NCBI RefSeq assembly: GCF_002272135.1 | Contig: NZ_NPBF01000021.1 | Span: forward strand, 124,001-188,000 | Reading direction: 5' to 3' | Length of the DNA: 64,000 bases | DNA from: Virgibacillus sp. 7505 | GTDB lineage: Bacteria; Bacillota; Bacilli; Bacillales; Amphibacillaceae | In this document: one piece after another, positions 1 to 64,000 of the stretch | How positions within the stretch are numbered: the stretch's first letter is position 1 | Layout of the letters: each line of letters opens with the position of its first letter | Notes under the pieces: model-generated | Seen by the model: only the letters and a program-made list of their open reading frames with translations | What the model was told of the DNA's origin: nothing | The model's database searches: none | Translations under genes and position numbers: made by a program

Positions 1-1040
1 TACAATACTGCAGGAACTAGGATCATGAATCCTATTCCCAAAAGAATCATACCGAGTGACATTTTCGTCGTAGTGCGCAAATCACCGCGTTTTGATTTAC
101 TAAGTTTCAACCAAATAGCAGATATGATTGGTGCAAGGATGACAATGAACAATGGGTTCACAGATTGGAACCAGGATACAGGTATTGTATAACCTCCAAC
201 ATTTCTATCAATGAAGTCCCTTGTATAAAGTGTTAGGGAAGTACCTGCTTGTTCGAAACCGGCCCAGAAGAAGATAACAAAGACAAACAGAATCAATACT
301 GCGCCAGTGCGTTTCTTTTCTGCTTTTGTCATTTTTGCTGCTGGAGCACCTTTTGGAGTGATATTAGTTCGAGCAGGTTTTGTCCCAATATCGCCTAAAT
401 AGCGTTTACCCAACAAGCTGAAAATCAGCTGACCGATAACCATACCAATGGAAGAAGCCAAAAAGGCCCATTTAAAGCCAAAGTGTTCAATACCATCAGC
501 ATCTACTGAGTGGAATAAATCTTCTGCAAGGAAACCAGCAATTAATGGGGAGAAAAATGCTCCCAAGTTGATTCCCATGTAGAAAATTGTGAAGGCGGCA
601 TCCTTCCGTTTATCTCTAGGGTCATACAGATCACCTACATAGGTGGAGATATTCGGTTTGAAGAATCCATTACCAATAATCAAGAAAAGTATTCCTATAT
701 ATAGACCTAATTGGCTGTTGAATAGAAATATTATGAAATCTCCGATTGCCATTGTAATACCACCGATAGTGATGGCTGTTCGAAGTCCTATGAATTTATC
801 GGTTAAATAACCGCCGATAATTGGTGTAAAGTAAATAACTCCTCCATACAAACTATAAATGAATGCAGCATGTTGAGTGCTCATGCCTAAGCCACCGCTT
901 ATTACTGCAGCAGTAAGGTAAAGCATTAATACAGAACGCATTCCATAATAGCTATATCTTTCCCACAATTCAGTGAAGAAGAGAAGATACAATCCCTTTG
1001 GATGCTTCTTCCCTTGTGGGATTGTAGCTGGTGTATCCAT
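1..1040 (-). CDS. dtpT: POT/PTR family proton-dependent oligopeptide transporter, 3' end outside window
   Basis: This is a membrane symporter that takes up di- and tripeptides with protons. About 346 N-terminal residues are visible and the gene runs off the left edge. The proton-coupling motif ELWERYSYYG lies at residues 24-33, GNGFFKPN at about 123-130 and the PTR signature FYMGINLG at 153-160, with many hydrophobic helices between. The start ATG (1038-1040) is preceded by a GGGAGG ribosome site and by a good promoter at 1073-1102. It is divergent from thiT. The family is certain; the exact peptide specificity is inferred from similarity to DtpT. Confidence 0.9.
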   Translation of the reverse strand, partial: MDTPATIPQGKKHPKGLYLLFFTELWERYSYYGMRSVLMLYLTAAVISGGLGMSTQHAAFIYSLYGGVIYFTPIIGGYLTDKFIGLRTAITIGGITMAIGDFIIFLFNSQLGLYIGILFLIIGNGFFKPNISTYVGDLYDPRDKRKDAAFTIFYMGINLGAFFSPLIAGFLAEDLFHSVDADGIEHFGFKWAFLASSIGMVIGQLIFSLLGKRYLGDIGTKPARTNITPKGAPAAKMTKAEKKRTGAVLILFVFVIFFWAGFEQAGTSLTLYTRDFIDRNVGGYTIPVSWFQSVNPLFIVILAPIISAIWLKLSKSKRGDLRTTTKMSLGMILLGIGFMILVPAVL

Positions 1041-1072
1041 TTTAAATCCTCCCTTTTTAAAGAACATTGTCC

Positions 1073-1102
1073 ATTATACGTCATAGTTTTTCTCGAATTC
1101 AA
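1073..1102 (-). promoter_or_regulatory. Probable sigma-A promoter of the peptide transporter
   Basis: On the minus strand TTGAAT, an 18-bp spacer and a perfect TATAAT lie about 35 bp before the start codon of the transporter gene. Confidence 0.7.
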
Positions 1103-1189
1103 ACAATTTCGTTAGATGAAGTAAAAGTAATAAAATTGCTAAAATTTGCACTTGGGTAATATTTCACTTATAGGAAATATTATTAATTA

Positions 1190-1218
1190 TTGCTAACGCT
1201 GTCATTTTTCTATATAAT
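1190..1218 (+). promoter_or_regulatory. Probable sigma-A promoter of thiT
   Basis: TTGCTA, 17 bp and TATAAT stand directly upstream of the TPP riboswitch, so the aptamer would be transcribed from about 20-30 nt after the start site. Confidence 0.75.
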
Positions 1219-1250
1219 AGATGGACAACAGAAAACAAAACGGTACAAAA

Positions 1251-1340
1251 AAGCCTGCAGGGGGAGCCATTTCGGCTGAGATGGACGTATGTTCAGACCC
1301 TTCGAACCTGTGAGTTAGCACTCGCGTAGGGATGTAGCTT
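1251..1340 (+). ncRNA. TPP riboswitch (THI element)
   Basis: The aptamer shows the conserved THI-box parts in order: GGGGAGCC, GGCTGAGA (1274-1281), ACCCTTCGAACCTG (1297-1310), then a TTAGCACTCGCGTAGGGA block. The ends AAGCCTGCA and TGTAGCTT can pair as the closing P1 stem. It precedes thiT, a thiamine uptake gene, which is the expected target. An intrinsic terminator follows, so control is most likely by transcription termination when TPP is bound. Confidence 0.95.
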
Positions 1341-1352
1341 CTTTGATGGGGA

Positions 1353-1403
1353 AACAATGCACATTGGGCCATCGGAAGGATCCCGCTGCAGCATTGTTTT
1401 TTT
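1353..1403 (+). terminator. Expression-platform terminator of the TPP riboswitch
   Basis: AACAATGC (1353-1360) pairs with GCATTGTT (1391-1398) and is followed by a T-run. It lies between the aptamer and the thiT ribosome site, as expected for a terminating thiamine switch. Confidence 0.85.
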
Positions 1404-1431
1404 GTTGCATTCTTTATTAGGGGAGAAAAAT

Positions 1432-1998
1432 ATGCAATCAAGAAGCAGGGTTTTATTTTTAGTAGAGGTGGCAATATTCGCCGCACTTGCATTCGTATTG
1501 GACTTATTTTCATTTAAAGCATGGGCGCAGGGAGGGAGTATCTCCTTGCAGATGGTCCCAATTTTCTTAATGGCGTTTCGGTGGGGATGGAAAGGCGGAC
1601 TTACAACAGGATTAGTAGTAGGGCTGCTGCAATTAGTTACCGGTCCTTATATAATACATGTTGTCCAGGGTTTTATGGACTATCCTCTAGCCTTCACTCT
1701 AGTTGGGCTGGCAGCTGTCACAGCTGGATCCGCTCGTAAGGCTGCAAAAGAAAATAACCGCACAAAGCTTGTAGGGATGTTGATCATCGGAACATTGATT
1801 GGCAGTATAGGTCGGTTTGCAGCACATTTTGTAGGTGGAATGGTCTTCTTCGGATCTGCAGCTGCACCAGGACAAACTGTTTGGGCTTACTCGCTTATAT
1901 ACAACGGCTCTTACCTGCTGCCAAGCTTTATAGCCAGCATTATAGTTATTCTCATTCTCGTTTTGGCTCAGCCAAAACTTATCTTACCGAAAAAATAA
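1432..1998 (+). CDS. thiT: ThiT, thiamine-binding S component of an ECF transporter
   Basis: This 188-residue integral membrane protein should bind extracellular thiamine and work with the shared ECF module (EcfA/A'/T), which is not in this window. Six hydrophobic segments are visible, with the family-type stretch SLQMVPIFLMAFRWG after the first helix and aromatic residues in FMDYPLAF and SLIYNGSYLLPS typical of ThiT. I chose the ATG at 1432 because it follows a GGGGAGAAA ribosome site and lies after the riboswitch terminator. An in-frame ATG at 1357 falls inside the terminator hairpin and is rejected. The riboswitch upstream strongly supports the thiamine role. Confidence 0.93.
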   Translation: MQSRSRVLFLVEVAIFAALAFVLDLFSFKAWAQGGSISLQMVPIFLMAFRWGWKGGLTTGLVVGLLQLVTGPYIIHVVQGFMDYPLAFTLVGLAAVTAGSARKAAKENNRTKLVGMLIIGTLIGSIGRFAAHFVGGMVFFGSAAAPGQTVWAYSLIYNGSYLLPSFIASIIVILILVLAQPKLILPKK

Positions 1999-1999
1999 G

Positions 2000-2031
2000 A
2001 AAAGGCACTGTCTCATGACAGTGCCTTTTCA
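2000..2031. terminator. Bidirectional terminator between thiT and the stress protein gene
   Basis: AAAAGGCACTGTC and GACAGTGCCTTTTC form a hairpin with A/T tracts on both sides, serving the two convergent genes. Confidence 0.8.
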
Positions 2032-2032
2032 T

Positions 2033-2383
2033 TTAAATAAGCAAGCCTTCGACGTTATCAGTTCCAGTTACAATCAAAAAGATTTTACCTTCATCAAGAT
2101 CCTCTTCAAAATCCTCGGCTTCTTCTTGGGAAAAACCGATTTCTTTCAATTTTGCACGAAGTTCATCGCCTTGTTTACTGAACATACTGCCAACAGCACT
2201 TTTAGCTCCCATCTCGGATAATCCTATAGTATTGGCATCCACTTTACTGGATACACGTTTTGTTCTGTCATCATCATGTGACAATACATAGATGTTATCT
2301 TTGTTTACGCCTTTTGTGCTTAAAAGTTGAATGTCTTCTTGCAGCTTTTCATCGTTCGTGTACTCTTTTAAATATGGTTTCAA
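2033..2383 (-). CDS. YflT/general stress protein 17M family protein
   Basis: A soluble 116-residue acidic protein. The N-terminal part (LQEDIQLLSTKGVNKDNIYVLSHDDDRT) matches the heat-induced stress protein YflT (GSP17M-like) domain, in which a strand-helix-strand unit is followed by GAKSAVGSMF and a helical acidic tail. The molecular role of this family is not known; members in Bacillus belong to the general stress regulon. That fits the sigma-B-type promoter at 2425-2449. It stands alone as a single-gene unit. Confidence 0.8.
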   Translation of the reverse strand: MKPYLKEYTNDEKLQEDIQLLSTKGVNKDNIYVLSHDDDRTKRVSSKVDANTIGLSEMGAKSAVGSMFSKQGDELRAKLKEIGFSQEEAEDFEEDLDEGKIFLIVTGTDNVEGLLI

Positions 2384-2424
2384 GTTGAATTCTCCTTTTT
2401 TAGCTAATTTGATGTACTGAATGT

Positions 2425-2449
2425 CTACCCGCTAGCTAGAAAATAAAAC
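2425..2449 (-). promoter_or_regulatory. Sigma-B-type promoter of the YflT-like gene
   Basis: On the minus strand GTTTTA, 13 bp and GGGTAG closely match the sigma-B consensus GTTTAA-N13/14-GGGTAT. It ends about 42 bp before the start codon of a gene whose family is general-stress controlled. Confidence 0.7.
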
Positions 2450-2504
2450 CAACAATATTAATTACAAATGATCAATATAGTATATCTATTATCTGAAATC
2501 CGGC

Positions 2505-2532
2505 TTACAGACGCTGTGTGTTGTGATAAACT
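2505..2532 (+). promoter_or_regulatory. Probable promoter of the 118-residue gene
   Basis: TTACAG, 16 bp and TAAACT stand about 44 bp before the start codon at 2576. Confidence 0.45.
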
Positions 2533-2575
2533 GAATGTAAATCGAAGTTTCCAGTCCTGGTGAGGAGGAAACAAT

Positions 2576-2932
2576 ATGGCAGATATCATTGATTTGGACC
2601 AGTTTAAGACTAAAAAATGCTTATGTCAGGTTGCCAAAATGAAAGGTATCGAATACGAAATATATTTGACTGTCGTTAAATATGTGGACAAGCATACAGA
2701 TAAGCTACTTCCTGAGTATGCTTTTAAAACGACAGATTCCGATCTGTATAAGATATACAATGGAAATCGCGAACTTTTTTTGAAAAGTTATCATGACTTG
2801 CTGCGTTATTGGGATATCCCGCTGATTGATGCAGAAAATCCTGCTAATATGGAATTTGAACGTTTTCCTAAAATAGGGGATCTATGTGCTTTTATTGACC
2901 GAAAAGTTCAAACAGATAAATATACGTGTTGA
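2576..2932 (+). CDS. Hypothetical protein, 118 residues
   Basis: I do not recognise this family. It is a soluble protein with no signal peptide or membrane segment. It is rich in aromatic residues (YEIYLTVVKYVDKH, FLKSYHDLLRYWDIP) and is predicted mostly helical, with three cysteines. The ATG has a strong GGTGAGGAGG ribosome site. It is a single-gene unit with a promoter-like sequence before it and a terminator after it. Codon use looks like that of its neighbours, so it is probably a genuine native gene of unknown role. Confidence 0.75.
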   Translation: MADIIDLDQFKTKKCLCQVAKMKGIEYEIYLTVVKYVDKHTDKLLPEYAFKTTDSDLYKIYNGNRELFLKSYHDLLRYWDIPLIDAENPANMEFERFPKIGDLCAFIDRKVQTDKYTC

Positions 2933-2964
2933 AAGGACAGCTGGATGTTTCAGTTGTCCTTTTT
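2932..2964 (+). terminator. Terminator of the 118-residue gene
   Basis: AAAGGACAGCTG pairs with CAGTTGTCCTTT, followed by a T-run. Confidence 0.85.
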
Positions 2965-3070
2965 GAATGAAGGATAGAAAATGTTAATCCGTGAGAGCAT
3001 AGTGGAGATACGTTTATCTTTGTATTATAAGGGCAATACAGAACTAATTGATTCAAAAGGAGAGAGTCAT

Positions 3071-3565
3071 ATGGTGAATAAGACAACAGAAGTTTCCGCA
3101 GCAGAAGTGCTAGAGCTATTGGAAATAGAGGGCGGAGAAAAAGTGATAGTTTTCGGTGCTGGTAATGGTAATTTGGTTATTCCTATTGCTCATAAAACAA
3201 AGGATCGCGTTACAGCTCTTGAGAAAGATGAAACTTTGTTGGAAGAGTTAGCACTTCGTGCAGAAGAAGAGACACTAACGAATATCGACCGGATGCCGAG
3301 CGGATTAGACAGGCTTCTTAATTTCCCCGACGCTTCCTTTCAGCGTGGACTTGCAGCATTCGTGCTGGATAGCTTAGATGAACCAGAGCAGGCAGCTGCG
3401 GAAATGTACAGAGTGACTATTGAAAAAGGTATCATGATAGCGCTCGGCTACAGTAGAGATCACAGCGCAGATCTGCTTGCAGACAAATTGAAGAAGGCAG
3501 GGTTTGAAGTATCTCAAGGGGACTTAAATGAAGAAGTATATTATGTGAAAGCTTATAAAGCATGA
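3071..3565 (+). CDS. Class I SAM-dependent methyltransferase-like protein
   Basis: A 164-residue protein with a Rossmann-type methyltransferase pattern: motif I VIVFGAGNGNLVIPIA at about 27-42, an acidic residue ending strand 2 (VTALEKDE), and a motif IV-like region (FQRGLAAFVLDSLDEPEQAAAEMYRV). It is shorter than the usual 200-260 residues and lacks a recognisable substrate domain, so the substrate is unknown and it may be a reduced family member. The ATG at 3071 follows AAAGGAGAGAG; longer in-frame readings from 2981 have no ribosome site. Confidence 0.65.
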   Translation: MVNKTTEVSAAEVLELLEIEGGEKVIVFGAGNGNLVIPIAHKTKDRVTALEKDETLLEELALRAEEETLTNIDRMPSGLDRLLNFPDASFQRGLAAFVLDSLDEPEQAAAEMYRVTIEKGIMIALGYSRDHSADLLADKLKKAGFEVSQGDLNEEVYYVKAYKA

Positions 3566-3566
3566 G

Positions 3567-3592
3567 AAAACCGCCAAATGTGGCGGTTTTTT
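3567..3592. terminator. Bidirectional terminator
   Basis: AAAACCGCCA and TGGCGGTTTTTT form a short GC-rich hairpin between two convergent genes. Confidence 0.85.
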
Positions 3593-3597
3593 ATTTA

Positions 3598-4947
3598 TTA
3601 TTGAAGCATGCTCGGGATATCGCTCTCTGCAGTCGGATAAGCCCAAAGCAAGGATTGCAGCATTTGTACAGGTGCTTCCATTTCAATTGCCAAAGTGAAA
3701 ACATTAATCAAGTGTTGAGCATGGGCAGCATATATATGTGCACCGACGATAACCTGTTTTTCCTTGTCCAAAATGATCTTGCTGAATCCTTCCTCCAGCC
3801 TCGTTATCTTGTTGGTAAAGAAAGAGCTCAAATCTTGTTCGATGACAGTATATTTGTCCTGAGCTTTTGCCGCCTCGTCAGCTGACATGCCAACTGAAGC
3901 AATTCCGGGAATCGTATAAACAATGGAAGGCTGAACATGATTGAATTCATCTTGTTGTTTCCCTTCCAGCATGTGATGAATAACACGGCTTCCAGCTTCT
4001 GAAGCCAACGGTGTAAGAGGCAGCTTACCATCATCTGCACAATCACCTGCAGCGTAAATATGCGGTGCAGATATACTCTGCTGATTTTTATCCACTTTGA
4101 TTCCTTTCTTGCTATAGGAAATGGAAGTCTGTTCTAATCCCATTTCTAGCACATTCGGTGTTCGGCCAGCGCCGTGAATTACAATATCAGCAGATATCTT
4201 TTCCGTTTGGTTTCCGGAACGCACGGAAACGATGAATTTGTTTCCTTGTTTTTCAACAGATTCCAGTTCGGTATTCGTCCTGATATCGATACCGAGTTTT
4301 TTGCTGTAAGCGACCAAATGGTTGACGACATCTTCGTCAAATCCTTTCAATGGACGTTCCCCGCGTTGAATGAGTGTTACTTTTCTATTGAAGCGCGCAG
4401 CAATATGTGCGAATTCAAAACTGATATATCCTCCACCTATCAGCACTAATTCCTGGGGAAGCTCATGAAGTTCGAAAAAAGCATCGCTCGAAACCAGATG
4501 TTCAAATCCATCTACAGGAAGTTTAGCAGGGGAAGCTCCCGAAGCGATTAGAATATAAGAAGCCTGCAGTTTCTCTCCGTTAACCTGTACAGTATGGTCA
4601 TCGATGAATTGTGCGTGTCCTTGGTACACCTCAATGCCATCATTTTTGAATTCCTCGACTGTCATTTTAGGAATAGGTTCCGTGAACGTCTCCTTGTGTT
4701 CGCGAAGCTTGCTCCAATCGAGCTGCGCATTTCCAGTCAAACCATAATTCTTCATCCGATCAAAAGCATCCTGGATTCTGACAGTTTCTATCAGCACTTT
4801 CTTCGGATCACATCCCCATTGAGGACATGTACCGCCAAATGGCTTATCATCAATAACGGCCACAGTCCAGCCCTTTCTTCGGGCTGCTGAAGCCGTGCTG
4901 TGGCCACTAACGCCAGATCCTATTACAATCAAATCCAGTTTATGCAT
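3598..4947 (-). CDS. FAD-dependent pyridine nucleotide-disulfide oxidoreductase
   Basis: A 449-residue flavoprotein of the glutathione/mercuric reductase class. It has an N-terminal FAD-binding Rossmann motif (VIGSGVSG, about 8-15), the redox-active pair C41-PQWG-C46, a central NAD(P)-binding motif (VLIGGGYISFEFA), a second FAD segment (IYAAGDCADD) and a C-terminal dimerisation domain. The His-Pro catalytic base of the C-terminus is replaced by Tyr437 in YPTAE, while the nearby Glu is kept. The ATG at 4947 is preceded by GGGAGGATGATACT; a longer reading from 5025 has no support. The substrate (low-molecular-weight disulfide, metal or other) cannot be told; it is not one of the E3/lipoamide type. 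Confidence 0.85.
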   Translation of the reverse strand: MHKLDLIVIGSGVSGHSTASAARRKGWTVAVIDDKPFGGTCPQWGCDPKKVLIETVRIQDAFDRMKNYGLTGNAQLDWSKLREHKETFTEPIPKMTVEEFKNDGIEVYQGHAQFIDDHTVQVNGEKLQASYILIASGASPAKLPVDGFEHLVSSDAFFELHELPQELVLIGGGYISFEFAHIAARFNRKVTLIQRGERPLKGFDEDVVNHLVAYSKKLGIDIRTNTELESVEKQGNKFIVSVRSGNQTEKISADIVIHGAGRTPNVLEMGLEQTSISYSKKGIKVDKNQQSISAPHIYAAGDCADDGKLPLTPLASEAGSRVIHHMLEGKQQDEFNHVQPSIVYTIPGIASVGMSADEAAKAQDKYTVIEQDLSSFFTNKITRLEEGFSKIILDKEKQVIVGAHIYAAHAQHLINVFTLAIEMEAPVQMLQSLLWAYPTAESDIPSMLQ

Positions 4948-5094
4948 AGTATCATCCTCCCTGGCAATATCCTCATTCTGTACCCTGGCACTACGTATAG
5001 AAAACATCCGTTGCAGACAATACATACGGATTGGAAAAGTTCTGATAAGATAGAGAAAAAGACATAATTGGACATGTTAAAAGGAGAGGTATCT

Positions 5095-5505
5095 GTGAAA
5101 ACATTCAAACTGGTAGAGCTTACTCTATATACGACAGATCAAGGATCTTTAAAAGAAAAAGAAATGAAACTGTCCGAAGGTTTAATCATCAATAAGGAAG
5201 AGGATAACGAATGGGTGCTGGAAGCGGTACTGGAGAAAAATGATTTAAAAAGCGTACAAGTATTGTCTGAAAACCGTAAAGTACTGCTTGCCCAGGTCCG
5301 AATTACAAAACCAGAAAACCGTCCAGCTATGTTCCTTGTCCAAGTACAGGAAGTGAATGATTTAGGTGAAGAAGGAAATGTAATCATGAAGGGCACGCTT
5401 GCGAGGGAAGAAAAAATGGAACTGCTCGCTTCTATTAAAAGGATGCGGGAGGAAGGAATGGAAGAAGAAGAGATATTGACAAGCGGAGCCGGTTCGATAG
5501 AGTAA
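5095..5505 (+). CDS. ywpF: YwpF-like protein
   Basis: A 136-residue soluble protein. It opens with VKTFKLVELTL, typical of the YwpF-like family found in Bacillaceae, and ends with a charged helix (EEKMELLASIKRMREEGMEEEEI). The family's function is unknown. The GTG start at 5095 has AAAGGAGAGG at the correct distance; the in-frame ATG at 5068 has none. No terminator is obvious between this gene and the next. Confidence 0.7.
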   Translation: MKTFKLVELTLYTTDQGSLKEKEMKLSEGLIINKEEDNEWVLEAVLEKNDLKSVQVLSENRKVLLAQVRITKPENRPAMFLVQVQEVNDLGEEGNVIMKGTLAREEKMELLASIKRMREEGMEEEEILTSGAGSIE

Positions 5506-5541
5506 GAGCGCTTGAAAATGCGAGCTATTCTCTATCATGCC

Positions 5542-5550
5542 TGCTATAAT
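5542..5550 (+). promoter_or_regulatory. Extended -10 promoter of the potassium uptake gene
   Basis: TGCTATAAT is a perfect extended -10 element 38 bp before the start at 5589. No convincing -35 hexamer is visible. Confidence 0.5.
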
Positions 5551-5588
5551 AGAATACATTTGAAACGTGCATTTAAAGGAGTTCTTGT

Positions 5589-6953
5589 ATGCGTACCTAT
5601 GACCCGCGTTGGCGATGGCTGAATAACATTTCGCCAACCAGATTGATCATCTTATTTTATTTAGCGGCAGTAGTGATTTCTACCTGCTTACTGGCTTTGC
5701 CGGTGGCTCATAAACAAGGAACAAATATTTCCTTCGTTGACGTAGTATTTACGGCTGTCAGCGCCATCAGCGTGACCGGACTTGCTTCTGTTCCGATACA
5801 TGAATATTTCAACACAACAGGCATCATTTTGATTGCCTTCACGATGCAGCTGGGCGGAATTGGCGTTATGACACTAGGAACATTTGTATGGCTGCTGTTC
5901 GGTAAGAAAATCGGTTTCAAGGAACGGAGACTGATCATGGTTGATCAGAATCAGGTATCGTTTCGTGGAGCGGTTAATCTTATGAGGCAAATTCTGGTTG
6001 TTGTCCTGACAATAGAATTGATTGGATTCCTAGTTTTAGGTACGTATTATCTGCAGTATTTCCCAACGGCAGGTGAAGCTTATTTTCAAGGGCTTTTTGC
6101 TTCAATAAGCGCTACGACAAACGGAGGCTTCGATATAACCGGACAGTCACTCATTCCGTTCCGGCATGATTACTTTGTGCAATTCGTACATATGCTGCTT
6201 ATCGTTCTGGGTGCAATCGGTTTTCCAGTCCTGATCGAGGTGAAGCAGTATATGTTTGCTTCGAAGGATGAGCGTGCTTTTATCCGATTTTCCTTGTTCG
6301 CGAAGCTGACAACAATCACTTTCATGGTACTTATTTTTGCTGGTGCAATCATTATTGCATTGCTTGATTCCAGGAACTTCTTCGTGGGGAAATCCTGGCA
6401 TGAAGTATTGTTTTACTCGCTTTTCCAATCGGTGACCACACGAAGCGGGGGGCTTGCAACAATGGATATCGCGCAGCTTACTGAACAGAATCAGCTGTTC
6501 ATGTCTGCGCTAATGTTTGTCGGGGCTTCCCCAAGCAGTGCAGGAGGAGGTATCCGTACTACCACTTTGGCATTAGTGGTCATTGCGCTTTATCACTTTG
6601 CCAGAGGGAACAAACAAATTACGGTCCTCCGGCGGGAGATTCACCCGGAGGATTTATTCAAAGCAATCAACGTGACGATCTTCGGAATGATTTTAGTGTT
6701 CACCTCAGCTGTAATTCTTGCCTCCATTGAGCCGTTTTCGCTAACTGAAGTGCTATTTGAAGTATGTAGTGCCTTCGGAACGGTCGGCTTAAGTCTCGGT
6801 ATAACACCGGAGTTGAGTGATGCAAGTAAAATTGTTTTGATGCTGCTCATGTTTCTTGGAAGAGTCGGCATCCTGACATTCTTGTATTCCTTGCAGCGGA
6901 ATTCGCAGACAGCGAACTTCCACTATCCGAAAGAACGTATCATTATCGGTTAA
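5589..6953 (+). CDS. ktrD: Ktr-type potassium channel subunit (KtrB/KtrD, TrkH family)
   Basis: A 454-residue membrane protein forming the ion path of a Ktr uptake system. Four repeated M1-P-M2 units are visible, with selectivity-filter-like segments SAISVTGLASV, SATTNGGFDITG, VTTRSGGLATMD and SAFGTVGLSLG. The gating loop region GASPSSAGGGIRTTT lies in the third repeat. Its cytoplasmic partner should be a KtrA/KtrC RCK protein; a KtrC-type gene lies at 23770. The length and the stand-alone position fit KtrD better than KtrB, but the two cannot be separated safely by eye. ATG with AAAGGAG ribosome site. Confidence 0.88.
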   Translation: MRTYDPRWRWLNNISPTRLIILFYLAAVVISTCLLALPVAHKQGTNISFVDVVFTAVSAISVTGLASVPIHEYFNTTGIILIAFTMQLGGIGVMTLGTFVWLLFGKKIGFKERRLIMVDQNQVSFRGAVNLMRQILVVVLTIELIGFLVLGTYYLQYFPTAGEAYFQGLFASISATTNGGFDITGQSLIPFRHDYFVQFVHMLLIVLGAIGFPVLIEVKQYMFASKDERAFIRFSLFAKLTTITFMVLIFAGAIIIALLDSRNFFVGKSWHEVLFYSLFQSVTTRSGGLATMDIAQLTEQNQLFMSALMFVGASPSSAGGGIRTTTLALVVIALYHFARGNKQITVLRREIHPEDLFKAINVTIFGMILVFTSAVILASIEPFSLTEVLFEVCSAFGTVGLSLGITPELSDASKIVLMLLMFLGRVGILTFLYSLQRNSQTANFHYPKERIIIG

Positions 6954-6955
6954 TG

Positions 6956-6989
6956 AAGAAAGACGGCATCCTAAGATGCCGTCTTTCTT
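6956..6989. terminator. Terminator of the potassium uptake gene
   Basis: AAGAAAGACGGCATC pairs with GATGCCGTCTTTCTT, with A- and T-rich flanks. It probably also serves the minus-strand YjcZ gene. Confidence 0.85.
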
Positions 6990-6998
6990 CTGTTGGAA

Positions 6999-7160
6999 TT
7001 AGCAGTAGAATGCTGCACCAACAATAATCAACAAGATGAAAAGTACAACGATCAAAGCAAAGCCGTTACCACAGCCGCCGCCGTAGCCGCCAACGTTTTC
7101 ACAACCGCCACCGTAACCGCCTCCGCCGAAACCGCCGAAGCCACCGTATCCGTAACCCAT
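6999..7160 (-). CDS. YjcZ-family glycine/tyrosine-rich small membrane peptide
   Basis: A 53-residue peptide: an N-terminal half made of GYGGFGG-type repeats with two cysteines (GGGCEN, GGGCGNG), then one hydrophobic segment ([20 protein letters not shown]) that ends the protein. This is the pattern of the YjcZ sporulation-related family of Bacillaceae, thought to be spore or forespore membrane/coat components. GGAGGTGAAACAG precedes the ATG. A sigma-K-like promoter lies just upstream. Confidence 0.85.
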
Positions 7161-7188
7161 TCTGTTTCACCTCCTAAAGCTTACACCT

Positions 7189-7216
7189 TACTATATGGCG
7201 CAGAGCGTGAAGGGGT
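7189..7216 (-). promoter_or_regulatory. Possible sigma-K promoter of the YjcZ gene
   Basis: On the minus strand AC, 17 bp and CATATAGTA match the sigma-K pattern AC-N16/17-CATANNNTA. It ends 28 bp before the start codon. The rest of 7217-7459 shows no further feature I can support. Confidence 0.45.
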
Positions 7217-7459
7217 ATAGACGTTAGCCCAATTCCGAATACTATTTCCGTTTCGTATTATACAGATATGCAACAATGACGAAATGACTGCTTGCTAGTA
7301 AGCCGAAAGATACAATTTGTTCTATCAGCCTTTGACGAATGATAGGAGAGAAGGAGGAAACGTGTCATTTACTTATGTAAAAAGTGTGAAAAGTGCTTGA
7401 TAAACTTTACATTCATTCGATCTTTTGGCATGATAAGTAATGGAAAAGATTTGTAACTA

Positions 7460-7687
7460 ATGAGGGATAATGGTGATCAAATGATATTGCCTGAACACGC
7501 CAGATATTGTCTGCAGCATTCCAACAAATTAATCAATCTTAACAGGCTGACGCAGCAGATTGAGGTACTGCGTGAGCAAATGGCGGAAGTAGCATTTGAG
7601 AAAGGATTTACAAGCAGTGAATCAATTGCTAAAAGCCAGGAATTGGACAAGCTGCTGAATCTATATGAAGCAAAAAGAAAGATATAA
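7460..7687 (+). CDS. Spo0E-like aspartyl-phosphate phosphatase
   Basis: A small helical-hairpin protein of up to 75 residues. The core NRLTQQIEVLREQMAEVAFEKGFTSSESIAKSQELDKLLNLYE carries the Spo0E signature, including the SQELD motif needed for dephosphorylating Spo0A~P. It would lower the drive to sporulate. The ATG at 7460 and the one at 7481 (preceded by GGTGAT) are both possible starts, so the first seven residues are uncertain. Confidence 0.85.
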   Translation: MRDNGDQMILPEHARYCLQHSNKLINLNRLTQQIEVLREQMAEVAFEKGFTSSESIAKSQELDKLLNLYEAKRKI

Positions 7688-7716
7688 AAAGGACAGGTTC
7701 CCGAACCTGTCCTTTA
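7688..7716. terminator. Bidirectional terminator
   Basis: AAAGGACAGGTTC pairs with GAACCTGTCCTTT between convergent genes; the T-run is better on the minus strand. Confidence 0.75.
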
Positions 7717-7717
7717 G

Positions 7718-8878
7718 TTATGCTAATTTATTGGAAGAAAGGAAACGCTCCAGACGATCCATTCCTTCCTGGAGCAGTTCCATGCTGTATGCATAAGAAA
7801 GCCGCATATACCCTTCACCAAGGTGAGAAAATGCATCGCCTGGTACAATAGCAAGACCTGCTTTATCCACTAGTGCCAAACCAAGTTCCAATGAGGTCAT
7901 GCTCTTGATCGGGAATTTTGGGAAAATGTAAAACGCCCCATTTGGTTTCTCAACAGTCAAACCCATGTTTTCCAATCGCTCCAAGCAGTAATCCCTGCGC
8001 GCTCGATATGCATCGCGCATGTTGACGGGATCTCCCAGACCATTCGTCAGCGCTTCGATTGCTGCGTACTGGCTGACGGAAGTCGCACAAGTGGCGTTGT
8101 ATTGATGAACTTTGAGCATATGGGTGCTCAGCCACGCTGGTGCCAATGTAAAGCCGATTCGCCAGCCGGTCATGGAATGGGATTTACTCAAGCCATTAAT
8201 AATGACACTCTTATCCCTTACCTGCGGGAAGCTGGCAATCGAAACATGAGCATCATCGTACGTCAACTCACTGTAGATTTCGTCTGACAATATGAATATC
8301 TCTTTGTCGGCTAAAAAGTCAGCTATCTCTTCCAGTTCTTCATATGTAAGTGTCGCACCAGTCGGGTTGGATGGATAAGGAAGGATGACGCATTTCGTCT
8401 TCGGTGTAATATACTGTTTTAAAATGGATGCTGTAAGCTTGAATCCATTCTCGGTTGTATCTGCAAGAACCGGCTTTCCTCCTGCTAATGTGATAAGCGG
8501 CTCATATCCAGGATAAACGGGACCGGGTAAGATTACTTCATCCCCAGACTGCAGGATAGTCCGCAGGGTAATATCAATTGCTTGTGATGCCCCGACAGTG
8601 ACGATGATTTCTTCTGTTGCTTTGTACACTGGAGCATATTTTGTGTAAAATGCACTGATTGCCTCACGCAAAGGTAATAGCCCTGCATTCGGTGTATACG
8701 TCGTCTTATCAGATCGGATTGCTTCGATTCCTGCTTCTTTGACGTGAAGCGGGGTAGGGAAGTCAGGCTGGCCAATTGTCAGACTGATCATATCCTCTTT
8801 ATCTGCCACCAAGTTGTAGAAGCGGCGAATGCCTGATATTTGTATGTTTGTAACGCGTGGATTGATAAGATGTTCCAT
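7718..8878 (-). CDS. patA: PatA, N-acetyl-LL-diaminopimelate aminotransferase (class I aminotransferase)
   Basis: A 386-residue fold-type I PLP enzyme. Conserved positions include YTPNAGLLPLREA (61-73), NPTG (171-174), SDEIYSELTYD (198-208) and the Schiff-base lysine K232 in NGLSKSHSMTGWRIGF. In the acetyl branch of lysine synthesis PatA converts N-acetyl-2-amino-6-oxopimelate to N-acetyl-LL-diaminopimelate, between DapH and DapL, both encoded at 12.4-14.3 kb here. That proximity supports the assignment, although class I aminotransferases are hard to tell apart. ATG at 8878 follows GGAGGATTTCAG. Confidence 0.82.
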   Translation of the reverse strand: MEHLINPRVTNIQISGIRRFYNLVADKEDMISLTIGQPDFPTPLHVKEAGIEAIRSDKTTYTPNAGLLPLREAISAFYTKYAPVYKATEEIIVTVGASQAIDITLRTILQSGDEVILPGPVYPGYEPLITLAGGKPVLADTTENGFKLTASILKQYITPKTKCVILPYPSNPTGATLTYEELEEIADFLADKEIFILSDEIYSELTYDDAHVSIASFPQVRDKSVIINGLSKSHSMTGWRIGFTLAPAWLSTHMLKVHQYNATCATSVSQYAAIEALTNGLGDPVNMRDAYRARRDYCLERLENMGLTVEKPNGAFYIFPKFPIKSMTSLELGLALVDKAGLAIVPGDAFSHLGEGYMRLSYAYSMELLQEGMDRLERFLSSNKLA

Positions 8879-8989
8879 CTGAAATCCTCCATTGTCATTC
8901 TTTCTTAACATAATGTTCAAACAATTTTGATTATAACGTGATAGTATTGGGAATAGCTAAAGGAAAATATTTAGGGAGGCTAATGACTG

Positions 8990-9127
8990 ATGAGACCCCG
9001 CAAGCTTTCTTTAGAAGAATTGATCACGCAAAACAAAAATGAGTTATTACAGGATGATCAGGCAATGCTTAAAATTGAAGAATCGCTGGATGATAGATAT
9101 GGAATCCAGACTGATCACATGGAATAA
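8990..9127 (+). CDS. FbpB-like small protein (Fur-regulated basic protein family)
   Basis: A 45-residue peptide whose first part RPRKLSLEELITQNKNELLQDDQAMLKIEESLDDR has the pattern of the Fur_reg_FbpB family (basic start, EEL-x3-NK-x-ELL, IE-x2-LD). In B. subtilis FbpB helps the small RNA FsrA to save iron. Ribosome site TTAGGGAGG precedes the ATG. I see no convincing Fur box upstream, so iron control here is not shown. Confidence 0.65.
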   Translation: MRPRKLSLEELITQNKNELLQDDQAMLKIEESLDDRYGIQTDHME

Positions 9128-9160
9128 CGATTGATACATTATACCATAGCGCAAGAGGAC

Positions 9161-9195
9161 AAGGAATCCCAACCAATTCGAAGGGATTCCTTTTT
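9161..9195 (+). terminator. Terminator of the FbpB-like gene
   Basis: AAGGAATCCC pairs with GGGATTCCTT, followed by a T-run. Confidence 0.85.
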
Positions 9196-9243
9196 GTTTA
9201 GGTAAATTAATTTTAGTCGAAACTAAGTAAGGGAGGGATGGTG

Positions 9244-9516
9244 ATGACGATTATACCAATTATTGGACTGTTAAGCATTCTGTCCGTTTTTGCAGTTATA
9301 TTTTTCTGTATCAGATGGCTGGTAAGGAAGCAGTGGTACTCCATACTATCTGTATTATGTGTGCATGCTGCATTGAGCTACCTGCATCGCAATGACTTGC
9401 TGGAGTGGGATTTAGAAGGAAGACTGCTTCTAGTTATGACCTTTATTTGCAGCATGCTTATCTTGCTTAAGTTAGCTGCTATTTTAGGAGATAAAAAGAA
9501 AAAGCGCACAGCTTAG
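9244..9516 (+). CDS. Small integral membrane protein of unknown function
   Basis: A 90-residue protein with three predicted membrane helices (about 1-25, 32-46, 59-80) and a Lys-rich tail (DKKKKRTA). I do not recognise the family. The ATG at 9244 is 6 nt after GGGAGGG; the in-frame ATG at 9238 is too close to that site. Its end overlaps the end of the convergent ykyB by 4 nt, within a shared terminator. Confidence 0.65.
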   Translation: MTIIPIIGLLSILSVFAVIFFCIRWLVRKQWYSILSVLCVHAALSYLHRNDLLEWDLEGRLLLVMTFICSMLILLKLAAILGDKKKKRTA

Positions 9517-9532
9517 CTGCGACGCTTTTTCT
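9499..9532. terminator. Bidirectional terminator overlapping two gene ends
   Basis: AAAAAGCG pairs with CGCTTTTT around an inner CAGC/GCTG stem; the hairpin contains both stop codons. Confidence 0.75.
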
Positions 9533-9986
9533 TGTCAGGCCAGGTGAACTGACCAAGTGAGGATGGCGTATAATATGCCGATCTGCTGACAGGTGTCTGC
9601 TGTTTTGGTCTGATATCCTGCTGTGGCAAATCCAAATAGCCGGAAAGGATCCGCTTTGCTTGGGAAAGGGAGAGGTTTGGTCTCGGATTCCGAAAAGTCT
9701 TGTCCAATTCACCGAGATGCGGCAGTGTTTTGAAATCTTCCTTTGCAGCCGGGATATGAAAGTAATAGTCTGCTATTTGTACCAGCATAGTAGAGTGCTG
9801 TCTGCTGAGTTTTGGGTGTTCAGAGAAATGCAGGCCAATTTTCTTTGCTTTGTTCTGTTCCAGCAGTTTCGCTACTGTTTGTTTCTTTAGTTGGTATAAG
9901 TGGCTTGGATCAGAAGCTGTCTTTGCGTGCCGATTGACTACGAACAACGCTTTTGCTATATCCTCTAATGTCCAGTTCACTTTCAT
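9513..9986 (-). CDS. ykyB: YkyB family protein
   Basis: A 157-residue soluble protein matching YkyB of Bacillus: starts WTLEDIAKALFVVNRHAKTASDP, has the strand/helix region KKIGLHFSEHPKLSRQHSTMLVQIADYYFHIPA and a basic Pro/Ser tail. No function is established. The ATG at 9986 has GGAGGTTTACTCGC before it. In B. subtilis ykyB also lies near ykuE, as it does here. Confidence 0.8.
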   Translation of the reverse strand: MKVNWTLEDIAKALFVVNRHAKTASDPSHLYQLKKQTVAKLLEQNKAKKIGLHFSEHPKLSRQHSTMLVQIADYYFHIPAAKEDFKTLPHLGELDKTFRNPRPNLSLSQAKRILSGYLDLPQQDIRPKQQTPVSRSAYYTPSSLGQFTWPDKKKRRS

Positions 9987-10072
9987 GCGAGTAAACCTCC
10001 TATTGCAGGAATTGACCCTATCGGAGAATGGTACTATCGTACAGAAAAGCTGTACGATTGGCAAGCTCTTTC

Positions 10073-10933
10073 TTATTTAAGATCGACATGCTTCTGTCCA
10101 TGCTTCAGGGTAAGTATTGAAATTTCTGGCGGACATGCAAAACGGATAGGCATCCTAGTCGTGCCGACACCTCTGGAGACGAAAACATGTAATGGCCGCG
10201 TGCCGATTTCATAATGACTATCTACGTATCGTCTGCCATAGGGAGGAACTATTACCTCACCGTAAAAAGGAATTCTTACTTGGCCGCCATGAGAGTGGCC
10301 GGATAATTGAACGTCTACCGGCAAATGCCTGACATTCTCAGCTAAATCAGGTTCGTGTGCCAACAAGATGGTAAAAGAGTCTTCATCGCTATGGCGTGTT
10401 GCCGCATGCAGGTTCGGAGTGCTCCGTATGACATCATCGATACCAGCCAGCACGATATGATCTTGTCCGCGCTTTAGGAATGTAGCTGTATTATGCAGGG
10501 CAGTGAATCCTCCTGCTTTCATATATTTCGCAACAATTGCTTCACTTTCGTCACGATAATCATGGTTTCCATAAATCCAGTACTTTCCGAATGGCGCCTG
10601 AAGAGTCGTTAGGCAATCAACAATCTCTTGCTTCCATTTCAGCCGGATCGGACGATCAGCAAAATCGCCAGTAAATACAATGACGTCTGCTTGCTGTTGC
10701 TGGATGTGCCGGACTAAACGTCTAAGCTTTCTGATGGAATAATGATAACCTAAATGCAAATCACTGAATTGAACAACTTTTAGTCCATCGAAGGATTTCG
10801 GGAGTCTTTCACTAGTAAGTGTATATGATTTAGTTACCAGCTTTGCTGGTTCTATATGCCGAGCATACACATATCCAAGGCCAGCTCCGCTAATGATTGT
10901 CCCCGCAGCAGCTGAAATCCAGGTCTTTTTCAT
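10073..10933 (-). CDS. ykuE: YkuE-like metallophosphoesterase
   Basis: A 286-residue calcineurin-type phosphoesterase. The metal-binding motifs are all present: SDLHLG (57-62), FTGDFAD (87-93), YGNHDYRD (121-128), LAHEPD and SGHSHGGQ. The N-terminus (MKKTWISAAAGTIISGAGLGYVYARHIEPA) is a hydrophobic anchor or signal, but it has KK and no twin-arginine pair, whereas B. subtilis YkuE is a Tat substrate. The protein is therefore more likely to be Sec-exported or membrane-anchored. ATG at 10933 suits the AGAAGG ribosome site; a GTG at 10942 is the alternative. Confidence 0.85.
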   Translation of the reverse strand: MKKTWISAAAGTIISGAGLGYVYARHIEPAKLVTKSYTLTSERLPKSFDGLKVVQFSDLHLGYHYSIRKLRRLVRHIQQQQADVIVFTGDFADRPIRLKWKQEIVDCLTTLQAPFGKYWIYGNHDYRDESEAIVAKYMKAGGFTALHNTATFLKRGQDHIVLAGIDDVIRSTPNLHAATRHSDEDSFTILLAHEPDLAENVRHLPVDVQLSGHSHGGQVRIPFYGEVIVPPYGRRYVDSHYEIGTRPLHVFVSRGVGTTRMPIRFACPPEISILTLKHGQKHVDLK

Positions 10934-10960
10934 AACATGCACCTTCTTTTATCCGTTAAT

Positions 10961-11003
10961 AAAGGCACTCTTCCCTATATGAATGGGGAGAATGCCTTTT
11001 TTG
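10961..11003 (-). terminator. Terminator of the hemolysin III gene
   Basis: AAAGGCACTCTTCCC and GGGGAGAATGCCTTTT form a hairpin between the two minus-strand genes, separating hlyIII from ykuE. Confidence 0.75.
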
Positions 11004-11006
11004 TCT

Positions 11007-11639
11007 TTAAATGAGGAAAAGAATGGCGAAAAAATGGAACGCAGATCCCGCCAGTACAAACAAATGCCATACAACGTGATGGTAGGGAATCTTTCGCCAA
11101 ACATAGAACACAGCACCTACTGTATAGAAAAGGCCGCCAACAGCCAGATAAACAATCGTCTGTTGCGGCATCGCCGCAAGCATTGGTTCCCAGACTAAGA
11201 CGATCATCCAGCCCATCAAGAGATAGAAAACCGTAGACATGATCAAGAATTTCTTGACGAAGAAAATCTTGAAGATGATACCTGCAAGTGCAATTCCCCA
11301 AACGATGCCAAAAATCGTCCATCCGAGCGAACTTCTGAGGCTGATCAGCAATAAGGGTGTATAGGTACCAGCTATAAAAAGATAGATGGCTGCGTGATCG
11401 ATAATCTGGAAAATATCCTTCACTTTTCCCTCAGGCAAAGCATGAACGATTGTCGAAGAGAGATACATGAGCAGCATTGTCGTACCATATATGGTGACAG
11501 ATACAATGACCCAAGGATCCTTCGTAAAGCTTGCCAAGACAATTGCAACCGCTAATGCTGCAATACTCAGTAAAGCCCCGAACCCATGCGTGATAGAGTG
11601 GGCTGTTTCTTCTTTTTTCGTGAAAATATAAGTTTCCAA
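11007..11639 (-). CDS. Hemolysin III / PAQR family membrane protein
   Basis: A 210-residue protein with seven predicted helices. Family signatures are EETAHSITHGFGALLS near the N-terminus (first conserved His), SSTIVHALPEGKVKDIFQIIDHAAIYLFIAGTYTP (Ser-His and Asp-His metal-site residues) and HHVVWHLFVLAGSAFHFFAI near the C-terminus. These form a zinc site like that of adiponectin receptors, so a hydrolase role is possible; the name hemolysin is historical. Equivalent to YplQ of B. subtilis. TTG start with GAGGTAAATAA before it. Confidence 0.87.
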   Translation of the reverse strand: METYIFTKKEETAHSITHGFGALLSIAALAVAIVLASFTKDPWVIVSVTIYGTTMLLMYLSSTIVHALPEGKVKDIFQIIDHAAIYLFIAGTYTPLLLISLRSSLGWTIFGIVWGIALAGIIFKIFFVKKFLIMSTVFYLLMGWMIVLVWEPMLAAMPQQTIVYLAVGGLFYTVGAVFYVWRKIPYHHVVWHLFVLAGSAFHFFAILFLI

Positions 11640-11770
11640 TTATTTACCTCATTTCTGCTTTGTTTCAGTATAAAGCTTTTTCTAGCATTACACCATAAAA
11701 ACCGAATCAATCCTGGAAATATTTTATGGTTCAGCTGCCCAAGTGTGACACATTGAAAACGATGTCGAAA

Positions 11771-11800
11771 TTGGAAGGCGGCAGTGGGTTGTGGTAAACT
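11771..11800 (+). promoter_or_regulatory. Possible promoter of darB
   Basis: TTGGAA, 18 bp and TAAACT with a TG dinucleotide before the -10 box. It ends about 50 bp before the darB start. Confidence 0.45.
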
Positions 11801-11851
11801 GATATAGGTGATTGACCTCCTTCTATTGCCGCTGACAAAAGGAGAGATCGA

Positions 11852-12325
11852 ATGGCAAAATTAGAGTTGCAGGAACTCACCGGCATAACGGTTGAGGACT
11901 TGATGATCGAGTCTGAAAAAGTTGCTCATGTTCAATTGAATAACCCGCTGGAGCATGCTTTGCTCGTGCTTGTTAAATCAGGTTATTCTGTCATTCCCGT
12001 ACTTGATCATACGTACAGACTGCAGGGCATGGTATCGAAGACAGCAATCCTGAATGAAGTTCTCGGAATGGAGAGATTCGAGATGGAGAAGCTTTCAGAA
12101 ATCAAAGTGTCGGAAACGATGCTGACAGATGTACCTGTATTGAAGAAATCGGATTCTTTTCTGACAGCATTGAAGGCTGTAGTGAATCAGGCTTTTCTTT
12201 GTGTGCTTGATGAGGAAGGATACTTCGAGGGAATCCTGACTCGAAGGGCGATTCTTAAAAAGATGAACAGGTATTTGCACGAACAAGTGCATTACCATCC
12301 AACCGGCGATAAGACCAATGTCTGA
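11852..12325 (+). CDS. darB: DarB (YkuL/CbpB), CBS-domain c-di-AMP receptor
   Basis: A 157-residue protein made of two CBS motifs: about 14-72 (VEDLMIESEKVAHVQLNNPLEHALLVLVKSGYSVIPVLD) and about 85-145 (VSETMLTDVPVLKKSDSFLTALKAVV...FEGILTRRAIL). The string ESEKVAHVQ and EHALLVL are close to B. subtilis DarB. There, apo-DarB binds Rel and pyruvate carboxylase and c-di-AMP blocks this. pycA is also in this window. The C-terminal 15 residues are extra compared with DarB. AAAGGAGAGATCGA precedes the ATG. Confidence 0.87.
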   Translation: MAKLELQELTGITVEDLMIESEKVAHVQLNNPLEHALLVLVKSGYSVIPVLDHTYRLQGMVSKTAILNEVLGMERFEMEKLSEIKVSETMLTDVPVLKKSDSFLTALKAVVNQAFLCVLDEEGYFEGILTRRAILKKMNRYLHEQVHYHPTGDKTNV

Positions 12326-12427
12326 GGACGTGCTCCGGTGAAAAGCCAAGCATGGTGAAAAAGCTTGTTGATTAGTAAAAGTTTTGATAAAGTAATTCCA
12401 TACGTTGTTACATAGGAGGCAAAAACC

Positions 12428-13141
12428 GTGAAAATGATGGACGCAAATGAAATCATCTCTTTCATTTCGAATAGTAAAAAATCTACACCAGTTAAAGTAT
12501 ATGTTAAAGGAAAAGGCCTGGACGCGCTATCTTATCCAGAAAGTGTAAAAGCTTTCCCAGAAGCGAACACAGCAGTTCTATTCGGGGAATGGAGCGAGCT
12601 GGAAGGCTTTTTGAAAGATACAGAAGCAATCGAGGATTACGTCATCGAGAATGACCGCCGTAACTCCGCGATTCCTCTATTGGACTTGAAAGGAATCAAT
12701 GCCCGCATCGAGCCAGGTGTTGTTATCCGTGACCAAGTGGAAATCGGTGATGGCGCAGTAATCATGATGGGCGCTTCTATCAACATCGGTTCTGTAATTG
12801 GTGAGGGTACAATGATCGATATGAACGTTGTAATGGGCGGACGAGCAACTGTTGGTAAGAACTGCCACATCGGAGCTGGTACTGTCTTGGCGGGTGTTAT
12901 TGAACCACCATCCGCGAAACCAGTTGTAATCGAAGATGATGTTGTCATCGGTGCCAATGTTGTTGTATTGGAAGGCGTTACAGTTGGAAAAGGAGCGATT
13001 GTTGCTGCTGGTGCAATCGTGACAGAAGATGTAGCTCCAAACACACTTGTTGGCGGAACACCAGCGCGTGTATTGAAGGAAATCGATGACCAGACGAAAT
13101 CAAAAACAGAGATTCGTCAGGAACTTCGCAAACTGAACTAA
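12428..13141 (+). CDS. dapH: DapH, tetrahydrodipicolinate N-acetyltransferase
   Basis: A 237-residue left-handed beta-helix acyltransferase that acetylates 2,3,4,5-tetrahydrodipicolinate with acetyl-CoA, the first step of the acetyl branch to diaminopimelate. Hexapeptide repeats run from about 90 to 210 ([68 protein letters not shown]). The N-terminal domain ([31 protein letters not shown]) is family-specific. The GTG start at 12428 lies 8 nt after AGGAGG and gives the usual MKMMDANEI start. dapL follows after a hairpin. Confidence 0.95.
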
Positions 13142-13146
13142 TTAGG

Positions 13147-13173
13147 AAAAGGAGCAGCTGCTGCTCCTTTTTT
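13147..13173 (+). terminator. Hairpin terminator/attenuator between dapH and dapL
   Basis: AAAAGGAGCAG pairs with CTGCTCCTTTT, followed by T7. It may partly uncouple dapL from dapH, since no other promoter is evident in the 27 bp after it. Confidence 0.7.
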
Positions 13174-13199
13174 TATTATCAAATAAAGCAGGTGATTTC

Positions 13200-14312
13200 A
13201 TGGAAGATACACTGATACAAATCAGACGGGATTTGCATCGTATACCTGAGCTTGGATTTCAGGAAGAAAAAACACAAGCATATTTGCTGGATTATATTCA
13301 CGGACTGCCACAGGAATATTTAGAAATAAAAACATGGCGGACTGGCATCATCGTAAGAGTGACTGGTTCTGCAGGATCAAAAACTATTGCCTATCGTACG
13401 GATATTGATGGACTGCCAATTACCGAAGCTACGGGACTGCCATATCAATCGGAGCATGAAGGCCGCATGCATGCATGCGGGCACGATCTGCATATGACAA
13501 TCGCTTTAGGAGCATTGACTGCTTGTGCCAAGAACCAGCCTGCGCAAAACATTGTATTTATTTTTCAGCCTGCAGAGGAAGGTCCGGGAGGAGCTCTGCC
13601 ACTTATGCAAAGCGGTATTTTGAAAGAGTGGTGGCCGGATGAAATATTCGCACTTCATATCGCTCCTGAGCTGCCAGTAGGTACTGTTTCCTCCAGACCG
13701 GGCTTGTTATTCGCTAATACAAGCGAACTGTTTCTTGATTTCAAGGGAAAAGGCGGACATGCTGCATATCCTCACTTGACGAAGGATATGGTTGTAGCGG
13801 CGAGTACTTTTGTGACGAATATGCAGGGTATCGTGGCGCGTAATTTGGATCCGCTGCAAAGTGCAGTCATAACAATCGGGAAGATGGAAAGTGGATTTGT
13901 GCAGAATACAATCGCGGAGACAGCACGATTGGAAGGAACGATCAGAACGATGGATCCGGAAGCTATCGACTTGGTGAAACAGCATATCGAGCAGCAGGCA
14001 AGAGGAATGGAAATCAGTCACAACTGTCAAATCGAGATCGATTATGGCTCGAACTATTACCAGGTATACAATGAAAGCACTAAAGTGGAAGCATTTCATG
14101 AAGTTATAGAAAAAACGTCTTTAACGTATAAAGAAGCTCCGCCGGCAATGACTGGAGAGGATTTTGGCTATATGCTGAAGGAGATTCCTGGTTTTATGTT
14201 TTGGTTGGGAGTCAATTCTCCTTATGGGTTGCACCATAGCAAGTTGCAGCCTGATGAACAGGCATTAAACTATGGGGTAGAAGCTGTTTTGGCTTATATA
14301 AATCACGCATAG
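13200..14312 (+). CDS. dapL: DapL, N-acetyldiaminopimelate deacetylase (M20 family)
   Basis: A 370-residue metal-dependent amidohydrolase. Motifs: [11 protein letters not shown] (67-77), [10 protein letters not shown] (92-101) with the metal-binding Cys/His pair, QPAEEGPGG (124-132), the dimerisation domain 170-280, and TGEDFGYML near 319. It releases acetate from N-acetyl-LL-diaminopimelate, the last acetyl-branch step. Adjacent to dapH, as ykuQ-ykuR in B. subtilis. Start ATG after GCAGGTGATTTC. Confidence 0.93.
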
Positions 14313-14347
14313 GAAAAGCGCAAAGCTTATTGCTTTGCGCTTTCTTC
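14313..14347. terminator. Bidirectional terminator
   Basis: GAAAAGCGCAAAGC pairs with GCTTTGCGCTTTC; its right half lies inside the 3' end of the MscS gene. Confidence 0.8.
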
Positions 14348-15181
14348 TTTTCGCTGGAGAAAAACTTGATGCGGGTAAGGAATCTCGATGCCTTCTCTGT
14401 CGAAGGCTTCTTTGATTGCTTTCTTCATATCGCGTTCCGCTCCATATTGTTCCATATTGGCTGTGTGACCTATGATCCGCAAGGTGATTTCTGATGCGCC
14501 CAGTTCCTGTACACCTATAACATCTGGCCCTTCACGGAAACGTTCGTCTTTCTGGAAGGTAGCACAAATTTCCTGTAACACTCTTAGAGCATGATCAATA
14601 TCATCTTCATAGCTGATGCCGATGTCGACCATTGCACGCATATTTCCGCGCGAGTGGTTGCTTATACCGTTGATATTACGGTTCGGAATGAAATTCAACG
14701 TACCATCAAAACTTCTCACCTGTGTCGTCCGTAATCCGACTTCCTCTACAACACCATTATACCCTGATGTAGTAATAACATCTCCAACTTCGATTTGACG
14801 CTCCAAAAGGATGAAGAATCCAGTCACGACATCACTCACTAAACCTTGGGCTCCGAATCCGATGGCAAGACCGATAATCCCAGCTCCTGCTATCAACGGG
14901 CCGATTTGAATGTCGAATACACCAAATACCATGACAATGAGAAGGAAAATCAAGGTATACCCATATGTATTGATAAGCAGTTTTTCTAAAGTCATCATTC
15001 TGCTTGTTGATATACGCTGTTTGGAACTTGCCTTATTCAAGCTCGTACTGATCAGTTTTTTACCGACTGCTCGTAAAACGAAGTAACCGATAATGATAAG
15101 CAGCAGCTGCAGGCCGATTGACACGGTTTTTTCGATCAAGCCATCGTAGTTGAATTGAAGTCCGTCTGTTAGAAAGTTCAT
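14327..15181 (-). CDS. ykuT: MscS-family small-conductance mechanosensitive channel (YkuT-like)
   Basis: A 284-residue membrane protein. Three helices at about 18-40, 70-92 and 95-125 are followed by the pore-lining MscS helix (LIAGAGIIGLAIGFGAQGLVSDVVTGFFILLE) and the beta domain start (RQIEVGDVITTSGYNGVVEEVGLRTT). It releases solutes on hypo-osmotic shock. A C-terminal alpha/beta cage region ends with EGIEIPYPHQVFLQ, a standard MscS ending. The ATG at 15181 follows AAAGGAGACATGGT; longer readings lack a ribosome site. Confidence 0.9.
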   Translation of the reverse strand: MNFLTDGLQFNYDGLIEKTVSIGLQLLLIIIGYFVLRAVGKKLISTSLNKASSKQRISTSRMMTLEKLLINTYGYTLIFLLIVMVFGVFDIQIGPLIAGAGIIGLAIGFGAQGLVSDVVTGFFILLERQIEVGDVITTSGYNGVVEEVGLRTTQVRSFDGTLNFIPNRNINGISNHSRGNMRAMVDIGISYEDDIDHALRVLQEICATFQKDERFREGPDVIGVQELGASEITLRIIGHTANMEQYGAERDMKKAIKEAFDREGIEIPYPHQVFLQRKEESAKQ

Positions 15182-15309
15182 ACCATGTCTCCTTTTACAA
15201 TTATCTGCTCCTAGGAGGAGTACCCTGTCTAGTAAATGATGAAACGTTCTGTAACATATGCAGCTTATAAGCATATAGTGACAAAGGTATTAGTGAAGGG
15301 GGAGAGCCT

Positions 15310-15855
15310 ATGATTGGGAGTGCTGCACCTCAATTCGAGCTGCCAGCTGTCATGCCTGATGGCAAGACAGCAACCATCAGCTTAAAACAGTATATCGATG
15401 ATAATAAATGGCTTGTGCTCTTTTTTTATCCTCGTGATTTCAGTACAGTTTGTCCTACTGAATTGAACGATCTAGCAGATCAGATTGAAACAGTTCGTGA
15501 ATTGGATGCACAGGTAGTTGCTATTTCTACAGATAGTTTAATGTCCCACGCTGCATGGCAAAAAACGCCACGGGACCAGAATGGAATAAAGGATGTAACA
15601 TATCCCTTAGCTTCTGATTTTACAGGTGACGTGTCTCAAGCTTATGGTGTGCTGGATGGAAAAAGCTACACCTCTGTACGAGCTACAATCATCGTTAATC
15701 CGGAAGGTGAGATTTGTTATTATTTAATGCATGCGGATTTGGTTGGCAGGGAGACATCAGAACTGCTGCGTGTTTTGGAGGCTCTTCAAACAGGAGAGGC
15801 ATGTGGTGTGAATTGGCAGCCTGGCGATGAGGTTCTCAAGAGGGAGGGTGTGTAA
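15310..15855 (+). CDS. ykuU: 2-Cys peroxiredoxin YkuU
   Basis: A 181-residue AhpC-type peroxiredoxin. The peroxidatic cysteine is C48 in FYPRDFSTVCPTE and the resolving cysteine is C165 in GEACGVNW, as in typical 2-Cys dimers. It reduces peroxides in the cytoplasm using thiol donors. ykuV follows 2 nt after the stop region, and its ribosome site is inside the end of this gene, so the two are translationally linked. GGGGGAGAGCCT precedes the ATG. Confidence 0.92.
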   Translation: MIGSAAPQFELPAVMPDGKTATISLKQYIDDNKWLVLFFYPRDFSTVCPTELNDLADQIETVRELDAQVVAISTDSLMSHAAWQKTPRDQNGIKDVTYPLASDFTGDVSQAYGVLDGKSYTSVRATIIVNPEGEICYYLMHADLVGRETSELLRVLEALQTGEACGVNWQPGDEVLKREGV

Positions 15856-15857
15856 GC

Positions 15858-16283
15858 GTGATACCACAACTACCGGAAGCAATTGACCAGCATGACGCGA
15901 ATTGGCTTTATCCACCTCAGCAAAAAGCCGGTGATAGGCCGCTTATTATTTACTATTGGTCAATCAGCTGTACAATCTGTAAAGAAAAACTGCCTGTTTT
16001 CTTAGATTTTGCAAAATATGAAAAACAGTTTTTTGATATCATGCTGGTTCATGTTCCCCGCTCAACATCTGATTTGAATAAACAAACAATATATGATTAT
16101 GTACTTCAAAAAAATATAGATCTTCCTGTATATCTCGATCAAAGGCATCAGTTGAAAAATACATTCAGAGTACAAAAGCTGCCAAGTATTGTCTTGCTGG
16201 ACAGACTGGGAAGAATCCGACATGTACAAACTGGCGGTAATTTCACGACAATGCTGATCAATCAGCTGGATGCTTTAAGATAA
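15858..16283 (+). CDS. ykuV: YkuV-like thioredoxin-fold thiol-disulfide oxidoreductase
   Basis: A 141-residue thioredoxin-like protein. The CXXC active site is C38-TI-C41 (YYWSISCTICKEKLP), and the cis-proline segment is VQKLPSIVLLDRLGR. It has no signal peptide, so it should act in the cytoplasm, probably on YkuU or similar thiol partners. GTG start two bases after the ykuU stop, with AGGGAGG in the ykuU end. The active-site dipeptide TI is unusual compared with GP or PH types. Confidence 0.88.
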   Translation: MIPQLPEAIDQHDANWLYPPQQKAGDRPLIIYYWSISCTICKEKLPVFLDFAKYEKQFFDIMLVHVPRSTSDLNKQTIYDYVLQKNIDLPVYLDQRHQLKNTFRVQKLPSIVLLDRLGRIRHVQTGGNFTTMLINQLDALR

Positions 16284-16355
16284 AGTACAGCAGGATTTCT
16301 ACTTACAAGTGATTCATGGTAAGCTTGCTCTATCAGAAAATAAAGGATGATCGAT

Positions 16356-17525
16356 ATGAGCAAGCTGCTATACAGAGAAGACGCTTTTTGTGAAAAGTGG
16401 GCGACAGAAATTGACGATACATACAAAAAAGATGGACTATATTTTGTTTCGCTGAAGGAAACAGCATTTTATCCTGGAGGCGGCGGTCAGCCTGCTGATA
16501 GCGGTACAATAGGAGATTTAGAAGTCAAAGCGGTCGAAAGCAAGGATGGTGTACCATATTATGGTCTGGAGACAAGTATAAAAGGTAGAGTCGAATGTCG
16601 GATAGATTGGGATCATCGCTTCGATTTGATGCAGCAGCATACAGGACAGCACCTTCTTTCTGCTGCTTTTCGGCTCGTCTTAGATCGTCAAACAATCGGT
16701 TTTCATTTAGGCCAGGAAGCTGTCACAATTGATTTACCTGGTGGCAAACTAACGGAAGCTGAATTGCAATTGACAGAACAAAAGGTGAATGAACTAATCT
16801 ATGATAACCGCATGATTTCCAGTTACTACGTGACAGCTGCACAGCTGGCTGAACTGCCTGTTGTCAAGCAGCCGTCTGTTACCGAAGATGTTCGAATCGT
16901 TGAGATTGATGGTGTCGAATATAATCCTTGCGGTGGCACACATGTCTCATCCACTGGACAAATAGGATTGATTAAAATCATTAAGACCGAAAAACAAAAA
17001 CAAGGGCAGCGTATTTATTTCCAATGCGGTAAGCGAGCCTTAGAAACTACAAGCAATATGTTTAGCATTGTAGAAAAAGCTGCAGATCAATTCCAAACAA
17101 ACAGCCAGGAAGTTCTCGATAGAATTCAGAAGCAAACTGCTGATTTACAAGCTGCTCTTAAAAGAGCGGAGGAGCTGGAAGGGAGACTAGAGGCATTGGA
17201 ATTACAAGAGCTCATCCAGACAGAAACCCCTATTGTAGTTCGTTCATATAAAGGGAAAAATATAAAGGCCTTGCAGCGAATGGCAGCCAAGCTGGTGGAA
17301 GCAGACAAGAAGTTTGTCATATTGACAGATACTGCGGAGCGAAAACTAGTAATGACGCACAAGTTGAATGATTTCCATAGCGGGAATTTATTCCGTACAT
17401 CACTTTCTGAATTCGGTGGCAAGGGAGGCGGAAGTGCCCAGTTGGCGCAAGCTAGCTTTCAGCAGATAAAAGATTTGGAGCGTTATGTACAATTCTTGCA
17501 AGACCATTATCGAAGCATCGTGTAA
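16356..17525 (+). CDS. AlaX-type alanyl-tRNA editing hydrolase with DHHA1 domain
   Basis: A 389-residue stand-alone editing protein related to the C-terminal half of alanyl-tRNA synthetase. The N-terminal part has the barrel motif FYPGGGGQPADSG (39-50). The zinc/editing site is HTGQH (H95, H99) and CGGTH (C192, H196). A coiled-coil segment at about 235-270 joins to a DHHA1 domain with the glycine-rich FGGKGGGSAQLAQ near 361-373. It hydrolyses Ser-tRNA(Ala) or Gly-tRNA(Ala). The ATG at 16356 is preferred over the one at 16347, which overlaps the AAAGGA ribosome site. Confidence 0.9.
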   Translation: MSKLLYREDAFCEKWATEIDDTYKKDGLYFVSLKETAFYPGGGGQPADSGTIGDLEVKAVESKDGVPYYGLETSIKGRVECRIDWDHRFDLMQQHTGQHLLSAAFRLVLDRQTIGFHLGQEAVTIDLPGGKLTEAELQLTEQKVNELIYDNRMISSYYVTAAQLAELPVVKQPSVTEDVRIVEIDGVEYNPCGGTHVSSTGQIGLIKIIKTEKQKQGQRIYFQCGKRALETTSNMFSIVEKAADQFQTNSQEVLDRIQKQTADLQAALKRAEELEGRLEALELQELIQTETPIVVRSYKGKNIKALQRMAAKLVEADKKFVILTDTAERKLVMTHKLNDFHSGNLFRTSLSEFGGKGGGSAQLAQASFQQIKDLERYVQFLQDHYRSIV

Positions 17526-17541
17526 ACGATGCTTTTTTTTT
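17514..17541 (+). terminator. Terminator of the AlaX gene
   Basis: GCATCGT, loop GTAA, ACGATGC and a run of nine T; the stop codon TAA is in the loop. Confidence 0.85.
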
Positions 17542-17651
17542 TATTTAACATAAATTCAAACTTTTTTAAATAATCGTTAATTTAAGCTGGTAAATTAGTT
17601 CGGAACCCGATATATTAGAACATGCGACTAATCTTGGAGGGGGAGAAGGGT

Positions 17652-19406
17652 TTGCATATATTCAAGAAATTGAAGGATTTTTATTGGCCATACCGGCGTA
17701 ACTTCTACTTATCACTTCTATTCATCGCCATTGTGACGGCCATTACGGTTGTCTATCCCATCATATTGCAAATAACGATTGATGACGTAGTACTGGGTAA
17801 TCAGTACAATCTTATTCCGATTATCTCAATTGGATTCGTCTTATTGATGATCATTAAAGGAATAGCCAATTTCCTGCAACAGTATCTAGGGGATATATTC
17901 GGTATTCAGACTGTATTCAAGATGCGGAATAGTCTGTATCAGAAACTGCAGAGACTGAGCTTCACGTATTACGATAACGCACGCACAGGAGATCTCATGT
18001 CCCGCTTGACCGCGGATGTAGAGGGTATCCGTTTCTTCCTATCGGCAGGAGTAGGTCAGTTCCTGCGTGTTGTATTGCTGATCGTCATCAGTCTTGCTGT
18101 CATGTTTGCATATAGCATACCGCTGGCACTTGTTACGATGGTTTCCATGCCGTTCTTGGCAGTGGTTGTCTATCGTTTCGACAGACGAGTTCATCCTGCT
18201 TTCCGTAATATCAGAACGTCCCTTGGTGTGCTCAATACACGTGTGCAGGAAAATATCAGCGGGATGAATACAGTCAAATCCCTATCCCGTGAGGAATTTG
18301 AGATTGATCGGTTCACAGATAATAATTCAACCTATCGGGACAACTATATTTTCACTTCAAAGGTGTGGGCAAAGTTTTTTCCGCTCATGGAATTAATCGG
18401 TAATATTTGCATGGTTGTCCTCATCTCTTATGGCGGATATCTTGTGATTTCCGGGCAGCTTGAATTAGGCGCACTTGTCGCTTTCTTCAGTCTTGTTTCG
18501 TATATCCTTGGACCGCTCGCGAACCTTGGTTTCATAATCAATATGTTCTCTCAAGCGAAGGCATCGGGGGAGAGACTATTGGAAGTTTTGGAGGCAAAAG
18601 AGGATATTAAACAGCTGGACCAGCCGCTTGGCACAAGAAAGATCAACGGGCATGTAACCTTTGATAGGGTTTCTCTTCAGTACGCAAAGGATGATGACAT
18701 GGCTCTGAAGGATATCAGTTTCGATGCACCCCCAGGTAAAATTATCGGTCTGGTCGGCGGAACTGGATCTGGAAAAACGAGTATCACCCAGCTGATGACC
18801 CGTTTTTATGAACCTACATCAGGCAATATCTACATAGATGGCAAGCCTGTACAGGATTATGATTTAAGAACGCTGAGACAGCATATTGGATTCGTATTGC
18901 AAGAGGCATTTCTATTTTCTACGACAATCAAGGAGAATATTGCATACGGAAATCCGGATCAGGTGAGTCTCGACCAAATCGTGGATGCAGCTAAACGAGC
19001 TCAAGCCCACGACTTTATCATGGAGCTGCCTGATCAGTATGACACACTGCTTGGTGAACGGGGGATGGGACTGTCTGGAGGCCAAAAGCAGCGTATCGCA
19101 ATTGCCCGTGCACTGCTGATCGATCCAAGCATCTTGATTCTGGATGATGCGACTAGTGCCGTTGACATGCAGACAGAAGTGAAGATACAAAAAGCATTGA
19201 AGGAAGTAATGAAAAACCGTACAACGTTCATTATTGCCCATCGTATATCATCGGTTAAGCATGCCGATGAGATTCTAGTGCTGGATGAAGGAGAAATCGC
19301 GGAACGGGGAACGCATGATTTCCTCCTGCGAAATGGCGGTTTATACCAACGTATCTACGATATTCAGTATCAGGATCAAAAAGCAATCATGCGTTCAGCA
19401 CAGTAA
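17652..19406 (+). CDS. ABC exporter half-transporter, first subunit of a heterodimer
   Basis: A 584-residue fusion of a six-helix membrane domain (about 1-310) and an ATPase domain. Walker A GGTGSGKTS is at about 368-376, signature LSGGQKQ near 475, Walker B ILILDDATSAVD near 491-502 and switch His in IIAHRISSV. The catalytic Glu after Walker B is Asp (LDDA), so its own site should be degenerate, as in BmrC or TM287 type heterodimers. The TTG start at 17652 follows GGAGGGGGAG; an upstream in-frame ATG (17622) has no ribosome site. Resembles YfiB/YknU-type multidrug exporters; substrate unknown. Confidence 0.87.
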   Translation: MHIFKKLKDFYWPYRRNFYLSLLFIAIVTAITVVYPIILQITIDDVVLGNQYNLIPIISIGFVLLMIIKGIANFLQQYLGDIFGIQTVFKMRNSLYQKLQRLSFTYYDNARTGDLMSRLTADVEGIRFFLSAGVGQFLRVVLLIVISLAVMFAYSIPLALVTMVSMPFLAVVVYRFDRRVHPAFRNIRTSLGVLNTRVQENISGMNTVKSLSREEFEIDRFTDNNSTYRDNYIFTSKVWAKFFPLMELIGNICMVVLISYGGYLVISGQLELGALVAFFSLVSYILGPLANLGFIINMFSQAKASGERLLEVLEAKEDIKQLDQPLGTRKINGHVTFDRVSLQYAKDDDMALKDISFDAPPGKIIGLVGGTGSGKTSITQLMTRFYEPTSGNIYIDGKPVQDYDLRTLRQHIGFVLQEAFLFSTTIKENIAYGNPDQVSLDQIVDAAKRAQAHDFIMELPDQYDTLLGERGMGLSGGQKQRIAIARALLIDPSILILDDATSAVDMQTEVKIQKALKEVMKNRTTFIIAHRISSVKHADEILVLDEGEIAERGTHDFLLRNGGLYQRIYDIQYQDQKAIMRSAQ

Positions 19407-19417
19407 GGGGGGAGACT

Positions 19418-21238
19418 ATGGAAAACCTGCAATATACTAAGAAAAAGCATACAAACAGATTTCATTATTCCCAGGATCAGGCAATGGAGAAGCCCTTCGA
19501 CTGGGGTCAAATCAGGCGGCTGCTTGGCTTTATGAAACCATACAGCAGGACACTTCTGCCAGGATCGATCATTACAATGCTGCTGTCCACACTTATCCGT
19601 TTGCTCATTCCAATTCTTATCGGTAAAGTTGCGATTGATATGGCTATCGCATCAGGGGATATCCGCTTCCTTATCTATCTGGTAGCTGGTATCGGATTAC
19701 TGTATGTGCTCAACTATGTTGCCAATATACTGCGGATCAAATGGGTGAACATCCTTGGACAGCATGTCATTTACGATTTGCGGAAAACGTTATTCAGTCA
19801 TATCCAGCATCTGTCGCATAGGTTTTTCGATACCCGGTCTGCTGGATCCATTCTTGTTCGGGTTCTTAATGATATTAACTCCTTGCAGGAGCTGTTCACA
19901 AACGGAATTATCAACCTATTGACCGATTCCGTTATGCTGATCGGTATCATAGCTATATTGTTCTTCCTAAGTCCGAAGCTGGCAATAGCAGTTCTCATTA
20001 TCCTGCCACTCATGTTCTTTATCTCAACGAGGCTCAGAAGAAGCATCAGGCGCTCCTGGCAGCAAGTAAGGATGCAAAAATCACGCATGAATTCACATTT
20101 GAATGAAGCAATACAAGGCATTCGTGTCACACAATCTTATGCCCAGGAGCCGGAAAACACAGATTATTTCGAAGCGCTTAACCGGGATAATTTTGAAAGT
20201 GAACGAATTGCTACGAAAAAGAGTGCGTATTTTGGACCTTTCGTAGAGATGAGTAATGCTGTCGGTACAGTTATTCTGATCGCATATGGTGCTCATTTGA
20301 TTTTATCTGATCAGATTGAAATCGGTACTTTCGTTACCTTTGCTTTCTTCTTAGGGATGTTTTGGGAGCCAATCTCCCGCTTAGGACAGATTTATAATCA
20401 GCTGCTTGTAGCGATGGCATCTTCTGAACGTATATTCGAGTTTCTCGATGAAGAACCGAATGTCGAGAATCGGAAGGATGCGAAGCCATTCCCGAATATT
20501 AAGGGAGATATCCGATTCGAGAAAGTTGTGTTTGCCTATAATTCTGATCGAATCGCACTTCACGAAATCGATTTGCATATGGAAGCAGGTCAAACGGTTG
20601 CACTCGTCGGTCATACGGGTTCAGGGAAATCTACTATCGCGAATTTGATCAGCAGATTTTATGATCCGACCGCTGGGGCGGTGAAAATAGACGGCGAGGA
20701 TTTACGAGATGTGAAGCTGCAGGATGTAAGACAGCAAATCAGTGTCGTCTTACAAGATACATTCGTCTTCTCCGGTACGATTATGGAGAATATCCGCTTT
20801 GGTAATCCGGAAGCAACGGACGAACAAGTGAAAGAAGCTGCACGCATTGTCGGAGCGGATGATTTCATCCAGCGCTTGGCTGATGGCTATGAAACGGAAG
20901 TGGAAGAACGAGGAAATATCCTGTCAGCTGGAGAAAGGCAGCTCCTGTCATTTGCACGGACTATGTTAGCTGATCCGAGAATCATCATCCTTGATGAAGC
21001 CACTGCCAGTATTGATACGGAAACTGAGCTAAAAATACAGCATGCTTTGAAAACCTTGCTCCAAGGGCGCACAGCTATTATGATTGCTCATCGCCTATCC
21101 ACAATAAGGGAAGCGGATAATATCATTGTGCTGGAACAAGGCCGTATTTTGGAACAAGGAAGCCATTTGAGGTTGATGGATGCTAGGGGCAAATATTACG
21201 AACTCGTAAAAACACAATTCCAATCAGACGAAAAATAA
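19418..21238 (+). CDS. ABC exporter half-transporter, second subunit of a heterodimer
   Basis: A 606-residue membrane-ATPase fusion, 11 nt after the first subunit. An N-terminal cytoplasmic extension of about 45 residues precedes the helices. Walker A GHTGSGKST is near 397-405 and Walker B IIILDEATASID has the normal catalytic Glu (near 524). The signature is altered, LSAGERQ instead of LSGGQ (near 504). The altered signature faces the degenerate Walker B of the partner, so the pair has one consensus and one degenerate ATP site. Length and sequence are like YfiC/YknV. GGGGGGAG ribosome site. Confidence 0.87.
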   Translation: MENLQYTKKKHTNRFHYSQDQAMEKPFDWGQIRRLLGFMKPYSRTLLPGSIITMLLSTLIRLLIPILIGKVAIDMAIASGDIRFLIYLVAGIGLLYVLNYVANILRIKWVNILGQHVIYDLRKTLFSHIQHLSHRFFDTRSAGSILVRVLNDINSLQELFTNGIINLLTDSVMLIGIIAILFFLSPKLAIAVLIILPLMFFISTRLRRSIRRSWQQVRMQKSRMNSHLNEAIQGIRVTQSYAQEPENTDYFEALNRDNFESERIATKKSAYFGPFVEMSNAVGTVILIAYGAHLILSDQIEIGTFVTFAFFLGMFWEPISRLGQIYNQLLVAMASSERIFEFLDEEPNVENRKDAKPFPNIKGDIRFEKVVFAYNSDRIALHEIDLHMEAGQTVALVGHTGSGKSTIANLISRFYDPTAGAVKIDGEDLRDVKLQDVRQQISVVLQDTFVFSGTIMENIRFGNPEATDEQVKEAARIVGADDFIQRLADGYETEVEERGNILSAGERQLLSFARTMLADPRIIILDEATASIDTETELKIQHALKTLLQGRTAIMIAHRLSTIREADNIIVLEQGRILEQGSHLRLMDARGKYYELVKTQFQSDEK

Positions 21239-21276
21239 GAAAGAGCGTGTCTCAGCTGAGGTACGCTCTTTCTTTT
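21237..21276 (+). terminator. Terminator of the ABC exporter operon
   Basis: AAGAAAGAGCGT pairs with ACGCTCTTTCTT, followed by TTT. Confidence 0.8.
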
Positions 21277-21343
21277 GGGTAATTTTTATTTCTCTGGGCA
21301 TAACAAGAGGAGCGATTATCTTTACAGAAAGCAGGGATATACA

Positions 21344-22699
21344 TTGTTTGCTTATGATAGTGTCATTTTAGCCCGGATGCTTACTTCTATGACGCTTGTC
21401 TTCCATATTATCTTCGCGACAATAGGTGTGGGTGTTCCATTGTTGATCAGCGCTGCTGAATATGTCGGTATACGGAAGAGAGATCCGAGTTATATTCTGC
21501 TCGCAAGGCGATGGACGCGAGGGTTCGTCATTATTGTAGCTGTCGGAGTAGTAACTGGTACGGCAATTGGTCTGCAGCTGTTTCTTCTGTGGCCTACATT
21601 CATGCAGATTGCAGGTCATGTCATCAGTCTGCCCCTTTTCATGGAGACTTTTGCATTCTTCTTTGAAGCTATTTTTCTCGGTGCTTATATTTATACTTGG
21701 GATCGTTTCAAAGGAAGATATACACATTGGTATCTTTCTTTGCCGGTCATTATTGGCGGAGGGATGAGCGCAGTATTCATAACTAGCGTGAACGCCTTCA
21801 TGAATACCCCGCAAGGGTTCACGCTTGAAGGCAGGACAATAACGTCAGTCGAGCCTTTAAAGGCGATCTGGAATCCGGCCACTCCATCGAAGGTATTTCA
21901 TGTTCTTACTTCTTCGTATATGACCAGTGCTGCTATTCTTGCCGCAATCACAGCATTCTTCATCTTGAAATACGGCAATAACAAATACTATAAAAAAGCA
22001 CTGAAACTCACGATGATCGTGACATTAATTTTCTCCATATTCACCGCAATTGCAGGCGATACATCTGCTAAATTTCTTGCCACTTATCAGCCCGAGAAGC
22101 TGGCTGCGGCTGAATGGCATTTCGAAACGGAAAAGGGTGCTGACCTGATTCTTTTCGGTAGGCTGACGGAGGATAATGAAATCAAGGGGGCAATCCATTT
22201 GCCGAAGATACTCAGTTTTTTGTCCTTCGGTGATTTTAACAGTGAGGTCATTGGACTGGATAGGGTCGATGCTGATTTAATACCTCCATTATGGATTCAC
22301 TATATGTTTGATTTGATGGTCACACTTGGAGCATATAGCATCATGATCAGTATGCTTTTCCTGCTGTTCATGTTCTGGAAGAAAAGGGATCAATATAATA
22401 AATGGGTGTTGCGTGCGATTGTAGTAAATGCTCCATTTGCTTTGCTTGCACTTGAATTTGGCTGGATTTATGCGGAGGTAGGGCGGCAGCCGTGGATTAT
22501 GCGCGGGTACTTGCGAGTTGCAGAAGGGGCAGTCTCATCACCATATGTGCATTATGCCTTTGCCATGTTCCTAGTTTTATACGTACTGCTTGGAACATTT
22601 GTCACACTGATACTTGTCCGACTTTATAAGAAAAATCCAATCCAGAAAGAATGGGAACAGCGGTTTCCAGATACGTTATTTGGAGGTGATCAGCGATGA
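21344..22699 (+). CDS. cydA: Cytochrome bd-type quinol oxidase subunit I (CioA/YthA type)
   Basis: A membrane quinol oxidase subunit of about 451 residues with nine helices that holds the hemes. Conserved segments are LARMLTSMTLVFHIIFATIGVGVP with the axial His, SLPLFMETFAFFFEAIFLG with the two Glu, and ALEFGWIYAEVGRQPWIMRGYLR with the GRQPW motif. The Q loop is short, as in the YthA/cyanide-insensitive group rather than E. coli CydA. The start is uncertain: TTG at 21344 has AGCAGGGA before it and fits the family N-terminus; ATG at 21374 would cut the first helix. It overlaps subunit II by 4 nt. Confidence 0.87.
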   Translation: MFAYDSVILARMLTSMTLVFHIIFATIGVGVPLLISAAEYVGIRKRDPSYILLARRWTRGFVIIVAVGVVTGTAIGLQLFLLWPTFMQIAGHVISLPLFMETFAFFFEAIFLGAYIYTWDRFKGRYTHWYLSLPVIIGGGMSAVFITSVNAFMNTPQGFTLEGRTITSVEPLKAIWNPATPSKVFHVLTSSYMTSAAILAAITAFFILKYGNNKYYKKALKLTMIVTLIFSIFTAIAGDTSAKFLATYQPEKLAAAEWHFETEKGADLILFGRLTEDNEIKGAIHLPKILSFLSFGDFNSEVIGLDRVDADLIPPLWIHYMFDLMVTLGAYSIMISMLFLLFMFWKKRDQYNKWVLRAIVVNAPFALLALEFGWIYAEVGRQPWIMRGYLRVAEGAVSSPYVHYAFAMFLVLYVLLGTFVTLILVRLYKKNPIQKEWEQRFPDTLFGGDQR

Positions 22700-23709
22700 G
22701 CTACGAAGTATTAGGGCTATCGGCCTTATGGTTTTTCCTGTTTGCCTACCTGATTATCGCTTCAATTGATTTTGGGGCCGGTTTCTTTGCTTACTATGCC
22801 AAGCAGACAAAGAAAGATCATATTTTGAACCGTTTGATTGCCCGTTATCTATCTCCTGTCTGGGAAATCACAAATGTGTTCTTCATCTTCTTCTATTATG
22901 GACTGGCTGGTTTCTTTCCGGATGCGGGTTATTATTACGGATCCGCCATGCTTATACCAGGATCGATCATTCTAGTCCTGATTGGAATAAGGGGATCCTT
23001 CTATGCGTTTGAGAATTATGGCTCACGCAGCAGCTTGCTGTACACATTCCTTTATGGTGCCAGCGGTTTACTGATACCAGCAGCCATATCAACAGGACTG
23101 ACGATTTCAGAAGGAGGCTTTTTACGCGAGGAGGGCGGAAGTGTCCATTTACGTTACACAGAGCTTCTCACAAACCCGTTCTCATGGGCGGTTGTATTCC
23201 TGGCGATCGTCTCTGTACTGTATATCAGTGCCAACTTCCTGACTTATTATGCTAATAAAGCAGGGGATGAACCTGCACGGAAAATATTGCGGTCATATGC
23301 GCTTTTCTGGTCTGCTCCGCAGATTATTGCAAGCCTGACGGCATTTATCGCTATCAGCAGGCAGAATCCTGAGCATTATAATAATATGCTCGACTTATGG
23401 TGGATGTTCGGCCTGTCCGTCTTATGTTTCTTAGGTGCGGTTTATTTCATTTATAAAGAAAGAAACTATGGTCTTTCCTTCATTTGTGTGATGCTGCAAT
23501 TCTTCTTTGCTCTTCTTGGCTATGGGATCGGTCATATGCCGTATATTCTATATGATCAGATTCAAGTGACAGCTGATGCTACACTTCCGGAAATGGGTAC
23601 TGCCCTGCTGCTTGCTTTCGGGGGAGGCTTACTCATGCTGATTCCATCATTGATCCTCGTCATGCGGATGTTCCTATTCGATGCAGAGTATGTAAAAGGA
23701 AAGAAATAA
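22696..23709 (+). CDS. cydB: Cytochrome bd-type quinol oxidase subunit II
   Basis: A 337-residue membrane protein with eight or nine helices, starting with the family pattern LWFFLFAYLIIASIDFGAGFFAYYA. It carries SPVWEITNVFFIFFYYGLAGFFP and the RGSFYAFENYG region of CydB/YthB. It pairs with subunit I, whose stop codon overlaps this ATG (ATGA). The subunit supports the structure and proton path of the oxidase. The ABC pair upstream is separated by a terminator and is not clearly CydDC. Confidence 0.87.
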   Translation: MSYEVLGLSALWFFLFAYLIIASIDFGAGFFAYYAKQTKKDHILNRLIARYLSPVWEITNVFFIFFYYGLAGFFPDAGYYYGSAMLIPGSIILVLIGIRGSFYAFENYGSRSSLLYTFLYGASGLLIPAAISTGLTISEGGFLREEGGSVHLRYTELLTNPFSWAVVFLAIVSVLYISANFLTYYANKAGDEPARKILRSYALFWSAPQIIASLTAFIAISRQNPEHYNNMLDLWWMFGLSVLCFLGAVYFIYKERNYGLSFICVMLQFFFALLGYGIGHMPYILYDQIQVTADATLPEMGTALLLAFGGGLLMLIPSLILVMRMFLFDAEYVKGKK

Positions 23710-23769
23710 TACAACCTTGACTGTTTGTGATAGACTAGGATTAGTTTATAGGATAGTGGAGGAAGAAAG

Positions 23770-24432
23770 ATGAAGAGAGAGTTTGCAGTAATCGGATTAG
23801 GCCGCTTCGGAGGCAGCATCTGTATGGAATTGAGCCGGGAAGGATTCAACGTGCTCGCCATTGATATCGAAGAGGATAAAGTTAATGAATTTCGCAATAT
23901 CGCATCTCATGCTGTGATTGCAGATACGACGGATGAACAAGTATTAAAAGAACTCGGTATCCGTAATATCGAGCATGTGATTGTGGCAATTGGGGAGAAT
24001 ATCCAAGCGAGTATACTGACAACATTAATGCTTAAGGAACTTGGTATTAAGAAGATAACTGTCAAAGCTCAAAATGATTATCACGAAAAAGTACTGAGCA
24101 AAATAGGCGCCGATCATGTTGTTCATCCGGAACGTGATATGGGTAGAAGAATCGCCCATAAAATAATTAGCAACAACATTCTCGATTACTTGGAACTCAG
24201 TGATGAACATAGCATCGTAGAAGTGCGTGCAGGTAAGAAAATGGCTGGCAGATCACTCATAGAGCTTGATATCCGAGCTGCATATGGCTGTAACGTAGTT
24301 GCTATAAAGCAGGCTAGTGATATAAACGTGAGCCCTTCGCCAGATGCGGAGCTTGAATCTGAAGATGTCTTGATTGTCATTGGTGCAGATCGTGATTTGG
24401 CACGCTTTGAGCGTTCTCTAGCAGATGATTGA
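23770..24432 (+). CDS. ktrC: KtrC/KtrA-type potassium uptake regulatory subunit
   Basis: A 220-residue RCK protein. The N-terminal Rossmann fold has the nucleotide-binding GLGRFGGSICMEL (9-21) with acidic AIDIEEDK at the end of strand 2. The C-terminal RCK_C domain (about 140-220, VRAGKKMAGRSLIELDIRAAYGCNVVAI) binds c-di-AMP in KtrA/KtrC of known species. It forms an octameric ring that gates the KtrB/D channel with ATP/ADP. In B. subtilis ktrC is also close to rnjA. AGTGGAGGAAGAAAG precedes the ATG. Confidence 0.9.
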   Translation: MKREFAVIGLGRFGGSICMELSREGFNVLAIDIEEDKVNEFRNIASHAVIADTTDEQVLKELGIRNIEHVIVAIGENIQASILTTLMLKELGIKKITVKAQNDYHEKVLSKIGADHVVHPERDMGRRIAHKIISNNILDYLELSDEHSIVEVRAGKKMAGRSLIELDIRAAYGCNVVAIKQASDINVSPSPDAELESEDVLIVIGADRDLARFERSLADD

Positions 24433-24438
24433 ACCCTT

Positions 24439-24468
24439 AACCCAAACAGTTGAACTGTTTGGGTTTTC
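24439..24468 (+). terminator. Terminator of ktrC
   Basis: AACCCAAACAG pairs with CTGTTTGGGTT, followed by TTT. Confidence 0.8.
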
Positions 24469-24507
24469 TCATGTTCTAAAAAGGTTACATATAAAAGGAG
24501 GAAAAAA

Positions 24508-24570
24508 ATGAAACGGGAGATGTTATCATGTTTGAAAGAAGAACCGGAGCAGTACTTGCTGACCAATTAG
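24508..24570 (+). other. Short upstream reading frame overlapping the pyruvate oxidase start
   Basis: An ATG at 24508 follows the strongest ribosome site in this region (AAAGGAGGAAAAAA). It opens a 20-codon frame (MKREMLSCLKEEPEQYLLTN) that ends 43 nt inside the pyruvate oxidase gene in another frame. It could be a translational control element or a chance frame. No homology is known to me. Confidence 0.3.
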
Positions 24571-26252
24571 TCGATTGGGGTGTAGATCATATATACGGCA
24601 TACCAGGCGATTCGGTAAATGAATTCATCAGTGATCTACATAAGAAAGAGGACGAATTAAAATTCATTCAAGTCCGTCACGAGGAAGCAGGAGCACTTGC
24701 TGCTGCTGCTTATGCCAAGCTTACCGGTAAGCTTGGTGTATGTCTGTCGATTGCAGGACCTGGAGCAGTCCACTTGCTTAATGGATTATATGATGCGCGC
24801 GAAGACAAAGCACCAGTTTTAGCTATCGTCGGACAAGTGCCTAGCAATGAGCTGGGTACTGGAGCTTTTCAGGAAGTAAAACTGGAGCAGATGTTTGAAG
24901 ACGTCGCTGTTTTCAATGAAAGGGCAGAATCATTTGAACAGCTGCCCGATCTTTTGAATCAAGCAATCCGGGAAGCGTATGCCAATTCAGGAGTCAGTGT
25001 GCTTGTAGTCTCGGATGATTTATTCGCCGAGAAGCACCCGGAAAAGCCCGGTAAAACATCTGCCAATTATGCAAAACCAAGAATTGCTCCTGCTAGGCAA
25101 GATCTTGAGGAAGCAGTCAAATTGATCAATAAAGCAAAAAAACCGATAATTTTAGCGGGAAAAGGGGCAAAACACGCTCGTACGGAGCTGCTCACATTTG
25201 CAGAGCATATCAAGTCTCCGATTATTTTAAGCCTTCTGGCCAAAGGGATCATTCCTGACCATCATAGTTACTGCTTGGGGCAGCATGGGCAGATAGGAAC
25301 TACACCATCTTATGAGGCGATTAATGAAGCGGATTTGCTGCTGCTTGTTGGTACAAGCTTCCCGTATCGTTCGTTCTTGCCGGACAATCTGCCAGCAATC
25401 CAAATTGATAACAAGGCAAGTGCAATTGGAAGTATCTATCCTGTCGAGGTCGGTTTGCCGGGTGATGCAAAAGAAGTGCTAGAAGAGTTGACAATGGCTG
25501 CCGAGGAAAAGGCTGAGACGGATTATATCGAAAAATACCAAGCTAAAATGAAAGAATGGCATACACAGCTTCAACTCCAGAAGAAAAGGGAGGAATCACC
25601 AATCCAGCCTCCGCAAATTATGTATGCTTTAGAAAAGAATATGGATAAAGATGCTGTCATTTCATCCGATGTAGGCAATGTAACTGTTTGGACTACGCGG
25701 TATCTGCCTTTGACACAGCAGGATTTTGTTGTTTCAGGTCGGCTTGCAACGATGGGCTGCGGACTGCCTGGAGCAATTGCTGCCAAAATGGCATATCCCG
25801 ATAAGCAGGCAATAGCCATATGCGGGGACGGCGGCTTCAGCATGAATATGCAGGACTTTGTCACTGCGGTAAAATACGATCTGCCAGTGAAAGTAATCGT
25901 CCTTAATAACAGTCAGCTTGGTTTAATCAAATTCGAACAGGCAACGATCGGTTCATCCAACTACGGAATTGATATGGGAGAAATGAATTTCGCTCAATTC
26001 GGTCAATCCTGCGGAGGCGAGGGCTACCGAGTGGAAAAATTCGAAGACTTAGAGACGAGTATCAAGCAAGCATTCCTCTCCGATAAACCAGCAATTATTG
26101 ATGTGGTGATTGAAGATATGGCGCCGCTGCCAGGGAAAATTTCTTATCAGCAGGCTGTGAAATATACCGAATATCTGATAAAAGAATTCTTCTCCACCGG
26201 GAAAATAGAGCTCCCGAATATGAAGGAGTCAGTAAAACGTCTATTGAAATAA
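24528..26252 (+). CDS. ydaP: Pyruvate oxidase-type thiamine diphosphate enzyme (YdaP-like)
   Basis: A 574-residue ThDP/FAD enzyme, the same length as YdaP of B. subtilis. The N-terminal PYR domain contains the catalytic Glu in VRHEEAGALAAAAYAKLTG (about 48-66). The central domain has ILAGKGAKHARTE. The C-terminal PP domain has the ThDP motif GDGGFSMNMQDFVTAVKYDLPVKVIVLNN. The C-terminal tail (AVKYTEYLIKEFFSTGKIELPNM) resembles the lipid-binding end of PoxB-type enzymes. Acetolactate synthase is less likely, because the neighbours lack ilv genes and the tail is different. Decarboxylates pyruvate to acetate or acetyl phosphate. The ATG at 24528 has only GGGAGA close by. Confidence 0.85.
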   Translation: MFERRTGAVLADQLVDWGVDHIYGIPGDSVNEFISDLHKKEDELKFIQVRHEEAGALAAAAYAKLTGKLGVCLSIAGPGAVHLLNGLYDAREDKAPVLAIVGQVPSNELGTGAFQEVKLEQMFEDVAVFNERAESFEQLPDLLNQAIREAYANSGVSVLVVSDDLFAEKHPEKPGKTSANYAKPRIAPARQDLEEAVKLINKAKKPIILAGKGAKHARTELLTFAEHIKSPIILSLLAKGIIPDHHSYCLGQHGQIGTTPSYEAINEADLLLLVGTSFPYRSFLPDNLPAIQIDNKASAIGSIYPVEVGLPGDAKEVLEELTMAAEEKAETDYIEKYQAKMKEWHTQLQLQKKREESPIQPPQIMYALEKNMDKDAVISSDVGNVTVWTTRYLPLTQQDFVVSGRLATMGCGLPGAIAAKMAYPDKQAIAICGDGGFSMNMQDFVTAVKYDLPVKVIVLNNSQLGLIKFEQATIGSSNYGIDMGEMNFAQFGQSCGGEGYRVEKFEDLETSIKQAFLSDKPAIIDVVIEDMAPLPGKISYQQAVKYTEYLIKEFFSTGKIELPNMKESVKRLLK

Positions 26253-26285
26253 GAAAAGCCTGAGCGATAAGCTCAGGCTTTTTAT
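26253..26285. terminator. Bidirectional terminator
   Basis: AAAAGCCTGAGC pairs with GCTCAGGCTTTT between the convergent pyruvate oxidase and rnjA genes. Confidence 0.85.
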
Positions 26286-27952
26286 TATACTTCCATGATG
26301 ATAGGAAGTACCATTGGGCGGCGTTTTGTTTTTTCGAACAAGAACGGCGCAATTGTATCTGTAATTTCATTTTTGATTTCAGACCATTGTGTTGTTTTTC
26401 TTTCCATCACTTTATTCAAATGAGCAGAAACGATTTTTTGTGCCTCATTGATAAGGTCTTCTGATTCACGCATGTATACAAATCCGCGAGAGATGATATC
26501 CGGACCGGAAGCGATGCGGAATTCTTTCATATTAATGCTGACAACAACGATGACTAGTCCCTCTTCGGAAAGGATGCGGCGATCACGTAATACGATATTA
26601 CCGATATCACCAATACCGCTGCCGTCCACATAAATGGAACCGGATGGAATCTTACCTGCAATGGCAGCACTATCTTTGCCTAATGCCAATACATCTCCGT
26701 TATCCATGATGAATGAATTTTCTTCGCTAATTCCAGTAAGCTTACCAAGTTTCATATGCTCTACTAGCATGCGGTATTCCCCGTGAATTGGCATGAAGTA
26801 TTTCGGATTCATCAGGCGTAGCATTAGCTTCTGTTCTTCTTGACTGCCGTGACCGGAAGTGTGGATGTTATTCAATGCGCCATGGATAACATCAGCTCCT
26901 GCACGATATAGCATATTGATGATACGGCTAACGCTGATTGCGTTACCCGGAATCGGTGAAGACGAGAAGACAACCGAATCACCAGGCTGAATTTGAATCT
27001 GACGATGTGTTCCGTTGGCAATACGAGAAAGTGCAGCCATCGGTTCACCTTGTGAACCCGTACATAGGATAACAACTTCATTCGCTGGCAGACGATTGAT
27101 CTGATGCGAATCAATGAATGTTTCCTTCGGTGCATTGATGAATCCAAGTTCGATACCAAGGTTGATGTTTGTTTCCATGCTTCTTCCGAAAATGGCAACT
27201 TTACGACCTGTTTTCACAGCTGAATCAATTACTTGCTGCAACCGATGGATATTGGAAGCAAAAGTAGCGAAAATCAAGCGGCCATCGACACGTCTGAAAA
27301 TATCGCTGATACTTTCACCAACAACACGTTCAGACATGGTGAATCCTGGTACTTCACTGTTCGTTGAGTCGGATAGTAAGCAAAGTACGCCTTCTTTGCC
27401 GATTTCAGCCATTTTAGCTATGTCAGCTGGCTGGCCGACTGGAGTGAAATCAAATTTGAAGTCACCAGTATGCACGATGTTGCCAGGAGGGGTCTTGACG
27501 ACTACACCGAACGATTCTGGAATACTATGTGTTGTACGGAAGAAGCTGACAGAAGTCTTTCTGAACTTGATGATGTCATCTTCCCCATAAATGTTAAGCT
27601 TGGCATTACGCAAGAGGCCGTGCTCATCCAATTTATTTTTGATCATTCCCATTGCAAGTTTCCCTGCATAAATCGGAATGTTCACTTCTTTCAAGAGGTA
27701 AGGTACGCCGCCGATGTGGTCCTCGTGACCATGAGTAATGAACAAGCCTTTGATTTTGTCCTGGTTTTGTACGATGTAAGTGAAATCAGGAATAACATAA
27801 TCGATACCGAGAAGCTCGTCCTCAGGGAATTTGATTCCTGCATCGATGATGATGATTTCATCCTGGAATTGGACCCCATACATGTTTTTGCCGATTTCTC
27901 CGAGTCCGCCGATGGCAAAAACAGCTGTTTGGTCATTTTTTACGAATTTCAT
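26285..27952 (-). CDS. rnjA: Ribonuclease J1
   Basis: A 555-residue metallo-beta-lactamase/beta-CASP RNase with endonuclease and 5'-3' exonuclease activity in mRNA decay and rRNA maturation. The metal site [10 protein letters not shown] is at 73-82, and later motifs are [24 protein letters not shown], the beta-CASP segment [13 protein letters not shown] and [10 protein letters not shown] with MPIHGEYRM. The full length equals that of B. subtilis RNase J1. Its ATG overlaps the stop codon of rpoY by 4 nt, so the two are co-translated. Confidence 0.97.
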
Positions 27953-28161
27953 TTCGCTTGCTCCAATTTGAAGTCTTCGGATTGCTTCTCATATGCAAGA
28001 TGCGCTTCATCGAGCGGCTGGATGAACTCGATGTTGATGTCGCGATCTGCTAATGTGTTACGTACCTGTCTTACACTTTCCGCTTCCATGTACAAGCTTT
28101 TAGAACGCTCGCGTACAGGAATTTCGGATGGGTTTTCCTGATAAAATACTTTAAATACCAT
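27949..28161 (-). CDS. rpoY: RpoY, RNA polymerase epsilon subunit (YkzG)
   Basis: A 70-residue protein starting [29 protein letters not shown], the typical DUF1447/epsilon pattern. In Bacillus it binds the RNA polymerase core near the active-site cleft. The ATG at 28161 follows GGAGAGATAGAT; an in-frame ATG at 28206 lacks a ribosome site. It forms an operon with rnjA, as in B. subtilis. Confidence 0.93.
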
Positions 28162-28252
28162 ATCTATCTCTCCTATTCTTATGGTTGACAATTGCTTTAT
28201 ATCCATAACGAACGGAGCAAGTCTGTTTAAGAACCGAATTGCTGGCGTATTG

Positions 28253-28354
28253 CTATTCAGTTAGATCTTGTCCGCACGTAGTAGGCACTCGTCGTTTTTG
28301 GCCAAATAAATCTTTCCACCGTTTCTTTAACTTTTCCTTCAAACGCTTGAGCAC
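28253..28354 (-). CDS. Possible small basic peptide in the rpoY-rnjA leader
   Basis: A 33-residue frame starting at a GTG 9 nt after [29 protein letters not shown] followed by [11 protein letters not shown]. It has about 13 Lys/Arg and a regular amphipathic helix pattern. It lies between a promoter-like sequence (28424-28452) and rpoY. The family is not known to me, and it could be a chance frame in an untranslated leader. The rest of 28162-28622 holds the leader, the promoter and the short region before the HAD gene. Confidence 0.3.
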
Positions 28355-28423
28355 ACGAAGCAACTCCTTTCGTTTCGAGAAAAGCAAGAAAAAACGTTTA
28401 CCCGTCCAATCCCTCTTACTTAC

Positions 28424-28452
28424 AGTATAGTATGAAAACGCTAAGATGAAAA
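28424..28452 (-). promoter_or_regulatory. Possible promoter of rpoY-rnjA
   Basis: On the minus strand TTTTCA, 17 bp and TATACT. It would give a leader of about 255 nt before rpoY. Confidence 0.4.
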
Positions 28453-28622
28453 CAAAAACACAGCATACTTTCAAAAAAACTGCCGATAAAAGGAAGGGAA
28501 GGTTGTTTTCTCTTGGGATTCATGTAAAGATATTTTTCGACGAACCTGCATAACTTATACTCGATTATAAGAAGTAGAGAAGAAAGATGCAAGGGCAGGA
28601 ACGACTAGGAGGAGGATGTACT

Positions 28623-29396
28623 ATGGAGAAGAGAATCGTATTCCTTGATATCGATGGCACTATTCTGAATACAAAGGGTGAAATTCCTCAGGCAACAAAA
28701 GAAGCTGTTCAGGCATTGAAGGAGAATGGTCATTACGTTGCAATAGCGACAGGGCGGGCTCCGTTCATGTTTGAGGAAATCCGTAAAGAGCTTGGTATTA
28801 ATTCCTTTGTAAGCTATAACGGTCAGTACGTCGTTTTCGAAGATGAAGTTATCTATCGTAATCCAATCAAAAGGGAGCATTTGCTGCATTTGTATGATGA
28901 AGCATCCGGGAAAGAGCACGCGATGGTGTTTATGGGAGATACGATCATGAAGGCTTCGGAAACGGATAATGAATTTGTGCGTGACAGCCTGGCGTCCCTT
29001 GGGTTTACATATCCGGAAATTGATAAAGACTATTTCCATCATGAACCAATTTACCAAGCTCTTCTATTTTGTGAGGCAGATGATCAAGAAGAATATTCCT
29101 CCCATCATAACCATGTCCGGTTCATTCGATGGCATCCGCTTTCCTGTGATGTCCTGCCTGGTGATGGTTCCAAGAAAATCGGGGTTATGAAGTTGCTGGA
29201 AGCAGCAGGCCTTTCTGTACAGTCAGCATATGCTTGCGGAGATGGACTGAATGATTTGGAGATGATCGAATTTGCGGGTACTGGCATTGTGATGGGGAAT
29301 GCAGTGCCGGAATTGAAGGAGCTGGCTGACATCCAGACCGCCCATGTGGATGAAGACGGACTTGCGCTTGGCCTGAAAGAGGCTGGGTTGATATAA
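28623..29396 (+). CDS. ykrA: HAD-superfamily Cof-type phosphatase (YkrA-like)
   Basis: A 257-residue class IIB HAD hydrolase. Motif I FLDIDGTILN has catalytic Asp9 and Asp11, motif II ATG (about 58-60), motif III lysine in GDGSKKIGVMKLL and motif IV ACGDGLNDLEMI. The cap domain lies between about 85 and 185. Such enzymes dephosphorylate sugar phosphates, nucleotides or FMN; the substrate is unknown. AGGAGGAGG precedes the ATG at 28623. Confidence 0.9.
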   Translation: MEKRIVFLDIDGTILNTKGEIPQATKEAVQALKENGHYVAIATGRAPFMFEEIRKELGINSFVSYNGQYVVFEDEVIYRNPIKREHLLHLYDEASGKEHAMVFMGDTIMKASETDNEFVRDSLASLGFTYPEIDKDYFHHEPIYQALLFCEADDQEEYSSHHNHVRFIRWHPLSCDVLPGDGSKKIGVMKLLEAAGLSVQSAYACGDGLNDLEMIEFAGTGIVMGNAVPELKELADIQTAHVDEDGLALGLKEAGLI

Positions 29397-29431
29397 AAAA
29401 TGCGCACTCTCCGTGAGTGCGCATTTTTTTT
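29395..29431. terminator. Bidirectional terminator
   Basis: AAATGCGCACTC pairs with GAGTGCGCATTT, with long A and T tracts, between ykrA and def. Confidence 0.9.
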
Positions 29432-29984
29432 ATAATTCAATCGGTTTAGAGTTATCCGGCTGTGCGAAAGGATCCTCTTTATTAATTCGATCATAGAACA
29501 TCGTTCCGTTTAAATGATCGATTTCATGCTGGAAGACAACAGCTGCATAGCCTTTAAGGCGCAGTTTGACTTCTTTACCTTCCAATGTGACAGCTTTGAC
29601 TGTTATCCGGGAATACCGAGGTACATACCCAGGGATTTCACGATCAACCGAAAGGCAGCCTTCACCGCTCATCAAATACGTATGTTCGACAGAATGACTG
29701 ACGATTTTCGGATTGAAAAGGCCGTATTCATAGAAGGTACCATTAGGATCTTCGAAATAGACAGCTATCATGCGCTTGGAAATGCCGATTTGTGGTGCCG
29801 CAAGTCCTACGCCGGGACGCAGATCATACTTCGTCGCAATGTCCTCATCCTGGCTGTTCTTCAAGTATTCGAGCATATCTGTCAATGTTTGCTTATCTTC
29901 TTCCGATGCAGGCAGTTCCACTGCTTCTGCAACTTGCTCTAGAATCGGATTGCCTTCACGGATAATATCTTCCATGGTAATCAT
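29430..29984 (-). CDS. def: Peptide deformylase
   Basis: A 184-residue metalloenzyme that removes the formyl group from nascent proteins. The three motifs are [10 protein letters not shown] (58-67), EGCLS (108-112, metal ligand C110) and QHEIDHLNG (152-160, ligands H153 and H157, catalytic E154). The length equals that of DefB/YkrB, a type 2 deformylase. The ATG at 29984 follows GGAGTGATCAGC. Confidence 0.96.
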
Positions 29985-30163
29985 GCTGATCACTCCTTGC
30001 ACTGTTACTTTTCCGTTCTATAGTGTATCACAAGAATGTCTGTCTGACACAAGAACAAGTTTGAGGACTCGTTTATCGTATTTCTTTCACGAATTTTCTG
30101 TTTGGTATACAATGTAGGGGAATACATAGAAGCTGTGGGAAACATGGCAGAGGAGGATACGTT

Positions 30164-30817
30164 TTGCGCAAGTTAGGATTAGGCATACTCCTGATGGGGA
30201 GCGCTGTGGGACTCACTGCATGTAATAATGCGTCGCCGGAGGAACAGGTATACAATCATTTGGAGGAGACTGTATCTCTGGAATCAGGATATGTCGAACA
30301 GCAAGAGTCTTTGGCAGATTTGGAAAAGAAAGAACAGGACTTATATAATGAAATTTTGCAGCTGGGTACAGATGAACTGGACCAAATCAAGAGTAAATCC
30401 CAGGAAGCAATCGACGTGATCGGACAGCGTAAAGATGCGCTTGCGAAAGAAAAAGAAAGCTTGGATAAGGCGGAAGCTGAATTCGAGGAAGTGGATTCTA
30501 TCATTGATGAGCTGGAAAACGATGATGCAAAGCAGAAGGCACAGACACTATATGAAACGATGGAGGCACGTTACAGTGCATATGACAAACTCCATGAAGC
30601 ATATACGAAAGTGTTGGATGAAGATAATACCCTGTATGACATGTTCCAGCAAGATGACATTACGCAGGATGAATTAACCAGCCAAATCGAAAAGATTAAT
30701 GCAGGTTATGAAGAAATCAAATCGGCCAATGAAGAGTTCAATACTCAGACAGAGGCATTTAATGAGCAAAAACAGCAGTTTTATGAAGCTGCGGGTCTGA
30801 ATGTAAAGAACCAATAA
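30164..30817 (+). CDS. ykyA: YkyA-like cell-wall-binding lipoprotein
   Basis: A 217-residue lipoprotein. The signal peptide MRKLGLGILLMGSAVGLTAC ends in a lipobox with Cys20. The rest is a long, highly charged coiled coil (about 40-210, heptad-like, rich in Glu, Lys, Gln), as in the YkyA family placed between def and pdhA in B. subtilis. Function is not established. The TTG start at 30164 has GAGGAGGATACGTT before it. Confidence 0.88.
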   Translation: MRKLGLGILLMGSAVGLTACNNASPEEQVYNHLEETVSLESGYVEQQESLADLEKKEQDLYNEILQLGTDELDQIKSKSQEAIDVIGQRKDALAKEKESLDKAEAEFEEVDSIIDELENDDAKQKAQTLYETMEARYSAYDKLHEAYTKVLDEDNTLYDMFQQDDITQDELTSQIEKINAGYEEIKSANEEFNTQTEAFNEQKQQFYEAAGLNVKNQ

Positions 30818-30822
30818 GGAGG

Positions 30823-30857
30823 AACCCTTTTCCCAGAGTGGGAAAAGGGTTTTTTTA
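30823..30857 (+). terminator. Terminator of ykyA
   Basis: AACCCTTTTCCCA pairs with TGGGAAAAGGGTT, followed by T7. Confidence 0.9.
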
Positions 30858-30969
30858 ATTGTACTGATACAGTGTTAACATATTGTGTAGTACAGTTGAG
30901 GATTAGAGAATTGCGAAGATTTCTTTAATACCGTTTTCATAAATTCTTAGCAATATCTAATCTAAGTTG

Positions 30970-30999
30970 TTGACGTTTTCCGGCAAGATAAGCTAAACT
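30970..30999 (+). promoter_or_regulatory. Possible promoter of pdhABCD
   Basis: TTGACG, 18 bp and TAAACT, about 180 bp before pdhA. The leader of roughly 175 nt includes a cre-like sequence; I see no other element in 30858-31181. Confidence 0.5.
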
Positions 31000-31065
31000 A
31001 TAACAGGACATGAATTGTATCACTATTTGTTATCATGATTTATGTAACAGTTTTGTGTACTTCTG

Positions 31066-31080
31066 TTGTAACCGGTTAAA
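31066..31080 (+). promoter_or_regulatory. cre-like sequence in the pdh leader
   Basis: TTGTAACCGGTTAAA fits the CcpA site WTGNAANCGNWNNCA with one mismatch. It lies downstream of the proposed promoter, where a site would act as a roadblock. Confidence 0.25.
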
Positions 31081-31175
31081 CGAGGGGATGCAGCGGGTAC
31101 AGTAAACTATTGTGGTACTTCCAGTGTTTTTGGAAAGGCTATTACAGTAAATATAGTTCTAGGAAGGATAGGTGA

Positions 31176-32264
<1,089 letters not shown>

Positions 32265-32267
32265 GTC

Positions 32268-33245
32268 ATGGCACAAATGACAATGATCCAAGCAATCACT
32301 GATGCTCTCCGTACGGAACTGAAGAATGACGAAAACGTTATGGTCTTCGGGGAAGACGTTGGTAAAAACGGCGGCGTATTCCGTGCTACTGAAGGTCTGC
32401 AAGCTGAATTCGGCGAGGACCGCGTATTCGATACACCACTTGCAGAATCTGCAATCGGCGGTATGGCTGTAGGTCTTGCGATCGAAGGCTTCCGTCCAGT
32501 ACCTGAAATCCAATTCTTTGGCTTCGTATACGAAGTTATGGATGCAATCAGCGGACAATTGGCTCGTTTGCGCTACCGTTCCGGTGGCACGCAAAACGCT
32601 CCTGTCACAATCCGTGCGCCATTCGGCGGCGGTGTGCACACTCCTGAGCTGCACGCGGATTCCCTTGAAGGACTTATGGCACAACAGCCTGGTCTTAAAG
32701 TTGTTATCCCATCCAACCCTTATGATGCAAAAGGTCTTTTGATCTCTGCGATCCGCGATAACGATCCAGTTATCTACCTTGAGCACATGAAACTTTACCG
32801 TTCATTCCGTGAAGAGGTTCCTGAAGAGGAATACACAGTTGAAATCGGTAAAGCTGCTGTTAAACGTGAAGGTACTGATGTAACATTGATCGCTTATGGC
32901 GCAATGGTTCAAGCTTCTTTGAAAGCTGCAGAAGAACTTGAGAAAAACAATGTATCTGCTGAAGTAATCGACTTGCGTACTGTAAGCCCGATCGATCTTG
33001 ATACAGTTCTTGCATCTGTTAAGAAAACTGGCCGTGTTGTAGTTGTGCAGGAAGCACAGCGTCAAGCTGGTATCGCTGCTCACTTGATCTCTGAGATCCA
33101 AGAGCGCGCTATCCTTCATCTTGAAGCACCAGTTATGCGTGTTGCAGCACCGGATACTGTTTTTGCTTTCTCACAAGCAGAAGAAGTATGGCTTCCAAAC
33201 CATAACGACATCGTGGAAAAAGCGAACGAAGTAATCAATTTCTAA
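32268..33245 (+). CDS. pdhB: Pyruvate dehydrogenase E1 component, beta subunit
   Basis: A 325-residue transketolase-type subunit. It has the conserved [17 protein letters not shown] (about 29-45) and [30 protein letters not shown] with the catalytic Glu. The C-terminal domain has [28 protein letters not shown]. Starts 3 nt after pdhA with AAAGGAG inside the pdhA end. Completes E1 with PdhA. Confidence 0.97.
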
Positions 33246-33269
33246 AAGCAGAATCAGGAGGTAATTATT

Positions 33270-34574
33270 TTGGCTTTCGAATTCAAAATGCCGGATATCG
33301 GTGAAGGTATTCACGAAGGTGAAATCGTAAAATGGTTCGTCAAAGAAGGCGACACAGTAGCAGAGGACGACGTACTTTGCGAAGTCCAAAACGATAAAGC
33401 AGTAGTTGAAATCCCATCTCCTTATGAGGGTACAGTAAGCAAGATCTCTGTAGGTGAAGGTGAAGTAGCAATCGTTGGTGATACACTTATCACATTCGAT
33501 GGCGAAGCTGGCGATGCAGCTGGCGGAGATGCTCCGGCTCCAGCTGAGCAGGAACAGACTTCCATCCAAGCTAATGGTACGGAATCCAACGAAACTGTTG
33601 AAAAAATCAAAGAAGAAGGTCCTAAAGCTGAAGCTGGCGAAGCTCCATCTGGCGATCTAATCATCGCAATGCCTTCTGTACGCAAATATGCTCGTGAGCA
33701 AGGTGTAGACATCAAACAAGTATCTGGTTCTGGTAAAGGCGGCCGTGTACTAGCTGAAGATATCGACAGCTTCAAAAACGGCGGCGCTGCGAAAGCTGCA
33801 CCACAAGCTGAAGCTGCTCAAGAGCCTGCTGCTGAACAAAAACAGTCTGCTCCAGTTGTTTCTGGTGATGAATACCCTGAATCCAGAGAGAAAATGAGCG
33901 GTATCCGTCGTGCGATCGCTAAGGCGATGGTTACTTCCAAAACTACAGCTCCTCACGTTACGTTGATGGATGAAGTAGATGTAACTGAGCTTGTTGCTCA
34001 CCGTAAGAAATTCAAAGCTGTTGCAGCTGAAAAAGAAATCAAGCTAACGTATCTTCCTTACGTTGCCAAAGCGCTTGTTTCTGTATTGAAAAACTTCCCG
34101 ATCTTGAACTCTTCCATCGACGATGCGACAGACGAGATCGTTACAAAACATTATTACAACATCGGTATCGCAGCTGACACTGAAAAAGGTCTTCTTGTAC
34201 CAGTTGTGAAAAATGCGGATCGCAAGTCCATCTTTACTATTTCCCAGGAAATCAACGAGCTTGCTGTTAAAGCGCGTGATGGAAAACTTGCTCCGAATGA
34301 AATGAAGGGTGCTTCCAGCACTATCTCTAACATCGGTTCTGCAGGCGGTCAGTGGTTCACTCCGGTAATCAACTACCCTGAAGCAGCAATCCTAGGTGTT
34401 GGACGTATTGCTGAAAAAGCAATCGTTAAAGACGGCGAGATCGTTGCAGCTCCAGTGCTTGCACTTTCTCTAAGCTTCGACCATAGAATCGTTGACGGTG
34501 CAACTGCTCAAACAGCAATGAACCACTTGAAACGTCTATTGGCTGATCCACAACTAATCATGATGGAGGGATAA
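33270..34574 (+). CDS. pdhC: Dihydrolipoamide acetyltransferase (E2) of pyruvate dehydrogenase
   Basis: A 434-residue E2 core. One lipoyl domain (1-78) carries the lipoyl lysine K43 in [13 protein letters not shown]. An Ala/Glu/Pro-rich linker follows, then the E1/E3-binding domain (about 130-165, [32 protein letters not shown]), a second linker and the catalytic domain (about 205-434) with active-site DHRIVDG near residue 405. TTG start with AGGAGGTAATTATT. It should form the 60-mer core of Gram-positive PDH. Confidence 0.97.
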
Positions 34575-34577
34575 GAA

Positions 34578-35987
34578 ATGGTAGTAGGAGACTTCCCAAT
34601 CGAATTAGATACTCTTGTGGTAGGTGCGGGACCTGGCGGCTATGTAGCTGCCATCCGCGCTGCACAAGAAGGTCAAAAAGTAACAGTAGTAGAAAAAGGA
34701 AACCTTGGCGGTGTTTGTTTGAACGTCGGCTGTATTCCTTCCAAAGCATTGATCCAAGCGGGTCACAAAGCGGAATACGCTCATGGTGATGCAGATCTTG
34801 GTATCTCTACTGAAGGTGCAAAAGTAGACTTCTCAAAAGTACAGGCTTGGAAAGCTAGTGTTGTAAACAAGCTTACTTCCGGTGTTGGCAGTCTATTGAA
34901 AGGCAACAAAGTAGACGTTGTAAGCGGTGAAGTTTACTTCGTAGACAAAAACACTGTTAAAGTAATGGATGAGAAGAGCTCTCAGACTTACACTTTCAAC
35001 AACTGTATCATTGCAACTGGTTCTACACCGATCGAGCTTCCAAGCTTCAAATACTCTGATCGCGTACTAGATTCTACTGGTGCACTTAACCTGAAAGAAA
35101 TTCCTAAGAAACTCGTTGTTATCGGCGGCGGTTACGTAGGAATCGAGCTTGGTACTGCTTATGCTAACTTCGGTACTGAAGTTACTGTCCTTGAAGGATT
35201 GAAAGACATCCTTGGTGGTTTCGAGAAACAAATGACTTCCCTTGTTTCCCGCAGACTTAAGAAAAAAGGCGTTAACATTGTTACAGAAGCTATGGCTAAA
35301 GGCGTTGAAGAAACAGCTGACGGCGTAAAAGTAACATATGAAGCAAAAGGTAAAGAAGAAACTATCGATGCTGATTATGTACTTGTTACAGTTGGTCGTC
35401 GCCCTAACACTTCCGAACTAGGTTTGGAAGGAGTAGGTATCAAGATGACTGACCGAGGTCTTATCGAAATCGATGAGCAGTGCCGTACAAACATCGAAAA
35501 CATTTATGCAATCGGTGATATCGTAGAAGGCCCGCCACTTGCACACAAAGCTTCTTACGAAGGTAAGATCGCTGCGGAAGCAATCAGCGGCAAACCATCT
35601 GCTATCGATTACAATGGTATTCCGATGGTAGTCTTCTCCGAGCCTGAACTTGCTTCTGTAGGTCATACAGAGCAGTCTGCTAAAGATGCTGGCTACAAAG
35701 TAAAAGCTTCTAAATTCCCATTTGCTGCAAATGGTCGTGCGCTATCTCTTAACGACAGTGATGGTTTCATGAAACTTATCACTCGTGAAGAAGACGGTGT
35801 TATCCTTGGTGCTCAAATCGCTGGTCCAAACGCGAGCGATATGATTGCTGAGCTTGGCCTTGCGGTTGAATCTGGAATTACGGCGGAAGATATTGCACTT
35901 ACAATCCATGCTCACCCATCTCTTGGTGAGATCACTATGGAAGCTGCTGAAGTTGCAATCGGCACACCTATCCATATCGTAAAATAA
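34578..35987 (+). CDS. pdhD: Dihydrolipoamide dehydrogenase (E3)
   Basis: A 469-residue flavoprotein that reoxidises E2 dihydrolipoamide with NAD. FAD motif [12 protein letters not shown] (14-25), redox cysteines C47 and C52 in [16 protein letters not shown] motif [12 protein letters not shown] and C-terminal catalytic HAHPSLGE near 448-455 are all intact. Starts 3 nt after pdhC and ends the operon. Probably also serves other 2-oxoacid dehydrogenases. Confidence 0.97.
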
Positions 35988-35992
35988 TAAAG

Positions 35993-36028
35993 AGAGAGCC
36001 TATCCTTCGGGGATAGGCTCTTTTTTTA
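35993..36028. terminator. Terminator of the pdh operon
   Basis: GAGAGCCTATCC, loop TTCG, GGATAGGCTCT and a T-run. It also overlaps the end of the convergent acyltransferase gene. Confidence 0.92.
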
Positions 36029-37031
36029 TTTCTCCATATAATCTGTCTACTTTAAAGTTGTTGCCAGTAAACCAATCCTCTATGTTTAGTTCCAATCGTT
36101 TACCTCGAGATAATGCTGTCATTAATTGTTTGGTTTTAAAAGAGTAAGCAAAGGTATGTAATGTACCAAACAGCCGATTATAGTCTTCGAAGAAAAGGGG
36201 AGAAGCGGGATCAGAAAACAAATCAAATAATTCCTGCTGTGACATTGTGGAGGTTTTAGTGTTCAGAAGGAATTTTTCCCGCTTAGCGGAACTTGTCATA
36301 TCTTGTCGATTTAATGCTTCTAAATCGCTGTGCTTAAAGTGGTTGACGCAGTTTAAACCTGCTCTTGAAGACAGGACGCAAACCTTCTCAGGAGTGACTT
36401 CAATGACAGCGTGCGTACCCTTTGCGTCTCCAACTGAGAAGTTGTAGCAAGCTGCATGCGGCAGCTCTTTGAATAGATCGATGACCTGCTGAGTTGTTTC
36501 GCACGTATCAAGAGCGATTCTAAGAACAGTCCAAGCAGATAGGCCTTTACGGTATCCCTGATTACTGACAAAGTGCAGGCCTATTGTCAACCCTTTTTCG
36601 TTTACCCCATCATGTCTGCCAATTAACTGCAGATTATAGCCAATCGATCCATATGCCTCTTCTGGCGCTATAAAACTAAGGCAATGATCGTAAAGGGAGG
36701 GGCTGAAATCATAATTGCGTACGTAGTGGTACTGATCAACATAAGCAGAACAGCCAAGAGCATGCGGCCTTGGCATATTATAACCACTGAATTGTACAGC
36801 CGCTTCCTTTAGCGTCATACTCAAGCCATCTGCCAAACCCTGCAGTTCATCTATTAAGTGAGGAGCATACTCCGAAAACAAAGCTTTAATTTCTTCATAA
36901 TCTGATTTCTGAGAAGAAAGCTGGCTGAATTGCTGGAGTATCGGGTTTTTAATATAAACAGCAGCCGTTTTCTTACCTATTTCATATATACTTCCTCTAG
37001 CCTGTATGATGGCAGCTTGTATTTCTTCCAT
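36000..37031 (-). CDS. C45-family acyltransferase/peptidase (isopenicillin N acyltransferase-like)
   Basis: A 343-residue N-terminal-nucleophile hydrolase of the AAT type. The expected self-cleavage site lies before C94 in RPHALGCSAYV, followed by the conserved YVRNYDFSPSLYD, DGVNEKGLTIGLHF and CYNFSVGDAKGTHAVIEVTPEKV. Cys94 would be the nucleophile after cleavage into alpha and beta chains. Bacterial members hydrolyse or transfer acyl groups on amides; the substrate is unknown. It has no counterpart between pdhD and speA in B. subtilis. GAAGAGGTGATTTA precedes the ATG. Confidence 0.85.
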   Translation of the reverse strand: MEEIQAAIIQARGSIYEIGKKTAAVYIKNPILQQFSQLSSQKSDYEEIKALFSEYAPHLIDELQGLADGLSMTLKEAAVQFSGYNMPRPHALGCSAYVDQYHYVRNYDFSPSLYDHCLSFIAPEEAYGSIGYNLQLIGRHDGVNEKGLTIGLHFVSNQGYRKGLSAWTVLRIALDTCETTQQVIDLFKELPHAACYNFSVGDAKGTHAVIEVTPEKVCVLSSRAGLNCVNHFKHSDLEALNRQDMTSSAKREKFLLNTKTSTMSQQELFDLFSDPASPLFFEDYNRLFGTLHTFAYSFKTKQLMTALSRGKRLELNIEDWFTGNNFKVDRLYGEIKKEPIPEG

Positions 37032-37084
37032 TAAATCACCTCTTCTGCAGAATAAAGTTCGATAAAATACTAAAAAAATCCTGC

Positions 37085-37122
37085 CAAAAGAAAAGACAGG
37101 GGAATTAATCCTCTGTCTTTTT
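37085..37122 (-). terminator. Terminator of opuD
   Basis: On the minus strand AAAAGACAG pairs with CTGTCTTTT, followed by a T-rich tail; part of the stem is within the 3' end of the gene. Confidence 0.75.
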
Positions 37123-38673
37123 CGTAGATTGTTTTGGTGTGTTATCCAGATTCAAACGTTGTGCTTCTTTTTTTAGGGTAATGATAAGCGATATAACGAC
37201 TAAAATCAAAATGATCGCAAATGGAAAGGCAGCAATAATCGAAGCAGTCTGCAATGCGCCTAAACCATCCTCACCGCCAACCCACAATAGTATTGCAGCA
37301 GTTGCGGACTGAACCAATCCCCAAATCAATTTCACTGTCTTAGAAGGATTCAGATCACCATTCGTCGTCTGCATACCTAAAACGAATGTGGCAGAGTCTG
37401 CGGAAGTGATGAAGAAAGTCGCTATCAGCAGCAATGCTAATACCGAAAGGATCATACCGCCAGGAAGCTGTGTCAGCATAGCGAACAATCCTACTTCTTC
37501 ACCAAGTGCTGAAATGTCGCTAAACAGATCGATGTTTTGGAAGTATTCCATATTGATTGCAGTAGATCCAAAAACAGCGAACCATATTGCGCCAAATATG
37601 GTCGGAACAAGAAGTACACCAGTAACGAATTCTCTAATTGTACGTCCTTTTGATACTCTGGCAATAAAAGTTGCGACAAATGGTGCCCATGCTATCCACC
37701 ATGCCCAGTAGAACAATGTCCAATCTCCAATCCAGGAGTTATCTGTATCATATGGCGTTAAACGCAAGCTCCATTCAGGAAGATGCTGCACGTATTGTCC
37801 AAACGATGTGACAAAGGAATCAAGAATAAAATTAGTTGGTCCCAGCAAGAGTACAGCGAGCATTAGCAAAACAGCAAAGATTATATTAGCATTACTAAGA
37901 ATTTTAATTCCCCTGTCCAGGCCGCTGAGCGCAGAACCAATAAATAGTACAGTAACAATTACGATAATAAGCAACTCAGTGGTGAATGTCGGTTCAATTC
38001 CTTCGAATAGATAAGAAATCCCGCCACTAATTTGTATTGCGCCAAGACCAAGTGAAGTAGCTACACCAAAAATTGTCGCAAATACAGCAATTATATCAAT
38101 TACTTTTCCAAGTGGACCAAATACTCGTTTTCCGAATACTGGTTCCAGGATTGCACTTATCACACCGCCGCTTGATCGTTTGCGGAAGGTGAAATAGGCA
38201 ATTGCCAAAGCAAGAGTAGCGTATATTGCCCAGGGATGCAGACCCCAGTGGAAAAAGCTATAGGAGATGGCGGTCGTACCAGCTTCAGCAGTTCTTGCTT
38301 CATCGACCACGCTCGGAGGAGAGTTAAAGTGGTTAAGAGGTTCAGATGCTCCCCAGAATACCAAACCGATGCCCATACCAGCACTAAATAGCATCGCGAA
38401 CCAAGATATGTAACTATATTCCGGTTCATCCTCTGGCTTACCTAATGTGATTTTTCCATACTTAGAGAAAATAAGGAAAAATGCAAAACCTAATAGAAGT
38501 GTAGCAGTTATTAAGTAGAACCACCCAAAACGGTCGACAAGAAAATCTTGAATTACAGTTGTAACATTATTTACGTTTCCGTTTGGAAGTAGAGACTCTG
38601 GAATGCTTCCCCAAATCAAGAAAGCAATGACTATTCCCATACCCCACCAAAAAACGCTTGTTGTTTTCTTCAT
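37105..38673 (-). CDS. opuD: BCCT-family glycine betaine transporter (OpuD-like)
   Basis: A 522-residue protein with 12 predicted helices. It has the BCCT signature in SYSFFHWGLHPWAIYATLALAIAYFTFRK, the glycine-rich SAGMGIGLVFWGASEPLNHF and the substrate-binding Trp segment FYWAWWIAWAPFVATFIARVSKGRTIREF. It takes up compatible solutes with sodium during salt stress. The gene stands alone, with a sigma-A-like extended -10 and a sigma-B-like promoter upstream. Confidence 0.92.
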   Translation of the reverse strand: MKKTTSVFWWGMGIVIAFLIWGSIPESLLPNGNVNNVTTVIQDFLVDRFGWFYLITATLLLGFAFFLIFSKYGKITLGKPEDEPEYSYISWFAMLFSAGMGIGLVFWGASEPLNHFNSPPSVVDEARTAEAGTTAISYSFFHWGLHPWAIYATLALAIAYFTFRKRSSGGVISAILEPVFGKRVFGPLGKVIDIIAVFATIFGVATSLGLGAIQISGGISYLFEGIEPTFTTELLIIVIVTVLFIGSALSGLDRGIKILSNANIIFAVLLMLAVLLLGPTNFILDSFVTSFGQYVQHLPEWSLRLTPYDTDNSWIGDWTLFYWAWWIAWAPFVATFIARVSKGRTIREFVTGVLLVPTIFGAIWFAVFGSTAINMEYFQNIDLFSDISALGEEVGLFAMLTQLPGGMILSVLALLLIATFFITSADSATFVLGMQTTNGDLNPSKTVKLIWGLVQSATAAILLWVGGEDGLGALQTASIIAAFPFAIILILVVISLIITLKKEAQRLNLDNTPKQSTKKTED

Positions 38674-38721
38674 AAAACAATCCTTTCTGCTTTAAAGCTC
38701 GTATAATTTGCGTAAATGACC

Positions 38722-38730
38722 ATTATAACA
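38722..38730 (-). promoter_or_regulatory. Extended -10 promoter of opuD
   Basis: TGTTATAAT on the minus strand, about 50 bp before the start codon; the -35 region is poor. Confidence 0.5.
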
Positions 38731-38747
38731 ACCTCTACTTCAAGTTC

Positions 38748-38773
38748 CTACCCATTCCGACAAATTAGTAAAC
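38748..38773 (-). promoter_or_regulatory. Sigma-B-like promoter of opuD
   Basis: On the minus strand GTTTAC, 14 bp and GGGTAG, close to GTTTAA-N13/14-GGGTAT. It lies upstream of the extended -10 sequence, giving two possible start sites for an osmotic-stress gene. Confidence 0.6.
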
Positions 38774-38822
38774 CATGACCAGTACATTTCTACTAAACTC
38801 GACACGATACGATCTTCTTGCA

Positions 38823-38850
38823 TTACAACTCCAAAACTTTCCTCTATAAT
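38823..38850 (+). promoter_or_regulatory. Promoter of the polysaccharide deacetylase gene
   Basis: TTACAA, 16 bp and TATAAT, 33 bp before the GTG start. Confidence 0.65.
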
Positions 38851-38882
38851 GGCAGTATTATGTAAAAGTGGAGGTTTTTCTA

Positions 38883-39710
38883 GTGAAGAGATTCTTAGTA
38901 TTTCCCATGCTCCTCTGCCTATCCGGCGTGTTGATCAGCGGTTGTGCCAGCTCGGAGCAGACGAGTACTGAGTCAAATCAAGCCGCAAGTACGGAGGGTG
39001 CTGCATCCGAACAGAATCAAACTGCGGAAAAAAATGCAGATCAGCAGGAAGCTGACGAGAAACAGGAGGAACAGCAAGAACCGGAATATAAAGTTTCGGA
39101 AGTCTCTTCTATTGTACCGATTGACGATGCCGAACCGCAGGTCGCACTTCTGACATTCGATGACGCTCCCGACAAACATGCGCTTGAAATAGCTGAATCG
39201 TTGAAGGAAGCTGATGCACCAGCAATATTTTTCGTGAATGGTCACTTTTTGACAACTGATGAACAAAAGGAAACATTGAAGAAGATTCATGACATGGGGT
39301 TTGCAATCGGGAACCATACCTACAGTCATGCCAATCTGAATGATCTGACCGACGAAGAAGTAAAAGAGGAAATTCTCAAAGTGAACGAAGAGGTCGAGGA
39401 GATCATTGGAGAAAAACCTGAATTCTTCAGAGCTCCGTTTGGAGAGAATACAGACTACAGCAGACAGCTGGCTGAAGATGAGGGAATGACGGTGATGAAC
39501 TGGACTTATGGATACGATTGGGAAAGCCAGTATCAGGACAGTGATGCTTTAGCGGATATCATGGTAAACACGGAACTGCTAGGCAATGGAGCCAATCTCC
39601 TCATGCATGATAGAGAATGGACAGCTCAAGCTGTACCAGACATTGTGACAGGCTTGAAAGATAAAGGCTATAAGCTTGTGGAACCAGATACAATAGAGCG
39701 ACCTTCATAA
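38883..39710 (+). CDS. Polysaccharide deacetylase (NodB-domain) lipoprotein
   Basis: A 275-residue exported lipoprotein. The signal peptide ends in LISGC with the lipidated Cys21. A Ser/Glu/Gln-rich linker (about 22-70) leads to a NodB fold with TFDDAPD (catalytic and metal Asp), GNHTYSHANL (metal His pair) and FRAPFGENTDYSRQLAEDEGM. Probably removes acetyl groups from cell-wall glycans. The GTG start at 38883 follows GTGGAGG. It sits where B. subtilis has the lipoprotein gene slp, but the two are not alike. The last motif (LMHD) is near the C-terminus. Confidence 0.88.
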   Translation: MKRFLVFPMLLCLSGVLISGCASSEQTSTESNQAASTEGAASEQNQTAEKNADQQEADEKQEEQQEPEYKVSEVSSIVPIDDAEPQVALLTFDDAPDKHALEIAESLKEADAPAIFFVNGHFLTTDEQKETLKKIHDMGFAIGNHTYSHANLNDLTDEEVKEEILKVNEEVEEIIGEKPEFFRAPFGENTDYSRQLAEDEGMTVMNWTYGYDWESQYQDSDALADIMVNTELLGNGANLLMHDREWTAQAVPDIVTGLKDKGYKLVEPDTIERPS

Positions 39711-39740
39711 AAAAACTCCCCATACGGGGAGTTTTTTATT
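39709..39740. terminator. Bidirectional terminator
   Basis: AAAAAACTCCCC pairs with GGGGAGTTTTTT between convergent genes. Confidence 0.92.
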
Positions 39741-41208
39741 GGAAAGCATGGTGTTCTTTGATAACGCGGATATATTCAATCGATTCATCCATCAAACCTT
39801 GTACCGGCAGGCCGGCTTCCAGATTTCTTTTTATATAGCTGATATTATCGATACTGATGATTTCACCTGGAATGAAAATCGGGATTCCTGGCGGATAGAC
39901 CATGATGGATTCAGCACTGATCCGGCCTTCTGCTTCTGCAAGCGGAATTGCTTCTATATCTGCATAAAAAGCATCTCGGGGACTTAAGGATAAGACAGGT
40001 ATTTCTGGTATAGATACCTCAATTTCGACTGCAGAAATCTGTGCTTGACGAAGGTCTGCTAAATCTGTCAATGCATCTATAAGCTGCTGGATTTCCACAA
40101 CAGTATCAGCCGGTGTTATCAAAAACAGCAAGTTATACAAGTCGGATAGTTCAACCTCGATATTTTTTTCTTTTCGCAGCCAGCGTTCTGCTTCGCTGCC
40201 GGATATACCGAGCTGTTTTACCGACACAAGCAGTTTGGTGGGATCCATGGCAAAAGCAGCCTCTGACCCAAGGATTTCCTCACCAGCACAATATAGGCCT
40301 TCTATGGCGTTGATGCTATGCCGAGCATCATTTGCCAGCCGGATGGCATGTTCGTTCATCTCTTGACCTTCGGTGGCAAGCTGGCGGCGTGCTGCATCCA
40401 AAGAAGCGAGAAGTATATAAGAAGTACTCGTCGAAGTAAGCATGGAAAGGACCGTTTGAACCTGTTCATGACGTACCAAACCCTCGCGCAGATTCAAAAT
40501 GGAGCTTTGCGTCAGTGAACCTCCCAGTTTGTGGACACTGGTTGCAGCAAGGTCTGCTCCTGCAGCCATGGCTGATACAGGCATTTCATCGTGAAAGTGA
40601 ATGTGAACACCATGTGCTTCATCAACTAGAACAGGGACTTCATAACTGTGGGAAATCTCTACGATACGTGCTAAATCGGCAGCAACACCAAAGTAGGTCG
40701 GATTGATGACGAGAACAGCTTTTGCATCCGGATTCGCTTCCAATGCTTTTTCTACGGCTTCCGGAGTGATACCGTGCGATATACCTAGCTTATCATCCAC
40801 TTGAGGATGTACGAAGACAGGTATCGCTCCAGAGAAGATGAGCGCGCTGGTCACGGATTTATGGACGTTCCGTGGGACGATGATCTTATCTCCTGGTTTA
40901 CATACACTCATTACCATTGCCATGATCGGAGTGCTTGTTCCCTGGACCGAAAAGAACGTATAGTCCGCTCCGAAAGCTTTAGCAGCAAGCTGTTGTGCTT
41001 CTTGGATCATCCCATGGGGGTGATGTAAATCGTCCAGAGGTTCTATATTTATCAAATCGATGGAAAGAGCATTCTCACCTATAAATTCCGAGAATTCTTT
41101 ATCCATTCCTTTGCCGGTTTTATGTCCTGGTATATGGAACTGTAACGGTTTGTTCGCCGCATGCTTGCGCACACCATCGAACAGTGGTGCTTGATCTTGT
41201 GAAAACAT
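39736..41208 (-). CDS. speA: SpeA-type Orn/Lys/Arg decarboxylase
   Basis: A 490-residue PLP enzyme, the length of B. subtilis SpeA (arginine decarboxylase, agmatine for spermidine). Key parts are PLQFHIPGHKTGKGM (21-35), the PLP aspartate in VLVDEAHGVHIHF (194-205) and the Schiff-base lysine K227 in ATSVHKLGGSLTQ. The small C-terminal domain ends with YPPGIPIFIPGEII. The ATG at 41208 has GAGGTG before it; a reading from 41241 adds 11 unsupported residues. Lysine decarboxylase activity cannot be excluded by eye. Confidence 0.9.
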   Translation of the reverse strand: MFSQDQAPLFDGVRKHAANKPLQFHIPGHKTGKGMDKEFSEFIGENALSIDLINIEPLDDLHHPHGMIQEAQQLAAKAFGADYTFFSVQGTSTPIMAMVMSVCKPGDKIIVPRNVHKSVTSALIFSGAIPVFVHPQVDDKLGISHGITPEAVEKALEANPDAKAVLVINPTYFGVAADLARIVEISHSYEVPVLVDEAHGVHIHFHDEMPVSAMAAGADLAATSVHKLGGSLTQSSILNLREGLVRHEQVQTVLSMLTSTSTSYILLASLDAARRQLATEGQEMNEHAIRLANDARHSINAIEGLYCAGEEILGSEAAFAMDPTKLLVSVKQLGISGSEAERWLRKEKNIEVELSDLYNLLFLITPADTVVEIQQLIDALTDLADLRQAQISAVEIEVSIPEIPVLSLSPRDAFYADIEAIPLAEAEGRISAESIMVYPPGIPIFIPGEIISIDNISYIKRNLEAGLPVQGLMDESIEYIRVIKEHHAFQ

Positions 41209-41333
41209 CTTAGCTGACACCTCTTTACAAGTTAAAAACAAAAGAATTATAGCAAAACTGCGACACGATTACTAGCGTCGCATGGAAAGTTATTTTCGTG
41301 TTACACTATTATCCAGGGAAAAGGAGGGATAGA

Positions 41334-41603
41334 ATGAATTACAGCTATCCAATTGATGAAACATGGACGAAAGAGGAAATCATTGACGTAGTGAATTTCT
41401 TCTCGTTAGTGGAGCGTACATATGAAGATGGAAGTGTACGGGAAGATCTGCTGCTCGCGTATGAACGTTTCAAGAAAGTTGTACCTTCAAAATCAGAAGA
41501 AAAACAGCTGGACGCTAAGTTTCAAAAGGATTCTGGTTATTCCAGCTATAGAGCAGTCCAGAAAGCTAAGGCTGCTTCACCTGGGGCAAAAATAAATATG
41601 TAA
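41334..41603 (+). CDS. yktA: UPF0223 protein YktA
   Basis: An 89-residue soluble protein starting MNYSYPIDETWTKEEIIDVVNFFSLVERTYEDG, the UPF0223 pattern. It is a small helical bundle ending in FQKDSGYSSYRAVQKAK. Function unknown. The ATG at 41334 follows AAGGAGGGATAGA. Divergent from speA and next to yktB, the same order as in B. subtilis. Confidence 0.9.
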   Translation: MNYSYPIDETWTKEEIIDVVNFFSLVERTYEDGSVREDLLLAYERFKKVVPSKSEEKQLDAKFQKDSGYSSYRAVQKAKAASPGAKINM

Positions 41604-41637
41604 AAAATCCCTTCCTCTTACAGGAAGGGATTTTTCT
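41603..41637. terminator. Bidirectional terminator
   Basis: AAAATCCCTTCCT pairs with AGGAAGGGATTTT, between yktA and yktB. Confidence 0.9.
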
Positions 41638-42260
41638 TATGCGGGCTCGTAAGCAGCCTGTTCGTAAAGGATAGCTGTATGTTTTAGGACATCCTGACAT
41701 ACCTTAAGGAAAGCTTCCTTAGAAGCAAGCGCAGGGTCATCAGGCCGCAAATGAATCCCGCATACTAGTTCTGCTTTTTTGACATGCTGCAGTCGATCTG
41801 CAATTTTGTCGTATAACTCATCGGAAATAGGAGAAGCATCGGGTTTCATATGATCCATTGACCAGACGTAATGAGAAGGAATGGATTCGAGAATCTGCTT
41901 TTTTGCTTCTGTCATTTTCTGACCGAGTGTTTCCTTTAACGGGCTTTCATAAATAAGGGCAAACTGAACGAAAACATGTGTACCCCACAACCCTACTTGA
42001 AAATGAGGCAGCTTTTTATATCCGCGTTTGCTGGATGCAAGAGCGGACCATGTGTCGTTCGGTGCGTTCTTCGTGCGTCGTGCATGCTTAGCTACATGGA
42101 CATACATATCATGGTCTGTCACTTGTTCTGCGAACGGAGCTAGTTCTGTCGCGATCATCTCCAATTTTGGAGAGAGGCGGCTTCGAAGCACTTCCATTCT
42201 TTCATCTAAACCATCTATTGTAAAAACATCGAAATCTTCTTTTGTGAATAATGCTGTCAT
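41637..42260 (-). CDS. yktB: UPF0637 protein YktB
   Basis: A 207-residue protein of the DUF1054/UPF0637 family: starts FTKEDFDVFTIDGLDERMEVLRSRLSPKLE and has VHVAKHARRTKNAPNDTWSALASSKRGYKKLPHFQVGLWGTHVFVQFALIYE. Function unknown. ATG at 42260 with GGAGTGACATTA; an in-frame reading from 42365 has no ribosome site. Confidence 0.9.
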   Translation of the reverse strand: MTALFTKEDFDVFTIDGLDERMEVLRSRLSPKLEMIATELAPFAEQVTDHDMYVHVAKHARRTKNAPNDTWSALASSKRGYKKLPHFQVGLWGTHVFVQFALIYESPLKETLGQKMTEAKKQILESIPSHYVWSMDHMKPDASPISDELYDKIADRLQHVKKAELVCGIHLRPDDPALASKEAFLKVCQDVLKHTAILYEQAAYEPA

Positions 42261-42403
42261 TAATGTCACTCCTTGCAGAAATCTTCCTTCATCATACCCG
42301 TCCAATAGGTAAAATGCAAGCAAGGAAAGGTTTACAAACCGCACTGCAGTGGTAAAAAGAAACAACTTGATAGGATGGTATAAATAGATAGGAGGAGATG
42401 GAG

Positions 42404-42592
42404 ATGCGTGATGTAATGGAGGCGTTACGAAAAAGGGAAGCTCAAGAGAAGGTGCCTGCTATACGTCTTGAAATCGATTATTATCTAGTTACTTTACATG
42501 ATGCCATGCAGGAGGAAGATGACAAAGCAGTGAAGGAAGCTAAGGCGAAGCTTCGTGTACTCAGCGAGCAATTGAATCGGTTCGAATCGTGA
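42404..42592 (+). CDS. ykzI: YkzI-like small protein
   Basis: A 62-residue, highly charged helical protein (MRDVMEALRKREAQEKVPAIRLEIDYYLVTLHDAMQEED). It matches the small YkzI gene that lies between yktB and yktC in B. subtilis by position and length; I am less sure by sequence. ATG 42404 is 6 nt after AGGAGGAG; ATG 42398 directly abuts the site. Function unknown. Confidence 0.75.
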   Translation: MRDVMEALRKREAQEKVPAIRLEIDYYLVTLHDAMQEEDDKAVKEAKAKLRVLSEQLNRFES

Positions 42593-42631
42593 AATTATTT
42601 GTGATAAGCTAGTGGAAAGAATGGGGGCCAC

Positions 42632-43435
42632 ATGATGGAGCAATCAATGAAGCATACATTGCATAAGCAAGCACAACAGTGGGTGTTGGAAGCGGGACAG
42701 CTTATCAAAGAGAAAATGGATGAGCCATTGGAGATCATGACAAAGTCAAGCCCGAAAGATCTTGTAACAAAGATGGATAAAGCAGTGGAGTCTTTCTTTT
42801 TGGAAAAAATACGCGAGAACTACCCATCACATAAAGTGTTAGGGGAGGAAGGTATTGGAGAAGCTGTTTCTGAAACGAAAGGCACAGTCTGGATAATCGA
42901 TCCGATTGACGGAACGATGAATTTTGTCCATCAGAAATCTAACTTCGCCATATCAATAGGCATTATACATGATGGTGTTGCGGAAATAGGAATCATTTAC
43001 AATGTCATGGAGGATACACTCTATCATGCAAAGCGCGGCGAAGGGGCCTTCAAGGATGATTTTCAGTTGCCAAACCTTCCTGAAAAGACGCTCGATCAAT
43101 CGATCATAGAGCTCAATCATTTCTGGCTCTGTCCCAATCGCCGTGTGAATGAAGAAAAGCTGCAGCAGCTCGTCTATCGTGCAATGGGAACGCGAGCATA
43201 TGGATCAGCAGCATTGGAGCTGGCTTTTCTGGCTGAGGGGATTACAGATGCTTACTTAACCTTCAGTCTGCAGCCCTGGGATTATGCTGGTGGATTTGTA
43301 ATCCTCCAAGAAGTAGGAGGAAAACTGACCGATGCAACAGGGGAGCCCGTCGATTTTCTGAATAAGACAACAGTAGTCGCAGCCAATAGCAGCATCCACG
43401 GGGAACTGATCAAGGATTATATCGAATTGAAATAA
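42632..43435 (+). CDS. suhB: Inositol-1-monophosphatase family protein (SuhB/YktC)
   Basis: A 267-residue Mg-dependent phosphatase. Metal-site motifs are VLGEEGIGE (about 70-78, Glu), WIIDPIDGTMNFVHQ (about 88-102, DPxDGT) and LQPWDYAGGFVILQEVGGK (near 212-230, WDxAGG). It hydrolyses inositol phosphate or related sugar/nucleotide phosphates. Two adjacent ATG codons (42632, 42635) are possible starts after GGGGG. Confidence 0.92.
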   Translation: MMEQSMKHTLHKQAQQWVLEAGQLIKEKMDEPLEIMTKSSPKDLVTKMDKAVESFFLEKIRENYPSHKVLGEEGIGEAVSETKGTVWIIDPIDGTMNFVHQKSNFAISIGIIHDGVAEIGIIYNVMEDTLYHAKRGEGAFKDDFQLPNLPEKTLDQSIIELNHFWLCPNRRVNEEKLQQLVYRAMGTRAYGSAALELAFLAEGITDAYLTFSLQPWDYAGGFVILQEVGGKLTDATGEPVDFLNKTTVVAANSSIHGELIKDYIELK

Positions 43436-43461
43436 AAAAGACGGGTTAGCCCGTCTTTTTT
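43434..43461. terminator. Bidirectional terminator
   Basis: AAAAAAGACGGG, loop TTAG, CCCGTCTTTTTT, between suhB and ylaF. Confidence 0.92.
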
Positions 43462-43624
43462 ACTGTCCTTTTCTTTTTGCGAAGATACCAGCACCCATAA
43501 TGAAGAAACCGGCGATTATCGCAACTGTCATTAAACCATAGTTTTGATAGCTGATCGTCACGCCTGCTGCTACGAAGCAAGCAATAACCATTATTGCAGT
43601 CAGCAAAGCTAATCCCTTTGACAT
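43460..43624 (-). CDS. ylaF: YlaF family small membrane protein (DUF5325)
   Basis: A 54-residue protein: MSKGLALLTAIMVIACFVAAGVT and LMTVAIIAGFFIMGAGIFA are two membrane helices, followed by a basic tail KRKGQ. Matches the YlaF/DUF5325 pattern. GAGGTGAGACG precedes the ATG. It is too short to appear in many gene lists. Function unknown. typA, which follows ylaF in B. subtilis, is not here. Confidence 0.8.
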   Translation of the reverse strand: MSKGLALLTAIMVIACFVAAGVTISYQNYGLMTVAIIAGFFIMGAGIFAKRKGQ

Positions 43625-43640
43625 CGTCTCACCTCATTTA

Positions 43641-43844
43641 TTAAATTAAAGGTTCATCTGTCTTCTTTTCCCGGTATAAATTGAAGTTCCCGGTCGCTTT
43701 TCGTTCCTTCGTCCGCAATGAGATACGGTCCGAGCAATCGCTGCATATATGCATGGTATTGCGCCGATTCCGCAGTTTCTTTGCATGCGGACTTCCTTCA
43801 TCTATTTCTTCGACTTTATCGCAAAGTACACATTTTACACGCAT
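43641..43844 (-). CDS. ylaI: YlaI-like zinc-finger protein (DUF2197)
   Basis: A 67-residue protein with two CXXC pairs (KCVLCDKVEEIDEGS and HICSDCSDRIS) that should bind one zinc ion, then RTKERKATGNFNLYREKK. Typical of DUF2197/YlaI. Function unknown. Lies 16 nt upstream of ylaF in the same direction, probably an operon. CTGAGGTGATAGC precedes the ATG. Confidence 0.88.
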   Translation of the reverse strand: MRVKCVLCDKVEEIDEGSPHAKKLRNRRNTMHICSDCSDRISLRTKERKATGNFNLYREKKTDEPLI

Positions 43845-43962
43845 GCTATCACCTCAGGAGAGTATAATACTTTTCCAGTTTACCATACGGAATGCTATTG
43901 TGTGTATCTTACAAAAAGTCTCTATCAGTCATATCCGCTTCCGGTAGATTATAAACAGGAAC

Positions 43963-44427
43963 TCAGCAGATCTTTATTTGACGGATGGCTTTAATTGGAT
44001 CTTCTTTTCTGCTGGGCAGGTAACAGTGGGCAGGTCCGGTTTCTTTGATGCTGCGTCCATCTATTGCGAACAGAAACATACTTTCCTTAAGCTCGTCCAA
44101 AGGTACAATTTCTTCCCCAGTGTCTGTCAGAAATACCGCATGCATGGCATCTGCTTGTATACTGGCTGTGTTGAGGAAATCGGAGATAGGCATAACATAA
44201 CTGTTTTCAAGTGCCAGCTTTCTTTCGGCCTTAGTAAGGCTCTTATTGATAGGCGGCTTCATTTTTTGCTGATAAACAGAACGATCCCAGTGTTTTTCTT
44301 CCGAAGCGGGGACTGACTCGACCTCTTTAAAAGCGTTTTCAAAAAGGATTTTGCGATCATCAAAAATCCAGACGGATGGATCAAGTGTAAGTGGGAAATC
44401 CACTTTGCCTGTCAGGGTGATTACCAT
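43963..44427 (-). CDS. Conserved hypothetical protein at the ylaL position
   Basis: A 154-residue soluble protein (MVITLTGKVDFPLTLDPSVWIFDDRKILFENAFKE). Features are two short beta-rich parts separated by a basic helix (KPPINKSLTKAERKLALENSYVMPISDFLNTA) and the ending CYLPSRKEDPIKAIRQIKIC. Position next to ylaN suggests YlaL, but I cannot confirm it by motif. The ATG at 44427 has AAAGGAAG before it; a longer reading from 44496 has none. Confidence 0.65.
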   Translation of the reverse strand: MVITLTGKVDFPLTLDPSVWIFDDRKILFENAFKEVESVPASEEKHWDRSVYQQKMKPPINKSLTKAERKLALENSYVMPISDFLNTASIQADAMHAVFLTDTGEEIVPLDELKESMFLFAIDGRSIKETGPAHCYLPSRKEDPIKAIRQIKIC

Positions 44428-44591
44428 ATAGTGACACTTCCTTTTCCAGTAGTATCTATAGATACAGCTTAACATAAAGAATGTGACAATTGACAACGAT
44501 TCGACAAAAATATTAGCTGGACGTGTCTTGCAATTTAGCAGGACTACCGCTAGAATTGTATAGAAGAAGTCTGTTTAACGGAGGGATAATA

Positions 44592-44882
44592 TTGATATCT
44601 GAGATCACCGTTAGTAATCAAGAGAAAGCATATGCCCTTCTTTTGGCGGATGCTGATAAAATACTTAAACTAATCAAAGTACAGATGGACAATTTGACCA
44701 TGCCTCAATGTCCGCTTTATGAAGAAGTACTCGATACTCAAATGTTTGGTTTGTCACGTGAGATAGATTTTGCAATTCGATTGAATCTCGTAAAAGAAGA
44801 AGATGGAAAAGAGCTTCTTGAAAACTTGGAAAGGCAATTGAATGTGCTGCATGAGGCAGCGCAGCGGTCTATGCGTCCTTAA
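44592..44882 (+). CDS. ylaN: YlaN (UPF0358), Fur-interacting protein family
   Basis: A 96-residue helical protein: [60 protein letters not shown] is the UPF0358 pattern. YlaN homologues bind iron and relieve Fur repression in Staphylococcus aureus, and YlaN binds Fur in B. subtilis; that role is transferred by homology. The TTG start at 44592 follows GGAGGGATAATA; an ATG at 44523 in frame lacks a ribosome site. It lies upstream of ftsW as in B. subtilis. Confidence 0.9.
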
Positions 44883-44932
44883 AGCTTACGGCCGCCTGCA
44901 ATTGCTTGTACGGGCATCCCATACGAAAGATG

Positions 44933-44968
44933 AAACCCCATTGCCCTTTTATTCGGCGGGGTTTTTTT
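44933..44968 (+). terminator. Terminator of ylaN
   Basis: AAACCCC pairs with GGGGTTT around a long loop containing GCC/GGC, followed by T7. Confidence 0.75.
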
Positions 44969-45029
44969 ATTATTCTATGAATCTGGCGGTTTGTAACGAT
45001 CGTAAAATACATACTATGGGAGCTTTAAA

Positions 45030-46274
45030 ATGAAAAAAAGATTGCGTAATTTCGATTTTACTTTGCTATTCACCCCACTGCTGCTGACCGTTTTCGGAGC
45101 AGTGATGATTTACAGTGCAAGCTATACAGTGGCAGTAGTCAAATACGATGCTTCACCAACGTTCTTTTTTGTCAGATCGTTGATGTGGATTACTTTAGCT
45201 GTTCCAATCTATGCGTTTTTCTGTTTTGTTCCATACCAGAAGTTCCAGAAATGGATTAAGCCGATCTTGCTGGTAGTTGTCGTCCTGCTGATTCTCGTCT
45301 TATTTACGGAAAAAGCAAATGGATCTCGCTCATGGTTCGATCTTGGATTTTTCAGTCTGCAGCCAGCCGAATTGGCTAAAGTAGCTATGATTATCTATCT
45401 TTCTGCAGTCTATGCCAAAAAACAGAAATACCTGGACAGTTTTTCGAAAGGCGTATTGCCGCCTCTTATTGCCTTAGGCCTCATTCTTGGCTTGATCGTG
45501 ATCCAGCCGGATGTTGGTTCAGCTTCTATCGTATTCCTGATATCCTGCTCGATCATAATCAGTGCCGGTATTCGTTTAAGGCACTTGAGTCTATTGATTG
45601 CAGCAGGTGTCGGACTCATACTCGCTGTATTGCCGCACATGGTCAACGAAGAACGTATCTCACGTTTCACTGGAGCTTATCAGCCATTCAGTGACGAGAA
45701 CGTCCAAGACGGAGGCTTCCAGCTTGTACAATCCTATCTTGCTATCGGCACAGGCGGGATTTTCGGGGACGGGCTGGGGCAAGGCATCCAAAAGCTAGGC
45801 TATCTGCCAGAGCCGCATACAGACTTTATCATGGCTGTCATAGCGGAAGAGCTCGGATTTATCGGAGTTGCTGCTGTACTGGCAATGCTCGCAATCATTG
45901 TGCTGCGCGGATTCTATATCGCCAGACAATGCCGCGACAGTTTCGGTTCGTTATTGGCAATAGGCATTTCGTCGATGGTGGGGATCCAGACCTTCATCAA
46001 TCTGGGCGCAATCACCGGTCTATTGCCAATCACAGGTGTTACACTGCCATTTGTCAGTTACGGCGGTACATCCTTGATGATTCTATTCGCCTCCATGGGT
46101 ATTCTGAATAATATCGCCAAGCATGTACGTTCACAAGAGCTGATTGTGTCAGAAAGCACCTTTACGCAGGACAAGCGGGGAAGACGTCCCTCCAATCGAC
46201 AGAGGATCCGCACCACTAGTACTACTACACAAACCAGGGAAAAGACTAGAGGAGGAGAACGATGGACGAACTAA
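45030..46274 (+). CDS. ftsW: FtsW, septal peptidoglycan glycosyltransferase
   Basis: A 414-residue SEDS protein with ten helices that polymerises lipid II at the division septum. Signature segments are WFDLGFFSLQPAELAKVAMIIYLSAVYAKK, IVIQPDVGSASIVFLISC (conserved catalytic Asp) and LPEPHTDFIMAVIAEELGFIG, then ITGVTLPFVSYGGTSLMILFASMGIL. A basic C-terminal tail of about 45 residues is rich in Arg and Thr. The last 13 nt overlap the start of pycA. FtsW rather than RodA by position and the long tail. Confidence 0.92.
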   Translation: MKKRLRNFDFTLLFTPLLLTVFGAVMIYSASYTVAVVKYDASPTFFFVRSLMWITLAVPIYAFFCFVPYQKFQKWIKPILLVVVVLLILVLFTEKANGSRSWFDLGFFSLQPAELAKVAMIIYLSAVYAKKQKYLDSFSKGVLPPLIALGLILGLIVIQPDVGSASIVFLISCSIIISAGIRLRHLSLLIAAGVGLILAVLPHMVNEERISRFTGAYQPFSDENVQDGGFQLVQSYLAIGTGGIFGDGLGQGIQKLGYLPEPHTDFIMAVIAEELGFIGVAAVLAMLAIIVLRGFYIARQCRDSFGSLLAIGISSMVGIQTFINLGAITGLLPITGVTLPFVSYGGTSLMILFASMGILNNIAKHVRSQELIVSESTFTQDKRGRRPSNRQRIRTTSTTTQTREKTRGGERWTN

Positions 46275-49200
46275 GGGGAATCAACAAAGTTCTAGTAGCA
46301 AATAGAGGGGAAATTGCGATTCGTGTATTCCGGGCTTGTGTCGAGCTTGGAATACATACGGTTGCAATTTATTCGAAAGAGGACAAATCTTCAAGTCACC
46401 GCTTCAAGGCGGATGAGGCATATCTGGTCGGCGAGGGGAAAAAGCCGATTGATGCCTATCTTGATATCGAAAATATTCTAGAAATTGCGAAAACTTCCGG
46501 TGCGGATGCTATTCATCCAGGATACGGTTTCCTTTCTGAGAATATTCATTTTGCCAGACGCTGTGAAGAGGAAGGGATTATCTTCATCGGCCCGCGCAGC
46601 GAACAACTTGACATGTTTGGGGATAAGGTAAAAGCGAGACAGCAGGCTTTACTTGCTGAAATACCGGTGATCCCTGGTACTGACGGGCCTGTCCAAACAC
46701 TGGACGACGTTAGAGCCTTCGCTGATACCCACAACTACCCAATCATTATCAAAGCTTCTTTGGGCGGCGGCGGACGTGGTATGCGTGTCGTGCGTTCAGC
46801 AGAAGAGCTGGCCGAAGCTTATGAGCGAGCGAAATCAGAGGCTAAAGCAGCTTTCGGCAGTGATGAAGTGTATGTGGAGAAGCTTATTGAAAATCCAAAA
46901 CATATCGAGGTACAGATCCTTGGGGATAGTGCCGGTAATGTTATACATTTATACGAACGTGATTGCTCCATACAGAGAAGGCATCAAAAAGTGATTGAGG
47001 TAGCTCCAAGTGTTGGCCTGCCGGAATCACTTCGGATTGCTATCTGTGATGCGGCAGTTAAATTGATGAAAAATGTTTCCTATCTCAACGCAGGAACAGT
47101 TGAATTTCTTGTTTCAGATAACGAATTCTATTTCATCGAGGTTAATCCCCGTGTCCAAGTAGAACATACCATTACGGAACTGGTAACAGGTGTAGATATC
47201 GTTCAGACACAGCTTTTGCTGGCTCAAGGATACAGCCTTCAAGACGAACGTCTTCATATTCCGGCGCAGTCTGAGATTAAGACAAACGGTTATGCAATAC
47301 AGGCACGTGTAACGACAGAGGATCCGCTAAATAACTTCATGCCGGATACAGGTAAGATAATGGCTTATCGTTCCAGTGGAGGCTTCGGTGTTCGACTGGA
47401 TGGCGGTAATGCTTTCCAAGGCTCCGTCATTAGCGCTTACTATGATTCCCTGCTCGTTAAAGTATCGACGTGGGCGGCGGATTACAAACAAGCTGCATAC
47501 AAAATGGAAAGAAACCTTCGGGAGTTCCGTATTCGAGGCATCAAGACAAACATTCCATTCCTGGAAAACGTCATCCTGCATGATAAGTTTTTGTCTGCTG
47601 ATTATACGACTGGCTTTATCGATGAAACTCCGGAACTGTTCGTCTTTCCGAAACGTCAGGACAGAGGAACGAAGATGCTCCAGTATATCGGCTATACAAC
47701 TGTCAATGGATTTGATGGCGGCGGAAAAGTCGAAAAACCTGATTTTCCAAACCCGAGAGTTCCGAAGCTTGCAAAAGGGCTCGATTACCAGAACGGAACA
47801 AAACAGATTCTGGATGCGCATGGTCCGGAAGGGCTTGCTGACTGGCTGAAAGAGCAGGAAGAAGTCTTGCTGACGGATACAACTTTCCGAGATGCTCACC
47901 AATCACTGCTTGCTACCCGTGTAAGAACGAAGGATCTATTAACAATAGCTGAGCCAACTGCCAAACTATTGCCGAACCTATTTTCTGTTGAGATGTGGGG
48001 CGGTGCTACCTTCGACGTGGCTTATCGTTTCCTGAAGGAAGATCCGTGGGAGCGCTTGGCTAAGCTGCGTGAGAAAATGCCGAACGTGCTGTTCCAGATG
48101 CTGCTTCGTGCAAGCAACGCTGTCGGGTACAAAAACTATCCGGATAACGTCGTTGAGAAATTCGTCAAAGAAAGTGCCGAAGCCGGCATTGATGTGTACC
48201 GTATCTTCGATAGCTTGAACTGGATCGAAAACATGAAGCCTGCAATTGAAGCTGTCCGCAACCAAAATAAAGTGGCAGAAGCTGCGCTTTGTTACAGTGG
48301 GGATATCCTGGATCCGAGCCGCACGAAATATGATCTGGCTTATTATACGAAGATGGCGAAAGAGCTTGAATCAGCAGGTGCTCATATTATCGGAATAAAA
48401 GACATGGCAGGATTGCTCAAACCGCAGGCAGCATATGACCTTGTCAGTGCTTTGAAGGATACCGTATCACTACCGATTCATTTGCATACGCATGATACGA
48501 GCGGTAACGGAGTTTTGACATATGTTAAGGCTGTGGAAGCTGGTGTAGATGTTGTCGACGTTGCTGCAGGCTCTATGGCTGGCCTTACTTCTCAGCCGAG
48601 CGCAAGCTCCTTCTATCACGCGATGCAGGGGATGGAGCGCAGGCCGTCCATTAATGTTGAAAATTATGATGAACTGGGATCTTATTGGGAAGATGTCCGC
48701 ACTCGCTACAGTGATTTCGAGAGCGGCATGAAGGCTCCGCATGCTGAAGTATATCTGCATGAAATGCCAGGCGGACAATACAGCAATTTGCTGCAGCAGG
48801 CTAATGCGGTTGGACTAGGCGATCGCTGGGATGAAGTGAAGGTCATGTACAGAAGAGTAAACGATCTTTTCGGAGATGTTATCAAGGTTACACCTTCCTC
48901 CAAGGTTGTAGGTGATATGGCATTATTCATGGTTCAAAACGACTTGGATGAAAGAAGTGTCATCGAGAGAGGTGCAGCACTTGACTTCCCTGATTCTGTT
49001 ATCGAATTCGCTCAAGGCTATCTTGGTCAGCCTTATGGCGGCTTCCCGAAAGAATTACAGAAGGTCATTGTAAAGGATCGGGAGGTAATCACCGAACGAC
49101 CGGGCAAACTGCTTCCGCCTGTTGATTTTGATGAGCTGCGAAGTGAATTGGATGAAAAAGTGGAAGCTGACATTACAGAACAGGATGTTACTGCTTACTC

Positions 49201-49705
49201 CTTGTATCCGAAAGTGTTTGAAACGTACGCAGCTTTCAAAGAAGCTTATGGTGACTTGTCTGTACTGACAACACCAACTTTCTTCTACGGTATGAAGCTG
49301 GATGAAGAAATCGAAGTGGAAATCGAACCAGGAAAGACCTTGATCGTAAAGCTTGTTGCAATTGGGGAAGCAGGGCCGGATGCGATGCGGACGATCTACT
49401 TCGAATTCAATGGACAGCCTCGTGAAGTACTAGTTCGGGATGAACAGGTACAGGCAACAGTTAAGACGACACCAAAAGCTGATAAACAAAATAAAAAGCA
49501 TATTGGTGCGACAATGCCTGGAACAGTTATCAGATCACTCGTTACCGGCGGGGAGCATGTACAAAAAGGACAGCAGCTTCTTATTACAGAAGCGATGAAG
49601 ATGGAAACAACAGTACAAGCGCCATTTGATGGGAAAATCAAAGACGTTTATGTGAAAGATGGAGAACCGATTCAGGTTGGGGATCTGCTAGTAGAATTTG
49701 AATAA
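46262..49705 (+). CDS. pycA: Pyruvate carboxylase
   Basis: A 1147-residue biotin enzyme converting pyruvate and bicarbonate to oxaloacetate. Order: biotin carboxylase (about 1-455) with the ATP-grasp loop KASLGGGGRGMRVV and FIEVNPRVQVEHTITE; carboxyltransferase (about 530-800) with LLTDTTFRDAHQSLLATRVR, VEMWGGATFDVA and HLHTHDTSGNG; PC tetramerisation domain; biotinyl carrier domain with K1113 in EAMKMET. Acts as a tetramer activated by acetyl-CoA. The ATG overlaps the end of ftsW, so translation is coupled; AGAGGAGGAGAACG precedes it. Apo-DarB stimulates the B. subtilis enzyme. Confidence 0.98.
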   Translation: MDELRGINKVLVANRGEIAIRVFRACVELGIHTVAIYSKEDKSSSHRFKADEAYLVGEGKKPIDAYLDIENILEIAKTSGADAIHPGYGFLSENIHFARRCEEEGIIFIGPRSEQLDMFGDKVKARQQALLAEIPVIPGTDGPVQTLDDVRAFADTHNYPIIIKASLGGGGRGMRVVRSAEELAEAYERAKSEAKAAFGSDEVYVEKLIENPKHIEVQILGDSAGNVIHLYERDCSIQRRHQKVIEVAPSVGLPESLRIAICDAAVKLMKNVSYLNAGTVEFLVSDNEFYFIEVNPRVQVEHTITELVTGVDIVQTQLLLAQGYSLQDERLHIPAQSEIKTNGYAIQARVTTEDPLNNFMPDTGKIMAYRSSGGFGVRLDGGNAFQGSVISAYYDSLLVKVSTWAADYKQAAYKMERNLREFRIRGIKTNIPFLENVILHDKFLSADYTTGFIDETPELFVFPKRQDRGTKMLQYIGYTTVNGFDGGGKVEKPDFPNPRVPKLAKGLDYQNGTKQILDAHGPEGLADWLKEQEEVLLTDTTFRDAHQSLLATRVRTKDLLTIAEPTAKLLPNLFSVEMWGGATFDVAYRFLKEDPWERLAKLREKMPNVLFQMLLRASNAVGYKNYPDNVVEKFVKESAEAGIDVYRIFDSLNWIENMKPAIEAVRNQNKVAEAALCYSGDILDPSRTKYDLAYYTKMAKELESAGAHIIGIKDMAGLLKPQAAYDLVSALKDTVSLPIHLHTHDTSGNGVLTYVKAVEAGVDVVDVAAGSMAGLTSQPSASSFYHAMQGMERRPSINVENYDELGSYWEDVRTRYSDFESGMKAPHAEVYLHEMPGGQYSNLLQQANAVGLGDRWDEVKVMYRRVNDLFGDVIKVTPSSKVVGDMALFMVQNDLDERSVIERGAALDFPDSVIEFAQGYLGQPYGGFPKELQKVIVKDREVITERPGKLLPPVDFDELRSELDEKVEADITEQDVTAYSLYPKVFETYAAFKEAYGDLSVLTTPTFFYGMKLDEEIEVEIEPGKTLIVKLVAIGEAGPDAMRTIYFEFNGQPREVLVRDEQVQATVKTTPKADKQNKKHIGATMPGTVIRSLVTGGEHVQKGQQLLITEAMKMETTVQAPFDGKIKDVYVKDGEPIQVGDLLVEFE

Positions 49706-49746
49706 AAAAAGAGGTCCGTGCTATGACAGCAGCGGACCCTTTTTTA
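49705..49746. terminator. Bidirectional terminator
   Basis: AGAGGTCCG and CGGACCCTT form a hairpin with A and T tracts between pycA and ctaA. Confidence 0.82.
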
Positions 49747-50652
49747 TTGTTCTTTTTCGTATTTCGCACTTCGGAAGGATAGCATGATATAGTATGTCAT
49801 GATTCCAAAGTAAACGCTGATGATCAAGGAATGCATCAGTGCTACGAATAAATTCATTGCTGTAAAGACAACAAGCGCACCGACTACTGCTTGTGATGCT
49901 AAAAGACAAAAGCTGATGATCCAGCCTTTGGACATCACTGCGTGGTCTTTGTAACGGCGAATCACTTGAATCATGATAATGAAGGACCAGACCAGTGCAA
50001 GCATTGCAGCACCACGGTGGAGCATTTGTACCATTTGTGCCGTACTCAATCCGAAGAGACTAGGATCAGCGTTGGAGCATAGTGGGAAATCTCCGCACAC
50101 AAGGCTTGCATTCATGTGACGTACAAGCGCTCCGGTATATACGACCAAATAGATGAAAATTGTATGGAGATAAAATTGAATTCGCATCCCTTTCCGGATG
50201 ACAAGTGCGCGGGCATCGAACTTCTTGTCCACTTCAAAGACGATTAGCGTCAGCAGAAGAACGGAAGCGAATGAGATAAGTGAGATACCAAAATGAAGTG
50301 CCAATACAGTGTCAGACTGCTGCCAAACAACAGCTGCTGCCCCAATCAATGCTTGTATGACAAGAAAGGCTACTGCCATGATGGACAGAAACTTAACTTC
50401 CCGAATATGACCGATCTTGCGCCAAGCGAGGATTGCCAGCAATAGAATGACGATCCCCATTGTGGAAGAAACAAATCGGTGGGCAACTTCTATGATAAGC
50501 TCAGGCGTGATATTGGTTAATGCCCCTTCACATAACGGCCAGCTTTGTCCGCAGCCATCTGCTGAGCCTGTCTTGGTAACAAGGGCGCCGCCAAGCAGGA
50601 TGAAGAGCATACCTATGGTGCTGATCACAGATAAGATTTTCAATAATTTCAC
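49744..50652 (-). CDS. ctaA: Heme A synthase CtaA
   Basis: A 302-residue membrane protein with eight helices that oxidises heme O to heme A for cytochrome aa3-type oxidases. Conserved residues are GGALVTKTGSADGCGQSWPLCEG (first Cys pair), EVAHRFVSSTMG (heme His), ALHFGISL, RHMNASLVCGDFPLCSN (second Cys pair) and QMLHRGAAML and ALMHSLII. The GTG start at 50652 follows AGAGGTGTTTATTC. It is divergent from ctaB, as in B. subtilis. Confidence 0.95.
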   Translation of the reverse strand: MKLLKILSVISTIGMLFILLGGALVTKTGSADGCGQSWPLCEGALTNITPELIIEVAHRFVSSTMGIVILLLAILAWRKIGHIREVKFLSIMAVAFLVIQALIGAAAVVWQQSDTVLALHFGISLISFASVLLLTLIVFEVDKKFDARALVIRKGMRIQFYLHTIFIYLVVYTGALVRHMNASLVCGDFPLCSNADPSLFGLSTAQMVQMLHRGAAMLALVWSFIIMIQVIRRYKDHAVMSKGWIISFCLLASQAVVGALVVFTAMNLFVALMHSLIISVYFGIMTYYIMLSFRSAKYEKEQ

Positions 50653-50664
50653 GAATAAACACCT

Positions 50665-50692
50665 CTTATATACAAACTTATAACTATGACAA
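50665..50692 (-). promoter_or_regulatory. Possible promoter of ctaA
   Basis: On the minus strand TTGTCA, 16 bp and TATAAG. The -10 box ends only about 12 bp before the start codon, so the ribosome site would be near the 5' end. The remaining ctaA-ctaB gap (50693-50920) holds no further site I can support. Confidence 0.35.
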
Positions 50693-50920
50693 AAAAACAT
50701 TAAGCTTATCGTAACATGAAATCTATTTAAAGAAGGACATATTTCTTGTCAATTTTATGACCTGTACAAACGCATGAATAAGGAATGGCTGATATGATAA
50801 GGTATTAGTTCGGCAAATTGTCAAAAACGGTTTTATTTGCTGCAGCTGGACGTGTTACAATGTTAAAAGTGTGATAGAATACAAGAATTATGTTTAACCA
50901 AGCAGAAAGGATGTGCTGGT

Positions 50921-51856
50921 GTGGAAAAGATCGAAACAACTTCTTCACAAGTATTGAACGGTGCTGAACAGGCCGATTCTACTACTAGTCTGTGGACAGA
51001 CTTTAAGGCGCTTATAAAAACTGGTATTATAAATTCAAATCTATTGACTGCATTCGGCGGTTTCTGGCTCGCACTCTATATGACGAACCAACAATTCGTC
51101 AACCATATCCCGACGTTCATTTACATGATGCTCGGAAGCGGATTGGTCATAGCTGGCGGATGTGTGATCAATAACTATTACGATCGTGATATCGACCATG
51201 TAATGAAGCGGACGAAAAAACGTCCGACAGTTACAGGCACGATTCCGCTCTCTGTCGTGCTGACAATGGGTATAGGATTTACTGTCCTCGGCGTCGGATT
51301 TTTATTCCTGACAACGTGGCAAGCAGCAGCGATTGGTATATTCGGCTGGTTTGCTTATGTCGTACTTTATACGATGTGGTCTAAACGTCGCTATACAATC
51401 AATACAGCAATTGGAAGCTTCTCCGGAGCGGTTCCTCCTCTAATCGGATACGCTGCTATCGATGGCGGTTTGAGCACAGAGGCTTGGATCGTTTTCGCTA
51501 TCATGTTCATCTGGCAGACACCGCATTTCTTAGCACTGGCTATGAAAAAAGCAGAGGATTACAAAGCTGCGAATATTCCAATGCTGCCTTCTGTATATGG
51601 CTTTGGAATTACGAAGCGCCAAATCGTTGTTTATACAGCATGTTTGCTTCCGCTTCCGTTTTATTTAACTACACTGGGAACAGTATTTGTTATCATCGCT
51701 AGTGTGCTGAATATCGGCTGGCTTGCAATCGGTATAGCTGGGTTCTTTATGAAAGATGATCTGAAATGGGCTACCTGGATGTTCGTGTACAGCCTGAATT
51801 ACTTGATGATTTTCTTTATCGCACTTGTGATCTTCACAACTCCTGCGATTTTCTAA
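50921..51856 (+). CDS. ctaB: Heme O synthase CtaB (protoheme IX farnesyltransferase)
   Basis: A 311-residue UbiA-type prenyltransferase with about nine helices. The two Asp-rich motifs are NNYYDRDIDHVMKRTKKRPT (about 89-108) and ALAMKKAEDYKAANIPMLPSVYG (about 205-227), with WQTPHFLALA before the second. It adds a farnesyl group to heme B; CtaA then makes heme A. The first 35 residues are hydrophilic. GTG start with AAAGGATGTGCTGGT. Confidence 0.95.
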   Translation: MEKIETTSSQVLNGAEQADSTTSLWTDFKALIKTGIINSNLLTAFGGFWLALYMTNQQFVNHIPTFIYMMLGSGLVIAGGCVINNYYDRDIDHVMKRTKKRPTVTGTIPLSVVLTMGIGFTVLGVGFLFLTTWQAAAIGIFGWFAYVVLYTMWSKRRYTINTAIGSFSGAVPPLIGYAAIDGGLSTEAWIVFAIMFIWQTPHFLALAMKKAEDYKAANIPMLPSVYGFGITKRQIVVYTACLLPLPFYLTTLGTVFVIIASVLNIGWLAIGIAGFFMKDDLKWATWMFVYSLNYLMIFFIALVIFTTPAIF

Positions 51857-51859
51857 TTT

Positions 51860-51891
51860 AAGACACCTCCATATTGGAGGTGTCTTTTTTT
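51860..51891 (+). terminator. Terminator of ctaB
   Basis: AAGACACCTCC pairs with GGAGGTGTCTT, followed by T-run. Confidence 0.9.
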
Positions 51892-51957
51892 GTGTTTATA
51901 TAGTAGGAAGTATCGGGAATAAGAACCATAAATGTGCATCGGAGAGAGGGAAAGTAA

Positions 51958-52479
51958 ATGGATATGGAAACACCGCGTTTAACGATGAAAGCTATAACAC
52001 TGGATATGGGGAAGCAGCTCGTTCGATTCCCGCTTACCTTCTTTTATGAACAGGAAATTTCCTACGTTACTGATTGGCCTACAAATGCATTAAAGGCAGA
52101 GCTGCCTCTATATTTGGAGGAATTCGCTACTGGACAGACAAGCTTCGGTTTTGGACCGTGGATCTTACATACAAAATATCAAAAGGAAATGGTCGGGGAC
52201 ATTTTTATCAAGCAGCCTTCTCATGATGCAGCTCAAGCTGAGTTATATTTTGAAATACGTGAGGAGATGCAAGGGAAAAGATATGAAGACGAAGCAATCG
52301 TCAGCATTTGTGATTGGCTGCTGAAGCATGGTATCGAAACAATACATGCTTTTTGTAGGCCGGAGGAGGAAGAAAAGCAAGAAGTCCTTACAAGATGCGG
52401 CTTCAAAAAGCTTGGCCAAGTAGGAGGATTGATTCAGTTCAGGACGTATGGGCACCTGCTTCCGGCAGATGGTATGTGA
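51958..52479 (+). CDS. GNAT-family acetyltransferase-like protein
   Basis: A 173-residue protein with the order of a RimJ/RimL-type GNAT: N-terminal METPRLTMKAIT, a central strand (MVGDIFIKQPSHDAAQAELYFEI), the helix and strand YEDEAIVSICDWLLKHGIETIHAFC and the C-terminal LTRCGFKKLGQVGGLIQF. The acetyl-CoA loop Q/RxxGxG/A is weak (MQGKRYEDEA), so activity is not assured. The substrate is unknown. GAGAGAGGGAAAGTAA precedes the ATG. No equivalent between ctaB and ylbC in the well-known order. Confidence 0.7.
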   Translation: MDMETPRLTMKAITLDMGKQLVRFPLTFFYEQEISYVTDWPTNALKAELPLYLEEFATGQTSFGFGPWILHTKYQKEMVGDIFIKQPSHDAAQAELYFEIREEMQGKRYEDEAIVSICDWLLKHGIETIHAFCRPEEEEKQEVLTRCGFKKLGQVGGLIQFRTYGHLLPADGM

Positions 52480-52559
52480 AGCTTGTCGAAGGAGTCGACT
52501 ATCTCCTGAATGGATTTTGTATTATAATAGGTGCAACTTACGGAAAGGGGGCAGGATGC

Positions 52560-53594
52560 ATGAAAAGCTTACGAATTGTATTATTGTTACTCGTTGTGGG
52601 AGCAGGTGTGCTGTTCTTTTGGAACAAGGATGATTATCTGGCTCCTGCCCAGGATACAAAGTCGGTTGAGTCAGGAGATACAGAGCAAACGCCAAAGGCG
52701 GAAGCTGCCCAAAAACCGAATGGTGATATAGAACGGTGGATCAACCAAGCACCTGAAACATTAGAAGAAGATCAGGGCGAACCAGATCGGATCGATGAGT
52801 CTTCGTATGGATATGAGTGGTATATATATGATAAAGGTGATGCATATGCACAGTATGGTGTGAAAGATGGACGTGTCATCACTGCCTTTGCTGTCGGTGA
52901 GGCATCCCTTGCAAAGGCGAAGCTTGGAGAAAGTCGTGAGGAAGTCGAACAGGATTATCCTCTGCAAGACGAGGTGTCCTTCCGTTATGACAGCAATCGA
53001 TATACATTCAAGCTGAAGGATAAGGATCAGCAAATACAGCCGCTTGCCCAGATTGGTGATGGTTTGTTTGCTCAGTTCTATTTCGATACGTTTGAAGATG
53101 AACTGACAGGAGTGCGGGTGCTGACTGATGAACAGCTCGTCATGGAACGGCCTTATGACGTAACATATACAGGCCAGCTGCCTGAGCAGCCGCAGCTCTC
53201 AGACGAAGAATGGCAGCAGGTGCAGGGAGGAATGGAACAGCAAATCATTGATATAACCAATGTGATGCGTGCGAATTTTGACGTCCCGCCATTGAAATGG
53301 AATGACCAGGTAGCAGCTGTTGCGCTTGGTCATAGTGAAGATATGCAAAAGCAGCAGTATTTCTCTCATGTGACGCCAAGTGGTGAGGAGCTCGGAGATC
53401 GGCTTGCTGATGGTCAGGTCAAGTTCCAAAGTGCAGGTGAGAATATCGCCGCGGGCTATACAGATGCCCCAGCAGCAATGATTGGATGGCTGAACAGTGA
53501 AGGGCATCGCAAGACAATGCTTGAACCATCTTATGAAGAGCTTGGGGTAGGCGTTTATCGTTATTACTATACGCAGAATTTTCTTTTACAATAA
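52560..53594 (+). CDS. ylbC: YlbC-like CAP-domain protein
   Basis: A 344-residue protein. An N-terminal membrane anchor or signal (SLRIVLLLLVVGAGVLFFW, 3-21) is followed by a charged linker, a CAP-associated domain (about 60-205, DRIDESSYGYEWYIYDKGDAYAQYGVKDGRVI) and a C-terminal SCP/CAP domain (about 220-340, ITNVMRANFDVPPLKWNDQVAAVALGHSEDMQKQQYFSHVTPSGE and SAGENIAAGYTDAPAAMIGWLNSEGHRKTML). Acts outside the membrane; role unknown. The ATG at 52560 after AAAGGGGGCAGGATGC is preferred over a frame-open reading from 52395 that overlaps the GNAT gene. Confidence 0.88.
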   Translation: MKSLRIVLLLLVVGAGVLFFWNKDDYLAPAQDTKSVESGDTEQTPKAEAAQKPNGDIERWINQAPETLEEDQGEPDRIDESSYGYEWYIYDKGDAYAQYGVKDGRVITAFAVGEASLAKAKLGESREEVEQDYPLQDEVSFRYDSNRYTFKLKDKDQQIQPLAQIGDGLFAQFYFDTFEDELTGVRVLTDEQLVMERPYDVTYTGQLPEQPQLSDEEWQQVQGGMEQQIIDITNVMRANFDVPPLKWNDQVAAVALGHSEDMQKQQYFSHVTPSGEELGDRLADGQVKFQSAGENIAAGYTDAPAAMIGWLNSEGHRKTMLEPSYEELGVGVYRYYYTQNFLLQ

Positions 53595-53628
53595 CGGGAT
53601 TTCCATTGTGGAATCCCGTTTTTTTTTT
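53593..53628 (+). terminator. Terminator of ylbC
   Basis: AACGGGATTTCC pairs with GGAATCCCGTT, followed by a run of T. Confidence 0.9.
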
Positions 53629-53696
53629 GTGTCATTTCCCCAATGCTTTCATACATTGGTCAGAGAGGGTATTTATCTGGTTAGGAGATGAATGTA

Positions 53697-54128
53697 ATGT
53701 CAGATTCGAATTTGCATCCATCTATTCAGGCATTCAGACAGTTCGTAGAGCAGCACCCCAAGCTAATTCAAGAGGTTAGGCAGAAACGCGCCGGATGGCA
53801 GCCATACTATGAAAAGTGGGTACTGATGGGCGAAGAGGATCCGAGCTGGCAGGTATATAAAGATGGACAGAATGCAAAGGCGGAAACAGAACCAAAAGCA
53901 GAAACAGATGCAGAGCAAGCTGGAAAGGAATCAGAAGAAACAGGGAAAGAAATGTTCAACAAGGTGTTGGGAATGGCTAATCAGTTAGATTTGCAAAAAC
54001 TGCAAGGACATATCCATCATTTGAATGGAGCGCTTGAGAATATCAAGCAATTGATCGGACAATATCAAGGTGTCAAACAACAGCTGCCTTCAAAGAAGAA
54101 GACTCCAACATTTTTCCATAGGGACTAA
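53697..54128 (+). CDS. ylbD: YlbD-family spore coat protein
   Basis: A 143-residue soluble protein starting SDSNLHPSIQAFRQFVEQHPKLIQEVRQKRAGWQPYYEKWVLMGEEDPSWQVY, typical of YlbD_coat. The middle is a Lys/Glu/Ala-rich linker and the C-terminal half is helical (IHHLNGALENIKQLIGQYQGVKQQLP). In B. subtilis YlbD is a coat component. The ATG at 53697 lies 10 nt after TTAGGAG; ATG 53688 is too near. In an operon with ylbE. Confidence 0.87.
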   Translation: MSDSNLHPSIQAFRQFVEQHPKLIQEVRQKRAGWQPYYEKWVLMGEEDPSWQVYKDGQNAKAETEPKAETDAEQAGKESEETGKEMFNKVLGMANQLDLQKLQGHIHHLNGALENIKQLIGQYQGVKQQLPSKKKTPTFFHRD

Positions 54129-54143
54129 AAAGGAGGTATGCTG

Positions 54144-54377
54144 ATGCGACAGGAAATATATCAACGGCTGCAGCACCGGGAAGAACTGCTCCGTTTTGTC
54201 AGACTTCACCCGGTATGGTACCGTACACTAGCACGTGACCCAAGTTCATTCGCAGATTTGGAAAAACAAGCGAATTATTTTTACGGTAAAACTGTCCCGC
54301 AGCGCATTGGGAAATTTGGCGATCAGCTGAGTATGGTGAACATGCTGATTCAGATGGCACGAGCAATGCGGGATTAA
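54144..54377 (+). CDS. ylbE: YlbE-like protein
   Basis: A 77-residue basic protein with the YlbE pattern: RQEIYQRLQHREELLRFVRLHPVWYRTLARDPSSFADLEKQANYFYGKTVPQRIGKF. Function unknown. Starts 15 nt after ylbD; the ATG at 54144 follows AAAAAGGAGGT at the better spacing, with 54138 as alternative. Confidence 0.88.
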   Translation: MRQEIYQRLQHREELLRFVRLHPVWYRTLARDPSSFADLEKQANYFYGKTVPQRIGKFGDQLSMVNMLIQMARAMRD

Positions 54378-54427
54378 ACACTTTTCATTTCCCTATTATT
54401 TGGTATGATAATAGGGGAGGTGGTTCT

Positions 54428-54865
54428 ATGTTTGCAACTATGGAATTCGTCGAGCTCCTGGAGAAGTCCGAGCAATTGGGAATGATGATACGTGAGTCGG
54501 AAGTGATGGCGGCATATAGCTCCGCGCAATCCGCACTCTACCAGAATAGTGAGACGAAAGCTAAAATCGACGCATTCACGGCTATTAAGGAACAGTATGA
54601 GGAAGTGCAGCGATTCGGCAGATACCACCCTGATTACAGCTTCATCATGAAGGAAATCCGCAGCAAGAAGCGTGAGATGGATATGGATGCCAACGTTGCG
54701 GCATTTAAAATAGCAGAGCGTAATCTGCAAAAACTGCTTGATGATATTAGTTCCAAACTTGCTTCAACTGTGAGCAAGAATGTCAAAGCCCCGCGATCTG
54801 GTGCAGCTTTAAAAGACTCTGGCTGCGGCTGTGGAAGCGGCGGCGCCTGCGGGTGTGCTTCCTGA
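54428..54865 (+). CDS. ricF: RicF (YlbF), Y-complex subunit
   Basis: A 145-residue helical protein of the YlbF/YmcA family (EFVELLEKSEQLGMMIRESEVMAAYSSAQSALYQNSETKAKIDAF). With RicA and RicT it forms the complex that guides RNase Y mRNA processing and affects competence, biofilm and sporulation. The C-terminus GCGCGSGGACGC supplies the CxC...CxC cysteines that hold a [4Fe-4S] cluster in RicF. GGGGAGGTGGTTCT precedes the ATG. Confidence 0.93.
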   Translation: MFATMEFVELLEKSEQLGMMIRESEVMAAYSSAQSALYQNSETKAKIDAFTAIKEQYEEVQRFGRYHPDYSFIMKEIRSKKREMDMDANVAAFKIAERNLQKLLDDISSKLASTVSKNVKAPRSGAALKDSGCGCGSGGACGCAS

Positions 54866-54967
54866 CAATATTCCGGTAAGCTTAGGCTTGCCGGTTTTTT
54901 TGTGTTGCTCCAAGGGGGCAGGCTTTGCTACACTAAGAAAAAAGCTGTAAAGCGAGGAACATCAATT

Positions 54968-55243
54968 ATGTTGACAAAACGGCAAGGAATCGTCGTATGG
55001 TTCCAGCATATGAAAAATATTAAGCAGCTGAAGCGGCATGGACACTTGGTTTTCGTGTCCAAAAAGCTTAAATACGCGATGATATATGTGAACCTGGAGG
55101 AGGCCGAAGAGAAGGAAGCAGCGTTGAATAAACTGCCATTCGTCTCTAAGACGGCGTTATCTTACCGTCCCTTCGTCCGTACCGATTTCGAGAATGCGAA
55201 ACAGGATAAAGCGAAAGAATACGATTATAAGATTGGTATATAA
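54968..55243 (+). CDS. ylbG: UPF0298 protein YlbG
   Basis: A 91-residue protein: RQGIVVWFQHMKNIKQLKRHGHLVFVSKKLKYAMIYVNLEEAEEKEAALNKLPFVSKTALSYRPFVRTDFENAK is the YlbG/DUF2129 pattern, a small alpha/beta protein of unknown function. The ATG at 54968 follows CGAGGAAC. Confidence 0.92.
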   Translation: MLTKRQGIVVWFQHMKNIKQLKRHGHLVFVSKKLKYAMIYVNLEEAEEKEAALNKLPFVSKTALSYRPFVRTDFENAKQDKAKEYDYKIGI

Positions 55244-55280
55244 AAAAAGCCTGCAGGGAAAAGCCCTGCAGGCGCCTTTT
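55243..55280 (+). terminator. Hairpin terminator after ylbG
   Basis: GCCTGCAGGG pairs perfectly with CCCTGCAGGC. The following tail is GCCTTTTG, so termination may be incomplete. Confidence 0.65.
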
Positions 55281-55320
55281 GTTTCCAATGAAAACAAACA
55301 GGCAAAGGGAGAGGAGAAAC

Positions 55321-55394
55321 CGGAGGAAGAGCTTATGGGGAAACGTAAGTCTTCTCCGTGTTCATGAAGCAGCTATTAGCGTGATAGCCGCTTC
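55321..55394 (+). other. Structured leader before rsmD with two hairpins and a 10-codon frame
   Basis: Hairpin 1 (55321-55359) pairs CGGAG-AAGA-CTT with AAG-TCTT-CTCCG apart from two bulged G. Hairpin 2 (55366-55394) pairs GAAGCAGCTAT with ATAGCCGCTTC with one mismatch. Between, an ATG at 55335 follows GGAGG and opens MGKRKSSPCS, whose ribosome site is inside hairpin 1 and whose stop touches hairpin 2. No T-run follows. The gap to rsmD is 214 nt. Confidence 0.4.
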
Positions 55395-55457
55395 AATAGT
55401 ACAGTATGGACTGGCTTAGCCGGGAATATACATCGTTTTTTTGAAGGAGTGAAATGT

Positions 55458-56024
55458 ATGCGAGTGATTGCTGGAGAGCATAAAGGCAGGGCATTGAAAG
55501 CTGTCCCGAACCAATTGACAAGACCAACGACGGATAAAGTGAAGGAGAGCCTATTTTCTGTGTTGGGACCTTTTTTTGAAGGCGGTGAATGCCTGGATTT
55601 ATTCGCAGGAAGCGGCGGACTTGGGATAGAAGCCTTGAGCAGAGGAATGACACACTGTATCTTTGTGGATAAGCAAGGGAAGGCTGTCGAGACAATCAAA
55701 CAGAACCTGACAACCTTGAGGCTGACAGACTACTCGGAAGTATACCGGAATGATGCGCTGCGCGCACTGAAGGCCGTCGCAAAAAGGGAGAAACAGTTCG
55801 ATCTTATTTTTCTGGATCCGCCGTATCAAAAGATGTCCTACGAGGGTCTTTTGGAGCAAATCAGTGAAGCGGGTATACTGGGAGCAAATGGACGAATTGT
55901 TTGTGAACATGATGCGAAGAAGGACATGCCGGAGTTCATAGCTGGATTGCAAGCTGTAAAACAGGACGTATATGGAAATACTACAGCTATTACTATCTAT
56001 CAAGCTGCCAAGGGGGATGAGTGA
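55458..56024 (+). CDS. rsmD: 16S rRNA (guanine(966)-N2)-methyltransferase RsmD
   Basis: A 188-residue SAM-dependent enzyme. N-terminal RVIAGEHKGRALKAVPNQLTRPTTDKVKESLFSVLG is diagnostic of RsmD. Motif I is CLDLFAGSGGLGIEALSRG and the catalytic N-methylation motif is DPPY in LIFLDPPYQKM. It modifies G966 (E. coli numbering) of 16S rRNA. The ATG at 55458 is 8 nt after AAGGAG. Its stop codon shares a base with the coaD start. Confidence 0.94.
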   Translation: MRVIAGEHKGRALKAVPNQLTRPTTDKVKESLFSVLGPFFEGGECLDLFAGSGGLGIEALSRGMTHCIFVDKQGKAVETIKQNLTTLRLTDYSEVYRNDALRALKAVAKREKQFDLIFLDPPYQKMSYEGLLEQISEAGILGANGRIVCEHDAKKDMPEFIAGLQAVKQDVYGNTTAITIYQAAKGDE

Positions 56025-56497
56025 TGACGATTGCTATGTATCCAGGTTCGTTCGATCCTGTCACCAATGGCCACGTGGATATTATCCAGCGAGCAGCCGC
56101 AATATTCGATCAAGTAATCGTTGCAGTGGCAGTAAACAGCAAAAAAAAGCCGCTGTTCAATGAAGAGGAGCGACTGGAGCTTTTACGGCAGTCGGTAAGA
56201 CATATCTCTAACGTATCTGTAGTTAAAGCAGAAGGTCTCACCGTTGACTTTGCCAGGGAACATGATGCTAAAGTTTTGGTCCGCGGATTGCGAGCAGTGA
56301 GTGATTTTGAAAATGAGATGCAGATCAGCGGTATCAACCGGCATTTAGAGCCAGGATTAGAGACAATCTTCATAACAGCAGATTCTGCTTATAGCTTCTT
56401 GAGCTCCAGTATCGTGAAGGAGGCAGCAAGCTTTGGAGCTGATATCAGTAAGCTCGTGCCGCCTCCAGTACAGGAAGCCATCAAGCAAAAATATTAA
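56024..56497 (+). CDS. coaD: Phosphopantetheine adenylyltransferase CoaD
   Basis: A 157-residue nucleotidyltransferase for the penultimate step of coenzyme A synthesis. It has YPGSFDPVTNGHVDII with the HxGH-type motif (TNGH), VLVRGLRAVSDFENEMQISGINRHL and the ISSS-like SFLSSSIVKEAA. Overlap of the rsmD stop and this ATG means coupled translation, as in most Bacilli. Its end overlaps that of ylbJ on the other strand by 4 nt, with no terminator between. Confidence 0.95.
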   Translation: MTIAMYPGSFDPVTNGHVDIIQRAAAIFDQVIVAVAVNSKKKPLFNEEERLELLRQSVRHISNVSVVKAEGLTVDFAREHDAKVLVRGLRAVSDFENEMQISGINRHLEPGLETIFITADSAYSFLSSSIVKEAASFGADISKLVPPPVQEAIKQKY

Positions 56498-57687
56498 TTT
56501 AACCGGCGTCTCAGCAGGATCAGTGTGCCAATTGAAAGCATGATGAGTGTGAAAACAGGTCCGAATGACGAAAGAAAACGCAGCAGCTCCACGGAAGTGT
56601 CAGGAGCTGTTTTTTCATGCAGGAAGGTAAGGATACTTGTTTCCTGATGTCTGGCGTAAAGCGGTCCATATAGGATAGCTGTTAATCCTGCTGCGATGAA
56701 TCCGTGGAGCAGGCGGGCAAAAAAGTACGGTGCGAACCGGATATCCGTCTCGGCGAGAATACTTGCCACTTGTGCTTGGACTGAAAAACCATTGAATGCA
56801 AGAATGAAGCTGACGATAATGGCAGGGAAGAAAAAGTTGGATCCTGATGCTTGTGCGATCATTTGCCCACCCATTGTAATCTCGAATAATCCAGAAAACA
56901 TTGGGACTACCAGGTCTGCTGGAACTCCGAAAATGCTGGTTATCATTTTTAAGCCATATGCCAGGGAATCTGTGATGCCCAAAATGAATAAAAGCTTATT
57001 GAAAACGGAAAACATGATAATGAATCCGCCAATCATAAGTAATGTTTGGATGGAATTTACGACGGCATCTCCAAAAATCTTGCCAAATGGTCTCTTATCA
57101 GCCATCCGCGTTTCATGCAGTCCCCGGAAGGCGCGGCTAATCAACCCTTTTTCCCGGACGTAAGTCGAACGGGGCTCAGATCGGCCGTAGAAGCGCATGC
57201 AGATACCTACTAGTATATTACCTCCGTAATGCGCTGCGGCGAGCAGGATGCCAAGCTCGGCTTCCCCGAAAAAACTTACGGCAATCACACCAACAATAAA
57301 CAGGGGGTTGCTCGCATTTGTGAAGGAAACAAGACGCTCGGCTTCGATTTTCGTCAGTTGTTTTTCCTGACGCAGACGGCTTGTCAGTTTCGCACCTGAT
57401 GGATAGCCACTGGCCATTCCCATAGCAAGCACAAAACTGCCGACACCTGGAACATTGAACAAAGGCCGCATGATCGGTTCACAAAAAACTCCTATAAAAC
57501 GAACCATCCCAAACGCAATCAGCAGTTCTGCAGTGATAAAGAAAGGCAGGAGGGATGGAAAGACGACTTCCCACCACATATTCAATCCACGTATGCTGGC
57601 TTGCAGTGATGGGTCCGGATACATAATTAAACTGACCGCCAGCAGCAGTGCAGCCCCAGCCAGCAGAACTGATTTCATTTTTTGCAC
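56494..57687 (-). CDS. ylbJ: YlbJ, sporulation integral membrane protein
   Basis: A 397-residue protein with about eight helices and the nucleoside-recognition (gate) repeats: PSLLPFFITAELLIAFGMVRFIG, GYPSGAKLTSRLRQEKQLTKIEAERLVSFTNASNPLFIVG and GLFEITMGGQMIAQA. YlbJ is a sigma-E-dependent membrane protein needed for normal spores in B. subtilis. GTG start with GGAGGGATTTTT. The esterase gene ylbK, which normally lies between ylbJ and ylbL, is missing. Confidence 0.92.
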   Translation of the reverse strand: MQKMKSVLLAGAALLLAVSLIMYPDPSLQASIRGLNMWWEVVFPSLLPFFITAELLIAFGMVRFIGVFCEPIMRPLFNVPGVGSFVLAMGMASGYPSGAKLTSRLRQEKQLTKIEAERLVSFTNASNPLFIVGVIAVSFFGEAELGILLAAAHYGGNILVGICMRFYGRSEPRSTYVREKGLISRAFRGLHETRMADKRPFGKIFGDAVVNSIQTLLMIGGFIIMFSVFNKLLFILGITDSLAYGLKMITSIFGVPADLVVPMFSGLFEITMGGQMIAQASGSNFFFPAIIVSFILAFNGFSVQAQVASILAETDIRFAPYFFARLLHGFIAAGLTAILYGPLYARHQETSILTFLHEKTAPDTSVELLRFLSSFGPVFTLIMLSIGTLILLRRRLN

Positions 57688-57852
57688 AAAAATCCCTCCG
57701 ATTTATGACAGCTGTACTTCTTTAATTCGAAGTAGTACACTTAAATTCAGCCTGATTGTACAGGCTATCTTAACTATACGCGTGCTCAAAAGGGAAATAT
57801 GCTTCTTCTTCTGAATAAGTAGAGAAAGCGGGCACAGAAGGGGAACTTGTAT

Positions 57853-58875
57853 ATGAAACAGAACACACGTTATATCCTGTTCGTTATTCTGCTGCTGATC
57901 ATCGTCTTCTGTTTTTCCGGAATTTACAGAATGCCATATTATGTATACAAGCCGGGTGCAGCAGATCCTCTTGACCCAATTGTATCTGTAGATGGCAGTG
58001 AGAAAAGCGAAGGTGATATGCATCTAGTCACCGTACGGGGCGGACAAGCGACACCATTCCAATATGTGATGGCTAAAATACTGCCATATCATCAAATTGA
58101 AAAACTAGAAGATGTCATACCGGAGGGTGTATCCGAAGAAGAATATACACAAGCACAGCTGATGCAGATGGAGAGCTCTCAAGAAGCTTCTACTGTCGTT
58201 GCCTATGAGGCAGCTGGAGCAGACCTGCAAATTGATTTCAAAGGTGTATATGTCGTGTCAGTCGTTAAAGATTTACCGGCTGATGGCCAGCTCAAGCAGG
58301 GCGATCACATCACAGCTGTTGATGATCAGCAAGTAAAAGAAGCAACCGATCTGACTAATTATGTTACATCCAAGCATGTGGGTGACACCATCACTTTGAA
58401 GATAGAACGAGATGACAAACAGCTAGAAAAGAAGCTGGAGCTACAGGAACTGCCTGATTCCAAGGTACCGGGAATCGGAATCACACTCGTGACCGATCGA
58501 GATGTTACCGAAGATCCGGAAGTGACCTTCTCGAGCGGACAAATCGGCGGACCGAGTGCGGGTCTTATGTTCAGCTTGGAAATTTATGATCAGCTGGAGG
58601 AGGAAGATATGACAAAGGGCCTTCAGATATGCGGAACCGGTGAAGTGGATTATGAAGGAAATGTCGGCCGTATCGGCGGAATCGACAAGAAGGTTGTAGC
58701 TGCGGATAAAGAAGGCTGCGACGTCTTCTTTGCTCCAAATGAACAAGGTGCCGAAGATTCGAATTACCTTGTGGCAAAACAAACAGCAGAAGATATCGAT
58801 ACAAATATGAAAGTTGTACCAGTCAATACCTTTGATGATGCAAAAAAATACTTAGAAGAAATGCCAGAAAAATAA
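57853..58875 (+). CDS. ylbL: YlbL, PDZ/Lon-like serine protease
   Basis: A 340-residue membrane-anchored protease. One N-terminal helix (about 7-27), a PDZ domain (about 130-205, GVYVVSVVKDLPADGQLKQGDHITAVDDQQV) and a Lon-type proteolytic domain with Ser235 in GGPSAGLMF and Lys279/280 in GGIDKKVVAA, which form the Ser-Lys dyad. In B. subtilis YlbL degrades the checkpoint protein YneA after DNA damage. The ATG at 57853 suits AAGGGGAAC. Confidence 0.92.
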   Translation: MKQNTRYILFVILLLIIVFCFSGIYRMPYYVYKPGAADPLDPIVSVDGSEKSEGDMHLVTVRGGQATPFQYVMAKILPYHQIEKLEDVIPEGVSEEEYTQAQLMQMESSQEASTVVAYEAAGADLQIDFKGVYVVSVVKDLPADGQLKQGDHITAVDDQQVKEATDLTNYVTSKHVGDTITLKIERDDKQLEKKLELQELPDSKVPGIGITLVTDRDVTEDPEVTFSSGQIGGPSAGLMFSLEIYDQLEEEDMTKGLQICGTGEVDYEGNVGRIGGIDKKVVAADKEGCDVFFAPNEQGAEDSNYLVAKQTAEDIDTNMKVVPVNTFDDAKKYLEEMPEK

Positions 58876-58912
58876 TAAAAAGGATGCATCTCTCTGATGC
58901 ATCCTTTTTATT
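58876..58912. terminator. Bidirectional terminator
   Basis: AAAAAGGATGCATC pairs with GATGCATCCTTTTT between ylbL and tmcAL. Confidence 0.92.
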
Positions 58913-60098
58913 ATGCGAATATAGGCGGCGATAGCTCTTGTCTGCGCGAAGCTGCCGCTATTTCAGGTGGTAATATACTGTTATAAGCATCCGCTGCTTG
59001 CAATTCTAAATCAGCAACTGGATGCATGCCGTCCTTTAATTGTGTATATAACGGAACGTCAAGCTGCTTTTTCCTAGAAGAAAGAAAGGCCTGTCCATTT
59101 TTGTTCATTCCGAGAATACGGATATAAGGGCATGCTGCCTGTTCAAGATATTCGCGGTTCATATGCTTTTGTGTATTCGATAGCAGGTGCACACAGACGC
59201 GCTGCAGTCTTGTCCATGTATAGCGTTTCGTTTTGATCAGAGAAAGGAACTGCTGGAAATTCAACGCCTGATTGATATATTTCTTGAAACGGTATTCCAA
59301 TCCCTCATCCATCCCATGAATGTGGCGCAGTGTTTCAGCAGGTCGGGTTAGGATGAGATAGCGTAAAAGCGGGAAATAGGCTTCCCAGCTGTGAAGTTCT
59401 TTAGCTTCCATCAATTCAAACGTCTTTTCCGGTACAGCTGCTTTCACTTGTTGTTTTCTCTCTTCCTGCCAAGCAGAACGGATTGATGTGGCACTTGCGA
59501 TCGGGCCGGTAATAGACTGTTCATGATAACCTGCCTGAATACGGCGGATTGTATCGACCTGTATTGGCGAATGAAGGGCCTGGGCTGCCTGAAGATATGC
59601 AAAACCCAAGATATTATTGGGGCTGCTAAGATCGAGTGCGGAATTGATTCCCACTAACTCGTATGCTGCACGATTTGCTTCAGGATAGGATAAGCCATTT
59701 TCCAGCTGCTGTTTTAGAACTGTCTCAAAAGCTGTCCGATTCTTTTGTCGTTCTTTTTGTGCGTGATGGAATGATTCTATAGATCCGTTTTCAGAACCAA
59801 AAACGAGATGATCCACTTTCAGGGCATCAAGGATGGAAACAGCTCCTTTGGCAAACAAATCAGCATGCTGCACTGCAAAAAGGAAGGGCAATTCGACAAC
59901 CAAATCGACACCGGCAGAAAGTGCCGCTTTTGTACGGCTGAACTTATCCATAATGGCCGGTTCACCACGCTGTGTGAAATTCCCGCTCATTACTGCAATC
60001 GTACAATCGCTTTCGGTTAATTTTTGCGCCTGCTGTATATGATAAACATGACCGTTATGCAGAGGGTTATATTCGACGATGAGGCCGCATGCTTTCAT
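58911..60098 (-). CDS. tmcAL: TmcAL (YlbM), tRNA(Met) cytidine acetate ligase
   Basis: A 395-residue nucleotidyltransferase-fold enzyme that makes N4-acetylcytidine at the wobble base of elongator tRNA(Met) from acetate and ATP. N-terminal GLIVEYNPLHNGHVYHI contains the NxxHNGH adenylate motif, with SGNFTQRGEPAIMDKFSRTKAAL after it and VFGSENG and SSPNNILGFAYL further on. GGAAAGGAGTTCCCC precedes the ATG. The 124-bp repeat array starts 39 bp upstream of the gene. Confidence 0.95.
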   Translation of the reverse strand: MKACGLIVEYNPLHNGHVYHIQQAQKLTESDCTIAVMSGNFTQRGEPAIMDKFSRTKAALSAGVDLVVELPFLFAVQHADLFAKGAVSILDALKVDHLVFGSENGSIESFHHAQKERQKNRTAFETVLKQQLENGLSYPEANRAAYELVGINSALDLSSPNNILGFAYLQAAQALHSPIQVDTIRRIQAGYHEQSITGPIASATSIRSAWQEERKQQVKAAVPEKTFELMEAKELHSWEAYFPLLRYLILTRPAETLRHIHGMDEGLEYRFKKYINQALNFQQFLSLIKTKRYTWTRLQRVCVHLLSNTQKHMNREYLEQAACPYIRILGMNKNGQAFLSSRKKQLDVPLYTQLKDGMHPVADLELQAADAYNSILPPEIAAASRRQELSPPIFA

Positions 60099-60136
60099 AG
60101 GGGAACTCCTTTCCTGTATTTTTTAGTCTTTTACTG

Positions 60137-60577
60137 AGAAAGGACACCCAATCCGGGCTCCCTCGCTTATCCTTACTTTTCTAAACGGTGTTCTCCGCTT
60201 TTCTTTGTTGTCTGGCTCTAGAAACCAGAAACTGCGGTATAAGAGATGAATCCCTATGTGGGAAAGGACACCCACGCCGGGCTCCCTCGCTTATCCCTAC
60301 GTTTCTAAACGGTTTCTTCCGCTTTTCTTTGTTGTCTGGCTGCAAAAACCAGGAGCTGCGCTGGAATCGATAAATCCCTACAGGAGAAGGGCGCCTCCTT
60401 CCGGGCTTTCTCGTTTCCTTCTCCGCTCCTAACGGTTTTCTCCGCTTTTCTAGTGTTGTCTAGCTACAGAAACCAGAAACTGCGGTATAAGCGATGAATC
60501 CCTGCGTGGGGAAGGACACCCACTCCGGGCTCCCTCACTTATTCCTTCGTTTCTAAACGGTTTCTTCCGCTTTTCTT
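60137..60577. repeat. Tandem array of 124-bp units, about 3.6 copies
   Basis: The block GGACACCC recurs at 60142, 60266, 60390 (diverged) and 60514, and TGTCTGGCT-like blocks at 60211, 60335 and 60459, exactly 124 bp apart. Units are about 75-90 % alike, the third being most diverged. Each full unit can fold into hairpins. One 5-bp stem with an 8-nt loop is GTGGG/CCCAC in two units and AGGAG/CTCCT in the third, so pairing is kept while sequence changes. No reading frame is conserved. It fills most of the 609-bp gap between tmcAL and ylbN. A similar TGTCTAGCT...CCGCTTTTCT core occurs in dispersed repeats of Bacillaceae, as I recall. Confidence 0.9.
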
Positions 60578-60651
60578 ACGTGTTACAATAGAGATAATGT
60601 TCTTTAGTAAGAATATAGGCTAATTATTGCCTTGGTGTAAAGAAAATATAT

Positions 60652-60679
60652 TGACAAAGCTTCTGTTTTTTTTTACAAT
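60652..60679 (+). promoter_or_regulatory. Sigma-A promoter of ylbN-rpmF
   Basis: TTGACA, 16 bp and TACAAT, 28 bp before the ylbN start and directly after the repeat array. Confidence 0.8.
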
Positions 60680-60707
60680 TACTTTTGTTGCCATGAGGTG
60701 AATTAAC

Positions 60708-61223
60708 GTGAAAATTCCGGTTCAAAAGCTTAAAGCTAAAGGTCTTGAACCTTTCGAATTTACAGAGCAAGTGGATGTGTCAGACATCCAGGGCAAAAAT
60801 GATATTCGTCGGATTGATCCGGTGAAGGTCAGCGGTCAGGCGACATCGCATGGAAACGATATAACCGTTAAGTTCGCTGTAGATGGCAAGATGATTCTTC
60901 CATGTGCGCGCACGCTGGTGGATGTACCGTATGAATTTCATGTTGAAGCGACTGAACTGTTTACTTTGTCTCCATATGCAAGCGCGGATGACGAGTCAGA
61001 GATTCACCCTGTTGAGGGAGAACTGCTTGACTTGAAACCGTATATAGAGGAAAATATCCTATTGGATGTTCCTTTCCGTGTTTTCTCCGAAGATCCGGAG
61101 GCATTGGATAATGCCACGAAACAAGGAGAAGGCTGGCAGCTTGCCAGTGAGGAAGCACAGCAGGACAAGATCGACCCGAGGCTCGAGAAACTGCAAGCTC
61201 TCTTGAAAAAGGACGACGAATAA
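60708..61223 (+). CDS. ylbN: YlbN/YceD-family protein (DUF177)
   Basis: A 171-residue protein with the DUF177 pattern: an N-terminal beta part (KFAVDGKMILPCARTLVDVPYEFHVEATELF) and the C-terminal EGELLDLKPYIEENILLDVPFRVFSEDPE. In plants and bacteria this family is linked to 23S rRNA accumulation, and it is nearly always followed by rpmF, as here. GTG start with GAGGTGAATTAAC. Confidence 0.93.
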   Translation: MKIPVQKLKAKGLEPFEFTEQVDVSDIQGKNDIRRIDPVKVSGQATSHGNDITVKFAVDGKMILPCARTLVDVPYEFHVEATELFTLSPYASADDESEIHPVEGELLDLKPYIEENILLDVPFRVFSEDPEALDNATKQGEGWQLASEEAQQDKIDPRLEKLQALLKKDDE

Positions 61224-61254
61224 GCATTGTAACGATTGAAGGAGGTGTAGGACC

Positions 61255-61428
61255 GTGGCAGTACCTAAAAGAAGAACTTCTAAAAAAGTAAAAAACCAAC
61301 GCCGTACACACAAAAAATTGCATGTACCTGGAATGGTAGAATGCTCTAACTGTGGAGAACTTGCAAAACCACACCACGTTTGCAGATCTTGCGGACATTA
61401 CGATGGAAAAGCAGTGGTTGAAGCGTAA
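61255..61428 (+). CDS. rpmF: 50S ribosomal protein L32
   Basis: A 57-residue basic protein: [21 protein letters not shown] is the universal L32 N-terminus. Two CXXC pairs (CSNC and CRSC) make this the zinc-binding C+ form. GTG start 31 nt after ylbN with GAAGGAGGTGTAGGACC. Co-transcribed with ylbN. Confidence 0.97.
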
Positions 61429-61437
61429 GAAAGAAAG

Positions 61438-61479
61438 ACGACATCTGTCGGCAATATTGCCGATAGATGTTTTTTTTAT
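61438..61479 (+). terminator. Terminator of ylbN-rpmF
   Basis: ACATCTGTCGGCAAT pairs with ATTGCCGATAGATGT, followed by T8. Confidence 0.93.
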
Positions 61480-61520
61480 ATTCTATCGTCTGTTTTCTAG
61501 TCTAGCATTTTTCCCTCTCG

Positions 61521-61528
61521 CATACATT
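61521..61528 (+). promoter_or_regulatory. Sigma-E-like -10 element before the RsfA-family gene
   Basis: CATACATT is a perfect match to the sigma-E -10 consensus CATACANT, 30 bp before the TTG start. I could not find a good -35 at 14-15 bp upstream. Confidence 0.35.
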
Positions 61529-61558
61529 GATAGCAGAATAGAAGAGGGGGGAAGCGTT

Positions 61559-62035
61559 TTGAAGAGTACGAGACAAGATGCATGGTCGGATAAAGAGGAT
61601 GTTTTGTTGGCAAATACGGTACTGGATTTTATTCAGGAAGGGAAGACGCAGCTGGATGCCTTCCGTGATGTTGCCGTAAAGCTCAACCGTACTGCGGCGG
61701 CATGTGGCTTCCGTTGGAATGCATCACTCCGTCAGTATTATCAAACAGATATCGAAATCGCAAAACAGCAGCGGAAACAGCAGCTTCCAGTGTCAGATAA
61801 AGCAGCTGCACCGGTTAAGGATGATAAAGAATCCATCAGCTTGGAAGCAGCAATCGACTTGCTTGAAAAAGTGAAACAGAATTTCCAAGCTCCGAGAAAA
61901 GAACCGCAGGAAGAACTTAAGGCATTGAAAGAAGAGAATGCAAAGCTGAAGGATCAGCTTAAACGGTATCAAGATGCATGCATTGAAATGGAAAAGCTAT
62001 GCCGCTGGGTAATCGAGGAAGCTGAGACAAATTAA
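61559..62035 (+). CDS. gerR: RsfA/GerR-family prespore-type transcriptional regulator (YlbO)
   Basis: A 158-residue DNA-binding protein. The N-terminal Myb/SANT-like domain TRQDAWSDKEDVLLANTVLDFIQEGKTQLDAFRDVAVKLNRTAAACGFRWNASLRQYY is the RsfA signature. The second half is a coiled coil (EELKALKEENAKLKDQLKRYQDACIEMEKLCRWVIEEAE). In B. subtilis YlbO (GerR) represses some sigma-E genes during sporulation. TTG start at 61559 with GAGGGGGGAAGCG; a reading from 61352 would overlap rpmF and is rejected. Confidence 0.9.
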   Translation: MKSTRQDAWSDKEDVLLANTVLDFIQEGKTQLDAFRDVAVKLNRTAAACGFRWNASLRQYYQTDIEIAKQQRKQQLPVSDKAAAPVKDDKESISLEAAIDLLEKVKQNFQAPRKEPQEELKALKEENAKLKDQLKRYQDACIEMEKLCRWVIEEAETN

Positions 62036-62059
62036 AAAAGCCCAGTTGGGGCTTTTTAT
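62034..62059. terminator. Bidirectional terminator
   Basis: AAAAAGCCC and GGGCTTTTT around a short loop between gerR and ylbP. Confidence 0.8.
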
Positions 62060-62505
62060 TTTGTCGGCTGCCACGTCATAACGGACAGATTATCTTCCTT
62101 TTTGCTGCTGTCCTTAAAATGCAGCCTAGTCCAGAAAGCTTCTGAATTTACTCTTGCTTTTGTGCGTACTGGTTTTGCAAAGGACTGTACAAATTCAACT
62201 AGGGACGAGCCAAGTCGATTTCCTTGGTATGCAGGCAGCACTTCCAGTTTGGAGATTTCTACGTATCCCTTTGGCGGATAGAATGTATTGTCACGTTGTT
62301 CGTTCACAAAGGTAAGCGCCATTCTCGCTGCCAGTTCATTATCCATGTAGATTCCGTAGAATAGCGTATCATCGTCACTTTCGATGAGACTTAGCTGGAA
62401 CTCATCCAGCATGGAAAGCTCTGCGTTCCCCTGTGCGGCAAAGCGTTCGAAATCCTCCGCTGTTTTATAATTCACCGGCAATTTTTCCACTTTAGCAAAT
62501 GTCAT
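62056..62505 (-). CDS. ylbP: YlbP-like GNAT N-acetyltransferase
   Basis: A 149-residue GNAT enzyme. Motif A is YVEISKLEVLPAYQGNRLGSSLVEFVQSF, with the acetyl-CoA loop QGNRLG, and the preceding strand is DTLFYGIYMDNELAARMALTF. The N-terminus KVEKLPVNYKTAEDFERFAAQGNAELSMLDEFQ matches YlbP. Substrate unknown. ATG at 62505 with GAGAGGGGAATCTGT. Divergent from panE. Confidence 0.9.
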   Translation of the reverse strand: MTFAKVEKLPVNYKTAEDFERFAAQGNAELSMLDEFQLSLIESDDDTLFYGIYMDNELAARMALTFVNEQRDNTFYPPKGYVEISKLEVLPAYQGNRLGSSLVEFVQSFAKPVRTKARVNSEAFWTRLHFKDSSKKEDNLSVMTWQPTK

Positions 62506-62665
62506 ACAGATTCCCCTCTCCGTATTAAAAAATTTCGCTGTGTGACTTATGTTTTCAATATATATGAAAACGGTTACAAATTCAAGCGTTATATTTCTTA
62601 TATCCATACTGTCTGTTCTTTTGCTAAAATAAACAATTAGGTATAGGACGAATGGGGGAACGGAC

Positions 62666-63547
62666 ATGAGAATCAATGTGATCGGCGGAGGGGCAATCGG
62701 GTTACTTATAACCGCAAAACTCGGCAGATTCCATGATGTGCGGCTTTTGACTAGAACACGAGAACAATCCGAACTGATTGCAGCGAAAGGTCTTCTTCTC
62801 AAGGGTGAAGTAAACGCATTGGAGACGTTAGCTTCTACTGATTGGCAGGCTTTGGGGCAAGCGGATGTATGGATTGTCTGTGTTAAACAATATGATGTGC
62901 AGCCCATTTGGGAAAAGTTGAAGCTGCACGTAAAAGCTGCAATCGTCTTTCTCCAAAACGGTATGGCTCATACGGACTTTTTGCAGGGAGATGAATTCGA
63001 TTATCCTATCATCGTAGGGTCTGTCGAACATGGTGCCCTGCGGGTGGATTCTCGTACTGTAGAACATACAGGGAAAGCGGCCATTCGTCTGGCAGATCTG
63101 ACTGTTAATGATGCTGAAAAGCTTGTGAATCAGCTCCATGAATCGGATTTTCCGTTTTTATTTGAGCAGGACTGGCGTGAGATGTTAGGCAAAAAACTGA
63201 TCGCGAATGCTGTGATCAACCCGTTGACTGCAATTTATCGGGTGGAGAATGGTGCGCTGCTGGAACATCCTGCCTTTGAAAAAATAGCATGGGTATTATG
63301 CAAGGAAGCTGCAGATGCGCTAGAGTTAGAGGAAAAACAGCAATGGGCAAATGTTTGCAGGATCATACAAGCTACGAAAGCTAATTTGTCCTCCATGCAC
63401 AGAGATATTCAATCCGGCAGGCAGACTGAGATTGAATCCATATCAGGATATATCCGCAAGCATGCAAAACAAGCTGTTCCTTATACGGATTTTGTCTACT
63501 ATAGTATACTTGGACTTACGAAACAGCAGGAGAGGACGAATCTATGA
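62666..63547 (+). CDS. panE: 2-dehydropantoate 2-reductase (PanE/ApbA family, YlbQ)
   Basis: A 293-residue NADPH-dependent ketopantoate reductase for pantothenate synthesis. The nucleotide motif INVIGGGAIGLLI is at 3-15, catalytic Lys in GKKLIANAVINPLTAIYRVENGALLE (about 173-198), and the C-terminal helical domain has SSMHRDIQSGRQTEIESISGYIRKHA with the conserved Glu. Near coaD, also in the CoA route, but not in one operon. Its end overlaps the next gene by 4 nt. Confidence 0.92.
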   Translation: MRINVIGGGAIGLLITAKLGRFHDVRLLTRTREQSELIAAKGLLLKGEVNALETLASTDWQALGQADVWIVCVKQYDVQPIWEKLKLHVKAAIVFLQNGMAHTDFLQGDEFDYPIIVGSVEHGALRVDSRTVEHTGKAAIRLADLTVNDAEKLVNQLHESDFPFLFEQDWREMLGKKLIANAVINPLTAIYRVENGALLEHPAFEKIAWVLCKEAADALELEEKQQWANVCRIIQATKANLSSMHRDIQSGRQTEIESISGYIRKHAKQAVPYTDFVYYSILGLTKQQERTNL

Positions 63548-63927
63548 CCCACTTAATCGCTTACCTTCTAGCGGCAGCAATCACGGTACCGCCGCTTGCA
63601 ACTTGGATTTATTATTTGATCGCCAGACGGATCATTCATAAAAGACGGAATGCTTTTCTCCATAGCGTGCAAACTACTGCCGTATTCTATATCTTTTCTG
63701 TTATGATTATGTTGCAAATCATTTTACAGCATACAGTGATCGGTTATATGATAGGATTCCTTGCGGTATTGTTCATATTGGTTGTGCTCATGCATTACAA
63801 ATACCGCGGCGAGATCGTCTTTAAGCATGTGTGGCGCATCTTCCTGCGTATCTGCTTCCTCTTGTTCGGTCCGCTGTACATCCTCCTGCTAGTGGCAGGA
63901 GTCATCGTTACATTTATCAGACAGTAA
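63544..63927 (+). CDS. DUF3397 family membrane protein
   Basis: A 127-residue protein with four predicted membrane helices (about 5-25, 42-62, 66-83, 100-124). The segment YKYRGEIVFKHVWRIFLRICFLLFGPLYILLLVAGVI fits DUF3397, which lies between panE and bshC in many Bacillaceae. Function unknown. ATGA overlap with panE suggests coupled translation. Confidence 0.82.
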   Translation: MTHLIAYLLAAAITVPPLATWIYYLIARRIIHKRRNAFLHSVQTTAVFYIFSVMIMLQIILQHTVIGYMIGFLAVLFILVVLMHYKYRGEIVFKHVWRIFLRICFLLFGPLYILLLVAGVIVTFIRQ

Positions 63928-63958
63928 TACATAGACGTTATATAAAGGAGTACTTAAT

Positions 63959-64000
63959 ATGGTAATACAACCAATGAGACTGGAAAGTCCGAACAAATTG
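63959..64000 (+). CDS. bshC: Start of a gene, probably bshC (bacillithiol synthase), cut by the window edge
   Basis: Only 14 codons are visible (MVIQPMRLESPNKL), starting 8 nt after AAAGGAG. The call rests on position: bshC follows panE/DUF3397 in related genomes. The visible residues alone cannot prove it. Confidence 0.5.
   Translation, partial: MVIQPMRLESPNKL

Follow-up and report, generated by a model that had tools for sequence, protein, structure and literature searches.

Bacillus subtilis has a 190-bp repeat, and the RU-1 repeats resemble ERIC. The REP/BIME sequences of gamma-proteobacteria, described together with RAYT transposases, are dispersed intergenic hairpins that are often clustered and usually number more than 100 copies per genome; they were proposed to be non-autonomous elements whose palindromes are preserved via complementary changes (PMC2817692). 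Intergenic stem-loop repeats of Bacillus, including Bcr1, Bhal-1 and Bhal-2, with sizes of 74-167 bp, were tabulated by size and copy number in a study from which 11 cluster groups located in rRNA precursors had been removed beforehand, B. halodurans and B. subtilis contributing one each (PMC2267715). Enterobacterial RU-1 elements are 127-bp small mobile sequences found in multiple intergenic regions and likened to MITEs (PMC2759123). Bacillaceae-1 (RF01690) is a structured, dispersed Bacillales family (PMC2864571, PMC4333381).

The repeat described here is of this known kind, bacterial structured intergenic repeats, and is distinct from both REP/BIME and Bacillaceae-1. Like REP/BIME, it is a dispersed intergenic hairpin repeat with complementary changes (PMC2817692). 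Unlike REP/BIME, it is found in rRNA spacers and in genomes without a Y1 transposase; in place of short palindromes with a GTAG/GTGG head and alternating orientation, its units are ~120 nt long, start with (TA)AGAAAAGCG, and run head to tail in the arrays read. Bcr1, Bhal-1 and Bhal-2 belong to other species, and the comparison of the element with them is one by description (PMC2267715). RU-1 is similar in size and also intergenic; it belongs to another phylum and was likened to MITEs, whereas the ends of our element are not inverted copies of each other (PMC2759123). Bacillaceae-1 shares structure, dispersal, host order and presence in rRNA operons with the element, but differs from it in sequence and fold (67 positions). 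Because of the GUCCU in the apical loop, the unit was suspected to be Bacillaceae-1. A search with the RF01690 model was negative: the family was found in none of nine Terribacillus genomes, and in the genome that holds the window the best score, on contig C27 and away from the array, was 21.1 bits, with the cut-off at 35. When all 4227 families of Rfam 15 were searched, none reached its cut-off over a unit, either in the window (E up to 10) or in other genera, with the exception of RF01690, which did so inside two copies of genome G096. A sub-threshold overlap with RF00558 at a unit in L127 scored 24.6 bits against a cut-off of 58.7. A search of the open-licence literature by topics and sequence words recognised no description of the repeat, which is a weak indication that the element is new to the literature. 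In the T. saccharophilus ZY-1 genome paper, the passages on tandem repeats give a method and a citation.

In the window, i.e. the whole 64,000-nt stretch of DNA that was analysed, the element forms a tandem array between two divergent genes (Table 1). From their PF05636/NF010191 and PF02620 (YceD) matches we take these to be tmcAL (ylbM) and ylbN, the neighbours named in an earlier note on this DNA. Three full units and one partial unit follow each other head to tail. With a period of 124, 3.6 copies and 76% matches, the array has the top TRF score (523) among the 19 rows for the window. Its self-identity at lag 124 was 0.70, compared to a mean of 0.26 and a maximum of 0.35 in 2000 shuffles, and was 0.36-0.37 at lags 123 and 125. 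Most details of the earlier note were found as it had given them: the 124-bp recurrence with GGACACCC at 60142, 60266 and 60514, GTGGG-8-CCCAC at 60258-60275 and 60506-60523, and AGGAG-8-CTCCT of the diverged unit at 60382-60399. The TGTCTGGCT block was also there, but it starts at 60209 and not at 60211, where TCTGGCT alone starts. In the diverged unit, AGGAG/CTCCT forms the apical stem and AGGAGC/GCTCCT the second stem. Partial last units recur elsewhere, the sense 3' ends of arrays often stopping after model positions of about 1-40 to 1-80 (e.g. L054, L063, L109), and partial units of other kinds are seen at L026, L059, L111 and L112.

Table 1. Features of the tandem array and its surroundings (window positions; fold energies in kcal/mol)
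Feature	Position	Strand	Evidence or remark
Whole tandem array	60138..60577	-	TRF; nhmmer and CM units lie on minus, which is the repeat's sense strand
Unit 1 (sense order), closest to the predicted promoter	60456..60576	-	CM R1 137.6 bits, the unit (G000:C21:184456-184576) being among those used to build CM R1; fold -48.7, z -4.78
Unit 2, diverged in sequence, same fold	60332..60451	-	CM R1 114.4 bits; fold -43.4, z -2.89
Unit 3	60208..60328	-	CM R1 121.2 bits; fold -42.0, z -3.07
Partial unit 4	60135..60203	-	Model positions 1-69 only; stops before the tmcAL ribosome-binding site
tmcAL (ylbM), presumed name	58911..60098	-	PF05636/NF010191
ylbN, presumed name, YceD family	60708..61223	+	PF02620, "large ribosomal RNA subunit accumulation protein"
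Predicted sigma-70-type promoter TTTACA-18-TATATT, reads into the array	60612..60641	-	Consensus match only
Predicted ylbN promoter TTGACA-17-TACAAT	60651..60679	+	

BLAST revealed ten more matches of the array in its own genome, and a covariance-model search of related genomes (CM R1, 101 genomes) found the family dispersed well beyond the tmcAL/ylbN gap. It is present in ten of ten Terribacillus genomes and, with these and the window's own genome counted, in at least 62 of the 101 genomes and at least 50 of 86 genera, as determined with strict filters from the best candidates, up to 35 per genome, that were scored. At E <= 0.001, six genomes of one or two contigs had 102, 78, 65, 48, 28 and 18 matches. 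The array is not private to the tmcAL/ylbN gap: the family of which it is one member is dispersed and extends into rRNA operons.

Terribacillus copies occupy about twelve orthologous intergenic loci, each in two to ten of the ten genomes: ylbM/ylbN, ctc/pth, dacA/serS, a rocA-type gene, an ABC-F gene, era, upp/glyA, fba, mreBH, hemL and others (gene names assigned from family hits). Copy number differs across strains and species, with 0 to 6 full units per locus among the fetched matches, to which e.g. the array at G004:C13:1500643 does not belong. The two genomes of the window's species, for example, have 2 versus 4 full units at ctc/pth and 1 versus 4 at era; counts for the window's own genome (G000) may be collapsed, since it is a 578-contig draft. 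Such arrays could be variable-number loci for strain typing. Evidence of concerted evolution between loci is weak in Terribacillus: units of one locus had a mean identity of 0.758 across genomes, while units of different loci had 0.724 within a genome and 0.718 across genomes; identity between rRNA and dispersed copies was 0.66-0.67. Looking post hoc at the genes that flank loci L032-L040 and L106 and the window array, several are translation or ribosome genes (YceD/YlbN, TmcAL, Ctc/L25, Pth, SerS, ABC-F, Era).

The fold was studied on an alignment (A1) of 104 out of 108 non-redundant units (<90% identical) from the 210 full units in fetched loci; G014 copies were excluded during clustering, and the four rows omitted are L023, L108 and one each of L052 and L113. 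The A1 units fold as one long hairpin of 31 pairs, with 94.0% of cells paired. An AGC/GCU foot is followed by a variable outer stem of 6-7 bp, a bulge on the 5' side, and stems split by small internal loops. Two-sided changes occurred at 24 of the 31 pairs and in 411 cells, compared to 143.6 cells in column-shuffled alignments and 52-123 with partners slid. Simulations along a FastTree tree with column-specific frequencies gave a mean of 60 cells and a maximum of 125, and none of 200 attained the observed paired fraction, cells or pairs; this null is crude, having site-independent ad hoc rates and no recombination, though the arm data below suggest recombination. Homologous copies elsewhere covary as well: in 79 copies from other genera (A2), 703 two-sided cells were observed versus 198.5 after shuffling, and 28 pairs with two-sided changes, a number reached by 8 of 500 shuffles, although A2 was aligned to the model and hence leans towards it. 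The compensatory changes, as expected of a structured RNA under selection, exceed the shuffled null in A1 and A2 and the phylogenetic null in A1.

The outer ATAAG/CTTAT stem and the apical stem, both proposed earlier, are part of the consensus hairpin and covary. The proposed TCTGG/CCAGA stem can pair in 91.9% of cells, but showed no two-sided change in 104 units and did no better than shuffles, so covariation does not support it. The suggestion that the fold is selected, as opposed to produced by simple slippage, is supported, the 411 cells exceeding the 144 shuffled and 60 simulated; the changes in copy number mean that slippage or unequal exchange is also at work, and the decay of some copies means that not every copy is under strong constraint. 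Unit boundaries are not random, single dispersed copies and rRNA-spacer copies having those of the array. The outer stem comes in many matched arm types. In 92 pairs of neighbouring units, a unit's own arms scored 5.41 of 6, compared to 4.24 and 4.46 with the neighbour's arms; random units scored 4.15. Where the arms mismatch, they resemble chimeras of two arm types, as if arms had been exchanged between units.

A G-U pair is tolerated on RNA and an A-C pair is not, so the ratio of the two tells the strand. In A1, where the cells are not independent, G-U outnumbered A-C by 37:4 at the apical stem and 10:5 at the foot but not along the outer stem (38:52). The middle stems gave ratios of 80:22 (second) and 96:13 (first), of which 39 and 84 cells come from two pairs with U-G as the commonest form; when these were left out, the ratios became 41:14, a single pair supplying 25 of the 41, and 12:12. 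Copies from other genera had a G-U excess in one stem only (17:2). Unit 3 of the window, the sole unit folded both ways, was more stable in sense (-42.0) than in antisense (-36.5). The stability of unit 3, along with the excess of G-U at the tip and in one middle stem, makes the window minus strand the likelier one. These data suggest, short of proof, that the inner hairpin is a sense-strand RNA, while the outer stem appears dominated by arm exchange. Selection of the fold as RNA on the sense strand is supported, albeit indirectly.

rRNA operons were reached via matches 5.3-5.5 kb apart and at contig ends. Twelve Terribacillus 23S-5S spacers, seven from G061 and five from G008, were aligned, having been selected because they matched. 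The element, read as the window minus strand, takes up about the first half of the spacer, and in all 12 it starts 3-5 nt past the modelled 23S 3' end (cmscan and alignment). In other genera, eight genomes have rRNA-operon copies, on the rRNA strand every time: between 23S and 5S in G017, G048, G054, G065 and G066, just upstream of 5S in G043 and G096 (the 23S end lies beyond the stretch), and after 16S in G081. Among 30 5S loci from 30 genomes, six contained the element (G017, G043, G054, G048 and the Terribacillus genomes G003 and G006). A 23S end was seen by pattern at 17 of the 30; five of these had the element and 12 no match, and the spacers without a match include those of G045 and G053, which are rich in dispersed copies. 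Five of seven Terribacillus 5S loci, all beside tRNA genes and one at a contig start, gave no element match. No 23S was found by cmscan in these five stretches either, so they are uninformative on 23S-5S spacers. An origin of the element as half of a 23S processing stalk was also considered and rejected: its duplex with the 16S-23S spacer of L030 had an energy of -50.3 versus a shuffled mean of -49.5, and 80 of 200 shuffles reached an equal or lower value, i.e. no signal of complementarity.

The position of the element relative to genes was counted for 100 arrays of other genera, using heuristic ORFs of at least 80 aa and treating overlaps of up to 5 nt as near. The loci are mostly best-scoring ones from few genomes and are not independent; the rRNA locus L204, which is included, adds one to the 66 and the 54 below and none to the 45. 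Thirty of 45 arrays started within 15 nt of a co-oriented upstream stop codon, ten of them exactly 2 nt past the stop, while at the element's other end a stop lay as near in 1 of 66; for random intergenic points with a co-oriented upstream gene the figure was 170 of 2186 (7.8%). The element, whose consensus start is TAAGAAAAGCG (98 starts), completes the stop codon with its own first bases at some loci, and at two Terribacillus loci the element begins, as judged by eye, just past an apparent intrinsic terminator. Starting at stop codons is unusual as a pattern of insertion or retention. It is not a universal rule, since for 54 of the 99 arrays with an upstream gene that gene is on the other strand. 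In Terribacillus, many arrays run antisense between two co-directional genes; together with these 54, they mean that a sense-strand role at 3' ends cannot cover all copies.

We read the element as a transcribed structured repeat that probably serves in transcript processing and probably spread non-autonomously. We give a probability of roughly 0.5 to the joint reading that it is an unnamed ~120-nt interspersed Bacillales repeat, an RNA hairpin acting in cis in processing or stability, spread non-autonomously. The transcript of the element would fold into one long hairpin, which would act on its own transcript, most likely as a processing or stability element near RNA 3' ends for a double-strand-specific RNase of the RNase III or Mini-III type; the rRNA position, the adjacency to 3' ends and the sense-strand fold point to such a role. 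Copies may multiply within an array via unequal exchange or slippage, and the original spread would have been driven by some mobilising activity. Three subjects that are usually treated apart meet in the element, namely intergenic tandem repeats, dispersed stem-loop families and the 23S-5S spacer, and its covariation renders a large, apparently unannotated RNA-like family directly testable.

A serious rival, which we consider a real though unlikely possibility, is a purely selfish, MITE- or REP-like non-autonomous element, with a hairpin needed only as single-stranded DNA for mobilisation, copies that are neutral to their hosts and rRNA copies that are tolerated passengers. REP sequences are a precedent for non-autonomous elements with palindromes kept (PMC2817692), and the high copy number (up to 102 matches per genome), its fluctuation, and the lack of strand bias in the outer stem (38:52) agree with such a view, as does the decay of copies at some loci. 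At upp/glyA, five of the ten Terribacillus genomes (G000, G001, G006, G007, G008) have full units, and four (G061, G005, G003, G002) have remnants only, as judged by eye. In the tenth, G004 (L229, the same as L114), a remnant is accompanied by a copy turned the opposite way in the gap that holds forward copies in other species, which implies an inversion or a new insertion. Y1 transposase genes are present in 82 of the 101 genomes. A RAYT/Y1 transposase was nevertheless rejected as the current mobiliser: PF01797 is present in G006 and G008 and absent from seven of nine Terribacillus genomes, the window's own included, in which the elements persist all the same. Further points against the selfish reading are that the element's ends, GAAAAGCG... 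and ...GGAGCTAGACA, do not form an inverted repeat, that the tip shows a sense-strand G-U excess (37:4), and that the rRNA-operon copies examined share one orientation. A clean empty site was not found in three comparisons: at an orthologous site of G014 and G082 the element starts at the same place in both species and the inner sequence is different, at L127 synteny is broken, and the third was Terribacillus upp/glyA. At E 1e-5, plasmids gave no match for the window array or the G014 copy, and phages none for the G014 copy. In G007, G005 and G001 (L225, L226, L223), a second GC-rich, dispersed-looking block, GGCGGGCGGAGCCGCTCCGGC..., adjoins the element at upp/glyA.

Structure at the DNA level, i.e. 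a cruciform, protein binding, or correction of a quasi-palindrome by template switching, might yield paired changes without selection on RNA. We think this improbable. The outer stem, with G-U and A-C about equal (38:52) and with arms of matched types whose mismatches resemble chimeras, fits such a mechanism, and so do the terminator-like hairpins that the first ~15 nt of the element and an inverted copy form after some arrays, as seen by eye. The internal loops, on the other hand, separate the stems, so that there is no perfect palindrome; orientation in rRNA operons is fixed; unit 3 folds better in sense; and G-U outnumbers A-C at the tip (37:4) and, though less cleanly, also along the second middle stem (80:22, or 41:14 when its pair with U-G as the commonest form is left out). 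Apparent terminators of this kind, followed by T's, were noticed by eye in the 3' flanks of L029 and L045 (dacA/serS) and of L125.

Also improbable, and speculative, is an RNA-level repeat system of Bacillales in which RNA-linked insertion would put the structured element, in one orientation, directly where transcription units have their 3' ends, be it a stop codon, an intrinsic terminator or the 3' end of 16S or 23S rRNA, and would then serve as a shared signal for 3'-end processing of mRNA and pre-rRNA, with Bacillaceae-1 as a second member of the guild inserting into its bulge.

Both hexamers of the predicted promoter that reads into the array are invariant in the ten genomes aligned at the ylbM/ylbN locus, so the array is predicted to form a ~500-nt leader of the tmcAL mRNA. 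Transcription of the array as a 5' untranslated tmcAL leader has support that is indirect. It is very doubtful that this leader is a tmcAL-specific cis-regulator of attenuator or riboswitch-like type, with expression set by array length. The order of conserved predicted promoter, array and ribosome-binding site would suit such a regulator, and the tmcAL ribosome-binding site GGAAAGGA has its complement in the apical loop GUCCUUU(C). However, the rRNA copies do not keep the apical loop sequence, the same units lie beside unrelated genes at about eleven other loci as well as in rRNA operons, and the locus has 1 to 3 full units across genomes, which argues against a finely tuned leader. A plain minisatellite made by slippage, with chance hairpins, would account for the tandem layout, the exact period of 124 and the variable copy number, but is refuted by the dispersal of the family, by the unit boundaries kept in single dispersed copies and the rRNA-spacer copy, and by covariation beyond the shuffle, slide and tree controls.

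Bacillaceae-1 was found in 62 of the 101 genomes, nine of which have at least 45 copies. In G096 it is nested in two copies of the element at the 5'-side bulge (L281:798-864 and L288:1178-1244); these containing copies were recognised by eye from their ends, CM R1 matching neighbouring copies and not these. Twenty high-scoring Bacillaceae-1 loci of other genomes showed no plain nesting, only single end-like matches. Bacillaceae-1 also lies between 23S and 5S in G024 (L321:1501-1567) and just downstream of 5S in G066 (L311:1501-1567) and G028 (L314:384-450), and in the latter two it is followed, as judged by eye, by 5S-like fragments. The element gives a context to the orphan Bacillaceae-1: one genome has this motif inside the element, and others have it in their rRNA operons. 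Elsewhere in the window, a ylbH leader (RF00516) was found at 55240-55361 and a TPP riboswitch (RF00059) at 1250-1349.
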